NCBI GenBank assembly: GCA_900073065.1
Contig: FJOG01000001.1
Coordinates: 3,520,827-3,584,826 of the forward strand
From: Phialocephala subalpina
Taxonomy: Eukaryota > Ascomycota > Leotiomycetes > Helotiales > Mollisiaceae
DNA: 64,000 nt
Direction: 5' to 3'
The position numbers and the translations under genes were made by a program. Positions 1 to 64,000 of the stretch are shown one piece after another (within the stretch, counting starts at the first letter, position 1; each line of letters begins with the position of its first letter). The notes beneath the pieces are model-generated. The model was not told the DNA's origin, made no database searches, and saw nothing but the letters and a program-made list of their open reading frames with translations.

Positions 1-2830
1 CTCTTCTCTTATCATACCACCATTAGAGCCAACTAGTTGACTCCTTTTCATCAAAAGTTTACTTTAACACTACCAACCGATTCCGCCAAAACACAAATGC
101 GTCTATATGCCTATCTTTAACTTTTAGTTAACCGCATTATATTACTCTGGCGTCAATTGCTTCACCCGGTACCAACTTCTTAAACCATATCCGAGTATTA
201 TCTATCGAAAGAAAAAGAAAAGCGAATATTCGCAACGTTTTATCGATTAACCCCAGTAAATACTAATCACTTAAATTCGTTAGCGCAAAAAAACTTATCT
301 AAATCTAAAAAAAATCAAAATTACGTCAATCAAACGGATTCTAAGAATAAAGCGTAATAGAATATCGCTACTTTAATATCTTTATTTAAAATGCGTAAAT
401 AATCTACTAAATTATTTATCTAATATATTTTCATTTTTACTAAGCGCGAAAGATTCCTCGCAATAAAGAACTTATCAAGTTTCACTTTCTCGTTTGCGAA
501 AACTCCTCGAGATATGAATTTATTGAAAATAAACTCTTATAATATTAATCTTTACTTTTATGCGAGTACTTTATACGTGGAATAATAATCTAAAAAGTCT
601 CCAACTTTCATTATAAGCAAAAGACAAATAGTAAAATCGATTAAACTATCTAGAAATTAATCGTTCCTATTTAATTAAAAGGGTTATATTCTCGCGCGAA
701 ATATTTATTTAACTTTATTTCTTTTTAAGTCTTACTACAAAAAAGTCGCGATATTATTAATATTTCGGTGTATTTTAATCCAATTCTATTTTCTAAGTTC
801 GAAAAAGTCGCTTTAATTAATATAATAATTAAAATATACATTTAATTTATCTCTCTTATAAATCCGATATTACGATAGATTTTAATTTCCTTATAAACCG
901 AAGTAAATAACCTTTTTAATACTTATTATAATTAGTATTAATTAGAAAGAGGAATCCAAATTATTTATAGCGCGCTATTATATAACAAAGCTCTATATAG
1001 CCATTAAACGCTTGCGAAGTTAATATTAATATAATTATCGATTAATAAATTAAAATGCCTTCTTTGCGAGCGAGTATAGTCTTTGCGAAGTGCTAAAGGT
1101 ACTATATGTATTTTGAGCGACCACTAAGCGTAAGCCCATATTTGCGATTACTCTTCTATTTATTAGAGAGTATCGGTTTGCGGCTATGTTCTTATGTGCC
1201 TATCCACTCATTGATTATCACGTTTTCATCGGGCGTCGAGGCGCAGCATCACTATTAGTCGCAATGTCAATCGCAGTTGCCACTTTCCCCTCACTTAGAT
1301 TTCTTGTGTCTTAATGCTCCCAGTAATTAAGCGCTTTTTATTCTTTATCTATTAATTTTGCCTTACTATCCAAATAACTTTCTAATAACTAAATCTCGGC
1401 CGAGGCTATAATAATTAGTATAATAATGCGGCGATTTCTAAGTTGTTTTCGAAGAAATAAATTCCCAAATCTTAAGCTATCTTTAAGTAAACACCTGCAA
1501 AAGCTACCGAATAATCTTCAAGTCTAAAACGCAATAAGGCCCGCGTTAACTTTATTTAATTAATTATCTCTTAAAATCAAAAATCATCTAAATAAATTCG
1601 GTAATTCAATTAAAGATAAAATGCATTAAACGCTATATATAATCGGGAGGATTAGAATTATATCGAGACTAATAATCGTATTTCTAAGCTTTAATATAAG
1701 CTCGCGGCAAATAGTAAAAGAGCAAATCAAATCAAGTGGAATTTTAAAAAGTTATCTCGGGTTTATAATAATAAATTATAATCGTTTACCCGGATATACT
1801 AAGATAATATCCTTAGGGAAATCAAATGATAATATCGATATAATTGCCTCCTATACCGATTTTACTTCCCGCAAATATACAGCTACGAATTATCTTAAAA
1901 AGGTAAAAAGCGCCATAGTTATTTATGCGGCTTATAACGGTATAAATACTAGAGAACAAAAGCAAGCTACGGCTAAGGGAATCCTTCGATGCGGGGAGAA
2001 CTTTTTTATTATAATAATTACTTATATCTTCCCCGGATATACTTAAGGGGTTTTTCCGAGTATAGCGAGATCTTTAGAATTCGAGTACGGAATTAATGCT
2101 TAGAGTGATAATAAGGATACGGATATAAATATAAATATAAATAACATGGAACTTAAGCAAATAAGCAAAGCCAGTATATCGATACCTAACTCCGATTCAA
2201 ATAATGCTTAGTTCTAAGATAAATTACAATTGGCTTTAGCGCTAAAAGAATTTAAAGTTAATAACAACGGAAACTTATTTGGGAGCTTAAGTCCTATACA
2301 CGGTAAAAGGAACCCATAATCTCAAGTCCAAAAAGCGGATAAAGTAAACTATACTAATTACTATATTTCAGATTATCTTAAGGATTTTTTAATCGATATA
2401 AAAATGAAAAATAAAAATTTAAAGCGAATTACGCTATAACTTATTCTCTCATTAGATTCTTAAGGTCAATTTCTAGACTACGCTCTATTACCGATTTCTA
2501 ATGCTCAATTAAATGCTTTCACTAAGAAATTCGCAAAAGAACTTCAAGATCTTACTAAAGTACTTAATGCGTTATCAAGCACAATTAGGATTAAGTTAAG
2601 GACGACCGTCGATATTATAGCTATAATAGCATTAAGTGGGAAAATCTTAGGCCAACTTATAAGTACATTAACATTTATAAAACGAGTTCACAGCGAAAAT
2701 TACTAAGAACTATAAATTATAACACTATAAAAACATTTAGAGAGGGATAACTTAAAATCGTGGATACACGATATTAAGACAGGCGAGGTCTATAGTCATT
2801 TAATAGCGGGTAGCCCTGGAATTAGATTCG
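1..2830. repeat. RIP-degraded AT-rich repeat
   Basis: This block is very AT-rich, lacks long open frames and changes sharply to ordinary composition near 2830. A decayed plus-strand reading frame can be followed from about 1830 to 2830. It is broken mostly by TAA and TAG, the stops expected when CAA, CAG and TGG codons suffer CpA-to-TpA change, which is the RIP signature. The relic frame runs without interruption into the ORF that starts at 2839. I do not recognise the ancestral protein and see no clear LTRs or terminal inverted repeats, so the repeat class is undetermined. The left end lies outside the window. Confidence 0.75.
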
Positions 2831-2838
2831 GCTACGTT

Positions 2839-3796
2839 ATGCCGATGGTGAATGTCTTGGAAGATTTGCGGGGACGCTTCCTTAGAACTTGGCAGATTTT
2901 CACACCGAACACAGACGACGTACGATCGAACATTCCCTCAAGGCGACCTCTTTTGCAGGACAATCAGGACACAGGTTATTATCACCGTGGTCCTTCCAGC
3001 GGAGTCACGGTCCCATCAATCTCCCCGTACGAGTACTCCCAACCCCCGAGTGGCTATCCTCCCGATCCACGCGCATACCAGCAAGATCCATACCGTCCTG
3101 CTCCAGGTCCTTACAGAGATGACCGCTGCTACCAGCAACATGACTACGGCAGAGGTGGCGGACAACAAATGGCATTCAACCAATCCGCTCCTCGACAGCG
3201 CACAGCAACCGCATGCAGATACTGCAGAAGACGCAAGGTAAGACTGAACGAGCACTTCAAGCGCAACATATCAATGTCCCCAAGCGAGTGGTACATTCTA
3301 CAGGCACCTTTCAAAACTAAATTTCAAGTTATTTGAAGCACAGAGCTAACTATCCTAGATCCGCTGTTCTGGCTTCGACCAAAACCCCGAGGGTCGTTGC
3401 TCAAATTGCCAACGCTTCCAGCAAGAATGCATCTTCACCCCTGTCTCCTCTCAAGCTCAAGCTTTCGTCCCAGCTCATGCAGTATACCCTGGCATGCGTA
3501 ATATGGGCGTTGGACGTCGACCGCGACCAATGGTATATCCACAAGGAACTCAGTTGTTTGGAGCGCAAGGACAACCACTAGGACCTATTCCTCCTCCCCA
3601 ACAAGGCTATCCTTACGACTACCCCGCACCATCTCCAACTGGATCTTACAGCTCTTATTCCGACGACCGTGGCTCACAACCTCCACCACACGAGTCGCGC
3701 AAACGCCCTCAGCAAGACCCGCATACTGGCATTCTTCCTCTTCCGATCCCAGGCCAGCCACCATATGCACGAACAGATAGCGCCAACCGACGTTAA
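2839..3796 (+). pseudogene. Zn2Cys6 transcription factor, truncated
   Basis: Two exons can be joined. Exon 1 runs from 2839 to 3237 and exon 2 from 3359 to 3796, with an intron at 3238-3358 (GTAAGA...CCTAG). Splicing restores a Zn(II)2Cys6 binuclear cluster: CRYCRRRK from exon 1, then IRC and a CxxC...C run from exon 2. This is the DNA-binding domain of fungal nuclear regulators. A Pro/Tyr/Gln-rich segment precedes it and a Pro-rich segment follows. A TAA at 3794-3796 ends the frame, but coding-like sequence (AVEDDLRLPPVTS) continues in the same frame, so this is probably a nonsense mutation (CAA to TAA). The 5' end fuses directly to the RIP-degraded repeat, so the native start looks lost. 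It could be a solo DNA-binding fragment, but a broken gene is more likely. Confidence 0.65.
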
Positions 3797-3839
3797 GCTG
3801 TTGAAGATGATCTCCGCCTTCCGCCCGTCACATCACTTG

Positions 3840-3882
3840 GTTCTCTTCAGACATTTCTCGCAGAGAAATGTCTGAAGAGAAC
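3840..3882. repeat. Perfect 20-bp inverted repeat, 3-nt loop
   Basis: The arms at 3840-3859 and 3863-3882 are exact reverse complements, separated by GCA. The hairpin lies just 3' of the premature stop of the Zn2Cys6 gene, in its decayed coding frame. No terminator or element function is evident. Confidence 0.85.
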
Positions 3883-4275
3883 GATACCGAATCTCTCTCT
3901 GGCTATCCTTGTGGTGTGAGCTATTGCTGCTGACCTGCGGTGCTCGTATCTGCAAGTCTGGCATATGGGCATGAGGAGGCACTGGTTGCGACATTGTGGA
4001 GAGGATGTAAGGCGTCTTTTCGTTCATTGTGAATCGATAGTACCGTTCCCGAATATGCTCAGGTGTATTCTGCTTATATCATCGACTATTCCATCTGCTG
4101 TACCTTGAGAGAATTGTTTGTTATTGGCAGGAAAGAGTAAATATGTGCCTGTTTTAGACAAACGAGATATAATGAAGCTATACGCCTGTTGATGGTGGTT
4201 CCAACTTTCAGAAAGCAGACGCAACTTATTGACATCATTTCAAAGAAAACGTCCTTAAGCTTGGATAGCAAAGAC

Positions 4276-5183
4276 TTAGCCATCTTCCTCAAAGGTGGGT
4301 TCCAAGGGCCATTCATCATCAACGCTACTATCTCTTACTCTAGCTCCAATCATTTCTCTTGTCTCAACATAAGCCTCACTTTCTTCCAACTCAATCGGTG
4401 TAACTGGCTCCGGAATCCTCAAAGGCGACAATCTTGGTGACAGCAATTTGCGGCGGTCGATGCGCATATGTCCTGCCATCGGTATTGCCTGGACCATGTC
4501 GCTCTGATACTGCTGCAGCTTCTCCCTGACCTCTGAATTTTGCCGGATGTCAAGCGGCTCGTCAGACAGTGAGACAGAAAAGAGAGTCGTACATTGGGAC
4601 TCTGCCCTTATATTTATAGACTAAGGGATTATACTTCCCCGCCGGCATCGACAAGCTAACATCTGAATGCGACGGATGCGTGACAGCCTCGCTATGGTAT
4701 GCGACAAGAGGTCCGGGATCTGTCCCAGCTGAGTTGGTGCGGCTGTCGCTCGTAAGGTTGGGTTGGATGGGGTGCGTCTCGTACGAGAGGTTTATGTCTT
4801 CGTAGGAGGGGAAGTAGCCGCTGCAGGTTAACATATTGTCAGCCAAATGAATATGTTGAGCCTTGTAGTCTCCAGGATCGCGGGAAAAGAAGAGAAGAGG
4901 ATATATACCAACCCGGAAAGTCTGTCCCTGGAGGTCAGAGCCCCTGGAGGCGTGTTTGCTGAGCCGCTCTGTCGTCGTCCATGGAGGTCAATCGTAATCG
5001 GTCTGCTGCGTGGAATGGATGATATATCAGCAAGATTTGGTGTATCTGGCATCGGATTTAATACTCGTAAGGTTAGTATGCAATATTGTTCTAGGATCTT
5101 GCAAACTACCGGTTTTAGCACCGCGTACCTGGGCTTGCTGATGCTGTGGAATTTTTCCGTAGTAGTGAGGATGGGTAATCCAT
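4276..5183 (-). CDS. Putative four-exon gene, unknown function
   Basis: A multi-exon minus-strand gene can be assembled. Exon 1 is 5129-5183 (MDYPSSLL...), exon 2 is 5063-4913, exon 3 starts at 4820, and a last exon ends at the stop at 4276. Intron 1 has GTACGC, a CTAAC branch site and an AG that restores the frame. Intron 2 uses a weaker GTTGGT donor and CTGCAG. The third junction, near 4630-4560, is uncertain. The product is Ser/Pro/Thr-rich and probably disordered, with a charged C-terminus (PIELEESEAYVETREM). I recognise no domain. Exon 1 is also open in another frame, so the start is doubtful, and this may be a decaying gene among its broken neighbours. Confidence 0.4.
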
Positions 5184-5393
5184 GGACGTGGCAGGTGAGA
5201 TCCTCATAACTGAAGGCGGTCGTGTACGGACGGGTCGTGAGGATGAGGTACTGCTCCTTTCGAGACTTCTCTTATGTGCAATCCTCGAGTCTTATGGCAA
5301 AGAGACACTCGAGTCTGCACGCGACCAGTTTCTTGATCTCGCGGAGAAGCAGGACGGCGTCTGCAGGGAGGTTGGAGGCGGTTTCTGGATGAG

Positions 5394-5460
5394 GTTGAAT
5401 GCCGTTTGTGGAGAAGATGAATGCCGTTTGTAGAGAGGTTGGATGCCGCTTGTGGAGAAG
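5394..5460. repeat. Short tandem repeat, about 22 bp x 3
   Basis: Three imperfect copies of a unit built on GAATGCCGTTTGTGGAGA lie head to tail just upstream of the TPR relic. No function is evident. Confidence 0.6.
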
Positions 5461-5503
5461 GTGAACATCATTCAGACGTGAAGTCCGGATTTTGAAGTAG
5501 ACC

Positions 5504-7571
5504 GTGCGACGATGTAGCTTCTGGCGTAGCAGCCGGAATAAGGATCAAGCAACGTTTGAGACACATGAAGTCAACACTCTGTCACTCCTAGCGTGGTGCG
5601 AGAGACTTCCGTATCTTCAATGTGTTGCTGATCGACTCTGGCAGCGAGCTTGTCACGTTTGGCTCTGGAATTCATGGAAAAATTGGATGACGGTTTCTTC
5701 CGGATTCGAGCGACTGGTTGAGTTGGACATCTGGACGAATCACCCTGATATATTGGTTCCTAACGATGATGCCACTCGACTCCTGCAGGCAGAAGCAGAG
5801 ATCGTGGAGGCCAACGAGAAAAACAAGTACGGTAAGAGCTCTGGCAGCTGGACGGTAACCTGAGTCTGCGATACGCAAACTTTATCCGGATTCTCGAGAA
5901 AGAACTTGGGAGTCGGGTTCATCTCCACGCTGTTACTGCAGCCGGCGAGAACGATGAAATGTCAGGAGTCTGCCAGGCCAATATTTCTGTTGCCTTGAAC
6001 TTTATGGCAGGGCGCGTTGGATCCTCCAACAAGGATGAAACCTTGTCTGAAGCCATGGCAAAAATACAAGAGGTATTGGATGAAGATGATGGAAACCCAA
6101 GATACTATGAGCGTTTGGGGCATTTTTACAGTCGACTAGACAAGGAAGATGAAGCCCTCAAAACCTGGGAAAGGGCAATTGCCCTGGATCATGACCATGA
6201 GACGTGCTGCCGGGAAGAATATTACCAGCTGAAAGTTTATACGCTCACGAGGAAGGATTACGGATGCACCACACCGGATCATGATGCAGCAATAGCAGTC
6301 CTCAAGCAAGCTATCAAAGATGATCCGGAAAATGCCAGTTCCCGGTGGTTTCATCAGATGGCAACCATGTACAAAGAGAAAGGCGATCTTGAGGGAGCTC
6401 GCCGAACTTACCGAGCCGACATGGAGTTCGATCCAAGCTGGAATTCTCAGTGGGAAGACCTTGCCGATACGTATATTGACAAGGAACTCTTTGAAGAGAC
6501 GAGACAATTCAACTGGCGTGGCTACTGCGATGCACTAATTGAAGCTACGATATTGGATCCATCTCGAGCCTATTCTCACTGGGACTGTACTGTTTCAAAG
6601 GCAAACAAATTGAAGGAATACCAACACTTCGAACTAGCAGTGGAAATCTTTGAATACGGGATCGAAACAAGCTCCCAACAGAAAAACAAAGCCGCCGCCA
6701 AAGCACGAGCAAATTTTGAATTCGCACTGGGAGAGACATTCTGTGCCATGGCGAAATGGGAAGCAGCCGTTTCATCCCTCGAAGATTTCTTCAAACACAC
6801 AAAAGGAGAACCTGAGAGGTATAAATACAACTCTCTCGGCGCCGCTTACATCTCTACTGGTCGATACGAGCAATCTCTCGCAGTTTATAACAAGGCAGTC
6901 GAAGAAGACCCTGAATCCTCGGGCAAACACGCATCAGTTGGAGAGATCTACCTCATTTCTGGTATGCCATCGAAAGCTCTCACGCCATATAAGACAGCAA
7001 TCCGTTTGCAGGAGGCTTTTGCAGTAAAGAGTAAGGGGCGGAGAAACAACCCAACTGCTTTTGATCAATGTGTCAGAGATTGGTACATAGATCTGGGGAT
7101 GACTTATGAGCGTCTAGAGAGGAAAGAACAGGCACTGGCGTGTTATCAGAAAGCTCGTCATCATGCGGAGGAACTAATGGGGAAATTGATTGTGAGGCGG
7201 GGTGAGGAGTTAGCTTTGAAGGGGACTTCCTGCATCGTACTGAGGGCAGGCATTGGTTGAAGTTGGGCTGGCTGTATGAGCGACTGGATCCTCGTGTTAA
7301 GAGGGTAGAAGATGCTTATGATGAGAAGGCTGTATGGGGTTTTAAAACCACTGTTCATGCGGAAGATGACTTTCTGGAAGAGACGGAGTGTGCGGGGGCT
7401 GAGGAGGCACTTGCTAGGGTGAAGCGTGGAGAAGCGTGGGTGCTTCCTAGTGAGGAGGTTGAGAGAGGGTTGAGGGATAGAGCCAGAGCGATGACTTTTA
7501 GGAATAATTGGGGCGTGAACTTAGAGCGGAGGAAGAAGAGAACGAAGCAATGCATGATGCGAGGTCATTGA
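5504..7571 (+). pseudogene. TPR-repeat protein, frameshifted
   Basis: Three reading-frame segments read as one protein: 5504-5863, about 5836-7260, and about 7225-7571. The first frame passes to the second near 5830-5840. The second passes to the third at a GGGG run near 7222, where a one-base change would restore continuity into GRHWLKLGWLYERL. The middle part holds several tetratricopeptide repeats, recognisable from phrases such as YYERLGHFYSRLDKEDEAL and YNSLGAAYISTGRYEQSLAVY. TPRs are protein-interaction scaffolds, and long TPR arrays of this style occur in fungal STAND/NLR receptors. No NACHT or NB-ARC domain precedes it here. An intron could explain the first junction (a GTAAGA lies there), but the homopolymer junction looks like an indel or a sequencing error. 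Confidence 0.6.
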
Positions 7572-9159
7572 CGATTGTATAAGCCTAAGAGCTAATAATT
7601 GCAAATCTATTCAGATCCTTTCCTATAGCTTCCTCTCTTTGCGGGTTTTGTGTACTCTGCAGTGCCAACGTTCATACGAGCATCTGATTAGCAATATCCG
7701 CGGAAAACCCCTCGTCTTTCTACTTTCCTTCTCTTGACAACCGCAAGATTCTGCTCTTTGTCTTTCAGCATTCTCCTATGCACCTTCGTATTTTGAATGT
7801 ACCGCTCCCTGCAGGAGGCAGGGACATTTTATCTCCTTTGCAAAAGTAAGAAGCGAATGAGCGACAGAGGACATTCATAGTGAGAATATTGGACTAGTTG
7901 CCAGCAACGGAGAACTTTCTCTCTTGCAGATTGAAGTCGTCCCGATACAGTGATAGCGCGCTGATGGGTTGCGGCTTGAGGCGTAACGACTCTTTGAGAA
8001 AGTTGGAGGATAATTCTGAGAGCGAGGTGGGAGTAGGATACCGAATAACAGAAGATGCCGATGTTCCTGGTTGAGTCAAACATCGTTTGAGTTTGAGGTC
8101 GCAGAGAAGAGAGCACAGAGGGAGTTGGAACAAGCGAAGGTAAGAAAGGAGGGGAGGGTCAAAAACCGACGGTGGACAGAGGAACTGCACACAGTCGGCA
8201 GGAGTTCCAGGCTTGATAATAGCGACAGGGCAAACGCCAAAGAGGGGTACATTTGAGGAATGCAGTTGTTGTCAACTTTGATGAATGACAAAAACATCGG
8301 ATGATACTCAAGCTGGACAAAAGCACTTTTTCACGGAAGGGTTTCCTCTCTTCACGGGAGTGTTTTATCTCTTTGCGGATCTCTTTCGACTGATGTGCAG
8401 TGGACAATGTTTGTATTTACCATCCAAGACATCGCTGGTCCACTGGATATGCTTGTATGTCGATGCTTTGAACGCTGTTCGAGAGACGAGTAGAAGACCA
8501 GTTGCCGAATGGCATTAATGCAAGAGTTCCGCGAGTTGAGGTTGAGTCGTGGTCAAGGCCTTGGTTGGAGGGGTTAATCTTTTTGGCATTTCTTGATTCT
8601 GTCCCCTCAAAGATTGCGGCAGTTGAAATTGTTGGAATAGCGGAAGATCTTGGTATTCATGAGGGCGACTGGCTACTGGCTGCTTAAAGGCCTTTCATAC
8701 GGAGGACTTTTTGACATATTTGACTTGGCCGGTTTTCTCTGCTGGTGTTGGCCTTGCACCTTGTGACTTTAGCTGGTGGTGCGGTATCCAACTAGGGAGC
8801 GTGTTGCGGCCTCAGGCACTCAGCCTCAAGTCTTACCCTTGCAACTTCACGCGATCGCGTCAGGAACTCTGCAGCAAAATGGCCGATTCTTGACCGGAAC
8901 TCCAAGCGCTCTCGACTGGCGCTGCCTCGACCAAAGTCTAGCCTTACCCGCGAAAGTTTTGCTCTGCACGACTGTGGTAGGCATAGGAAAATACCAAGTC
9001 AAGGAGGGAAGCCCTAGGAAGGCCAATCTTATTACTAAGAGTGCAATTCTTCACGAAGTACACTCTTACACCCAAGGTGTAGGCGGATTGCAGGGGGGGT
9101 TTAACCGCTTCCCGATTCGGCATTCTATTATAGCTACCCGTACTCAAAACTACGACTTG
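7572..9159. other. No recognisable gene
   Basis: Only short, unrelated open frames occur on either strand. A minus-strand frame around 8690-8440 stays open for about 80 codons, with a possible splice donor at its end, but it has no recognisable motif. I call nothing here. Confidence 0.5.
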
Positions 9160-9330
9160 AATTCTAATCGCAACTATAGACTTAAAAATTAAACAACTAC
9201 TCGAATTTGAAATATATAATAGAATTAATTAAGCGTTATTTATGCATCTACTTTGCGATTAAATCGGCTTAATAATTATTAATATATTAGCTAATATATT
9301 TGCGTAACAGTTTTGATGTTCCTATACGTA
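9160..9330. repeat. Short AT-rich island, probable repeat relic
   Basis: About 170 bp is strongly AT-rich with sharp edges, unlike its flanks and like the RIP-affected blocks at the window ends. It lies about 150 bp upstream of the LIS1 start codon. It carries no coding or terminal-repeat signal. Confidence 0.45.
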
Positions 9331-9476
9331 AGCGCGCTAAACTCAATTAGGGTTTACTCCTATCACGTGAAGGGGCGCGCCATCAGAAAGGGCCCACGAA
9401 TAAAGGATACTCTTGGTAATAAGATTGTAAGAAGGCCCTCCCAGCGCCTCTGTAATTTCACAACCCGCCAGACAAC

Positions 9477-10946
9477 ATGAGTCGGATATTGCCGAGTCGG
9501 CAAGCTGAAGAACTGTGTGTACATTCCTGGGGTTAGAGATACGGGGTGAGGACCAGGTCTAAGCTAACACAACATTTCTAGTCACAAGTCCATCATAGCA
9601 TACTTGTCAGCGAACAGCCTCCCAAATACTGCCGCCGCACTTAGGACAGAGTTGAACCTCGGGGAAGATGTTTTTGATGCAGCCACGGCAAAAAAATACG
9701 AGACATTGTTGGAGAGGAAATGGACCAGCGTCACCCGCCTACAAAAGAAGGCAAGCCTTTCCCAGCCCAACTGTTCTCGTCACGTCCTTTAACTAGTATC
9801 ATGCTGTAGATAATGGACCTCGAATCAAGGCTCTCTACATTACAATCCGAGCTCGACAGCGCCACCCCTTCCTCTCTGTCCAGGCGTAACCAAGATCCGA
9901 CCTCCTGGCTTCCCAGTAAGCCTGCCCGATATACTCTGGAATCACACCAATACGAAATTTCCTGTATCGCATTCCATCCAGTCTATTCCACCATTGCGTC
10001 CGGTGACCAAGGCTCTACCATTAAGATATGGGACTGGGAACTCGGCGAACTAGAGAGAACAATCAAGGGCCATACCAATGCAATCACCGGTATCGACTAT
10101 GGTGGTCCTAAAGGTCATACCCTTCTGGCCTCTTGTAGTTTAGACCTGACTATCAAATTGTGGGATCCGGTAGATGGATATAAGAATACTCGGACACTGT
10201 CAGGCCATGACCATACCGTCAGTGCTGTCCGCTTCATGCCATCTGGGGACATGCTTGTTAGCGCCAGTAGGGATACGACCTTGAGAATATGGGACGTCAC
10301 CACTGGATACTGCGTGAAGACGATACGCGGGCATTCAGATTGGGTTCGTGATATTTGTCCCTCTCCTGACGAATCTTTCGTTCTCTCGACCGGGGATGAC
10401 CAGACCGTCCGGTTATGGAATATTTCCGGATCACGATCAGAAAACAAGTTGGTAATGTTCGGTCACGAGAACTTTATCGAATGCTGCATCTTTGCGCCGC
10501 CATCCTCGTACCAGTACCTAGCATCCCTGGCCGGATTGCAGAAGCCGCCACCGACAAGCAGCACATCAGAATTCATGGCCACCGGGTCGCGAGACAAGAC
10601 CATCAAGCTGTGGGATATGCGGGGCACATGTTTCAAGACACTGATTGGCCATGACAACTGGGTGCGGGCTCTTGTTTTCCACCCCGGCGGCAAGTATCTC
10701 CTTTCTGTGGCAGACGACAAGGCACTACGTTGCTGGGATCTAAGCCAAGACGGCAAGTGTGTCAAGGAGCTACCGAATCTGCATGGTCATTTCATCTCTT
10801 GCCTGAGATGGGCTCCGGTAATTGTGAAGGATAGGGATAGAGCTCCATCCAACGGTGAGGCTGGAGGAGGTCCACCAGAGGTGCAGATTCGCTGTGTGAT
10901 TGCCACCGGAAGCGTTGATATGAGCCTGAAGATATTTGCAAGGTAG
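9477..10946 (+). CDS. nudF: LIS1/NudF/PAC1 dynein regulator
   Basis: The exons are 9477-9514, 9582-9750 and 9810-10946, giving 447 aa, the usual fungal LIS1 length. The N-terminus ([20 protein letters not shown]) is a LisH dimerisation motif. A short coiled coil ([10 protein letters not shown]) follows, then a seven-bladed WD40 propeller with repeated GH...IKLWD units. LIS1 binds the cytoplasmic dynein motor domain and, with NudE, supports nuclear migration and hyphal growth. Intron 1 is GT-AG (GTGTGT...TTCTAG). Intron 2, at 9751-9809, is GC-AG (GCAAGC...CTGTAG), and splicing there gives exactly the family sequence [12 protein letters not shown]. No defect is seen. Confidence 0.93.
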
Positions 10947-11559
10947 TCGTGCAAGATTCGGTCTATAGGCAGGCCCTGATATTACTGTTCGTGTTTCTCC
11001 AGAGACCTTGGAGAAAGTGGCATGGCCACCAGTAGCTGCTTCACGGACCGACTGAAGCATATAAAACGAGGGCACAAAATTATAAGAAAACAAGCTGCCC
11101 CGCTGCACAAACAAGGACCAGAGTAGCGGCACAGGGACTTACGATGATAATGTTGATGAACAGCGTCCCTTTTAAATGATCATCCATCTGCAGTAGCTTT
11201 GGAGTTTGGGTGATAGATGGGTTGCATCTCAGGCGCTAGAAGACATGACCAGCTCAGATTGGCAAATCTGCATTTTCACAAATGGTGTTGGTGCCTTGGG
11301 TTCGGTCTTTCAGATACCAGACCCTGCAAGCAGACCTAGGGGCAAAAGGTCTCTTGGTCATTCATTGAGTCCAACAATTTGCCCCAGACAGTGATGATTC
11401 GTCTGGATTTTCTCTTCTGGTTGGTTGTGGTTGACCAAGTTCCGGAATGCACATCTCTTTTCTGTATTACAGGTCTTGAACATGCAACAATGCTGCCCCA
11501 TTCCCTGATACAAACTGATGGCAATAAGGAATGCCGTCGCCTCGGATGGTCACCTCAGA

Positions 11560-12448
11560 GCGGTTATTTTCTATGCCCTGTGCCGCTGTGCGTATGCAAT
11601 CTGGTGCCTTCGCTTCAGGCGTGCTTCTTGGCAGTGTCGGATCGCGAGTGGGCTCCTCTCCATAGCGTATGTCTCTCTAAGGAGCCTAAGGTTTTAGAAA
11701 CACTTCTATGAAACGGAGCCAAAGTTGACGAACCAAACATCAAGCGAATACTGCACTCAATATTGTCTCCCTCCTGCATGACAACGAGGAATTCCTCGAT
11801 ATCCTGTTCAACTTCGGCGCGAACATCAATGCAGTCAACCACCGCAGCGAGACATCGCTGCACCGAGCATCACTTTGTGACAACGTTCACACTGCTCGGT
11901 GGTTGATCAAACATGGTGTGGACATCAATCACGCCGATAACATGGGCTGCACTGCCGTTCAACGATGTACTCGTAGTAGCAGTCACAATAGCTTGACTGT
12001 GATTTTAGAGTCTGGCTGTCACACTGATTCTCAAGCCAACGATGGAATGACGATTTTGCATGCAGCAGCTTCATTTGGAGACCTGGAAACTTTGAGGATT
12101 CTCTGCAAAGCTAGCCTCGATTTCGTCGATGTTGAACTCCAAGATGCCAAAGGCATGCGCGCAATCGAGGTCTTCAACAATTTGAGACACGAGAGTATGG
12201 AGGAGGACGATGCGGCTCGTTTTATATCCATGAACATGTTTGAGACGCTGGTGGCCAGGGTGAAGAATTCAGCCCATCGTCCAGAAATATGCTCGCCGCA
12301 AGTTTCTGAGAAGTCTGAGCTAGAGACCGACGAGTTCTTTGACGCAGCTGAAAAACTGGAATCAGGCACGGTGTCTTTGGTCAACTTTATATCTTCTTTG
12401 CCTATCTTTGGTGAATGTCAGGAGGGTCCTATAGTTGATGAGCTATGA
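11560..12448 (+). pseudogene. Ankyrin-repeat protein relic
   Basis: Ankyrin-type repeats can be read on the plus strand. The first (WAPLHSVCLSKEPKVLETLL) is followed by a TGA at about 11709, then NGAKVDEPN in the same frame. A frameshift near 11745 leads into a long frame, NTALNIVSLLHDNEEFLDIL, which runs to the stop at 12446-12448. The long frame holds at least three repeats, including SLHRASLCDNVHTARWLIKHG and TILHAAASFGDLETLRIL. The C-terminal ~80 residues are acidic and unrecognised. With one stop and one frameshift it is probably dead, although an unseen intron could bridge part of this. No effector domain is visible upstream. Confidence 0.6.
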
Positions 12449-12772
12449 AATAACGACTGATGTTTGGGCTTTATTTTACACCATAGGAGCAAAGGAGTTC
12501 GACTCCAAGCAGCTGCGGAACGTGCGAGGGTTTCATCGCTATCCGAGATCTGAATCTGAAATCATATAAGAGAACCCAATATTTAGGAATCACCATATGA
12601 ATGAGTCTCATTCGCAGAGGGCATTCTGTGCCTTGCGTTGAAAAGTTATCCTCAAAAATGGAGCGAAAGGGACAGAGTGCGGGAGAAGATATGTTTTGCT
12701 ATTGCCGGACGGGAAGGCCAAGCGAAGCCTTCAACGTAATACCGTGACATAATTCGATATAGTAAACGCCAT

Positions 12773-13924
12773 TTACAAAATAATTGTAAGCCCAAAAGCA
12801 ACGAGAACCCAACTCAATCTTGCAGTAAACCCTAGCGGTGCTGTAGAGACGCTTTTCTGAGTGAGGCTATTGAGAACCCCAGTCGCAGTAGCACTCGCAG
12901 TTGCTGTAGCCGTTGCCGTCGCCGTAGCTGTCGCAGTTGCTGTTGCTGTTGCTGTTGCACTCGCAGTTGCACTCGCACAAAAGGTAACCAGCCCAAGCAA
13001 AGTCCCACATGCAATCCCACCCCCCTGCCCGCCACTTCCACTCCCAGATCCACTCCCAGATCCACTCCCAGATCCACTGCCGCTCCCACTTCCACTCCCG
13101 CTTCCAACCCCAGTGTTACTCCCATCTCCAGTCCCATTCCCTTGCCCACTCCCCTGTCCACTCCCTTGCCCGGCTCCCTGACCCTCTCCTTGTCCACTGC
13201 CTTGACCACTTCCGCTCCCACCACCACTGACGCAAAAACTCCCAAGCCCAAGAATACCACCACAAGTTCCTCCACTGCCACCTCCAGATCCACTCCCAGA
13301 TCCGCTTCCAGATCCAGACCCAGATCCACTTCCAGATCCACTTCCACTACCACTACCACTCCCAGTCGCACTACTACTCGCGCTCGTTGATGTGGTATCA
13401 GCCCTCAATTCAAGGCGAGAGAAGACAGAGCAGAGCCCGGAGACGACATCGTCGGCAGAGAAGAGGTCGGTCTCGTTGCAGCTTTGTAAGAGGCACGGTG
13501 TTGCGGCTGTTTGGATGATCGTTTGCTGTGTGCCGCATTGGCAGGCTCCGTCACTGAGAGCGCAACCCGCATCGGAGATGGCGGAGGTTAGGCATGGGAT
13601 CTGTGAGGAAGGGTATTGTCAGCTATATGGCATGTTTGTGTGTATTTTGTGCATGGAGAGGCTTGATGGGGTGCTTGAGGGTGGAATGGTGGATCAGGAG
13701 ATGCTGCTCTGTTATATGTGAAGTGCCGAGACATACGCAAGAACTTCGAGCGATTGTTAAGCTCATCATGAGGATAACAGAGAGTACTCTAACGCAAAGA
13801 CAATTGTTTGAGCACGTAGATAGAGTGATTCGCGGGTACTTACAGCACAATCAGGCGCGGCGTTCAAGTTCTGGGCCGAAACTAGGCTGGCTGTAGCCGC
13901 GAACGTGAAATATATGGCCTTCAT
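12773..13924 (-). CDS. CFEM protein, Ser/Gly-repeat, GPI-anchored
   Basis: Exon 1 is 13844-13924 and encodes a signal peptide (MKAIYFTFAATASLVSA) plus the first CFEM residues. Exon 2 is 12773-13600, joined in frame across a 243-nt intron (GTAAGT...CTCACAG). The product has 302 aa. The CFEM domain (about residues 20-90) shows the expected cysteine spacing: DCA, IPCLTSAISDAGC, ACQC, PCLLQSC and a final C. Next comes a very long (SG)n tract broken by a Gln/Gly-rich section and two short Cys-containing segments, then an (AT)n tract. A hydrophobic C-terminus (LSWVLVAFGLTIIL) fits GPI anchoring. CFEM proteins sit in fungal walls or membranes, and some bind haem or act at the host surface. The repeats suggest a flexible wall-spanning stalk of variable length. 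Confidence 0.85.
12860..13375. repeat. Intragenic coding minisatellites in CFEM gene
   Basis: On the plus strand, runs of GCAGTTGCTGTAGC-like hexamers encode Ala-Thr repeats (12880-12975). Two blocks of CACTCCCAGATC-like 12-mers encode Ser-Gly repeats (about 13030-13115 and 13280-13365). A Gln-Gly variant lies between them (about 13135-13215). The repeats keep the frame, so length changes could alter the stalk without breaking the protein. Confidence 0.85.
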
Positions 13925-15095
13925 ATTTACTTTATTGATGTTTTGAAGCGAGTGGTGTAATGAATGTGTAGAACGTAGACAGGTATAAGAATCTGCACCG
14001 AAAGATGAAAAGAGGAGATGGGATGGATATGCTGGGCTTTTTAACCTCTACAAAGTAGTACAGTAAAGTCAACTACAACTTTCGAAATACCATAGATGGC
14101 TGTGCCTCCATGCTACTTTCTAGCTTCGCATCGCAAGAGATTCAGTTATGTGGTTGATGAGCGCAAGGATGAGCTAGGGATACTCGTAAATATGACGTGT
14201 GAGTGAACACCACGAGATTTTGTGCATAATTATCGAGAAGGATAAGATGCAAGGAGATACTTTTCTCTATGACTTTAAAAAGCAAGGAAGGACGAAAAGT
14301 CTGGCGAAATGCTGAAAATCGTCAATGTGGCGAAGTCGCTGTCAAAGTTAAAACCGAACACGTCGGCAACTTTATTTCAATAACGTCGGTGCGAAGCTTG
14401 TGTCAAACCCGAATACGCGGGCAACTTTATTTCAATAACGTCGATGCGAAGCCACTAGCGAGACTGCAAATGGTTGAAAGGCCTTCAGCATAAAGCACAG
14501 GGCGGCAGTCTAGAATCCAGGAGAATGACTCTGTCCGACCACTGGATCATAAAATATCGAAGAGGGATACTAAGATAAGAAAGATGGAACAGCGCATGAA
14601 AGCGGTCTCTGAGACAGATGTCCAGAAGTCCCCGGCAAGAAGAGGAACCTGACTGAGCTCGAAGCTGGAATGCTGTGCGCAGAAAGAAGTGTCGTATTTT
14701 TGGATTTAGCTATTTTTCGGGTTCGTGCTGGAATGCTAAAATCAATTGGTCTTCGAATAACCAATGTACTGCTCCATACTTCAGACTCCATCATGTCGAT
14801 GTTCGATATCCGTGCCACTGAAAGCTCGGCTAAATGCGGGGTACGTACCCCTATTTCCTTGCTTGGCCAAGCGAGCGAGGGCTGACAGCGCCCAAATTTT
14901 AAACTCCCGAGAACAATGAGCTCTTTGTTCGAAGCTTCGTGATTCAGAGTCAAAAGGGAGGCTGTTCTAGTTGACTCTAGACGGTATGACAACTTCGAGG
15001 CGCCGTCGCGGGTATTCATGCGTTGGGTATAAATGTCTGTTACGAGGCTCTGGTTGGTTTCCCTCCAAAATCTCTCACCAACAACACTGCCCACC
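13925..15095. other. Intergenic, with a 55-bp tandem repeat
   Basis: No supportable gene is seen. A 55-bp unit containing GGCAACTTTATTTCAATAAC is repeated in tandem, at about 14346-14400 and 14401-14455, with about 85-90 percent identity. The only long frame in the stretch (minus strand, 14570-15154) runs antisense across the next gene's start and shows no motif. Confidence 0.55.
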
Positions 15096-15641
15096 ATGAC
15101 GGAAAATGAGATGACAGCCGTCCAGGAACATTCATCTAGCTTTTCACGCTTCACCGAACTACCTGTCGAGTTGCGACTTATGATCTGGTCCCGTACTATT
15201 CGTCCCCGACGACTAGAGGTATCAACCGACTGGAGCTCGAGATACTATGACACTCCTCGTAACAAAGTCCATACAAACTTCCCGGCCTTGCTTCGCGTAT
15301 GTCAAGAATCTCGACGCCTAGGATTGGAGATATATCGGAGATGCTCCGCAGAAACCGTCAGAGTTCCATTCTACCTCTCTGTCTTTGATACCATCCACTT
15401 CAACCATTATACTGCCATGCTACACTTTGATATCTGTTTCGATACCTCTCAAATATATTCTGAGGTCCCTCCTTCCGAGAACGAGTTGGCATTCTTTCGA
15501 AATGTCATCTTCAAGGCTTGTCCAGACTCAATCGGAGAGCAAATCTTGACCCCGAAAAGACAGAAGCTTTATCACATCCATATGCGGTTGAGAGGAGAGG
15601 AAGGAAGCAATGAGAACCAAATGATGAAGCACGGAATCTGA
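15096..15641 (+). CDS. 2EXR domain protein, copy 1
   Basis: I chose the ATG at 15096 (MTENEMTAVQEHS); the frame stays open upstream to 15033. The product is 181 aa. It has the 2EXR signature: FTELPVELRLMIWSRTI near the N-terminus, then LLRVCQESRRLGLEIYRRC and a conserved DTIHF segment. 2EXR proteins are a large family of unknown function, expanded in filamentous ascomycetes and F-box-like at the N-terminus. This copy is shorter than the roughly 250-300 residues typical of the family, so the C-terminus may be lost. Two more 2EXR genes follow on the same strand. Confidence 0.65.
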   Translation: MTENEMTAVQEHSSSFSRFTELPVELRLMIWSRTIRPRRLEVSTDWSSRYYDTPRNKVHTNFPALLRVCQESRRLGLEIYRRCSAETVRVPFYLSVFDTIHFNHYTAMLHFDICFDTSQIYSEVPPSENELAFFRNVIFKACPDSIGEQILTPKRQKLYHIHMRLRGEEGSNENQMMKHGI

Positions 15642-16060
15642 GCGAAGCAGAGTAGCTAAATGAGGCAGTGGAGTTGAAGGATACGGCGCGAGGTTGGGGA
15701 TTTGTATGACTCTAGATCATACATCGTGATCAAAAATCCGATATTCTTCAATGTGTCCATCCTCCAATATGATACCTTTGTCCAAGCGAAGGTGAAACTC
15801 GGCAAAATACGGAAGATCTCCCAAATCAAGTACAGCCAAGTCGCCTCACTTTGCTGAGACAAAGAAAGCTTCTTGCTCGTAGTTTCACGAGCTTTGGAGG
15901 CGGAGGAACTTCTGCTGCGGGATTCTGGATCTACCGTGAACTTTACGTCGACTCTCACACTTCGAATTTGGCGAGATGACCGACATAAAGCTTTCTTCCT
16001 GGAAGTCTGCTGAACGGCCTTCTCATCTCAAGCAGGACTCATCCATTACTCACACTCGAA

Positions 16061-17023
16061 ATGTCAGCTATCAAGATAGGACTTGAGAAGGAGCATACTT
16101 TCACACATTTTCCTCGTCTGCCCACGGAAATGCGCCTGATGGTATGGGCCTATGCTATGGTCCCCAACATTATAGACATTGTATGCATGTCAAAATCTGG
16201 AATTTCTTATGCAACACAGAATCCACCCCACATTCCACCCAACAAAATGCCACCTGCTTTTGCCTACAGACAACCTCTTCCATTACTTCATTTCTGTCGA
16301 GAATCTCGGGTTGAAACGCTGAAGCAATACCGTTCTTGCTTCACGGACGTATTGGAACGACCCATTTACATTGCCAATTTCGATACCCTTCATTTCGACC
16401 GTGAAATGACATTCCGATAGCTTTCGATGTCAGCCTGGGCTACTGGTGAACCTGGACAACAAACTCGATGAAGCAGGCATTTTGAAGATCTAACATTTGT
16501 CCACAACATTATTATCGATCGATGCCGTTATGATAGGTGTGGTCGTCCTCTTGTATTTCAACAAAGGGATCTATGGCAAAAGAAAGAATCTGAGATAGTC
16601 GATACAATGCTAGCTGCATGCAAGTTTGCCAATCTCAAGCGGTTGGACTTTGTTAACACCTGCCGCTCTGTGAGATGGAATCGACTTGATTGTAGATTTA
16701 AGGAAAGGGGGAAGCTGAAACTAAATACAAAATAAGGACCCAAAAAAGGACCCACTCATCTGATACGCTCTCTCTCCTATCAATCGGATATCAAAGACTG
16801 TCAGAAGGACTCCGAGTCCGTCCTACTAGCCTGTGGCGTGGCGTTTGGGTTGGATAATGTAGCTATGGGTAGGATTATAGAGTTGAACGAGGAAAGTAAA
16901 AGGGAGATTAAGAAGCGTAGACGTGAAAGAGAGGAGAAATGGAGCAAGGTCAGATCTGAGCACGCATCGCGGGGAGTCCCATACAGAGGAACAAGAGCTT
17001 GGAACGCTGTGTGGTTCTACTGA
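16061..17023 (+). pseudogene. 2EXR domain protein, copy 2, broken
   Basis: The first frame (16061-16420) has the 2EXR start FPRLPTEMRLMVWAYAM, the LLHFCRESRVETLKQYRSC motif and NFDTLHFDREM, then ends at TAG 16418-16420. Coding-like sequence resumes in another frame at about 16473 (HFEDLTFVHNIIIDRCRYD...) and stays open to a TAA near 16733. A third piece (16838-17023) is rich in Arg, Lys and Glu and resembles the charged tail of such proteins. At least one frameshift and two stops separate the pieces, so this is a decayed tandem copy. Confidence 0.6.
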
Positions 17024-17384
17024 AAAATGACACATGGATAGCGTGAAGTGGAAGGAAGGGTTGCAATAACAGCAATAGACGAACAGACACTAGATAGCAC
17101 CAAAAAAACCTGAACACACCGTATGACTGTATTGCCTCGATTCTCAGTCTCAATAAAGAATGTGTCTCGCTCCCTGAGAACATTCTGGAAAGTCTCGAAA
17201 CTTTGCGATGTGACTCTCGAGCATAAAGAAAGCTCGCGCTTGTGCTTCTGATGCCAATTAGATGCTCAACATCGAGCAGCTTCGACAAACATATGTCACG
17301 GACATAACTAAAACCACCCTCGCAGCCCAGTCTCTCATTCCTGATCATCTCAACAACACTTGCCATACTTAGCACTCCTTCGAC

Positions 17385-18419
17385 ATGCCGACTGACGAGA
17401 CGACAGAACTCCAAAAAGAACAACTCACATTCGCTGGCTTGCCAACAGAGTTGAGGTTCATGATCCGGTCCCATACGATGCTGCCTCAGGTGATCAAGGC
17501 ATCCTCATCGGCATCAGAGATACGGGTTCCCGGAGAACGAAGTCGACTCGTAGTGACGGCACGGGCCCAAGCCACCGTTCCCAAGATGCTTCATGTCTGC
17601 CGCGAGTCACGAAGTGTAGGTCTGAAAACGTATCGTTCGTGCTTTGGACGAGTCTTCAAGCACCCAATCTACGTTGCCCATTTTGACGCTCTCTACATCC
17701 TGGAACACCGAGTTCTCTGTCGGTTCCTTCATCCAGACATACAGGACCTCAAGGATAGTGGACCAGATCTACTACGCTCATTTGATGTTGTTCATCGAAC
17801 AGATCTTGCTTCTGTCCAAAACCTCGTTGTGGGCCCATAGCCATTCTTCGACCCTGTTTATTCCAAAGGACGTGTGTTTGCCGAAAAGACGGACTTAAGG
17901 CAGATATCTCTAGCCATCCACACCTTTAGAAACATCAAGTATGTGAACATTCTATGTCCCGATGAACGAGAACGAGATCTAGAACGCCTCAAAGGCCACC
18001 TCAAGCCCCACTCTCCTTTCTTTGCAAAACTAGTTATATGGGACGACGAGCAAATTAGCAAGATGATGAAGGAGATAAAGTTGCGGAGAGTTGCCAAGTT
18101 GGGAATCAACGTAATGGCATAGAAACTGCTTGGCAAAATGAAGACTGTAGCCCAAATTGGGTCGGGAAAGTCTCGGATATGGCAATATCAAGACTTGGAC
18201 CCAGGATATGTCTTCCAGCATCATCAGATCTCTAAACGTGCTTTAAAGTTACGAACAAACAACTTGGGAGATCACTGGCGCGGTGCAGTAGACTTTCCTT
18301 TCCTTCAGAACATATCTGTGCTCGACAGTATCAGCAAGAGCCAGATAAATAGCAAATACACACCAATCATGCCATCCATGCCATCCATGCCATCCATCTT
18401 GAGCCATCGCGTGACATAG
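17385..18419 (+). pseudogene. 2EXR domain protein, copy 3, two amber stops
   Basis: One continuous frame runs from ATG 17385 to TGA-free sequence ending at 18419, interrupted only by TAG at 17838-17840 and TAG at 18120-18122. The first part carries FAGLPTELRFMIRSHTM, MLHVCRESRSVGLKTYRSC and HFDALYIL. The segment after the first stop (PFFDPVYSKGRVFAEKTDLR...) reads as the C-terminal half of a 2EXR protein. After the second stop about 95 more codons stay open, ending in three MPS repeats. The first TAG fits a CAG-to-TAG change. Readthrough is possible in principle, but decay is simpler. Confidence 0.6.
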
Positions 18420-18445
18420 TGTTATAATCACGTATTTAGCAAGCA

Positions 18446-21293
18446 TCACATCGATGAAGCTCTGGCCGAACTCTGTCCACGCTTCAGCTTCGAAATAGCA
18501 GTCAAGACATCATCTCTCTCGGTTCCCACGTTGCCGAGGTCATTTACTAAATCTCTGAATACACCGCGAAGTCGGCGTTGATACCACCAGCCACTAAAGC
18601 ATCTAGATCAGCGTCAGTATGACATCCTTTCAGGAGTTTCAGAATACGCAACTTACACAGCCGCGAGAAAGGCAGTAGCTGTGATACCAGTAGACATCCA
18701 GTAGTCCCCTGCAGCCTTAATATCAAGCGCACTGTTCGTGCTGATAACGACTTGCACACTACCGTGAGGTTTTGTCCACCACGGTGCATTGAGGTCGCAG
18801 AAATCAGAGCGATAGACCCCAATCAGCTGCATTACTGTATCTAGATCAGCTGTGAGGACGACTGTGAGGAGGACTGAATCAGCCATCGATACGACTCACA
18901 CGTTCCACCGATAGAAATGAATACGCTGCTAAGTCCTAGAATTGTAGCACAGCCAAACCAGAGCACTGCCCAGAGAGACTTCATAGAACACCGAGTTTTA
19001 GGGTTTCGCCAGGCTACATGATTGGTGGTTGGAGTATAGAATCCACTTTTTTCAAGCCAGCTACCTCGTCGCAAGAAAGGTAGAGGCTCAAGACATTTGT
19101 CGGGGACATCGCCCCATGCCCATATCCTGAAAAGGGTCAGCATATGGTACCTAAAAACGCCAAACAAGTGGCATTGGTGGAGAAGTCAATAAGACGACTT
19201 ACCAGAGGCACATCAGGCAGAGTTGGGTGATTGCGTGAACTGTGAATGTCAAGCTCCTGCAGCTGACTCCTACTTGGGGAGTGTAGAAGGCGGTCAGGAA
19301 AGCGAGCACATATGGTACCTCCAACTATAACGAGTCAGCCGGTCAGTCACTACAGAGTCCGTTATGTACGAAGCTTCGCAGCACGAATACTAGGGGTGCT
19401 CAAATTTCCAGCACTACTCACCAATAACAAAGTCAAGCCCAAGACCACCGCCCATCCCTTGACGGTCATTGCGGTCTTTTCTCTCAAATCCAACATATCT
19501 TTATCGAAAGCAGGAGGCGTACCACGCCGAGCAGGATCACAGTACTCGTAAGTCATCCATACCTGTGAGAATTAGTAGGGCAACGTTGAATTCCTTCCTA
19601 CGCAAACTTGCCTTTTGAATCCAATTGCGCTTGCTCCGTCCCCGGAACCATAACCACTGCGGTCTGTATCGGCTCTCATACGCCAGTTCGAAGTATGGAT
19701 TCAGTGGATTTCTCAATTCGCCCTCCGAGTAGATGCTCTCAACATTGACAATGTCATGTGCGAGTACACCTTCGAGAGCGTTGGGGTTGTTGCCAGCTAG
19801 GAGAAGTCCCGAAACGACAGCGATGTGGGGGAGAATCATGTACCACCTGTTCAGTCAGCCATTGTACCAAGTCCAGAGAACAGGCGAACATGCATCCTAG
19901 CGATAACAAGTAGAGATAAAAGAGAGGAAGCTTACATCCTGAAAGCGATCTCTATAGAGGTATCATGATCACCAAGGTTGGTTAGAGTTGCCACAATGGT
20001 AAAAACAAAAGTGCCAAGGTAGAACACCACTGGAGCTCCCACGGTCGCACCAAAGGATGTCTGGCAGGCCAGCATGGTACGTAACTATAAGTCCGAAAAT
20101 CAGCAGGATCCCAGCAGTGGTCTTCGGGAAATGCTTGACGTACCTGAGTCTTCGTTCGACCAATCAGTCGAACCATGTCTAGACTTCGAGGAAGTGGAGA
20201 CTCGAGGCAAGCAGCACTGTCGCAATCAGCTACTTTGCATTTGGTGTCATGCAATGGCTGTTGTCTGGGTGTCATGATCGCCATGTCTCTGTAAGTGCGG
20301 AGAGGGTGTATCAAGTATTCGATATGAGCCCAGGCAGAGAGTGTGTTTGGAAGTCCTGTTCGCGGGTAATGGGAGTAATTTGGCCACTGCTCGCTGTTCT
20401 CCGGATTCCTGTAGTCAACCAGTTGCATTTCTTCCGACGTCAGGTCCGGATTGAGATCGAGATTGCCGCAGAGCATGACGAACAGGAGTCGAACTCGCAT
20501 GTCCAAGGTCAGCTGAGATTCTTTTGTCTTTTCTTGTATAAATCGGATGAGAAGGTTGTCCAGATATGCTTCGTATAGACCACTCATCAGCATCGGACCT
20601 GCGAACGCGAAGCACATCGACAGCTAAACGATGGTGTCGAAAACACCCGAGAGCCATGCTAGGATCATGTCGAAAGGCGCAAGGAGCCAAGCCTTTGGTC
20701 GAGAGAAGTCAAGAGTGAACACCTTTTCGTAAATTGTGACCTTTCTCCTTCGTGGGACCGATAGGCCTAGTGATCATATTAGCCTTTGCTTGCGATGAAA
20801 GGATGAAAGCAGTACAGAAGATAATGGCAGGCAGAAGAAAACCGACAAAAGGTGTAATCCATTGAGCCTGAGCCATGGAACTTGACAATTGCCAGCCTGG
20901 ACAGTTGTGTTCGAGCCAGCTATCAGGAACTTGAATGACAGGTGTGCCAGATTTGTTGCCATTCCAAACAGCGGTGCAGGGGAATTGACTGTCCGCGGTT
21001 GCAGAGAGCAATTGATCCACCGAGGCTTGGATGAAGGTTGGCGTGTTCTCAACGATGAAGCCATTCTTGATAGCGAGGGATTCGTTGACAGCCAACAGGC
21101 AGCAGTGCGTGAAGTTTTGTCCGCCTAGGTGTTGGCTTCGTCCCTAGATAAGGTTAGAATCTGAACATCAAAGGTGAGGTTGCGTGTTGTGTGCAAAGGG
21201 GACCTGAACGTGTTGACTCACTGTAGTCGCAGCTGTGAGATTAATCAACTGTGGGAATGCCTCCCCAAGGTTTGTGTAGTTTCCCTGCCTCAT
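18446..21293 (-). pseudogene. Ten-exon multipass membrane protein, one internal stop
   Basis: Ten exons close in frame: 21293-21222, 21143-20816, 20766-20144, 20084-19936, 19846-19612, 19562-19422, 19324-19203, 19150-18900, 18834-18657 and 18602-18446 (752 codons). The only defect is TAG at 20624-20626, inside FDTIV-stop-LSMCFAFAGPML, where a Trp codon would fit. The product has an extracellular-type N-terminal Cys-containing domain, then several hydrophobic segments, such as WITPFVGFLLPAIIF, PVVFYLGTFVFTIVA and GWAVVLGLTLLLV. It resembles uncharacterised fungal integral membrane proteins, and its function is unknown. The intron at 19611-19563 is GC-AG. A 47-nt GT-AG splice could remove the stop, but it would also delete a membrane segment. 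An upstream exon in 21345-21809 (minus) is possible. Confidence 0.7.
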
Positions 21294-22035
21294 TGTTCGA
21301 CGTGAAGGTGACTTTTGTTGAGGTTAGGAGGTGGGAACAAAATGTCATGAGGTGAGGTTGTTAGCAACCTCGCTTAATTCACTCTGGAAGGAGTGAATTA
21401 CCCTCCTCCCCAAATCGTCATTATAGCTGTTTGTGAAAGTGATTCTCGAGAATGGACAGAGCTCATGCGTCCACGAAAGTGTCCTACGGGACTTGGGACA
21501 ATTCTGTGTTACTTCGAGCGCGTTTGCATGCATTCCATCTCTAACAATCTGGCCACACATTGGGGGAGAAGATTGTCCGTGAAGCTCGGTACTACTGCCT
21601 CGAAGATGTCTGATGAGATTGTTCTCGGAAGTCTCGGACAACTCCGAGGCTCTGCAGCAGTATTGAGGAACCAAAGTGTCGTCCTTGAAGGCATCGGACA
21701 ATACCAGGTAGCGATGGTTCTGATGGTCTGAATGGCACTTGCCAACATATGGTCCGATCATCGTTGCGGTTCTGGAGAATTTTGAGCGACTTCTTCGATG
21801 TCTATGCACTGGCTAGGGATGGAATCTTGTTCACGATCAGCTAGACTAAACTTTTCGATCACTACAGTCAAACCTCTCCCACGCTCTCTATCGCCCCTAA
21901 AGTATATACAACCTGGGCGCTTGACTTGCATCCAATTCCCGCCATGTCTTCAGTGCAGGCCATCGTTGATCATTAAATCATCGTCATCTCATCATCTACT
22001 CTCCCAAGTTTGGTTACTCCTTCAAATATGTATGC
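21294..22035. other. Intergenic; possible upstream exon
   Basis: A minus-strand frame at 21345-21809 ends with WTHELCPFSRITFTNSYNDD, which could belong to an earlier exon of the membrane-protein gene, but I could not find a convincing splice into it. Nothing else is recognised. Confidence 0.3.
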
Positions 22036-24615
22036 TCATCCCCAATTCATCAAAACCTGCTTCTTGTTCTTATTCCCTTTCTTCTTCCCCTTCCCATTTG
22101 CATCCTCCGCCTCAGCAGCATCAATACTCGGCCCGCCATTACTCGCAGACGGTGGACCCCAAGGATTCGCATTCGTGACTGGACTATTGACCAAATCTCT
22201 CCTAACCATTCTACCATTTCCGTACCCCATGATCGTACTCTGAGGTTTGGCCGCCGGAGGCAGAGCAGGGAAAGCATCACCACCTTTCGCTACGTTTCTA
22301 GAGGCAGGTCGAGAAGTTGGAGGCGTAGGTCGCGCAGATGATGGATTTGAGCTAGAAGTAGCCGCCGGGGGAGGAACCCATGGAGTTGTACTGACCTTTG
22401 TTGAGCTGGCGTTTGGTCGAGTTGTTGGCGGTAAGCTAGGGAAGGAGTTCACAGCGCTCGAAGTAGAGGGCGATGATGCTGTAGAAGAGCCACCCCAGGA
22501 TCGAGCTTGAGAGACGGAGGATCGTGAAGACTGAGCAGTACTTGATTTCAGCTTCAAGACTCTCGTGCTCTTTGCACCACCACCATTGCCACTGCTTCCT
22601 CCCGCAGCTGCCGAAGAGCTGACTGCCCAGTTTAAAGGTATCGTACTACCTCCACTGCCACTCGCAGCTGGCAGGGATGGGTAGTCTTCATTGATAGCTC
22701 GCCAGTTATTCCATGCTGTTCGTAACGAATCTGCTTTAGTCTTGTCTTCATACAGATCCGCAACCTCTCGAACCAAAGTACCAAGAGCTGAAGCGCTAGT
22801 GTCCGAGAACAGGGCGAAGAAAGCCTCGATAAGGGCTGCTGCGGATAGGGCATTGTTCTTGAAGGAAGAGATTGAATTCCGGAATTGCTGAAGCTTGGTC
22901 GAATCGTTTTGAAGAAGGGTGCTGGCACGATCAATGACATCGCGATGTCGTAGTTGTCGAGCCTGCTCTTGGGGCGACACTTCGGCTAAGTCTAGATTGT
23001 TCACAGCTTGTGTGGCAGCCGCGACAGCCTGTGTAGATGGGCGTGGTGCAGGACGAGCGCTCGCTTGCGCAGGGGTTGGAGCCGCAGTCAACTGCCCACC
23101 AAAAGTGCGAGAGCCAGCTGCAGTCTGTATCTCCATTTGGCGCTGGAACGCTTGCTGGTCCCTTCGTAGTGGTTGGGCACTGGAAGCTGGTATTGGCTCG
23201 GTATTTGGATCCCTCCCTCTTCCTCGACCCCTTCCGTCTCTCTGTTCTCTCTGGCTTCCACCTCCTCTCCGCTCCTGTACATACGGTTGTCGGTATTCAA
23301 AATTGGCCATATCCACAACCCTTGCATCTCTCCGTACATCCTTCGATAGATCATTTCCATGCTCGCTCAATTGATGTGCCTTCAGGTCGATTTCGCTAGT
23401 GAAGGCAATGAACTTCTTCTCCAAGCAACTTGGATGCGAGCAAACGAAGTGGTCTGCCTTGAAATGGGCGTACAGAGCATCGTAATTCAGGAAGTATTGT
23501 GGCGGTCGACCGCCCAAGTTATCGCAAAGTTGGCACCTCTCGTGCTTCTCCCTGCAATGGACAAACAACTCATCATCTCCATAGAATCTCAAGCCACAGA
23601 ACGAGCATAGTGGATGGCCCTTGAACCCACTCTGATCCACAGCTCCCGGGTTGTCGTCTCCTTTCTTCATATGCTTCGACAGCTCGGCATCTTTGTACAA
23701 CACATGTTCGTGAGTGAAGACCTTCTTATGCCTCGAACACAAATCACAGATCTTCTTCTGATGCACACTCTGAACATGTTTGTGCAGAAGAGGCCACGAG
23801 AGGCATGCAACATCGCAGTCTTGGTCCGGGCAGTTGTATCTGAGTAGTAGTCTTGTATCGTCCTGAATGTCATTGTTCTCGTATCTGATCCCAATATTCT
23901 GGTCCACGCTTGCAATATCCGCATCCGTGAACTCTTCATACCGCTTCTCCGCGTCGTCCGTGAAGATCACGAAAGTTCCTTCTGACTGTTTAACCATGTT
24001 AGCAACCATCGAGTTCAAGCATTGCCAGATGATCTCGCATAGGATCACGCAGATGGTATCAAATAATCCAAGCATGACAGCATCCCTAGAGATTTAAGTG
24101 AGGACAAGGAGAACCCTCCTTGACAAATCCACGAGGAATGCAAGAGATCAGCCACATACCCGACAATGAGCACAATTCTTATCCTTATACAACGCCCTCA
24201 TCCGCAACGAACAAATATGGCACGTCCGATGATTACACGGATAAATCGCCTCGTGCAGAATCGGACTCGCGCAAATGAAGCAGACCTCCGCCTCAGTCTC
24301 GTTCGCTCCCTCTGCTATTGTCTTGCCTGCCATATTCTCTTTGCCTTTGCCATCGGGAGTTTCTCCTCCAGCTCCATTTCCACCTATATTCGAGGGCCGA
24401 GCAACTTGTGCGGGGTTTGATTGTCCTCTTCCTCGTCCTCGATGATGCGCTTGTCGATTATCGTAGCCTCCATTGTCGCCCTGGAAGCTATCGCCTCTTC
24501 CACGCCCACGACCACCTCGTCCTCTCCCTCTTCCGCCTCCTCTTCCACCTCTGGCAGTAGCTGGGGAGTCTGTCGACTCAGTTACAGTCGCAACACCGCT
24601 TGCTTCACTGGCCAT
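22036..24615 (-). CDS. HEL2: HEL2/ZNF598-type RING E3 ubiquitin ligase
   Basis: Exon 1 is 24160-24615 and exon 2 is 22036-23985, giving 801 aa. The 174-nt intron (GTATGT, branch TGCTAAC, AAACAG) joins HCR to SEGTFVIFTDD as expected for the family. The N-terminus is rich in RGG-like Gly/Arg repeats. The RING finger (about residues 110-153) shows CFIC, CNHRTCHIC and CAHC. C2H2-type zinc fingers follow (CPDQDCDVACLSWPLLHKHVQ, CSFCGLRFYGDDELFVHCR, CSHPSCLEKKFIAF). The C-terminal half is low-complexity Ser/Pro/Ala, with a basic end (KGKKKGNKNKK). HEL2 senses collided ribosomes and ubiquitinates small-subunit proteins in ribosome-associated quality control. The gene appears intact. Confidence 0.9.
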
Positions 24616-25332
24616 TGCTTCCCACTCTCCTTTTCTCTTCTCGAATTCTCTTTTCGTGTCGCCTCTTAAGCTCCGGTCTTCTCGCCTAGGCAGGCCTCAA
24701 TATATTGCAAAATGGTGAATGTTCGTGTGTTCGTAAGTTGCTATTGTTGCCTGAGCGAATCTATGTACAAAGAAGCTGGCGCTTGCTCTGGTTTTACAGA
24801 CTACGTTGGTGCATGGAAGCTGCAACCAAAGGTCTCGAAGCGAGCCGACCGGCCCCGCGCAAGGCTGACAATTCACGGGCTGTGTGACGGTAAGGAGTCA
24901 CTCGAGGCTGACAAAAATGGTTCTGGAAGCGGAGAGTCATAAAGACTCATTTTGATCCTTGGGGGGTTGGCTTTTAAGGATCCCGAGATGAGCATTGCAG
25001 GGGGAAGCCCTGAAACAATTCACGACTCGTGGCGAAGACAAGAGAAGTCTTTGAAGAAATTTCATTGCTGATGTTACATCGAAGAAAGATCATTATCTTC
25101 ATCTCCCATGCCAAGTGCCGCCTCCCCATACGCTCCAGTTCAATGCAAGCTCTCAAACCATGCAAACTCATCGATCGTGAAGTCGGCATCCGGCAGAAAT
25201 TATCATTAACGCCATGCCATGAATCCCGCCCCCTTCCTTTGCCATATATTTTGTCATCCCCTTCCGTATGATTACGCCGCTTTGACCTGATCTGTCTCTC
25301 TCCATCATAAAAGTGCGATTTGATGCGATTGT
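24616..25332. other. Intergenic, no gene seen
   Basis: This is the upstream region of HEL2 and the downstream region of the SWIB gene. It holds only short frames without motifs. Confidence 0.5.
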
Positions 25333-26340
25333 CTATTCCTCCTCAACGTCGTAAAGTTGCTTCCCCAGTATCTTGTTCATGGTGAACATGTGGACTTTGT
25401 CTTGCTTGAAAACTAGCTGCATCTTCTCGTCGCATAGGATCTGGCGCTTGTCATTCGGATCTTGAAGGTCTCGCTCTTTGATATACACCCATATCTTCTT
25501 GACGACTTGAGGTCTCGAGAGCTGTGTCTTGTCAGCAAATCCAATCGTGGAGACAAGCACAAAGCCACTCACCGTAGCTTCACCAACCAAATCCGCCAAC
25601 GGAGCAGAAAGATGATACAGCTTATGAAAGCCCCCCTTCTTAACCTTCTCCTTAACCTCCCCATCACTACCAACCTCCTCAAGCCCACTATCATCATCCG
25701 CCTTGACCTTCTTCTCACTCTTCTTCCTCGGCTTCTTAGCGGGTTTCTTGGGCGTCTTCTTATTCGCACCACCCCTCGTAGCTCTCTGCGACCTATTCTC
25801 CTGCGCCTGCAACATAGCCGCTAGCTTCGCATCATCCACCGGCTTGTTCTGCTTCCGCTTCTTCTTTGGAGGAGAGACTTCATCGGAATCGGATTCTGGC
25901 TCGATCTTGGGGACTGAGGCAGAGGGGGTAGAGACATCGCGGGAGCTAGGGGGTGTGCTTTCGTTCTTGACGCTGACTTCTTGTTTGACATGGCCGTTTG
26001 TAGTTGGGGTTTCGACTGAGGGTTCAGGTTCTGCTGCTTTGGTTTCGGCAATTCGAAAGCGCTCTAGAATTAGGCCTTTGACGGCCACCTAGTTGAATAT
26101 TAGCTGTCTGGTACTTTCGCGGCAGACAGGGGCAAGTCAACCTTCTGGTGTGATATGTCCTTGCCAAGGGTTGTGCCCAGCTCTTTCATAATCTGCTTGC
26201 GGGAGATCGTCGTCAGGTCGCCCTTGTTGAGGATGCCATCAATGATAGCGGAATATTGGGCCGTCTCTGCTGGTAATACTAGGGATTTTGTTAGCCGGAT
26301 GTCCTCTTGTCAGAGTGTACAATGTGGTCTTACAGGACAT
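25333..26340 (-). CDS. DEK_C and SWIB/MDM2 domain protein
   Basis: Exons are 26340-26334, 26278-26142, 26088-25573 and 25521-25333, giving 282 aa. Exon 1 contributes only ATG TCC T. The N-terminus (TAQYSAIIDGILNKGDLTTI, then SRKQIMKELGTTLGKDISHQ) is a DEK_C-type helical domain. A long Lys/Glu/Pro-rich linker with nuclear-localisation-like PPKKKRK follows. The C-terminus is a SWIB domain (LSRPQVVKKIWVYIKERDLQ ... MNKILGKQLYDVEEE). The 51-nt intron at 25522-25572 keeps the frame open when unspliced, but its removal gives the family sequence GEATLSRPQVV. Yeast relatives are Tri1 and Uaf30, the latter a subunit of the RNA polymerase I upstream activation factor. A nuclear chromatin or transcription role is inferred. 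Confidence 0.87.
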
Positions 26341-27457
26341 GTTGGGCAAGCAAGCAGAGAGGGTTAGCAGGGTTGTGTATTGTGAGTTGTGGCTGTGGTT
26401 CGTGCTCGCAGAAGAACACCTGGTAGAGAGCCCAAGGGGAGGTGGTAGTAGAGGGTGTTGAGCTCTTCTTAACCACTAGTCCTCTAGTAAAGATGAGTCG
26501 GTAGCGGGGGTGTTCCTTGTTGAGGTGAATGCTGCAAGAGGAGTTCCGTATCGTATGCGGTTTGCAGATGAAACAAAGCAAAGGAGGAACAACTATGAGA
26601 TATTGTTCGCGATAGTTCTGAAAGGGTGTATCCCGTGGTAAGAGCCTCAATGGTGGGGGTTTGAAAGGTGGCTGGCAGGTAACCTGGGTGGAGGAGCTAG
26701 CTTTCAAAAAGTTAAAAACAAAGCTTTGAGGGACGTCCGCAGGGGAACAGTTCAGCTGAGAGCCAATAGAAGAGCTGGACGGATATCCCTCTTGTACGCA
26801 GACGTGGTTGACTATGTCCGGCGCTCTCTTCTCTGCTGACAAGGTATGCGCTGAGGTTTCTAGAGCAAAAGGTGAACTCGTCCAACCAATATTAGAGTCG
26901 CGCTATCGAAATTGGAGGAATACAAGGCTCAAGAATGAAGAGACTGAAGTTTGATGTAAGAGAAATCCGCTGTAAGTTTTGATAAGCTGGATCAAGTCCA
27001 TAAGATGTTACAATCCGGGGAAGCAAGCTCCGCGCTCTGTTCTCATGATGTGGCTGAAATGTTCAAGCCACAGTGCCGATCAAAGTTAGTTTAGCCACTT
27101 TCGATCTACATCCCGACGTTGACAGATGAAATGCAAGCAGCCTTTATCCCTTGGTATCCTTGAGAATCTTGTATCACATTTAATTGTAGTATTTTGGTGT
27201 GGTCCGGAGCACTTCGTGGGGTTTTTGTTGTTGTATTTGGGTGGCTATTTAGCGTCAACATATACGGGATGGGCCTCACGGAATGGCATCTAGCTGGCAT
27301 GATATTTCACGAATAGAATCCAGGATGGAAAGAATACGTCGCTGCTTAACGCCAATTTGAACAATGTGAAAACCGAATATTGTACAAGAGCTTCATACAT
27401 TTTCCCTCCAATCAAAACCAACTCCATTTTTGATACCCAAAGATCTGCCCTTCCCAC
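26341..27457. other. Intergenic between SWIB and IRE1 genes
   Basis: A 170-codon minus-strand frame (26330-26842) overlaps the SWIB start and looks like 5' leader rather than protein: it is rich in Pro, Ser and Thr and has no motif. No other candidate is seen. IRE1 lies on the same strand, so this stretch also holds its 3' end. Confidence 0.5.
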
Positions 27458-30400
27458 TCAAAGTCCTGCAGGTTCATAGTACTCCCTGAATCTATCGGAG
27501 TTGTCCCACCCAACCTCATAAACCACATTCCAGCAAGTGATAAGCAGATTCGGGAATTTCCTTGTCCAGAAGCTCAAATAACCGTCAGGCAAGGGTCCAA
27601 CATGCTCCTTCAAATGATCACTCATATCTTCATAGTGATTCTTCTTGTTTCGTAACGCTCGTAGAAGATCAAGCAGTCTTGTCCCCGTGTATTTGCGTTG
27701 CTTGCCCAACGAATCAACGAATTCCTTGCCGAGAGGCTTCAGGAAATCACTCCCGCATACAGCAGGGGCCCAGGATTCCAGAGTCTCGAGAGCCTCAGTT
27801 GGCGGATCACGCTTCTCCTTTTCGAAATGATCTGAGACGTCACAGAGAAAACTGAGACGCTTCTTCGCAGACCAAAAGAATGGATGTGCCATGACCTGGA
27901 GCGCCGAAGGACGTTCTCTCGGCTTATTAGCAAGCATGGATCCAATGAGATCTCTTGCTTCAAAAGCGTAGTCACCCAGTACATCAAGAGGATCGAGATC
28001 GAACTTGTCACGCCGAATGTTGACCTCGCGCATAAACTTGTCGCCACAGTCGAATGGATGGGAACCCTTTGTGAGAACGTAGAAGAAAACCAGGCCCAGA
28101 GAAAATATATCAATGGCGCGAGTCGCACGTCGATTGGGTAGCAGATCCGGATTCAGGGCAATCGAACCAGAATTACCATCTGTGCTGGCATCTACCATCG
28201 TATTGTGAGCGTTGTTGTCCCTGGCATCATCGTCAAGAAGAAGTTCTGGAGCACGCCAGCCATGTGTTCCCGCAGCGTGAGCAGTTGTTGCACGGAAAGA
28301 TGACTGCTCCACTTCGAGCTTTTTGCAGAGACCGAAGTCTGAAACAAGTAATCGAGGTTTGCCATCCTTGCCCATAGCAACCAGGATATTTGCTGGCTTC
28401 AGATCACGATGCACAATGCGAAGCTTGTGCAGATGCCCTAGACCGTTGGTGATCTGGTAGAGCACATTCGGCAAATCTCTCTCCCCAGCCTGTGCCAAAT
28501 CGCGGTGGAGGTGAGGCTTGGAAATAATGTCACCCAGGGACGCAGGACATAGCTCTAGGGCAATGTAAAGAAAACCGCCAGCCTGTTGTTGTGCAAAGTA
28601 GCGAATAACTACAAAACTATTAGCATGTTTTTACGACACGGTTGAAAGAATGACTCACCATTTGGATGATCATCACTCTCTCTGAGTAACTTTGTTTCTT
28701 GTGATGCGATGTCAAAGAATTGAATAAACATTCGCTTCACAGCCACCTCACGTCCATCAAAAACCCCTCGGAACACCATGGTGCCATTACTGCCCATGCC
28801 GATATTCTTATCGAGGTCGACTTCTAGAGCACCAATGCGAACAATGGGCCCAGAGACTTCTGTGGGATCACTTGGTATGGTAACGATGTCTGGTTCCATT
28901 ACTGGCTGTCTGCCCATGTTTTGAGCATCCCGAACCGCATCATCGACCGTTGGTGGAGGCTTGGCTTTTGGTGTGGCAGCGCCATCTTCGGAGATACCTT
29001 GGGAAGTGGCCCGTCCTTGTCCTTTCTTGTGCTTGACACCTCCACGACGACCTCTGTGGGCCTTCTTCTTTTCCTTTTCCGGAGACCCTGGGGGTTTCTC
29101 TTCGCCAGGAACTTCCAACTTGGCGGGTTTGGTCTCTTTCTCTATGAGCTGCCAATTGTCGACTACTTCTTTTTCTTGTGGTAGTTGTTGGGGTGTTTCA
29201 TCGATAATCACTGCGGGAGGGTCGTCCGACTCGCCCGGTAGTTTGATTTCTTCATCCTCAGGTATCTCGGGAAGTCGGTCGACATTGGCAATGCCCTTAA
29301 CTTCAGGATCTTCGACCATTCCCGTCAAGGCTTTGCCCCCGGTGTGTCTTCCAACCCATGAACGGAGTTCTCTTTGGTTGGTGAAGACAAAGATGAAAAA
29401 GATGATGATCCAGAACGGGTTTTTGACAAATTCCAACAGACTGTTAGCTGCCCATCTTGGCAGTGACTGCAGGCGATGCACCCAGGTTGGCCCTAGATAA
29501 GATGCAGGAGTATTTGGCGTGAATGTTTCCTCACTCTCGTTGGTATTCGGCAAGGGACCAGCAATTGTCAAGAGTCTTTCGGAATGGGCTCCCTCGATTG
29601 AGTGGATTCCCACTAACGCTTGGTCGAGTTGATCAGTATTCATAATATCCCACTGTGGTCCATGTTCAATCCATCCTTGCTGATTTATCTGTGCTTGTCG
29701 AGAGCCTTGAACGGCCCATGGATATGCCTTTCCCGACATTGCAAACCAGCTACCATCCTCGGTGTGGTTGAGGAAAATGCTAGCGGCACGATGATTGCTG
29801 GCCACTTCGTCTTCGACAATTGTTGGCATTGGTTGTGGAAGGATGATGAGTTCTGGGTCGCTCTTATCCCCCCAAGGTTTGGCAACATCGAAGACACGAA
29901 CGACAGGTGATGAGAGCTTGTGCATGAATCTTGGTGCTCGATCCTCATTGAATTGCTTCGACAGGTCTACTCCGTAAAAATTTCCATCGTGACCAGAGAA
30001 GATAAACTGATCGTCCAAAGACTGCTTATGCTGTGATTGAAGGTCTTGGTCGTAGTTGTTAGGGCTCCATTCCGAGAAAGTCAATGTCGCAATATGGCGT
30101 CCGTCTTTGCCTTGAATAGCAATAGTATATTCTGTCCGTCCGATGGTCAAAGTGGCTTGTGCAGGACATTCATCCGTCTCACCCCGACCGTTCGAAACTT
30201 GACACTGCTCGTTGATTATGGCACCTTGAGTGCCGTAGTAGTTGAGAACTTTTCCCGTATAGGCATCGATCGTAATCATCTGTGTCTTCTTCTCGCCTGT
30301 GTATACCACCGGTGGATCTTGACTGTAAGACCCCGACGTCTCCACCAAACCTTTCATCGTCAAACCAGTGTTCACCAATCCAGGCTTGGTTCCGTTGGGC

Positions 30401-31008
30401 CTGTACACGTAGAGAGCTCCATCGCGAGTTGGCTCCACAATCCACAGGTAATCGTCGATTGACTTTGGGTCATAGTCTTCATCGACGGGTGATCGAACTC
30501 GTCGATGGTATTTACTCTCCACCATAGGCGTTCCAAATGGAAACGCCCATTTCTCTTTGCCAGTCGTTCGATCCCTGGCATGTAATCTTCCATCGACGGT
30601 CGCCAGAAGCACAAAGTCTTCTACTTCCCAATCCTCAAGACTCCGCGCATTGTGCGGCGAGGTAAGTCCAGCATCTGTGATGCTGGACAGTCTTGCAGAA
30701 GGTGCTGCAACGGCGGTTTTTGCCGGAGCGAAAGTTGCGATGGCGCTCGCATCGTGTTTATGGTTGTTGTTTTTATTTCGGTTGACGCTGAAGGTGCTCT
30801 TCCCAGTCCGACCGAGAGAGGTTTCGAGAGGAGGTAGTTTCGTGACTTCGAGTACACGACTCTCGTGAGGTGATTCATGTCGCTGCTGAACTGCCGGACG
30901 TTGCTGCTGCTGAGCTTCGACCAGCCATGGTAGAAAGAGTATTGCTGCTGCGAAGAAGAAGAAGTTATTCACGACGTGACCCTCCCGAGGTGGCCGCCGT
31001 CGCGGCAT
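27458..31008 (-). CDS. IRE1: IRE1 unfolded-protein-response kinase/RNase
   Basis: Exons are 28659-31008 and 27458-28608, giving 1166 aa. The 50-nt intron (GTGAGT...TTTTGTAG) gives HPNVIRYFAQQQ. A signal peptide (about 1-32, AAAILFLPWLVEAQ) precedes a lumenal beta-propeller sensor (VLLATVDGRLHARDRTTGK and similar). The transmembrane segment is near residues 528-545 (PFWIIIFFIFVF), followed by an acidic and then basic linker. The kinase domain (from about 735) shows GSNGTMVFRG, VAVKRM, HRDLKPAN, DFG and WRAPELL. The C-terminal KEN ribonuclease domain includes KKNHYEDMSDHLKEHVG and FWTRKFPNLLITCWN. IRE1 sits in the ER membrane and, on misfolded-protein stress, splices HAC1/hacA mRNA. All catalytic motifs look intact. 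Confidence 0.96.
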
Positions 31009-32035
31009 TGTGGAACTTCAACGTTGCTGAATTGTAAGGGAGACAGAACGAGTCTGTCAAAAAGCTGACAATCCAACGGCCGAGAGGAGTGAGATGCCGC
31101 AAAAAGCGAAGTCTGCCAACGCGTTGGTCTGTTGATCGATGGCAGAGATGGCAGGTCTCTCCAGAGGGAGGAGGTTCGATAAATATGATGGCGAGTTGTG
31201 TGTTTCAGACAATCTATTCGAGCTTCGAGGTGTCGAAAAAGGACGACTTCGGCTACCGTAGCGTGGGTGATCCCGGCGCTAGAAGGTCCGAAACCATTAA
31301 GAGGACCGATAACTCTTTTACCAGAACTTTAAATGGAAGGGAGTTCTCCTGATCTCCTCACCTTCACTCTTAGATATTTTGCCAAAATCTGGCGGTGGTG
31401 GGCATTGGTGGTGTATCAACAGAAAAAGTGATGGCGGCACTTCGCTGTGTTTCTATTCCTTTTGCTGCCGCTTAGGGCTCAGCCGTCAGCTTACAGGATC
31501 GACCTATCACGCAACCTTCGTGCGACCGTCACAGGCTGATTCGTGTTACTTTGCAAATGGAACTGCAGTATCGCCTGGCGGCCAATCTTCAGCAAGGGGC
31601 TATGTTTTTTGTCTCGGCGACGATGGGCGACGGTAGGAATTGCCGAAAAGAAATTCAGTTGGGAATGTACAAATCCTAATCTGTATGCTCAATTGCTGGG
31701 ACGAGTCAGGAAATCATGATTCCGAAACCACGGTACATCATAGAAGGGATAAGAACCCGAGCTGTATGAAATGAAGTTTGTGTTGGGCGTGTACCCCACG
31801 GAATCACAAAGCTCTCCCCATATGATCAGCCCCCCCGCTACAAAGGAGTTGGGATCATTTCTGATTCAAGCCACCACATCCCAAACTAAACTGTTCCACC
31901 TTGCCGCAAATGTTTTGGGTCCAAATCGTGGTCTCGGGTTCATCCATTCATTATTGGTCTGCAATATGATCTATGGTATGGTACAAGGTCCGAACTTTTC
32001 GCTATTGCATTATACAGACTGCTTGTTTGCCTCAC
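31009..32035. other. Intergenic, no gene seen
   Basis: This stretch lies between the IRE1 start and the CCT2 stop. It holds short frames only (for example 31379-31636 and 31771-32070, plus) without motifs or clear splice partners. The first part is likely IRE1 promoter and leader. Confidence 0.5.
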
Positions 32036-33884
32036 TCACCGCTCACGTCTCCGTGGTGCACTGCGAATAATATTATCGACCCTCAAGAGAAGCTACACAT
32101 ATCAGCAAAGGGAAATATAGAGGCGGATCAAGAAACTTACTTCTGCAGCCTCCGAAGCAGATGAGACGACCGCCTTCTTCAGCTTGTAGCTCTCAATAAC
32201 CCCTAACTCCCGCATGTCTGCAATACCGCCTCCTGGGGTGAGCAGATCCAGACCGTAAGTCGTCATTCCATCATAAATGGCAGTACGAAGCTTGGCAACA
32301 AGGTCACTGGAGTCGTAGCCAGCGTTGTCGGCGAGAATGGTTGGCAATTGTCTGAGAGCAATGGCGAAAGCTCCAACAGCAATTTGTTTCTTGCCATCGA
32401 CCTTCAGTGCCGCTCCCTCCACCGCCTTTGCCATAAGCATCTCTGCACATCCGCCACCAAGAGTCGTTCTGGGCTCCTTGACCGTCTGTGATAGGACTGC
32501 AAGAGCATCATGCAGGGATCTCTCGGCTTCGTCAAGAAGTTGCTCAGTAGCTCCACGCAGGACAATAGTGCAAGCTTGACCTGCGGCTACTCCTGAGAAC
32601 CTGATCAGCGTATCCTCACCAATGATCACCTCCTCGATGAGATCGCAGTGTCCGAGCTTGACTTGGTCTGGGTGGTCGAATGTGGATGTGATCTCGCCAC
32701 CAGTCACCAAGGCCAATCTCTCGATGCCATCGAAATCGGCGTGCTCGATCGACATGATACCAGCATCTGAGAACAATTGCTCAGGCCAGTTGTAGATAAG
32801 CTGGCGGTTGATGAAGCAGTTTATGCCGTGTGCTTTGATCTTGTCCACCTTTGCCTTCATCTTGTCCTTCTCCGCCTTCTCTAACTCTGCAAGCTTGCCA
32901 GTCGATGTGACCTTGACCCTAGCACCAAAGATCTTAATCTTGTCGGTATCCATCGCTGTGTTTGCTACCAGGATCTTGGCCTTCTCTAACCGCTTCGGTT
33001 GATTGACACCAATCTTCTTGTCCAGAATGAATCCTTCGTCGAGATATGAGTCATTAAGCTTTCCTCCAGCCTTCTTGATGATCTGAATGTGACTCAAGTC
33101 TGAAGAACCCTTCATTCGTAGAACAGCATCGCATGCAAGCTCCGCGAAATGGTTTCGGTCTTGTGACAGGACTTTGGAGCTTAATGTCGTCCGCGCGATA
33201 GCTAGAAGGTCTTTTCTGAAGGCTTCGGTGTTGTTGCTGTGGTCTACCGCAGATTTCTCCAATGCTGCCAAAGCTGCATGGCTTGCTATTCTGTATCCCT
33301 CGATAATCGTCTGGGGGTGGATCTTCTTGTCTACCAGCTTCTCTGCCTCCCGTAATAACTCTGCAGCCAAAACTGTGACTGATGTGGTTCCATCTCCGAC
33401 TTCATCGTCCTGGACCTTCGAGATGTTGACTAAGACCTTCGCCGCTGCATTGTCGAGAGCAATAGATTTGAGGATTGTGGCGCCGTCATTGGTTACCATG
33501 ATCTCTCCTGTAGAAGCACTTTGGAGGATTTTATCCACTACAGGAAGTTAGCATAGGATTTCAAAGGATGCTTAGGAATCGAGGGAGCAGAGCTCTTTGA
33601 GAGCACGACTCCCTACGAAATAGTAGGTTCAGGAAAGGATATACATACTGCCTTTCGGGCCAAGGGTACTCTTCACTTGTAAATAATAAGCTGTTGGTCA
33701 TGTTGAAGCATTCAAATATGACATACCTAAATCCTGTTGTCTGTTAGCTATGAACTTTGGGGTTTTGGATAGAAAAACTTGCCCCAACAGCTATGGCTCC
33801 TACAAAAGCCGATAGACGAGCATTCTCTCCCTTCTCCTCTGTAGTTCCATCGTCAAAGATCTGTGTTGGGTTGAAGGACGCCAT
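32036..33884 (-). CDS. CCT2: CCT2, chaperonin TRiC/CCT beta subunit
   Basis: Exons are 33884-33783, 33733-33727, 33675-33649, 33537-32141 and 32092-32036, totalling 529 aa, the family's size. Exon 2 is a 7-nt microexon (GATTTAG) that supplies D-L plus one base; with exon 3 it rebuilds [15 protein letters not shown]. Conserved chaperonin signatures are present: the nucleotide-binding GPKGMDKIL, NDGATIL and VGDGTTSV, and near the end [12 protein letters not shown] and [14 protein letters not shown]. The sequence [20 protein letters not shown] is characteristic of the beta subunit. The protein is part of the eight-subunit cytosolic ring that folds actin, tubulin and WD40 proteins. Intron 1 (33782-33734) uses a GC donor (GCAAGT). 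The gene is intact. Confidence 0.95.
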
Positions 33885-34286
33885 GATTGTGGTTGAAAAG
33901 GTGGTATGGAGAGCTTCAACGCGTCCGTCGTCAAAATTTCGCGACTGAGGTTCGCAGCCTTCTCGAAAAAGCTCGCTAATTTAGCTCCTGCCCACAACTG
34001 GAAAAAAGTACCACGGAATCTAGGACATTTAGATCAACAGAACAAGTCATACTCTGACTCAACAGTTTTTTTCACTGTACATTATCTAGCTTGTCTCCCT
34101 CGATTTCGTTCTTCTCGAGTCAGAGACTCGCCAGAGCAGAAAGTTCCATCAAAATCAGGACAATCAAAGCCCGCAGCCGACCAAGTGGGGTAAATTTCAG
34201 AAATCAACCCGCACAAAACACGAACTACAAGATCGAGTGTACAACAACAGAGAAAGCCTGAGATCAAGTCGCATTAAACCGCAATC

Positions 34287-36627
34287 ATGGCGCCGAGTTT
34301 CGATCATCTGCCAGACCCGGAGGAGGACGATTACGATGAGGATGAGGAACTAGATTTTTCTGATCTACGAGAGAGATTCGAGGTTCAGCTGGAGCAAGGA
34401 CTGGATGCTTTTGTCGTTGTTGATGGGCTCCCAGAAGTTACCGCAGAGACGAAGCCAAAGTTGATCAAGTTCCTGAGACGGAAGTTGGAGCCTGTGGGAA
34501 AGGTCAGGGAGGAATCAATACACATGCCACTGGGTGAAGATGGCAAGTCCGAGAGGTAATTCAACCTTCGTGGGCCTAGTCTCTAATACTGATCACCTGC
34601 AGATTCGCATTCGTTGAGTATTCTACCGCGGCTGAAGCAATCGCCGCCTGCAAGCAACTCGACGGTGTCCCCCTCGACAAGAAGCATATCCTGAGAGTTA
34701 ACAAGTTGACGGATATTGAGCGATTTGGCCGAGAAGGACGTATCGATGAGCACTACACCCCACCACACATCGAGGAATTCAAGGAAAATGAGCATTTGAG
34801 ATCATATTTGGCAGACCCAAGCGGTCGAGGACGAGACCAGTTTGTTATGTACAAGGATGATAGGGTTCAGGTCTTCTGGAACAACGAGAAGGATGCGCCA
34901 GAGAGCATTGTGGATCGTCAACACTGGACTGAATCATTTGTACAATGGTCGCCGCAAGGTACATATCTCACCTCAATGCACCAGCAAGGTGTTCAGCTGT
35001 GGGGTGGACCATCATGGACCAGGCAAAAGCGTTTCGCCCATCCATTCGTCAACTTGGTAGACTTCTCGCCCGGAGAGAAGTACCTGACAACATGGTCGAA
35101 TCGTCCGATCGTCATCGGCGAAGAAGGCCACCCAGCCCTCTCAGTCGACGATGATGGCAAGAACTACGTGATTTGGGATATTGAGACCGGCAAGCCTCTT
35201 CGGTCATTCGCCAACATTGAGCTTCCTAGCAACAGCAACGATGAGAATGGTCAGCCTGTAAAGAGAAAGATTACCTGGCCAGCATTCAAGTGGTCGGCCG
35301 ATGATCAATATGTTGCACGTCTCACACAAGGCGCTTCAATCTCCGTCTACGAACTACCTCGCATGGGTCTCTTGGACAAGACATCTATCAAGATTGACGG
35401 TGTTATGGACTTTGACTGGGCACCAGCAACACCTCACAGAGATGGCGTCAAGACCTACGAGCAACTGTTCTGCTTCTGGACCCCCGAAATGGGCAGCAAC
35501 CCTGCAAAGGTCGGTCTGATGAGTATACCTTCCAAGGAGATCGTCAGAACCCTCAACTTGTTCAGTGTCACCGATGCTAAGCTTCACTGGCAATCAAATG
35601 CCGACTACCTCTGTGTCAAGGTCGACAGACACTCGAAGTCAAAGAAGAGTCTTGCTACCAGTTTGGAGATCTTCCGTGTCAAGGAGAAGGGAGTACCAGT
35701 CGAAGTTGTTGACTCGATTAAGGATACCGTCATCAACTTTGCTTGGGAGCCAAAGGGAGACCGATTCGTCATTATCACCACTGCCGAAGTTGTTACACCT
35801 TCAGCCGTTCCACCAAAGACATCAGTCGCCTTCTACTGCCCAGAAAAGGTCAAGGGCGCTGGTGTTGGTAACTTTAGACATATCCGAACATACGACAAGA
35901 AGAATAGCAATGCTATCTACTGGTCACCGAAGGGTAGATTCGTCATCGTTGCTACCGTTCACTCGCAACAGAGCTTCGACATGGAGTTCTTCGACATGGA
36001 CTTCGAAGGCGAGAAGCCAGAAAGTGACAAGGACCTTACTGCCAACCTGCAGCTCATGAACACTGCCGACCACTACGGTGTCACTGATATCGACTGGGAC
36101 CCTACCGGACGATTCGTCGCTACTAGTGCATCTATTTGGAAGCATGCTGTAAGTTTTGTCGTACCCTTTTCTCTTGAACAATGCTAACAAACCAACAGAT
36201 GGAGAACGGCTACCATCTGTACGACTTCAAGGGTGAGCAACTCCGCGAAGAGCCCGTCGAGAAGTTTAAGCAATGGCTCTGGAGGCCCCGACCACCAACG
36301 CTCCTCACCAAGGAAGAACAAAAGCAAATCCGCAAGAACCTCCGCGAGTACAGCAAGGTCTTCGAACAAGAAGATGCCGACCGTGGTGCCTCCGCCGATT
36401 TGGCCGTCGTCGAACACAGACGCAGATTGTTGATGGAGTGGTTGGCATGGAGAGAGGAGATCGAGCACGATGTCGCGGAGGAGAGGCAGGAGTTGGGTAT
36501 GCCACTTGATCCACTTGAGGGGCTTATCAAGAAGACTGCTACCGAGGCGGATGGAGAGGAAGAAGTCATTGAGATTGAGGAGCTTGTGGAGGAGATTGTT
36601 GAGGAGACTGAGGAGATTGTGTCGTGA
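34287..36627 (+). CDS. PRT1: eIF3b (PRT1) translation initiation factor
   Basis: Exons are 34287-34555, 34603-36148 and 36199-36627, giving 747 aa. The acidic N-terminus ([16 protein letters not shown]) precedes an RRM (FVVVDGLP ... [20 protein letters not shown]). A long beta-propeller then carries [34 protein letters not shown] and [17 protein letters not shown]-terminal helical region ([20 protein letters not shown]) binds partner eIF3 subunits in known homologues. eIF3b is a core scaffold of eIF3 on the 40S ribosome. Both introns are canonical and about 50 nt. It is divergent from CCT2, with about 400 bp between the two start codons, so the promoters may be shared. Confidence 0.96.
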
Positions 36628-37155
36628 GCGTGAGGCTTGTGTAGATTGTTTCTTCTTTCTTCCCTTTTCTCTGCTCTGATCATCTGATGGGCATGGAGTT
36701 TTTTGCTTTGCATGGATTCCGGAAGCTGCTGTCTTGCGATGGAGCTATGAGTGGATGCATAGACGATAAAAGCATAGCAAGAATCGAAAAATGACTATGA
36801 TTTGATGGCTGCTGCTGCTTTGTGAGGTCTGGTTCATTTGCTTGGCGTGGTGTTTGACTGCCGAAACGGAGCTCATCTTCTGTAACATCACCTTGCCCAT
36901 TGTATACCTTAAACACCTGCCGTGCCGTCACAACCGTCTTCAATCTATCTCGTTCTCTGCTGTTTCGGGACCGATGATATATGAATCACGTGTGTCAAGC
37001 TGCATTTACCCGTGCTCAGTCGGAAGTCCGTATCCGTATCCGCAATCGCAATTCTGTCTTCGAATTGGTAATCTCTCATTCGCTTCTTCAATTCTTTCAC
37101 TTCTCTTTCATCTCCAAAGTGCTCAAGTGCCAAGAATCATAGAAAGATAGACAAC
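36628..37155. other. Intergenic, no gene seen
   Basis: This contains the 3' end of eIF3b and the promoter region of the dehydrogenase gene, with a CT-rich stretch just before the latter. No motif-bearing frame is present. Confidence 0.5.
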
Positions 37156-38639
37156 ATGCCACCTCTAGCGACGGTCGGTATTCTCTCAATTGGGGAGATG
37201 GGAATGGGGGTTGCGAAATTGTTAATTGCTCACAATTTTCGAGTTGTGACGAACATTGAGGGTCGAAGGTGGGCTCTTATCTCATTGTCTCCCCTTTCTG
37301 AGTTGTTCTTGGCGTTTTGATGCGAGATCTGTGATTTTGATGCTGTTACCCGACGATGTAACTAAGCGCTCGATGGCACCTCTTGCATTTTTCGTGATGT
37401 CCAGACCGTGGTGTTTTACTTCGGATGGTTGGCTCCATCGACATCACTAGATGAGTTGAATATCAGGAGTCGCTACGCTACCATTTTTCGCGTTCACTTT
37501 GATCCTCGCCGATGAGTGTTAGTCGAGGCGTCTTAGCGGTAGAGAACCTCGAAGCCAGCTTCGCCTCTGATTTTAGGAATCTTCGTCAGATGAGATACTC
37601 TCTCGCTCGTCTTCATGCCAGTTTCCCTACAAAATACATTTCTTCCTCGATTCCTTTGTTCAACATGGAGAAATGCATCCATCATCTGACTGTCATCAGC
37701 GCCGACACCCACGCTCGCGTCCAAAGCGCCAAAATCGAGTCACTCCCAAGTGACTCCTCCCTGGTCTCAGCATCAGACTACATCCTCTCCATCGTGCCAC
37801 CCCGCGACGCTTTCGCCACCGCCAAACGAATCAGCACCGCCATCACCGCACTCCCATCACCCAAACCAACGCCACTCTACTATCTAGACCTCAACGCCAT
37901 ATCTCCGCGTTCAGCTCGTGAGATCGCCATTCTCTTCAGCAGCACTCCATCAATTACCCTCGTCGACGGCGGCATCATAGGTGGTGCTCCGTCTCCCAAG
38001 GACCCTTCACTTGACCCTTCACCTCCCCCACCAAGACTAGGCACGTCGATCAACCCTGAGACAACGCACCCTTGGAACAGACCCTCGGTTCCTACTTCTG
38101 GCCCTCATCCTTTGGCTTCGGCACCGGTTTCCGGAAAGGATTTAGCAGAGACTTTGAACGTTCGCCATATCAGTGATGAGATTGGCTCTGCCTCCGGACT
38201 GAAATGCTGCTTCGCTTCTACAACGAAGGGATTCACGGCGTTGTGTCTACAGGCTTTCACCACTGCTTCAAATCTAGGTGTCTTCGACGAGCTGCAAAAG
38301 GAAATGGAGACCAAAATCCCTGGTTTGTGGAAGAGTAGTGGGGGTATTTCGTCTATGCCACCCAAAGCTTATAGATGGGTCAAGGAGATGGAAGAGATTG
38401 CTGTCACTCATGCTGAGGATGGAGGATTCGAAGGTGGTTCAGGGTTGGCCGGATCACAGGGGGCTGGGAAGGGAGGAGTGGGCATCTTTGACGCGGTAGC
38501 GGAGGTTTATAGAGCTGTTGCCGAGGATACGGTGTTGGGCGAGGAGAAGACTGAGAGGAGGAAGAGGGGAAGAACGAGGGAGGACGTTGCTTCCGCTATG
38601 GGAGAAGGCTTAAAGGAGAAGAGGAAGAAGACTGCTTGA
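37156..38639 (+). CDS. 6-phosphogluconate dehydrogenase-like NAD(P) oxidoreductase
   Basis: Exon 1 is 37156-37268 and exon 2 is 37700-38639, giving 350 aa. Exon 1 encodes the Rossmann start with the family phrase TVGILSIGEMGMGVAKLL; the usual GxGxxG reads GILSIGEMG. Splicing (ag|c) gives GRSADTHARVQSA. The rest fits beta-hydroxyacid dehydrogenase and DUF1932-type proteins: DYILSIVPPRDA, YYLDLNAISPRSA, LVDGGIIGGAP and, in the helical domain, GLKCCFASTTKGFTALCLQA. The substrate is unknown. The intron is 431 nt, long for this window, and contains an unrelated ORF start at 37512 that I reject as the true start. A Lys/Arg-rich tail ends the protein. Confidence 0.85.
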
Positions 38640-38871
38640 GAGAGTGGGTTAAGCAGGGCCAGCTGCCTTGACGAGAAATCAGCTCCAAGAAGCGGACATG
38701 TTAGAATGTGGAGATGCTTAAAGCACAAGATTCATTTCTGTTGCATATTGCTCTCCCCAAATATCCCTCTCTCATCCAGACATGCGAGGATTTTTGTGTT
38801 CACTAGACATTGGCAAGTGCCTTGACAAAGGTGCTTCTTGATTACATCTGCAAACTTCATGCTCAGGAGTG

Positions 38872-39780
38872 CTAGCAGTTTTCACTGATTTTGTGTTGCT
38901 TCACTCTTGTATCTCCCGTATCTTTCTTCTCCACGATCGAAACTTCGAAACTTCCTTGTTCCTTCAAATTGCCCCAAGAAAATCCCTCCAATTGACTCCA
39001 TCTCTCATGAAGAATTCCAGCTGATATTTTGTTCCTGAAATCTCCCTCCTCCAATAGGCCTACCCCTCCTACACCTGTACGCCTCCAAGTCTCGCCGGCC
39101 ATGTCGTTCCAAAATCATCCATCATGTTCCCTCCGTGAAATTACCTGCGTATAAGATAGCGGCAACCTAACTCGTGTGCGTGGTCGTCAAGGGAGCAGGA
39201 GAGAGTCCGAGATTCACACTGAGCCTCAAAGTCTGGAAGCAGTCTCATATTGGTAATCCCGCGGGCCTGCGCGATGCAATGGGCCATCCGAAGTTGGCTT
39301 GCTGCTGATAGATCTGGATCGCATGATTGAATTGGCCGCGTCTCTGGCTCGCGGTCGTGTTGGAGGCAGGCCTCAGGACAATGGCTAGTTCATCAAGGAA
39401 AGTGTTGAATGCTTGCCAGTGCGGACTGGTTTTGTTGAACTCTGTTGTCTCTTGCCAGAGTGGTAGTACCACGGTTCCGTGAGGTTCATTTGGATCAGAA
39501 TGTTCCTGTTCGTTGGGGACGCGATGCAATGGGCCATCCGAAGTTGGCTTGCTGCTGATAGATCTGGATCGCATGATTGAATTGGCCGCGTCTCTGGCTC
39601 GCGGTCGTGTTGGAGGCAGGCCTCAGGACAATGGCTAGTTCATCAAGGAAAGTGTTGAATGCTTGCCAGTGCGGACTGGTTTTGTTGAACTCTGTTGTCT
39701 CTTGCCAGAGTGGTAGTACCACGGTTCCGTGAGGTTCATTTGGATCAGAATGTTCCTGTTCGTTGGGGACTACTCGTAGC
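38872..39780 (-). pseudogene. Unknown family member A, tandem-duplicated
   Basis: On the minus strand the 5' part reads VVPNEQEHSDPNEPHGTVVL, then WQETTEFNKTSPHWQAFNTF, within a 250-bp unit present twice in tandem. The 3' part (39102-38872) reads WNDMAGETWRRTGVGG and ends in KISENC. A second family member at 48451-49123 (minus) shares the same order of segments, with PNPDELYGTIVLLLWQETWT and SPRWQAFNTF, so this is a real protein family of unknown function. The 250-bp duplication is not a multiple of three and breaks the frame, and an N-terminus like that of copy B is missing. It is probably non-functional. Confidence 0.5.
39271..39770. repeat. Perfect 250-bp tandem duplication
   Basis: Positions 39271-39520 and 39521-39770 read identically base for base, head to tail, with no spacer. 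The unit lies within unknown family member A. Perfect identity suggests a very recent event or an assembly error. Confidence 0.95.
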
Positions 39781-39789
39781 CTGTCCAAA

Positions 39790-40615
39790 CATTAGTAACT
39801 CTTGGGTATCTTCCAAGCCGTTTTGACCCCACCAAAAACACCATAATCCAGCAGCCCGAAAGCCTTGATTTCCACCACTTACCAGGCCAGGAAATCCCTA
39901 CAAAACACAAGGAAGCAATACGCCAATTATACTGGGCTGGGAGATCAATTGGGTGGCTTGTATCGCGTTACAGGCTTGGCAATTCAACAGTCCATCTCGT
40001 TCTTGGCTATGAAGCCCCAGAGCGCGAGCACCATTAGGCGAATTCTGAGATCTTTTTGATCCGGTGGCCGAATGGGTCCCTAATCCCTGTTCCACGTTTT
40101 ATTTAGTCGAATTATTTTATTATTTATAATTAATAAAATAATTAAAGGTAGCTAATATATATATCGCGAAAAAGAAAACAATTTTTATAAATAATAATAA
40201 CAAAATATCCAATAATTATATAATTATTATAATATTTTGGTGTTTTGGCGATCACGTGCATGGCTCATTCCTTTAAAATCTGGCCTTCGTAGTATCGCCG
40301 ACATGCAACCTTTTGCAACTCGGTATAGGATTCGTTCCTCCATTTAGACTGCCGTCTGCGCTGGTGCCATATATTCGCGTGGTAAAATGTGCCTAGCCCC
40401 GACATTAGAGCCTCGTGGCTGCCACGTAGGCTCGGACCAAGCCAGACTTTGTACTTTAGCCATGGGACACATCGGAAACGGTGTGGATGGCTGCAGTAAA
40501 ACCAGGGAGGCGGAGCAAACTGAGGCTCAGTATACAGTGTGTTAGTACACGCCTATCTTCACTCCTCCTCCTTAATGTTGAATTCTTCATATTCTCCTCG
40601 TATTTATTCTCGAAA
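39790..40615. repeat. Intergenic with AT-rich repeat relic (40090-40250)
   Basis: About 160 bp at 40090-40250 is almost pure A/T with sharp edges, like the other RIP-type islands. The flanks carry no gene signal. The stretch from about 40320 to 40615 is the likely upstream region of the HeLo-like effector gene. Confidence 0.5.
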
Positions 40616-41589
40616 ATGAGCTTCGGGTTCAGTGTCGGCGACTTTCTTACTCTGTCGACACTTGCATGGGACGTCTACAGTTCTTGCAAGGACTCGTCGA
40701 GAGAGTTCAAGGATCTCGCAGGCCAAGTAAACTCGCTATATTTTATTCTACAGAGTACGGCCGAGCACCTGCTAAAGCACCCCCCAGAGACCAGAGAAGC
40801 AGCGGAACTCGCGGGCATAACAACCCGGTGTCACGATAGCCTCACTGAAATTAATTGTTTGCTTCGAAAACACAGCAGCCTTGGGACGCAAAAACCACGA
40901 CGATGGGATATGATTAAGTGGGCTTTCGGGGACGCGCTACGCGCTAAAGACAGGCTGGTATTTCACGCCACTGTGCTCGCTGCGCTGAACTCCAGCCTGA
41001 CCCAGTACGTTTATCATCCCGTTGTCCGTCTTGACGTTGAAATCTCACTGACATGGAGGGCGGTAGATTTTCACAAGCGCGAGTTGAGAAGAGTCTGGAC
41101 ATGTTGATCCGACAGATTGACAGGGAAAACTCTGGACCGGGTCGTCCCGCCGAGTGCCTTTCGGGTGATGTTTCAACGTCACCACCAGCGCAGGGCAGCG
41201 TGCCCGATCCTCAGGAAGACAAGGCGAGCAACTTTACGGATGGAACGTTGAGCGACTTCACGGACGACACGCTCACCAATAATTCAGACTGTCCGAGTGG
41301 TGGTGGTGCGGGAGGGAGAGGAGGAGGTGGAGGTGGAGGATCACCACCCAGCCCCGTTATTAGCGAAGGCGGCTCTTTTTCCAGCAGCGCCTCAGGGCAG
41401 GGACATGTATACCAGCATGTTAAGGCAGGAGACACCAGCGTCCAAATCAACGGAGATATGCTCAGCACGCTCTCCTCGTTTCGGACACCAAATAATTACT
41501 ACATGGATGTCACTGCGAGTGGGAAGAGCTGGCAGATTAATGGGAATTTGGATTTGGAGCCCTTTTTGGAGCTGGTCAAGGCTCGATAA
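40616..41589 (+). CDS. HeLo-like effector with two C-terminal amyloid motifs
   Basis: Exons are 40616-41004 and 41067-41589, giving 303 aa, close to the 289 aa of HET-S. The intron (GTACGT, branch CTGAC, GGTAG) joins SSLTQ to FSQARVEKS in frame. Residues 1 to about 160 are helical, starting MSFGFSVGDFLTLSTLAWDV, as in the HeLo-like N-terminal domains of fungal death effectors and STAND proteins. A Thr/Asp/Ser-rich linker with poly-Gly (GGRGGGGGGG) follows. The C-terminus has two motifs, GHVYQHVKAGDTSVQINGD (242-260) and NNYYMDVTASGKSWQINGN (272-290), related to each other and to motifs in the next two genes. In known systems such motifs adopt a beta-solenoid amyloid fold that activates the HeLo domain to permeabilise membranes; that role is inferred here. 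Confidence 0.8.
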
Positions 41590-41945
41590 TATCCCCTAAA
41601 ACGCCAACTCGCTTACGCCTTTTAGCGTCAAAAAGTCTTGGCGGCCCCCCCTCAAAACACACTTGGAGAGGTATCTACCATTCTGAGCTATGGAATCTAT
41701 CAAAACAAGGTTCCTCTTTGTAGAGAGGTATATCACAAGCTGCGCATCCACAGACACTACTTTTCCTGCACCCAGATCCCTTCCTATTGGCTGAAATCTC
41801 TCCTAAAACCTTGCTCTTTTTCATAGGAACCCCCTCCCTTTTGCACACTGGACATTCACCCTTACTCCCCCTATAACTAACAAAAATCGATTCTGGCGCC
41901 TTAAGGGATAGTATGCGTCGTTGACATTATTGCACAAATCGAATT

Positions 41946-42256
41946 TCATTTCAATGCAGCGGCAAACGCAGCCTCAGACGTGTTCCCATTGACTTGAACA
42001 CTGTTGCCCGATGCTAGCGGACTATTGAACAAATGCTTCTCCGGAGCGATATCCTTTCCCACATTGCCGTTGAATTGCTTCGAAGAATCAACTGAGCTCG
42101 GGCTGTAAAACCGGTGACCGTCCATTTCAATCACATTTCTAATGAAGAACGTCAGCTCCGCCATCGCCTTTAATTAAAGAGTTTGATGTTGACTTACACG
42201 CCCGCTGCCACCTTAATAGTTTTCTTTTCGTTCGGCTTGAGTGATGGGGATGGCAT
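41946..42256 (-). CDS. 83-aa amyloid-motif-only protein
   Basis: Exons are 42256-42198 and 42138-41946. The 59-nt intron (GTAAGT...CATTAG) joins GV to NVIEM with correct phase. The 83-aa product has a short basic N-terminus (MPSPSLKPNEKKTIKVAAG) and then two motifs, GHRFYSPSSVDSSKQFNGN (27-45) and KHLFNSPLASGNSVQVNGN (54-72), plus an Ala-rich end. No other domain is present. It faces the effector gene tail to tail and is divergent from the receptor gene, with 858 bp between the two start codons, which could hold a shared promoter. Codons in the shared Q-x-N-G-N core differ from those of the neighbours, so the protein motif, not just DNA, is conserved. It could act as a seed, regulator or inhibitor of the cluster's amyloid; all of these are inference. 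Confidence 0.72.
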
Positions 42257-43114
42257 GGTCAAGGTGAGGTGGCTTCTGGAGACTAATGATCGTGTCGTAC
42301 GGAGGTACAGCGGATACGTATGGTCACGGCCTTGGTTCCGCTGCTTATCAATGCTTTGACTTGGATTCTCGCGAATTAACGGAGGATATGTTTAATGGTT
42401 CATTCAACAGATCTCCTTTCTACCGCCAGACCCTTATACTTTGTATACGCGACTCGAAATTGCTAGAGAAGGGAGAAGTTTGCACCGAATGCAAGCCACC
42501 TGGTAGGGATCACAAAGCCAGATGTGATGTATTTGAAACACCTGGCACTGTTAAAAAGTGCTAAGGCTCTTCTGCATCGCAGAGACGGCATATTCTGACG
42601 TAGCCGAGAGTGGGCTGCAGATGTCTTGACTCTTGACTCTTGAGTTGGCTTGCGCCAAAGCACCAGAGGGATTGTTTTTAGAAACGCAGAGGATGAAGGA
42701 ACTTCCCCAACCAACCGTGGCCTTCGATGCGTCGTCCCCGTACATCCAGCGCAGGCCGCATGTTTGGGCTTCGTACCGTTCGGCATCGTGGCGCTGCTGC
42801 CCGATCGTACCCGAAAAGCCAACCATACGTGGGCAACAATTTGTGCATGCAAGGAACGCCAGCCTCGCAATTAAAGTTTTTGGCTGATTTATGACGAGTC
42901 AACGGTAAGACAAGAAGGGGGCTTTGAGCGAAGATTTATGAAGTTAAGATATCAACACTGAACTACTCTCAACGCAGCGGGCCACCCCTCAACATCATTG
43001 TAGGACTCTAGAGAACAGAGACCTCTCCGGAGATTGCCTGCGCTATTGTTCCTCCAAAAACCCTGTGCGCTCTTACTGATTCTATTGCCTGTCGAACGTA
43101 CATCGCCGCTCCCA
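42257..43114. promoter_or_regulatory. Divergent intergenic region, amyloid gene/NLR
   Basis: This 858-bp gap separates the start codons of the small amyloid gene (minus) and the receptor (plus). It contains several short overlapping frames (42286-42564 and 42633-42902 on both strands), none with a motif. It must hold both promoters, but I see no specific element. Confidence 0.4.
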
Positions 43115-46100
43115 ATGACTGATTCCAGGCCAACCACGCCGGCTCGGCCAGGGGACAACGATTATAACGGCCCAGCATCGGAACATCTGTTGGCTCAGTT
43201 CAACGGGAATCCAGCCATAACCTTATTGCAGGCGCCATCCCCTGTCGGATCGTTCCCCGTGCCCGATTCCAGGGCCACCACGCCGAGTCCACCAGCGGGG
43301 AATGCCTATAGCCGTCCGATTTCTCCAAATTGCTGGGAGTTTATCCAGACTCCATCACCTGTACTTCCGCCCGCCTATAGCCGTCCGATGTCTCCAAATC
43401 GGTGGGAGTTTATCCAGGCTCCATCGCCTGTACTTCCACCCCTACCTAGTTCCAGGACAAACACTCCAGGTCCACCAGCAGGGCATACCTTTGAAAACCC
43501 AATATCACAAGGTGGATCTTCTCAGCACAACGGCAATCGCATTTCCAACATCGAGAGTCCCAGTATACACCAGCATCAGCAAGTTGTTGTCATGACACCA
43601 ATTGCAAATGATCTTCAGCACCGTAAATTATCTCCTTCCTAGCACTTTGTGCAATGGGGGACTGTGAAACAATTTCAGGTCTAATTTGGTTTCAGAAAAC
43701 CCGCAGTCTCAGGGCATCCAAGAGTCTATAGAAGGTCTGCAGTCATTGCACTTCAAAGAGATGACTTCGCGAAAATGTCTGATTACTAAAAATTGTGAGG
43801 GTACCTGTGGGTGGCTGCTTGGACATGGCAAGTATCGAACATGGAAGATGCCTGGGGCAATTCGTTGTGGACAAGTTGCATGTTCTCCTCACTGCTTTCT
43901 AAATGGGTAACTAACTAATCTGGTAGCAGCAACGAAATGACGTACGTCATGTGACAGATGAAGCCAGTGATATCCTTTGGATAACGGGCATGCCTGGGAG
44001 TGGCAAGTCAACCTTGTTGAAGTACGCCGCTCAGGAGACGGAAAAGTCGAGCCCTGCTTGTATCGTGGCTTCCTTTTTCTTCTCTCGAAGTGGTACCCAG
44101 ATGCAACGGAGCGCTCTTGGGCTCTTTCGCTCCCTCTTGCACCAGCTCTTCACACCAAGCCTTCAGTTGCCTGACTTCTTCCTGCAAACTTTTAGAGCGA
44201 AGCGCAATACGAAAGGAAAGTCAGGCGAAGATTGGGAATGGCATAAGGAGGAGCTTCAAAACTTCTTCAACTTATACGTTGCATCAAGTCGATATCGAAT
44301 ACTAATCTTCATCGACGCTCTGGACGAATGTACAGAAGATGATCCGTGGCAGCTGGTGCATTACTTTAAGACCCTAGCAGCATCAGCCGATTCCACTCTT
44401 AGTATCTGCTTTTCCTGTCGACATATCCCCAGCATCGGACCCAGCGATGACGATGCTCACACCATCTGCGTCGAGAAGGAAAATGAAAAGGACATCTCGA
44501 CTTATATCACAGCAAACCTGAAACCTGCTTTCAAAGAGGAGGCTGAGGAGCAACATATTAAAGATATCAGAAGAGAGATATCGGCAAAGGCCTCTGGTAG
44601 CTTTCAATGGGTTGAGCTCGCCATTGAAAAGACTCTTTCCTTTCGAAGGAAGGGAAAATCCGTGAAAACCATCCTAAATATGCTTCTGCAGATACCACAA
44701 GCTCTAGATGGACTCTATCGCCAAATCCTAATCAATATCGATAAAGAAGAGCGGTCTGAGGCCCTACATCTTATGCAATGGGTCTGCTTAGCCGCTCGGC
44801 CTCTAGCATTGACAGAGTTGCGATTGGCGATGGCTTCTGACTGGGCAGACCCACGGCAGCGACCTCACCAAAACCATGGTGAGCTGGAGAAGTCTGAGGA
44901 CTACGAGAATGACGCGCAGATGAAAAGGCTGGTAGAGAACCTCTCAGGTGGCCTTGTTGAGGTCAAGAGCGAGAAGCGCGAGGAACCCGAGTGTACGGTG
45001 CAGCTGATCCATCAATCTGTCTACGATTTTCTCGTTCTGGGCGGCATCCAGATTCTTAATGAATCCAAAGACATCCGCCACTCAATTGGGCAAGGGCACC
45101 ATCGCATGGCAAGAGCCTGTATCAACTATGCTACTTTAGCAGATGTTCATCTTGCAGTCCGGACAGGTCAGACACAGCAGTTCCCTTTTCTGTCCTACGC
45201 TGTCAAATCCTGGGTATGGCACGCAAAAAAAGCCGAGGCAAGTGGCATCTCTCAAGATGACCTGCCCGAGCGGTTTCAAGGCCCATTCGGTGGCTTTCTT
45301 CAGCGTTGGATTGATGCGTATCGGGCGATTGACCCTAGTTCAGAAGGATGCCCAGACGGACGGGCGACCTTGCTCCATGTAACCTCGGAACATGGAATCC
45401 TGAGCGTCGTCAAGACCTTGCTCCTCGAACCTGCCCTTGACATTAACTCTTTTAACAACAAGAAACGAACCCCGTTGTCATATGCCGCAGAAAAGGGGCA
45501 CGGGGAGGTAGTTAAGGCATTGCTGGACGCGGGTGCCAATGCAAACCTCAAGGATATCAATGGGCGAACACCCTTGTGGTATGCAACAAGGAATAAAAAT
45601 GCGGGAGTACTCGAACTCTTGCTCAAAAGTGATAGCACGAAGTATGACATCCGGAGGTGGCTGTGGTATGCGGCAAGGAATGGGTATGAGGATGTAATTA
45701 GGGTATTGCTGGAGAAGGGGGTTGATCCAAATTCCAAAGACAGCGCCGAACGGACATTGCTGTGGCATGCCGCGGGGAAAGGTCATATGGGCTTAGTGAC
45801 ATTTCTGCTCGAGAAAGGTGCAGTTGTCGATTCAAGAGACACCTGGGGTCAAACGCCTGTATTCTCGGCTACGAACAATGGTCACTATGAAGTGGTCGAT
45901 CTGCTCTTGAGGCAGAAGGCCGACGTCAAGTCCAGTGATAAAGAAGGTCGAACGCCCTTATCATTGGCTGCGGATAACGGCCATGCCACATTGGTTACCC
46001 TGCTGCTCGCAGAAAATGTCGACGTGGATCTAAGTGATGAAAAGGGCAGGGCACCATTGTGGTACGCTGCTCATAATGGTCACGCACGGGTGGTGGAGAT

Positions 46101-46134
46101 ATTGCTTGAGAATGGTGCCGGCAAGAAGGCCTAG
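43115..46134 (+). CDS. NACHT-ankyrin receptor with N-terminal amyloid motifs
   Basis: Exons are 43115-43622, 43696-43874 and 43927-46134, giving 964 aa. Intron 1 (GTAAAT...TTTCAG) is clear; the second (about 43875-43926, branch CTAAC, GTAG) has a weak donor. The N-terminus bears two motifs, DNDYNGPASEHLLAQFNGN (14-32) and GHTFENPISQGGSSQHNGN (123-141), separated by a Pro-rich region with a 23-residue unit repeated twice. Next is a pre-NACHT segment (SLHFKEMTSRKCLITKNCEG), then NACHT with Walker A GMPGSGKST and Walker B LIFIDALDE. A winged-helix-like part (IHQSVYDFLV) and at least six ankyrin repeats follow (TPLSYAAEKGHGEVVKALLD and others). NLRs of this layout sense ligands and template amyloid folding of a HeLo effector. 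The ankyrin tail probably once extended further. Confidence 0.82.
43304..43441. repeat. 69-bp tandem coding repeat in receptor N-terminus
   Basis: Units at 43304-43372 and 43373-43441 are over 85 percent identical and encode a 23-residue Pro-rich repeat containing YSRPxSPNxWEFIQ and PSPVLPP. The unit keeps the frame and lies between the two amyloid motifs. Confidence 0.9.
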
Positions 46135-46197
46135 ACATGTTTGGATAGGGGAGATGATGATTTAGTGCAGTAGAGGCGGGGGCGCCACTACCTTGTA

Positions 46198-46420
46198 CGA
46201 AAGGGGTTTGTCAAAATTAATGCAACACGACAAGGGTATGCTATCCCCTGAGTTATATACCAATTCTGACTTAAAATCCACTAAATTAATACTTAAATGT
46301 AGCTTAAGTCTAGTACTTTAATGCTATCTATTTGTTCTCTAAGAATATGTAATTTTGTTGTGGTTTACAAGGGATAGTATACCCTTGTCGTGTTGCATTA
46401 ATTTTGACAACCCCCTTTCG
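46198..46420. mobile_element. MITE, 50-bp TIRs, TA target site
   Basis: The element is 223 bp with terminal inverted repeats of 50 bp (two mismatches), each beginning CGAAAGGGG at the outer end. A TA dinucleotide flanks both sides (46196-46197 and 46421-46422), the target duplication of Tc1/mariner elements. The centre is AT-rich and non-coding. It lies 63 bp after the receptor stop codon. An ankyrin-like segment is readable just beyond it, so it inserted into the former 3' part of the receptor gene or into its decaying tail. Confidence 0.9.
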
Positions 46421-46422
46421 TA

Positions 46423-46600
46423 CCATATGCATTAAAGGTGGGGCATGAGGCGGGGGTAACACTGTTTCTTGAAAAAGGGGTCAGCGCGAACAGCCAACCC
46501 GGTATTGCGTTCAGCAAAGCATTCAAGGTTGGAACAGTTTCTGCTGCCTTGCATGTAGTTTTTAGGGTCCTACAAAACTCTTACGAGTCACAGTAAGAGA
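46423..46600 (+). pseudogene. Detached ankyrin-repeat remnant
   Basis: From about 46428 the plus strand reads ALKVGHEAGVTLFLEKGVSA followed by NSQPGIA, which matches the ankyrin pattern of the upstream receptor (compare GHMGLVTFLLEKGAVVDS). The frame stops near 46595. It is separated from the receptor's last repeat by a TAG stop and the MITE, so it is best read as the lost end of that gene. Confidence 0.6.
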
Positions 46601-46932
46601 GAATTCTTGTTTAAGCCGCTACTCCGTGGGTGAGCTGTCAGGACAGACTTGGGAGGAAATAACGGGAAGGGCAATCATGTAAGGACTGATCATTATCGTA
46701 ACTCATTTTTGATAGTCTGCCTGACAGTAGTGATTTTGGATTCTGTTTTCTCCACAGATACGGGGCGCCGAAACATAAGAAGCCCTCCAATCTAAATGAA
46801 CGACATCCAAAGCTGATGACCATCATGAAGACGTAGAGTGAAGGCTCCTCCCTGTCCACCCTACAACGCATGCTGTAAATGCGTCCAGACAAACCATTTC
46901 CGAACACCATACAAACACGAATAGCCTTACTA

Positions 46933-47793
46933 CTATCGAGGACCCGAACCGGACTTCCCCTTCCCCTTCGACTTTTGAGAGTTGGCGTTTTGCCGTTTCT
47001 CAATGACGGTGCCGTCCCTAGAGAGGAAGTGATTCTCATCCAACTCAGTTTTGCCGGCCTCTGACTCCTGCGGATATCCATCAAGGAACCTCCCATCCCC
47101 TTTAAGAAGTGAATTGATCTTAGCGGTGAGTTCCCCATCGGCGTCCGCCTGACCGTTCATTCCCTTGACTTCCATGAGCTCATTCTCCAACCGAACTCTT
47201 TCGTTCTCCTTTAGTTGGAGCTGTCTTGCTAACTCCGCCTTAGCTGCCTGTGTATCCGCGTGTGCCTCCTCCTTTAGTTGGAGCTGTCCTGCTAACTTCG
47301 CCCTAGCTGCCTCCGTATTCGTGTGTGCCTCCTCCTTTAGTTGGAGCTGTCCTGCTAACTTCGCCCTAACTGCCTCGGTATTCACGTGTGCCTTTGCCTC
47401 TTGTTGGAGCTGTCCTGCTAACTTCGCCTTAGCTTCCTCGGTAATCGCGTGTGCCTTCACCTCCCGTTGGAGTTGTCCTGCTAACTTCGCCCTAGTTGCC
47501 TCGGTATCCGCGTGTGCCTCCTCCTCTAGTTGGAGCTGCCTCTGAACTTCTTGAAGCTTAAGCTCTAGCGTCTGGCGGTCCTTTTTCTCCTTCGCAAGCT
47601 CAAGCTTAGTGCTGCTGTGGTTGGCCTGTTCTGTCAACAGTCTTGTCTCTGCTGCTAAATTGACGAGTATCTCAATCGTACTGAATGTTTTGGGGTGGAG
47701 GAGCTGTAGAAAGTTTTGGCAAGCGCGCTCAATTTCTTCTCGAGTGCCCTCAGACTCTTGATTGGTCGATCTGCTCCCGTTTGTGTCCGCCAT
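46933..47793 (-). CDS. Coiled-coil protein with 20-residue repeats
   Basis: A single-exon frame encodes 286 aa. Residues 1-75 form a mixed helical N-terminus (REEIERACQNFLQLLHP). The centre (about 85-200) has six copies of a 20-residue heptad-rich repeat, of the type AKLAGQLQLKEEAHADTEAA, predicted to be a long coiled coil. The C-terminus is hydrophilic and ends basic (KSKGKGKSGSG). I recognise no family. It sits 3' of the receptor and converges on it. The 60-bp units, at about 47210-47530 on the plus strand, make copy number potentially unstable. Confidence 0.65.
   Translation of the reverse strand: MADTNGSRSTNQESEGTREEIERACQNFLQLLHPKTFSTIEILVNLAAETRLLTEQANHSSTKLELAKEKKDRQTLELKLQEVQRQLQLEEEAHADTEATRAKLAGQLQREVKAHAITEEAKAKLAGQLQQEAKAHVNTEAVRAKLAGQLQLKEEAHTNTEAARAKLAGQLQLKEEAHADTQAAKAELARQLQLKENERVRLENELMEVKGMNGQADADGELTAKINSLLKGDGRFLDGYPQESEAGKTELDENHFLSRDGTVIEKRQNANSQKSKGKGKSGSGPR
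47210..47530. repeat. 60-bp intragenic tandem repeat, about five copies
   Basis: Each unit contains TTGGAGCTGTCCTGCTAACT or a close variant on the plus strand. Units remain in frame within the coiled-coil gene. Confidence 0.88.
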
Positions 47794-47929
47794 CTCGATC
47801 CAAACACTTGACAGAGCTGTTGTGGGTTGGAGGAATCCTTGAGTTCGCAGCCTAGAGCCTCGCGAAGACCCCGCAGGGTTTATCGATTGAAGTACTCTGA
47901 AACCAAGTCTAAGCCTAAAGAGCGCTAGT

Positions 47930-48065
47930 GCGTTTGTATCGCACGATTCAATTTATTCAATTTCGATATAATTTACTGATAAATTTACTTAAAATCTATT
48001 TAGCCTCTGTTTTAATGCTATTTATTATTAATACATATTTTTTTAATAAATTTTTATATTAAATT
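47930..48065. repeat. AT-rich repeat relic
   Basis: About 135 bp is nearly all A/T with sharp borders, resembling the RIP islands at 9.2 and 40.1 kb. Nothing codes here. Confidence 0.45.
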
Positions 48066-48450
48066 GTAACGGTTTGGACAGTGTTCCTAATAAGCGTGCC
48101 TTAGGCATAAATTGAGGCTCAGGAATGCGGCTCGTACCCCAGAAAGTTGTGCAACTCCCGCTTTCAACGCTAGGACGGACATTTATCAGCTCAAGTGTCT
48201 GTTTGGTTACATTCAGAGTCGAAGCTGACATTAACTCCAACGCATATTACTCTCCTCAAGTGTCTTTTCTCCGACTGAACTTCCAAGATTTATTTGCCCA
48301 GTTGATACCGGCAAGTGCCTCCCCATAGACGTCGATCTGTTTCCTCGTTATTTCTTCGAGCCTTCATGTTTAAGAATGCAAGTCCTCGCTCAATCTGCCT
48401 GCTCCCAAGTTCGAAATCACCGTCGGCTGACAAATCCCCGATCGTGGCTT

Positions 48451-49123
48451 TCAGTGAGATTTGACAAAGAGAAATTGCAGCTCATATTTGGTACCCTCAA
48501 TCCTCGTTCCACCTACATGCCTGTCTGTATCCCACAACCTTCTATCTCCAGGACTTGCCGGCCACGTTGCTCCAAACCCGTCGATAAAATCCCCTACAGT
48601 GAAGTCACCTGCAAAGAAGATAATAGCAAGCTCACTCGGGTGAGTGGTCAGTGGCGCAGGAGTAAGTGCCAGATTGACATTGATCCTCACGGTCTCGAAG
48701 CAATTTCTTGGCAGTCCTAAGCGGGGTGCGATAGGTTGTCTGTTGTTGGCTTGTTGTACATAAATCTACATCGCATGACCGAATTGCTCTCGCCTTGCTA
48801 TTGCAGTACTTGGATTGATAGGGACCATCACAATGGCTAATTCGTCCAACAAATGTGTTGAATGCTTGCCAACGCGGACTGAATGAATTGAAAGTCCACG
48901 TCTCTTGCCAGAGTAGCAGTACTATAGTGCCATAGAGTTCGTCCGGGTTGGGATGTTGCTGTCTATCTTGGAATTCAGGAGGTTGAAGCAATTCAGGGAA
49001 GGCTCGAAGAAATGTTTTGATGGCTTCTGAGACGATCTCGTGGACTAGTCGGCGCTGCTGCGGAGGTGTCGCTTGATATCTTATCAACGGAGTTGTCATA
49101 GCTAAATTTGATGGAGCTGCCAC
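48451..49123 (-). CDS. Unknown family member B, probably disrupted
   Basis: The 5' frame (49123-48632) starts MAAPSNLAMTTPLIRYQATP and continues VHEIVSEAIKTFLRAFPELL, PNPDELYGTIVLLLWQETWT and SPRWQAFNTFVGRISH. After about residue 95 the match to copy A continues in a different frame, suggesting a frameshift. The 3' part (48690-48451) reads VGDFIDGFGATWPASPGD and resembles the corresponding part of copy A (DMAGETWRRTGVGG). Shared segments in the same order establish a family, but I know no function for it. There is no signal peptide or membrane segment. Copies A and B, on the same strand, lie on either side of the NLR island. Confidence 0.5.
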
Positions 49124-50371
49124 TCTGGTAAACCGTGGGGTTCCTCTTCATGAGACAGCCCTTATATTTATATCCAAAAGTATTTGTTGTCTGCGTATTC
49201 TTTCGTTTGCAAGCACTGAGACTGATCTTTCAGGCATTGAAGGAGATATTGCATTACAGGTCCCATGCAACAGCTAGAGATGAAAGACTTCGTTGGCATA
49301 TCAGACTCATTGAATGTCTCTTCCTCTGTCTCGACAAAGCCCCTCAGAAAGCCAATTCTCATTCTTTGTCCCCGATGCAACCCCATGCCTCAGAGTACGA
49401 ATGTTCATTCTTGTCGTACTTATCAATGTGGCGGACAGAACCCAAACAAGAAGCTTTCAGAGCAGCTCCAATCACAGAATGGGGCAATATGACTGATAGT
49501 CTTCAACTTCGAAAGCTGATATGACTCACAGGAAAACCACGTGGTCTTCAAATCACAATGCTCAATCATCACTTCTCTGTTACTCATGGTTCACTCACCA
49601 TTTGACTATAAAATGCTCCTTCGTATTTGAAAATACCTCTATCCATCTTAGCAGCAAGCCTTCGGAGAATCTGCCTATCAACGAGAGCCTGCGCAGTTAT
49701 CCTCCAAGTTGGATACTCCGTATCCTTTCCTCGCTCTGGGCCTCATCTAGCATTGACAACCGAAATATCTCAACTCCCAAGGAGAATCGATTCTTTCTAG
49801 AAAACACTACGTCGCCTATGCGGTCTCGGTAACGCTCGCAGCGCGCCGGTATTAAAGAGAGAGAGAAAAGGGCGGTCAGCATTCTGCCGGCCACGCTACT
49901 CAATTAGGAAATAAAAAGGAGCCAAGAACTGCTTCACCCTTTCAGCGCTAAGACCCCCGTCTACAACGACTCTTTCTATGTGTTCGCTCGCCCAACGACT
50001 TCTCTCAATTCACTACGTTCGTTCCTCTCTAGTTCATTTCTAGAAGCATTTCAGCCCTGTCCGTCCGTCTCGATTGTTCCGACCAGGCTTGGATATTCAA
50101 ACACAGCATTGTGCTACTTATGAACAAGCTTGGCGTTGCTCTACAGTAGCGTGAACTATTTGAACTGCTAGATTCGATAATCCACTAGGCAGATAAGTGA
50201 CGACTGAAGCGAGTTGAGAGAAAGGAGGGGGCTGGGGTGGTTAAAGACGGCGGGAAGTGTCATGGGATAATGGGGTGCGTAAACTTTTGAGGGACTTGGA
50301 AGGGAATGAGCATTGAAGCTTGAGCTGAGACTAGAGCAGGGGGCAGAGGTACTCAACCTGCATTCGTCCAT
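49124..50371. other. Intergenic, no gene seen
   Basis: Only short frames without motifs occur on both strands. The right part is the 3' flank of the GH55 gene. Confidence 0.5.
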
Positions 50372-53300
50372 CTACGGAACACCACAGATCTCAGGATGCG
50401 CTGGGTTTGTCAAACAGAGCGTCTGAGCAACTGAATTACATGGTTGAAACGGCCCAGCAGCAATCGCCGTCCTTTCATTACCCGCACACTGGTTCGCTCC
50501 GACAACCGCCATGTTCCTGAACACACTCCCACTGATGACTGACCATCCTGGGTAACAGCTCCCAAAGTCCTTGTACTTATCCGAGATGACGAAGGCGCAG
50601 CCAGCTTCTTCGTAGACGATACACCAGTTGTTGGTGATTACGTTGCCATTCTTGGAGACGCCAGAGCGAACACAGTTCCCATTAATGTTCTGGGAGGAGA
50701 TGGTTGAGCCTTCTTCGAGTGTTTGGCCTTGGATGGTGATGCTGTGGAAACTGGTTAGAGATGGTTGAACGGTGGGGACGAAGGGACAAATGCTTACGAT
50801 CCGAAAGGCCAAAGGCAGTCAAGCATGCTGTCTGTCCCAGCACCATCTGTTCGGGTGCCACTGCAATCAATTGTCCCATCCGACTTTGTTGGATCTTCTG
50901 GTGGGAGTGGGGTGCTTGACCCGCCGCCTCCCCCTCCGCCTGCGCTTCCACTTCCACCAGGAGCTGGAATGCCATTACCACCGCAAGCAGTAGATGCCTA
51001 TCAGTCGTCAGCGAAAATATGATACGATGCCGATTGATTCAATCATACCTCAAAGATAATTTGGACCAGGATTCGAGAGACACTTTGGCTGAGTTGCCCA
51101 GTAACTAGTATTTCCGCTACTAGGATGTCAATTATTGCATATCTCCCAGATAAATCACCACTTACATGCGAGTGGGTTGCGCGGGACATCAACTGTGATG
51201 TAATTCTGGTTGCTCGTTGCTCCTGGGCTGGCAGGAGTATTCACGGTAGACCACGATGAAACCCCAGGAGCGTACACTTGCATCGTCGCTCCCGACATTG
51301 AGATCCTGTTATTGGGCCCAACATTCATGAGACCGAAGGCATCGAAGGTGAAGCTCATGGTGCCAGGAGTAACGGCAAGCGTGATTGTTTGCTCGAGCTG
51401 CTCCACAGAGCCATCCCAATCGCAATTCGTGCCTATTGTGTTAGATGGCTGACCCCAACTTGGAATATTGCTGGGCGAGGGCCAGGTATTACCAATTGCT
51501 TGAGGAATAATTGGGATACAATCTTTCTCGGTATCATCTTCTGGGTCGTCGTCTGGGTCATCTGGGTCGGGAATTGGTGGCGGCAAGGCAGCAACGGGGA
51601 TTGGAGGACCCTCAACGACGACAATTGGTGGTCTTTGGTGTTAGTACGGCCTCAAATGGAACACATAAGCAAACTTACAAAATTGGTGGAAAGGGTGGAC
51701 CGCAGAACTCAAAGCACGGAACAGGAGGAGGAAGCGGCATGGGAATAGGTGGTGGCAAGATTGGCGGCGGACCACCTGGAGTGTTCGGGTCCAGAGCAAC
51801 AGGTGGAACAATCACAACAGGAGTAGGGACAATGACAGGTATCACAATCTCTGAGCCGGGGACAACCACAGGTATCGGTTCGATAGAAAGCCCCGGGCTT
51901 GTGATTGCTGGCGGAGTGACGGTGATTGGCGTACCAGAAATCGTGGTAGTGAATGGAGGCGGCTGAATTGGAAGAATAGGTGTTGGTGGCGGAAGAATTG
52001 TGCATGGAATATGGCAAGACACTGTAGGATTCGGAACATCCCATATCCAAGGAGGAAGTGGAATCACATTGGATGGTGTGTCAAGGGATCCGGGAAGGTT
52101 GAGGCCAGTCCAGCCTACGATTGTGCCAAGGAAGCCATCCATGTTGTCAACAGCCCGTATATCAGCTACCTGAGCCCCTTGGATCATGGACGTCGAACCT
52201 TTCGTGTACAGATTCACGAGAAAGATATTGTTGCTGTCGAAAACGCGCGCGATTCGCTCTTGGCAGATCTCGCCATACAAGCAGATCTGCGAGTACCATT
52301 GGAACCAGCTGTAGAAACCGGCGCCATAGATCATCAGGTTGCTGGATGCTATGATCTCAAGACCCCAAGCATAGGCGCAAGTCGTGGAAGACAAGCTGCA
52401 ATAGGAGAAAGTAGGATCCGAAGTCAAGGCGAATGCTCCCTGAAATGGTGCAGGTGCTTTTGGCTCAGGCTGATAGTATGGGGTCTCAGTCTGAAGAGTC
52501 GCAGCGAACAAGTTCTGAGCCTGATAGAAATGGTACTGGTACAGAGTGCAATGTTCTGCCGCGGTACCGTACAACCATACAGGCCCGGTGGACTCGATGA
52601 GGAAGCACCTGGCAGCATAGATGCTTACTTGGTCTTGACTGGGTATATCAAGATCGTGATCTGCTACCCAAACCCACACGTTCTCAAAGTACCCAGTACC
52701 AGCGGATGTTACGTGCAGAAGCGTAGTGGCGGCAATGCAGTTCGTGTTTACTGTGGCTTCCTCGCGTGGGCAATCAGCATACTGAAGATGACTACCGGCT
52801 GCCCCTCCGACGCGGAAATGAGAGTCCCACATCGCTGTAGAGCCTTGAGAGGACGACTTCATGTTCCATTCCATAAGGATCGCGCCCGCAGTAGGACCGG
52901 AAACTACTCAACTTCAGCACATGTAAACATTCGATACATTTTCTGGGAAGATACCAGTGAACAGCATGTCGGAAATTTCAACAACACCACTTTGTCCGGC
53001 CGTTCCAACTTGAACCATGACCACTGGATTTGTTACGTCAGCGAAGTTGTCACCTCGACCCATTATCTCACTCCAAACTTCACCCACTATCTTGGTTCCA
53101 GGGGGGATCTTGATAGTGTTCGAGACGATGTAGGAGCCGTGCGGAAAGTACACAACTGAATTGCCTGCTGCGGAAGCGATTGCTGCGTTGATTGCTGCAG
53201 TGTCGTCCGTTACCTTAGCAAGTCAGTATTGACACTGTCAAAGTCTAGCCTCTACTCCGGGAACATGGCTTACTCCATTGCCCTTTGCCCCATGGGCCAT

Positions 53301-54939
53301 GACATTGGAAAATGAGCCAATCCCAAGGGTCTCATACTGAGGCTTCGACCTAGCAAACCAACCCGTGCTATCACGAAGAGTAGATGATGCGGCGCTCTTC
53401 GCTGACGGACTATAAGCGCCATTGAGGAATCCTGGGGTGAGGGTAGTCTCGGACATGACGAAATTGTTGCCGTTGCCATAGTTGTCGATCAGGAGGTCGC
53501 CTCCTTGCAGGACAGTGGGTCCTCCGGAATACCCTATTGCAATGGGTACATTGTTCAGCTGGACATTCTCAAGCATTGTATTCGTCTTGCCAGAAGTGAG
53601 GATTCCAATGGGTCTAAGATCTCAGATGAGTATTCGAGTCAAGCGACGAGAGAGAACTTACACGTTTGTCATCACTGAATCCAGAACTGCGATAGCTGCT
53701 ACACCCTGTCCGTGCAAAGCTGTAGCACTTGTCAGGGCAGTAATGTTAATACCGATCTAGCGACTTCAGCAGCGAATCTGGATTAGGTCTCTTTGATCAC
53801 GTACCCAGGACTGAAAAATATTAAGTCCTTTCCAGGTCCAGCCCCAGTCCCAAATCATCTCAATCGCGGTGCTGCACAGTTGAAAATTTAAATTGCGAGA
53901 AGTAAACTGCTGGCTTCCACATCTCATCCCGATGGCGCCTCCGATGAAAGTCAGGTCCCCAAGATATCCACCAGAGCCGTTCTCCATGAATATTCCGATA
54001 TGGGTTGTTCCCGCAGCTTGGGACCTGACGTGAAAATATCAGACTCGGTTTGTTCATCCTAGAACCTGTGCAGAGCAATGAAGGACTCTTGGCAGTAACC
54101 CTCATGAAAGCTGAGAAAAAATGGCCCTCCCAGGAGCGAAACGTACATTACAAACTTGAGGTTCTGAAGGCTTGTGGCCTGAGCGACCTGCCAGTGTATT
54201 CCAGTCGGGGCTTCCAACAGTCAGCGTAGATCCACACAGTGGAAATTAAAGATTTCTTACCAAATCCATCTGGAGTTACATTTGGGCATGCAGATATATC
54301 AATCACAAAATTTCTGACCTGCCTGTAGAAATTGCTTTGCGCTATATACCATTCATTTCCATTTGCACCCAGAATATAAACGTTGGAGTCGATGACTGCG
54401 ATCCCAGCGAATGTCGGCGCGGCTTTAAGAGTAGGTATTGCATTAGGATTTCCAACAAATTGCGTGTTGTAGTATTGTATCAATGGTTGTGACACTACAT
54501 AGGTGCCATTGGGGAAGTAGACCACTGCAGGGGTCGTACTTGATGAGCCACATGTTTGGCCGCATCTGTTTCCATCCGTAATAGCAAGGTTGATGGCAGC
54601 TGTATCGTCTGTTGAGCCATCTCCCTTTGCTCCGTAGTCCTTGACATTCCGAAACACTTTGTACCCACCTGTTCCAAAGGCAGAGATACCATGTTGTGCG
54701 TCCTCATACCAATAACTTCCTGATTGTCGTTTTTCAAAGTGCTCTTCTGCCTTCCGGACTTTGAGTTCGGGTCCAGCGTATGAAAATGGGTAGCTCTCTA
54801 GACTCTTTTTTACTTGCAGAATTGAGGTGTCGCTTCTGGCCCATGGAAGACCTTGTATTAGTTGTAGGAAGGTCCCTAGACATATAATCGAGATGAAGAG
54901 TGGTCTGCGGAAGCTACTATTGTTGCAAACCATATTCAA
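50372..54939 (-). CDS. GH55-type beta-1,3-glucanase, long C-terminal extension
   Basis: This is a long gene with roughly a dozen exons. Exon 1 (from 54939) encodes a signal anchor (PLFISIICLGTFLQLIQGL) and a first pectate-lyase-like repeat (NVKDYGAKGDGSTDDTAAIN). Further exons give PTGIHWQVAQATSLQN and GDLTFIGGAIGM, then a second such repeat (FSNVMAHGAKGNG, VYFPHGSYIVSNTIKIPPGT, MEWN...). The duplicated right-handed beta-helices are the GH55 exo/endo-1,3-glucanase architecture. A Pro-rich linker (about 51690-52000) is followed by an unrecognised domain (TPGTMSFTFDAFGLMNVGP), a Gly/Ser spacer, and a Cys-containing C-terminus (NWCIVYEEAGCAFVISDKYK) ending EICGVP. It is probably secreted and acts on fungal or host beta-1,3-glucan. 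Exact exon borders in the C-terminal third are uncertain. Confidence 0.82.
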
Positions 54940-55495
54940 GAGTGTTGAAAGGGCTCGGCACTTGGTGATCGTCGTAAGGCGACGAAGGAAAGTTGTAGAC
55001 TCAATCTCGATGCAAACAAGCTATCTCCTGCACGAGATCCTACCCCTCCTAATCACATCGACGGTGTCAAGGTCAGGTAGCAGGCCATGTAAGACCTGGT
55101 TCGGCTTCCAACCTCACCACTGGGTACGTATTTCCATCGTTGTGATTCGTGTTGAGAACCATCTTGCCGAATTTGGTGTATAGTCTCACTGCATTCCAGC
55201 AACCTCTCAATTCGCCCTGGCGAAGTTACTCAACCCAGCCTTGCAACGTAGATTTCATTGTTTTGAGGCACATTGACGGCCGACAGTAATCATGTGGTGG
55301 TGCTGGGGCTCGTGTGCGACCTCAAATGCATGTAGGCTGCTTACCTTATAACTTGCACAGGGAAGCCACAGCTGAACAGTGCATGGGTTGCAGATCTTAC
55401 GAACCCCGCCCATCGCAGGACAATTCTTGGAATTTAAAATTTTCCCAATTCTTCCTTGAAAGTCCTTGCTTGCATTGCAGAGACAATGAAACTCG

Positions 55496-55877
55496 GCCCG
55501 CTCACCATCTTTGCCTGTACGATCTCGTTTGCACTTGCATTCAATCAGGTCATAGAGACTGGAGACGATCTCTTGAATGATGACATAGTATCTGGCGTAC
55601 GTTTTGTTCAGGTATACTAGAAGACGGGGTGCTGAAAAGTCAGGGTCCCAAATCCGGCGGGGTACGTGTCGCGATGAAAGCCAGCAATCTGGCTCATACC
55701 GTACACTCCAAAGACACGAAGCAGCTCATCAATCATTTGGAGAGTGTTGGTTTATTCTTCCTTTGGCGACATCTGAAACTGACTGCGATGCAGCCATACA
55801 AAGTCATCTTTGGAAAGGATGAAATCACAAAAGTTTGGACTGTGAAAACAGGACAGAGGAGTTTTTGGGAAGTCTAG
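55496..55877 (+). pseudogene. Small secreted protein, frameshifted
   Basis: ATG 55496 starts a signal peptide (MKLGPLTIFACTISFALA) followed by FNQVIETGDDLLNDDIVSG. Near 55615 the continuation (ILEDGVLKSQGPKSGG ... LINHLESVGLFFLWRHLKL) is in the next frame and runs to TAG 55875-55877. No intron of credible length can bridge the shift. Product would be about 125 aa, without cysteine pairs after the signal. It could be a decayed secreted effector-like gene. Confidence 0.45.
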
Positions 55878-55909
55878 CAGTTGGAAGTTTCGGAATCAAG
55901 TGCAAGTCT

Positions 55910-56833
55910 TTACCAGAGTAAAATCCCAACATCAAGTCTCAAAGTCCCATCGGCTGCGATGATGAGCTCCGGTCTCCATTCTCCTGCCATGTCTTCCTCT
56001 AAATCCACATCCTCATATACCGTCTCCAGAAGAAAGTCGTATTCGAGATAATGAGTGCGCAATCCGTATAAAAGATCCTGGAATGTAATTCCGCCAGCTA
56101 AATGTCCTTGATTATGTGGGAAGTCTTCATAATCCAGTATTTCCATATCGACGCAGTCACCCTTGATGATTCTATCATTGGGTCCTCCCTTACAGAGTCT
56201 CAGATGAGGGATATCCTGCTCAATAATGCCGTTGTACACAATCAAATCTGTGACTGGAGGCCAGCAAATCAAATGTCTCCTCCAAGAAGCGGATTCATAG
56301 CCCATCGATGCCGAGAAATTGCTTGCGGAGTCTCGAATAGCCTTAAATTTCGTCGAGTTTACCTCGTGAACTTCGAGAGCTGGTGTCCATCGTAGCCTTT
56401 CAAACACGAAAGTATTCAGAGCGGCATTTGGTGGCGTTGTGACAAAGCCCTCCAGCCTCGTGGAAGGCGTGAAAAGGATAGGGCTGAGCTTGTGGTCTGG
56501 TGATGTTTTCATTGTCGACTTCCATTTCGAGTGGACGCGTTGGAGAGGTAGCAGGTCGGGTTGAGTCATGAAGGAGAAAAGTCGCTCAAGTAGAGATTTG
56601 TTGTCGAAGAATTTGGATATTGGCGTGGTTGGTGACATCTCTACGGTGTGGAGATAGGCTTGACTGCAACGCTTCACTGGGGCATTGAAAGCCCACTTCT
56701 CTTCGCCCGCCTTTGCAAATGTCCTGCCTAGGCTGGAGATTGAAAACGCTGCTTGATTACCGTTTGCGGACTCCGTTATTGCGCTTGAATGTAACCCCAC
56801 GCGGAGAGTTTGGTGAGATCGTGGGAAAGCCAC
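55910..56833 (-). CDS. F-box-like domain protein
   Basis: The frame encodes 307 aa from 56833, or 242 aa from the second plausible start at 56638 (MSPTTPISKFFDNKSLLERL). An F-box-like helix set follows that start (LLERLFSFMTQPDLLPLQRV, HSKWKSTMKTSP), similar to fungal lineage-specific F-box-like proteins that recruit unknown substrates to SCF ligases. The C-terminal part (ITFQDLLYGLRTHYLEYDFL) has a layout common in that family. The first 65 residues look like upstream leader, so I favour the shorter start. Confidence 0.65.
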   Translation of the reverse strand: MAFPRSHQTLRVGLHSSAITESANGNQAAFSISSLGRTFAKAGEEKWAFNAPVKRCSQAYLHTVEMSPTTPISKFFDNKSLLERLFSFMTQPDLLPLQRVHSKWKSTMKTSPDHKLSPILFTPSTRLEGFVTTPPNAALNTFVFERLRWTPALEVHEVNSTKFKAIRDSASNFSASMGYESASWRRHLICWPPVTDLIVYNGIIEQDIPHLRLCKGGPNDRIIKGDCVDMEILDYEDFPHNQGHLAGGITFQDLLYGLRTHYLEYDFLLETVYEDVDLEEDMAGEWRPELIIAADGTLRLDVGILLW

Positions 56834-57402
56834 ATGCGAGTCACGCGAAGTGGTGGTTCCAGAAAGTGACGTATAGAATTATCGTTGAACATTAGTCTCG
56901 AATTACGGGCGAGAGATATTTTCCATGAGCACCTCCTACGACTCAGCTATAGTGTCCGTGTGCTGACGAGAGCGAATGTCCCGACAACCTGCAGTGCATC
57001 CTCAGAGATATCCGAGCAATCGGGACTTAACACGCAGCCCCGCAGCAGCGGATTACGCTGACCTCTGCAGAGCCCGCTCGCTAAAACAAGACAGCAGAAA
57101 GCTTGTGCGGAAGGGGGGTAGGACAGTCAGCCGCTCTCACTCAGTTTTTGAATCCTCGTTATCAAACGTCCATATCTCTCACATTGGCCCTTCCAGGCCG
57201 GGAGACTGTGTCACAGACCTTTACCACTTCTGGTCCTGGAATAGAGCTATAGTCATGCAGAAGGTCATCAGAATCCCAGATGGCAGTGGCGCATCTCGTC
57301 TTGACTATCTCTGCAACTTATCTACTCATCTTCACCACTGTTGCCCGTTGTTAGTCCTTCTGCATTCCATTTCACGATTTCAGATCCACGTTTGGAATAA
57401 TC

Positions 57403-58690
57403 ATGCATTACCACCGTATTCTTCCCGCTTTCTTTCTTTGCAAAGCTTCGTTGCAAGTCAATGCCCAGTATCAACAGACGCTGGATGCTGGGTCCAACCC
57501 ACCGACTTACCTTGGAACTCCGGTAGCGATCCCTAATCCTCTTCCAACATTGATATATAATTGCGCAATCATGCCAGCAATCTGCAATAATGTCCAGGCA
57601 TGGATACAGGCCCAGGGCCTTACGCTGCCCCACACCTTCCACTACGATACTGATACTTTCAGAAAGGAAGCAAGAGGTGAAAGAGCGTGTCCGACCGGTA
57701 GAAACAACCGTTGGAGTCTCAACCACAATTGCCCAGAAGCCAACCAACCAGCAGTACACGGCTACATTAGAACAGTTCGCGTAGTCCCTGCAATGGTACA
57801 ATACGGAACAGCCTTGTTGATGAATCAAGCTATGTTCACCTACGAAATCGCAGGCAACCCTGCCACGGAGTCGTCTGGTTTGGCATACACCTGTGACGAG
57901 TTCCCCGCTCGCTCGTAAGTGGTCCATATTTTCGATATTTTGGACGTTTATAACGGGAATCAGGTTCGTAGAAGGGGGTAACAACGCTGCGAATGGAGGT
58001 ACTGGTAAGTCATACCTCATTGCAGAGATGTATCCATTGTGCATCCTGCGAAGCACCATGCTTTCAACTTTGAGAGTTATTTCCTTGAAGTTCTCAATAT
58101 TTTCACTACTCCAAAAGTTGAAGAAAGAGTGCTTCGCCTACATATTGAAAGCCCGTACTAAGCCTTTTCCCTTTGAAGATGCAAACACATACTGTGCTCC
58201 GCAGACGATCTCTTGCGCCTCTAATCCCTGGAAAATGCTGAAAAACATTTACCACGGCCAACCAAACACTCCTTACCCAAGAGCACGTGGTGAGCAAGAC
58301 TGGCAGTCAACAGCGCATACCGCTCTATCAGTAAGGTCACTCCACTTCATGATCTGAGACAACCTCTGACCCACTGCCCAGAACTACGCCAGAAAGCTAT
58401 TATCGCCTCCAGCATCGATCATGCGGTTCCAACTCGCTCTCACCAACATTGCCCCTGTAGCAACGCCGAATGCTGCGACTCTGATTGTACCGGGGGTGGT
58501 TACCAAGACCGTGACGAGAAGAGGGTTTGAATCTGAGGAAACTGAAGCTCCAGGGTTGGCATCATGGCTCAACGAGACGACGTTCCGGTCCTGGAGAGGT
58601 TTGAGTATCGTTACAATGGAGGAAATGCCTGCTGCGCAGCCTACCACACCCCCTCAAGTCAAGAACGTAGTCGGAAGCGCGGAGAAGTGA
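57403..58690 (+). CDS. Secreted NucA/NucB-type nuclease-like protein
   Basis: Exons are 57403-57914, 57964-58004, 58179-58330 and 58382-58690, giving 337 aa with every junction in phase. A hydrophobic N-terminus (ILPAFFLCKASLQVNAQ) is a likely signal peptide. The core shows YTCDEFPARSFVEGGNNAAN, which resembles the CDEYPFAS..EGG catalytic region of NucA/NucB deoxyribonucleases, preceded by RACPTGRNNRWSLNHNCPEA. Two further conserved cysteines occur in TYCAPQTISC. The C-terminus (VVTKTVTRRGFESEETEAPG) is unassigned. A role in degrading extracellular DNA is inferred. Confidence 0.75.
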
Positions 58691-60306
58691 CGGACGAGGA
58701 GGGGTGGACCGCTTGGGATGAGGTAATTTGCCACCATCGATAATCGAACAATCAGATCCAAAAACAACCTGAGTTTGTGCTGCTGCTTGGTGTTCCTCTG
58801 AATATTGCAAGTTCGTCGAAACTGCCTTATTTCTACTAGAATGCTGCTCTAAGAGATGAGTACCGAAATCTGATTACCTAAATCAGAGCGCCAATATAAT
58901 GAGTAAATGATCATAACATGATATGTGTACAGTAAATACGGTAAATCCATCAAAAATCCATCAAAAATACCATTTTCAATTGTGCCGAATCGGAGTCGAC
59001 GATGCGACGTAAGCTTGCTGCAATAACCCTGAAATTCTCAGCCTGACCCAGGAATCGGGTTCTCCCGAATTTTGTGTATCTGGACTGCATCTGCCGCAAA
59101 TCTAGTGGACTCTCACCTGTCGTTAGTAAGACGCGCGCCGCCTTCACAGTTTTCTAGATCTGCCTCACATACCCCGTCCCTGCAGATATTCATGACACCC
59201 ACTACTACAACAAAAAATGCCTTGCCTTACCGATGTCCCAGCTGATGCTGACATTCAAGGTCTCTCTGCCGGAACATTTCTGCAGTCATGCATGCTTCGA
59301 GCTAGCAAAACTTTCAAAATTTCTCATGACCATCAGCAAAAGGGGGTAGCCGCTTGAAATTCAACCCTATTTTCCGCCCCGTTTTTATTTTTATGTTTCT
59401 TGCAACCCTGCTGGGTTTCAAGGATTGACTAGATTATTTCTAGCGTATTAATGATTCGCTCTTGGGATGTGGGTACGCGAGAAATCGCATGCTTCGTCTG
59501 TTTGTTTTCCCTTTCTTAGGCTGGGGGTTTGGTAAGCGAGGCGCTAGTGTTAGTAGCTTTGAACACAACGTTTTCAGCGTCCAAACCTTGCTAGGACTTT
59601 TATCTAGTTGATGGTCAAACAGGAAGGGTATATGAAGGCATTGTACCATGACACCTATGCCTTAGTCCAATCAAGAACAGACGTGAGAGATCGCAGCGCT
59701 CTCTTGCCGCCTTTGTGCTCCACCATAACGGTTTATCAGGCTGGGTGTTGCATCCAGTTGTGTAACAGAGACATAAGCGGCCCCTCTTGTACAACGGCGC
59801 AACACTTACCGAGTATGTACGTGAGTGCTGGCTTACCTCGCTAGAGAAACATTAGTTTTGATGGGAAGTTGACTTGGACACCGGGTATGCATGAGTGTTC
59901 AAATGAGGCGGGAAGGTCGACTACCCACTCACCTGCCCAAGGATTGTTCGGGAGAAATTGTGCAAGGCAGCGGGAATGCAAGTGAGTCAGCAGCCACATA
60001 ATATGCCGTGGAGCTGAGACGGTAAGCTGGACAAGATGAAAAGAGCGGTAAGTTTGTTGGTGCAATATGCACGTGCTTGTGAGCTTCTATCAAATCCCGA
60101 AGCATCTTTTACAACCGAGAACTCATCTGCAGGGAACCTATCTCAACTGATTCGAATCAGCACGCATGCGCATGGTGACAACAAGCTTTTCGGTCCCGCT
60201 CGCATGCGTATGCAACTATAAAGATGTCCAAAGAAGGTCCCAAAGCAAAGAGAAGATGCAATTGACGGGCGACTCCTACGAGAAACCCAAACTGCGAGTA
60301 CTCAAA
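58691..60306. other. Intergenic, no gene seen
   Basis: More than 1.6 kb has only short frames on both strands, with no motif, RNA gene or repeat that I can recognise. Confidence 0.5.
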
Positions 60307-61091
60307 ATGTTTCCAATAGCAATCCTCCTCACCATCGCGCTCCTCTTCAACCCAGCTCTGGCTCTTCCAGCTGTGAATTCAGCTGACCAAACCTCCGCAC
60401 CACTTTCCTACCCTACCTCACCACTTGGCTACATGAACTTCTCAGACTATGCAACACTCATGGAGACGCGAGATCTCTCCAAACGCCAGCCAGGTGGAGT
60501 GCGTTCCCTACTCACAACTTTACACCCCTTTCTCAGAAACCCCACCAAAGATAAGAGTTGATTTCAAAAACAGGTCTTCATAACTACAGATATAAACTGG
60601 GGAGGAACAACGGGCTACGCCAAACAACCATTCGACCTATGCATCCAACTCAACGACCCATGGTACATCTCTCCCCTCTCCTCATCGCTCCGTCTCCAAT
60701 CTCTGAACCTCCACTAAATATGCAAATTTTAAAGGTACCACACAATATCCTCCCTAGGCCCAGACTCTGGTAACGCAGTCGCTATCTCAGAAGATAGTAC
60801 TTGTGATAACGCAGGCTATGCAATTTTCTACCCTGGTATCGTAAGTCATGCCTCTCATTCTTTTCGATCATTTTGAGGAAATAGGAACTGATGAATGATG
60901 GGAAATCTTAGAGTGATTTGAGAAGTATTGGATGGAATGATCTGATAGGGAGTTTTGTAGTGAGAGAGGTAGCGGTGGTAAATGGGCATCAGTGTATCTA
61001 TAGTGTTTTTCCTGGGACGAATTGTCAGAAATGTTGTAATGGGTGTGATAGGAGTGGAACGGATTGCTGTCCCGCTGGTTTCTTTTGTTAA
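60307..61091 (+). CDS. Small secreted cysteine-rich protein
   Basis: Exons are 60307-60498, 60574-60662, 60735-60840 and 60912-61091, giving 188 aa, all junctions in frame. A signal peptide (MFPIAILLTIALLFNPALA) is followed by a stretch ending KRQPGG, where KR may be a Kex2 cleavage site. The mature part reads FITTDINWGGTTGYAKQPFD and VVREVAVVNGHQCIYSVF, and ends in a Cys-dense tail with CQKCCNGC and CCPAGFFC. I know no named family; fungal secreted effectors or crystallin-like proteins are possible. The first start is chosen because the upstream in-frame ATGs would bury the signal peptide. Confidence 0.72.
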
Positions 61092-61364
61092 TTAGAAATG
61101 CGAATTAAGAATATATAATTCGAGATTGCAAATTTAAATAAGAAAGAAAAGAAAAATATAGTATTTCAGAATAAAAATTATACTTTATATAATTCGCAAA
61201 TAGAAGTTATGATTGATATATTCTTGGGATCGCTGAGGTTGGATGGGTTGGAATATGGTAGGACTGAAATGTGCAGTATGGGGAAATTGAGTAACGTCCG
61301 TCCCTACGTTGAGAGACGTACCCCGTGACGAGAAAAACCATTGGTACTTTGAATTCAGCGTGAT

Positions 61365-61500
61365 AAAAAAAAACTCTAATTACTCGAGTACACTCTAGAG
61401 TTACCTGAGTAGAATAAAGTAGAGTTAGAGTAATAAAAATTAAAAAACTCTAGAGTAAAGTAAGAGTAATATACTCAAGTACTCTAGAGTAACACGTGAC
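61365..61500. repeat. Palindrome-rich tract (ACTCTAGAGT)
   Basis: The decamer ACTCTAGAGT, itself palindromic, occurs at least three times, together with near-copies such as GAGTTAGAGT and TACTCGAGTA. The left and right halves are imperfect inverted copies of each other. It looks like a fold-back element relic or microsatellite; a CACGTGAC follows it. Confidence 0.6.
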
Positions 61501-61693
61501 TCATACTAAGCTCTAAAAAGCTTATCTTGCTTATAAGCGAGGCCTTTATACTCTATTTGGCTAATGTGGCAAGGCGATATATCACGTGGTCTAACTAAGG
61601 ATATATTAGGAGATCTGGCATCTTGTATTCTTAGTTCTTTAGGCAGCTTTCTACGGGGTTCGCAGACACTAGAATTGACTCCAAGAGGTTTAC

Positions 61694-62041
61694 TGTTACG
61701 ACCCACATGACCTAGTGGACTATAGGCTCAGTAAGCGGGCACGCCCACCTACAGGAGACCCTAGGGTCATAGGAAGCACGGGACTTAGTGGTCACGTGAA
61801 GGAGTCCCAGACGAGGGAGTCTTAGGACAGAAGGGGACTCTACCGTTCTAAACTCCAGTAAACAGGAAGGTTCTATATAAGTAGATAAGTTTCTTTAGAT
61901 AGGAGCTTCGTGCTCAATTTAAATACAGTATTTTAATAATATACTTAGTAATAAGGTTTGAATATTACTTTTCATTGGAATTACTTAGTCTTTATTATAT
62001 ACAATTAACCCAATAATTAACTAGTCGAGCCAACCGTTACA
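61694..62041 (+). repeat. Long terminal repeat (5' LTR) of gypsy element
   Basis: The 348-bp segment starts TGTTACGACCC and ends CCGTTACA, the TG...CA ends of an LTR. It directly precedes gag-like sequence. I see no clear tRNA primer-binding site, perhaps because of mutation. The matching 3' LTR would lie beyond the window. Confidence 0.6.
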
Positions 62042-64000
62042 CTTTGAGCACCAACTCTTGTAATATTAGCTAAGTATTCCATTATATTTACCGTTTTAAC
62101 GTTATTTAAAAACACTTTAAAGCCCACTTCGCTAAAACTCGCTATAAAAGTCTCGAAGAAAATCAAAAGTCGCGAGCTCGATACTTTCGATAGCACTAAA
62201 AATAAACTACGAGTATATTTAATGCAATGCGTACTCTACATTAAATTCAACGAGAATATATTCCGAACGAAAAACGAATAAATTCTTTAGTATACAAAAT
62301 ACTTAATTAAAGCGGTATTCGATTAAATCGAAACAAACTAATAAAATTACTTCAATTGCAAAAAACAAACGAAGAAATAAGACCCTTTAACTAAGGAGAT
62401 CTTTAGTACTTTTAACGGTTTTAAAGAAAAGATTACTAAGGTTTTTAAAAACGTAGATAAAGAGAAGGTCGTAGAACGCAAATTGTCTAATTTGCGCCAA
62501 ATCGAAGCGGCATTAGTTTACGCGGCGGAATTTTAGTAGTACATAAATAAAATCACGAGCTGGGGAGAAAACGCTTTTATAGTTTAATTTTACAAAGAAT
62601 TAAAAAACGCGGTAAAAAACGAATTAATGCGCCGCGATAAATACGACTCGATACAAACTATAATAAACGACGCTATTTACTTTAACAATAAACTATACGA
62701 ACGAGCGCTTAAAAAGAGAAGGTATTATTCTAATAAATTTAAAAGGAGTAATAAAAAAAGCAAAAAGAGTATAAACTCTTATAATTACTACAACTCACCA
62801 ATAGAAATCGACGCTATTTTTAAAGAGAAAAAAAACAATTCTCTAAAGACGAAATGAACCGACGACGCGAAAAGAAGCTATACTTCGAGTGTAGCCTTTC
62901 GAGTCATATAGTCAACTCACATAGCAAAAGGCAATTATAAAAAGAACGATCGAAAAAATAAATCAACGCAATCGGACGCGGAAATTACAACGAACTTTAC
63001 TAAGTGTATATAATCACGAAAAGAGTATTATACAACGGAGAAAACTTGAACGAGTAATAAAGCAATTCGCAAGCTATTTAGCTAGAATTAGAAGACGACC
63101 TCGGAACGTTTCGATCAATTCCCGAAAAAGACCTTTAGAAGTTCTAAAAGAAACAAGCAAAGAATCTCGCTAAACGAGCGGCCGGAGAAAGACTCCCTAG
63201 GGACAACTAATAGCGGAGGATCGATAGAGTAAACGACGACGTAAACGATTTAATAAAGCAATTCGATAGGATTAAAACCTTGATTAATCGGCATTAATTG
63301 TTCATAGAAAGCTTTAAGTCAAAAGACGAAGAATCGTCGAAGTACGACGACTAGGGACCGCTAAAGTCTCTTATAGCACTAAACTTTTGGCTCGAACACT
63401 ATCCACGAGTTGGACAAAAATGGCACGTCTATCAAAAGGAAAACAACCTCGTAGTCTACACTCGGGAATAGCAAAACTTAGACGGAAGAGCTCGGTACAT
63501 TGAGCCGCAATCGAATACGAGAGGACTAGAATACGGCCAAACGTACGAAGTCGTATATTAAAATCATCGGAAAATTAAATAAAGACAATGCAACGGCATT
63601 AACTGCTATATACAACAACTATTTATACCGGACGGCGCTCTCTTTATACTTAATTACGAACCCGTAATAGGACGGCACTACGAGGTATTCGCGGAAAGCG
63701 CGAGCCGGAGGATGTAATAAGACACGGAAAATGACTCTATATATCACGAGGAAACCTTCGAACGAGCAATACAACCACTACTCGATATAAGGCGTGTATT
63801 TCGACTTATTTACGCTAACGGATTAGGCCGCCGGTAGGAAGATATACTTAGTAGATAATAGTATAGAGAAGTGTATATCATTAGTAGAGGCGCCGAACAA
63901 CTATTTTATGTAGTACAAATAAATATACACAAAATTAAAGCAATAATCGATTCGAGAGCAATAAGTAATTATATATCAAAACAATTGGTATTGGACAATG
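62042..64000 (+). mobile_element. RIP-degraded Ty3/gypsy retrotransposon, 5' part
   Basis: The plus strand carries decayed gag then pol. Gag relic: DSIQTIINDAIYFNNKLYER and SPIEIDAI (62627-62857), then a damaged zinc knuckle (LYFECSLSSHIVNSH, where a CxxC...H pattern has lost Gly and Cys). Near 63930-63998 is an aspartic-protease relic, IKAIIDSRAISNYISKQ, matching the IDSGAT active site with the Gly changed to Arg. Numerous TAA/TAG stops and AT bias indicate RIP. The element continues beyond the right edge. Confidence 0.8.

Follow-up and report, generated by a model that had tools for sequence, protein, structure and literature searches.

The three neighboring genes at 40616..46134 of a 64,000-nt window (the whole stretch of DNA that was analyzed) from the root-dwelling fungus Phialocephala subalpina most likely encode an amyloid signalosome of the HET-S/NWD2 kind. 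This reading, with a probability of roughly 0.7 for the system as a whole, is preferred because the predicted effector tail finds its two best, if modest, matches in the HELLF and HET-s folds and the motif repeats show an HRAM-like charge complementarity. A predicted cell-killing effector, the small protein PAC_01126, and the receptor PAC_01127 each hold two copies of the same motif; the gene models, the sharing of the motif, and the adjacency of the genes are established by computation. The locus differs from the described HRAM systems in its invariant Q16 and N18, a possible second motif copy in the receptor, and a third gene made of motifs only. It is this third gene, devoid of an effector domain, that makes the locus unusual. 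Its features are the following:

40616..41589, + strand: effector gene, 303 aa (exon 1 40616-41004, intron 41005-41066, exon 2 41067-41589)
41398..41460, + strand: effector motif r1, QGHVYQHVKAGDTSVQINGDM, flank score above 61/61 chance sites
41488..41550, + strand: effector motif r2, PNNYYMDVTASGKSWQINGNL, flank score above 61/61 chance sites, ahead of a short tail in which an F is conserved
41946..42256, - strand: PAC_01126, 83 aa (exon 1 42256-42198, intron 42197-42139, exon 2 42138-41946)
42060..42122, - strand: small-protein motif 1, DGHRFYSPSSVDSSKQFNGNV, flank score above 61/61 chance sites
41979..42041, - strand: small-protein motif 2, EKHLFNSPLASGNSVQVNGNT, flank score above 61/61 chance sites
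43115..46134, + strand: receptor PAC_01127, 964 aa (exons 43115-43622, 43696-43874, and 43927-46134; two introns)
43151..43213, + strand: receptor motif 1, GDNDYNGPASEHLLAQFNGNP, marginal (3/61 chance sites score higher)
43478..43540, + strand: receptor motif 2, AGHTFENPISQGGSSQHNGNR, candidate r0, flank score above 61/61 chance sites
43972..44343, + strand: NACHT NTPase of the receptor, domain match
45436..46110, + strand: ankyrin repeats of the receptor, domain match with approximate limits

The receptor model corresponds to the public PAC_01127 (100% identity over residues 1-250 and an equal length of 964 aa), and the 83-aa spliced model of the small gene is identical, letter for letter, to the public PAC_01126. 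The original prediction had described the latter as a tiny stand-alone protein. Its motif pair is indeed present, but the gene is spliced, and the ORF 41946-42164 starts inside the intron 42197-42139 (GTAAGT...CTGAC...TTCTTCATTAG), whose splice sites follow the consensus. All six motifs were found in the window where they had been placed, aligning without gaps, and a comparison of codons confirmed that the Q-x-N-G-N core is encoded differently between copies. The shared repeat was thus correctly recognized, but its natural unit is 21 rather than 19 residues, ends in Q-h-N-G-[DN]-h, and is also found paired in other fungal and metagenomic proteins.

The core of the motif is short, and its DNA pattern occurs at 115 sites in the genome (81 sites when the pattern is reversed), which favors a resemblance of unrelated proteins by chance or low complexity. 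This explanation is nevertheless barely credible, given the residues that flank the core. With core positions 16-20 masked, five of the six window motifs score above all 61 chance sites encoding the same core in this genome (87 sites fetched out of 115 genome-wide, 15 of the 115 lying outside the sites listed, minus 26 with a stop within 15 codons upstream). Chance or low-complexity resemblance is thereby rejected for five copies. The exception, and a point in favor of chance, is receptor motif 1, which is exceeded by 3/61 sites, and by 3/61 again when scored with a second matrix built from seven P8-type motifs. In the ranking matrix, built from 35 motifs of 19 proteins with the window proteins excluded, the six motifs occupy ranks 1, 2, 7, 8, 10, and 16 among 272,887 distinct 21-mers. 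Counts for positions 16-20 derive from motifs selected by Q-x-N-G. Also against chance, homologs from Monosporascus and Phaeosphaeriaceae keep both copies in the same place, and a homologous motif pair used as query against this genome retrieved only the effector, its paralog at C39, and the small gene.

HRAM proteins of the HeLo class carry two C-terminal repeats of ~21 residues, separated by a loop of mostly 6-18 residues, and the layout observed here is the same, with a loop of 9 residues and a Q-to-Q spacing of 30 in the effector, a loop of 6 and a spacing of 27 in the small protein, and spacings of 28-30 in 16 homolog pairs. G19, invariant in HRAMs, is present in 6/6 window motifs and in 37/37 homologous ones, the latter having been picked by Q-x-N-G. 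HRAMs have hydrophobic residues at positions 5, 8, and 10; these positions are hydrophobic in 32/32, 28/32, and 23/32 motifs of the 16 homolog pairs, and the four motifs of the small protein and the receptor hold Y or F at position 5 (4/4), P at position 8 (4/4), and S at position 10 (3/4). The charges of tandem repeats complement each other as in HRAMs: in the 16 pairs, with positions 16 and 18-20 excluded, the observed value was reached in a fraction of 0.0016 of 5000 re-pairings.

The general HRAM rule of hydrophobic residues at positions 16 and 18 is replaced here by Q16 and N18 in 6/6 window motifs, and 0/32 homologous motifs, themselves picked by Q-x-N-G, are hydrophobic at either position; the 2015 paper gives Q at position 18 for HRAM4 and at position 16 for HRAM5. 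The PF11558 profile (HET-s PFD) matched 0/24 family members at E<=1, by which membership was rejected, and finds two above-cut-off loci elsewhere in this genome. PDB profile searches with the motif family retrieved neither HET-s nor HELLF; a profile built from two HRAM sequences of this genome retrieves HET-s at 2.5e-16. An hhalign comparison of the family with the same two HRAMs was not significant (probability 0.1%). Four HRAM motifs of this genome rank high by the family matrix, and only these are counted, because a motif at rank 244 had itself been selected with a previous version of the matrix and another, at rank 90, matches PF11558 below threshold. The PP/RHIM core NxGxQxGxN, read by eye, is absent from all six motifs.

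The polar Q16 and N18 and the missing sequence-level match to HET-s and HELLF in the PDB searches would suit a short, non-amyloid peptide bound by a folded partner. That alternative appears quite improbable, since it has to contend with the charge complementarity of tandem copies, the HRAM-protein layout, and the predicted structure of the effector tail. Template-free AlphaFold2 modeling of the effector motif pair, with a block pLDDT of 89-95 within the motifs, predicts a prion-type beta-solenoid. When this model was compared with 350,542 PDB chains, HELLF (6EKA) and HET-s were the two top matches, both modest and not significant by E-value. The training of AlphaFold2 probably included the HET-s and HELLF prion structures.

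Exon 1 of the effector encodes a predicted HeLo-like helical domain and exon 2 a linker and the two C-terminal motifs; the homologs P0005 and P0006 span 100% of the protein. The head is predicted to be a helical bundle resembling the executioner domain of MLKL (TM 0.63-0.66); Cbl, IncA, and designed proteins match the exon-1 model at or above the rank of MLKL, matches of helical bundles being unspecific. The HeLo-like profile PF17111 reaches E-values of 0.018 for the effector and 6.4e-4 for its relative P0007, all below the curated cut-off. The effector paralog at C39 has an in-frame TAG between its two motifs.

PAC_01127 has the architecture of a fungal NLR, with a NACHT-type NTPase followed by repeats (NPHP3_N 1e-26, NACHT 3.1e-6, Ank_2 1.2e-52). 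It adjoins the effector and carries one secure motif copy at residues 122-142 and one marginal copy at 13-33, the HRAM rule being a single N-terminal copy (r0). In NWD2 the motif lies at the extreme N-terminus, whereas the secure copy here starts at residue 122. A search of 5.8 billion proteins with residues 1-250 (E<=0.001) returned the receptor alone, and so no further motif-bearing NLR. In a receptor paralog (C39:1454251), no Q-x-N-G was seen by eye in the 2.2 kb of frames up to the match.

The HET-S/NWD2 logic of the original prediction is supported by the predicted solenoid tail, the MLKL-resembling head, the adjacent NLR with the motif in its N-terminal region, and the charge complementarity. 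As in HET-S/NWD2 of Podospora anserina (HRAM1), a NACHT receptor adjoins a HeLo-class effector with two C-terminal copies of a 21-residue motif and a similar predicted beta-solenoid fold. In contrast, Q16 and N18 take the place of hydrophobic residues at the present locus, the receptor ends in ankyrin and not WD repeats and has two candidate motif copies of which the better one is internal, a motif-only gene is added, and searches at the sequence level gave no match. HELLF/FNT1 from the same species (HRAM5) also has a HeLo-like effector and a described Q at position 16, and HELLF is the top structural match to the modeled effector tail. However, FNT1 is an NB-ARC/TPR protein and profile searches miss the HELLF chain; N18 goes unmentioned in the parts of the descriptions available, and the motif family is set beside HRAM5 by description only.

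The third component claimed by the original prediction is present, but clusters with three components are already known. The hellp/sbp/pnt1 cluster of Chaetomium globosum also unites three adjacent genes, one amyloid motif, a HeLo-like killer, and an NLR, and in sesA/sesB/het-eN of Nectria haematococca one motif is common to three genes. According to the sections of the literature consulted, the third gene bears an effector domain in both clusters, namely a putative lipase in the former, whose PP core is missing here, and a predicted lipase in the latter, whose sigma motif is of another kind and ~40 residues long; HRAM signalosomes are described there as one receptor plus one killer. These comparisons draw on PMC4518210 and, in the parts available, on PMC5485727, PMC9815663, PMC7885112, PMC12261475, PMC7889193, and PMC12881547. 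The listings from literature searches showed no description of the motif, the locus, or a motif-only third gene, the query with the motif letters being uninformative, as it matched inside unrelated words.

In the proposed signalosome, a cue sensed through the ankyrin repeats would cause the NACHT receptor to oligomerize, bringing together its N-terminal motif copies, which may then fold as one-rung layers of a beta-solenoid. These layers would serve as a template for the C-terminal motif pair of the adjacent effector, whose tail, once folded, would free the MLKL-like helical domain for membrane disruption and cell death. PAC_01126, with little beyond two motif rungs, would enter the same fiber. 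Amyloid formation, templating, and cell death at this locus, and above all the role of PAC_01126, are what we infer from these sequences and models.

The alternatives for PAC_01126 leave the signalosome in place and differ only in this protein. The favored though tentative proposal, held at somewhat below even odds, is that it acts in soluble form to relay or boost the signal from receptor to effector. Receptor motif 2 is also fairly close to the motif copy at C14 (8/21), which makes the argument for a relay from similarity weak. A search for known domains found none in PAC_01126 beyond the two motifs, yet the protein retains the two-rung layout (27 residues from Q to Q) and, as in the effector, a short tail after motif 2. 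This would also fit a decoy or buffer that absorbs stray receptor seeds and raises the threshold for death, a role with a precedent in HET-s, which according to the parts of PMC5485727 available has the same tail without killing activity and is a prion nonetheless. Such a decoy seems rather unlikely, as PAC_01126 would amplify rather than buffer if it seeded effector tails. It is unlikely, too, that the small gene is a leftover without a role, surviving by chance from a second effector that has decayed down to its amyloid tail. The interrupted C39 paralog offers a precedent for decay, and the first exon of PAC_01126 encodes only ~20 residues with no known domain. Against this, the frame is open and spliced at consensus sites, and the metagenomic relative P0024 (43/63 residues identical, 20/63 changed) keeps 10/10 core columns unchanged (P = 0.015 under random placement of the changes). 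A larger origin of the gene was also considered, and inspection by eye of the same strand upstream, up to 43110, showed no remnant of an effector domain.

The motif also occurs in proteins elsewhere in the genome, at C37 and C14. In a bolder and more doubtful extension of the relay proposal, the polar core, as a Q16/N18 ladder, might found a further HRAM-like class, with PAC_01126 as a dedicated amyloid-only relay or tuner that possibly also serves these proteins. A polar core would broaden the sequence space of the HET-s fold, and a motif-only protein between receptor and killer would provide a natural test for adaptors or buffers in prion cascades, as in death-fold pathways. Since canonical HET-s-type loci coexist with the polar-core motif in one genome, barriers to cross-seeding become testable within a single species.

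The shared motif lies in a locus of the helotialean ascomycete Phialocephala subalpina (genome of 119 contigs and 68.1 Mb in total), in which a small gene is positioned between those of the HeLo-like effector candidate and the NACHT-ankyrin receptor, on the strand opposite to both. The spliced receptor model and PAC_01127 are both 964 aa long, with 100% identical letters over the 250 residues compared, and the spliced small-protein model is identical to PAC_01126 (83 aa). The initial nine residues of ORF 41946-42164 are intron sequence, the real start of the small gene being at 42256. The effector was modelled as follows:

40616-41589: effector model, 303 aa, with one 62-nt intron

Among the protein-search matches, there is no named P. 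subalpina counterpart of the effector. Homologues built in the same way are P0005 of Monosporascus sp. 5C6A, with 34% identity, and P0006 of a Phaeosphaeriaceae species, with 35%; each aligns over 100% of the query.

The motif was trimmed to 21 residues, with the glycine at position 19 following the published HRAM numbering. Q16, N18, and G19 are identical in all six window copies. A profile built from motif pairs retrieved 17 proteins at E<=1, including PAC_01126 itself, with one of them, P0034, only at 0.08. The family set was picked by Q-x-N-G-[DNHS] and comprises 37 motifs from 19 non-window proteins, or 35 after removal of near-duplicates; the proteins P0001-P0003, P0020, and P0024 were left out of the whole set. 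The most frequent residues in the family are H/N3, Y5, V/A8, A/S10, G/D12, S/A14, Q16, I17, N18, G19, D/N20, and I/V/L21. Position 20 differs by copy, with D20 in 15 of 16 first copies and N20 in 14 of 16 second copies.

With the 35-motif matrix, the window copies rank 1, 2, 7, 8, 10, and 16 among 272,887 distinct 21-mers, drawn from all the DNA gathered up to that point of the analysis. Since the selection rule itself includes the core, positions 16-20 were masked and the copies compared with genome sites encoding the core by chance. The core DNA pattern occurs at 115 genome sites (81 for the pattern read backwards). Of the 100 sites listed, 13 in the window and three clustered loci on contigs C14, C37, and C39 were set aside; 26 of the remaining 87 were dropped because of an upstream stop, leaving 61. 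The top chance site scores -1.1, against 28.0 and 25.7 for effector motifs r1 and r2, 6.2 and 6.7 for the small-protein motifs, and 8.6 for receptor copy 2. Receptor copy 1 scores -4.3, below three of the 61 chance sites. Thus, the original prediction of a motif shared in six copies is secure for five of them and marginal for receptor copy 1. The motif pair of the homologue P0018, which comes from another source and was itself found by a profile including window proteins, gave three matches in the whole genome at E<=10, with E-values of 4.7e-4 for the effector, 0.0017 for the paralogue of the effector on C39, and 0.0033 for the small gene.

In PAC_01126, as in the effectors, motif 2 is followed by a few closing residues, among them a conserved F. 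Its metagenomic relative P0024, an unspliced ORF with a longer C-terminus, has 20 of 63 aligned residues changed, yet none of the ten Q-x-N-G-N residues (P = 0.015 under random placement). Out of 21 residues, receptor copy 2 shares 10 and 9 with the small-protein motifs, 8 with the C14 copy, and 6 and 6 with the effector motifs, while small-protein and effector motifs share 7, 5, 7, and 8. This pattern, seen in no more than a handful of motifs, could be compatible with a relay, where the small protein would pass an amyloid signal from receptor to effector.

The predicted structure of effector exon 1 is a helical bundle (mean pLDDT 78.7). Its best structural matches include the MLKL executioner structures 6ZVO and 6ZZ1 (probability 0.99; TM 0.63 and 0.66; E 0.26 and 0.35) and plant CC domains, and it also matches unrelated bundles, some at higher Z than MLKL. 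The HeLo-like profile PF17111 is below threshold in the effector and somewhat stronger in its relatives; in the homologue P0014, this domain is fused to a NACHT-type NTPase.

The same motif is found at three other loci of the genome:

C37, 229.2-230.4 kb: helical-looking ORF (SesA-like, by eye only), followed by three motif copies at ~230.1 kb
C14, 314.1-315.2 kb, minus strand: longer protein, motif region at 314.6-314.9 kb
C39, 653.1 kb, minus strand: effector-tail paralogue whose two motifs are separated by an in-frame stop

A Pfam search found no family of the SesA kind in the C37 ORF. The C14 protein holds one strong motif copy and two other Q-I-N-G-D cores, one of them weakly scoring. P0019, from metagenomes, is a relative of the C39 paralogue without the interruption. 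Among the matches listed, which represent a lower bound, the closest NACHT is ~99 kb away on C14 and more than 400 kb away on C39, with none on C37; therefore, the window receptor might, speculatively, reach these motif proteins in trans. The genome also holds two PF11558 matches above cut-off of canonical HET-s type, one at C59:282001-290000, where a 302-aa protein with two HRAMs adjoins a NACHT receptor ORF, and a second at C64:1385001-1394000.

The sharing of an amyloid motif by three adjacent genes is already known from the PP (hellp/sbp/pnt1) and sigma (sesA/sesB/het-eN) systems, and a 2025 review describes such genes as clustered in twos or threes. HRAM systems are described as gene pairs with a single motif copy in the receptor, whereas the window locus has a candidate second receptor copy and a motif-only third gene. 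These two features and the Q16/N18 core are new as far as the literature was searched. The HRAM rule of hydrophobic residues at positions 16 and 18 did not hold for the window motifs, and for this reason the family is kept out of HRAM1-5. The motif is predicted by structural modelling to share the HRAM fold, and the system likely works like HRAM systems. Q16 also occurs in HRAM5, the class of HELLF, and HELLF gives the best structural match to the predicted effector tail, making a position beside or within HRAM5 possible.

Several repeats accompany the cluster. A 250 bp exact tandem duplication (39270-39769) lies upstream of it, and a 69-nt tandem repeat, 91% identical (43304-43441), encodes a proline-rich unit between receptor copies 1 and 2. 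Directly behind the receptor gene, an inverted repeat (46195-46423) with 56-nt arms, 95% complementary and 117 nt apart, may be the relic of a small transposon. A further 63-nt tandem repeat (47206-47457) is located inside ORF 46933-47793 on the minus strand.
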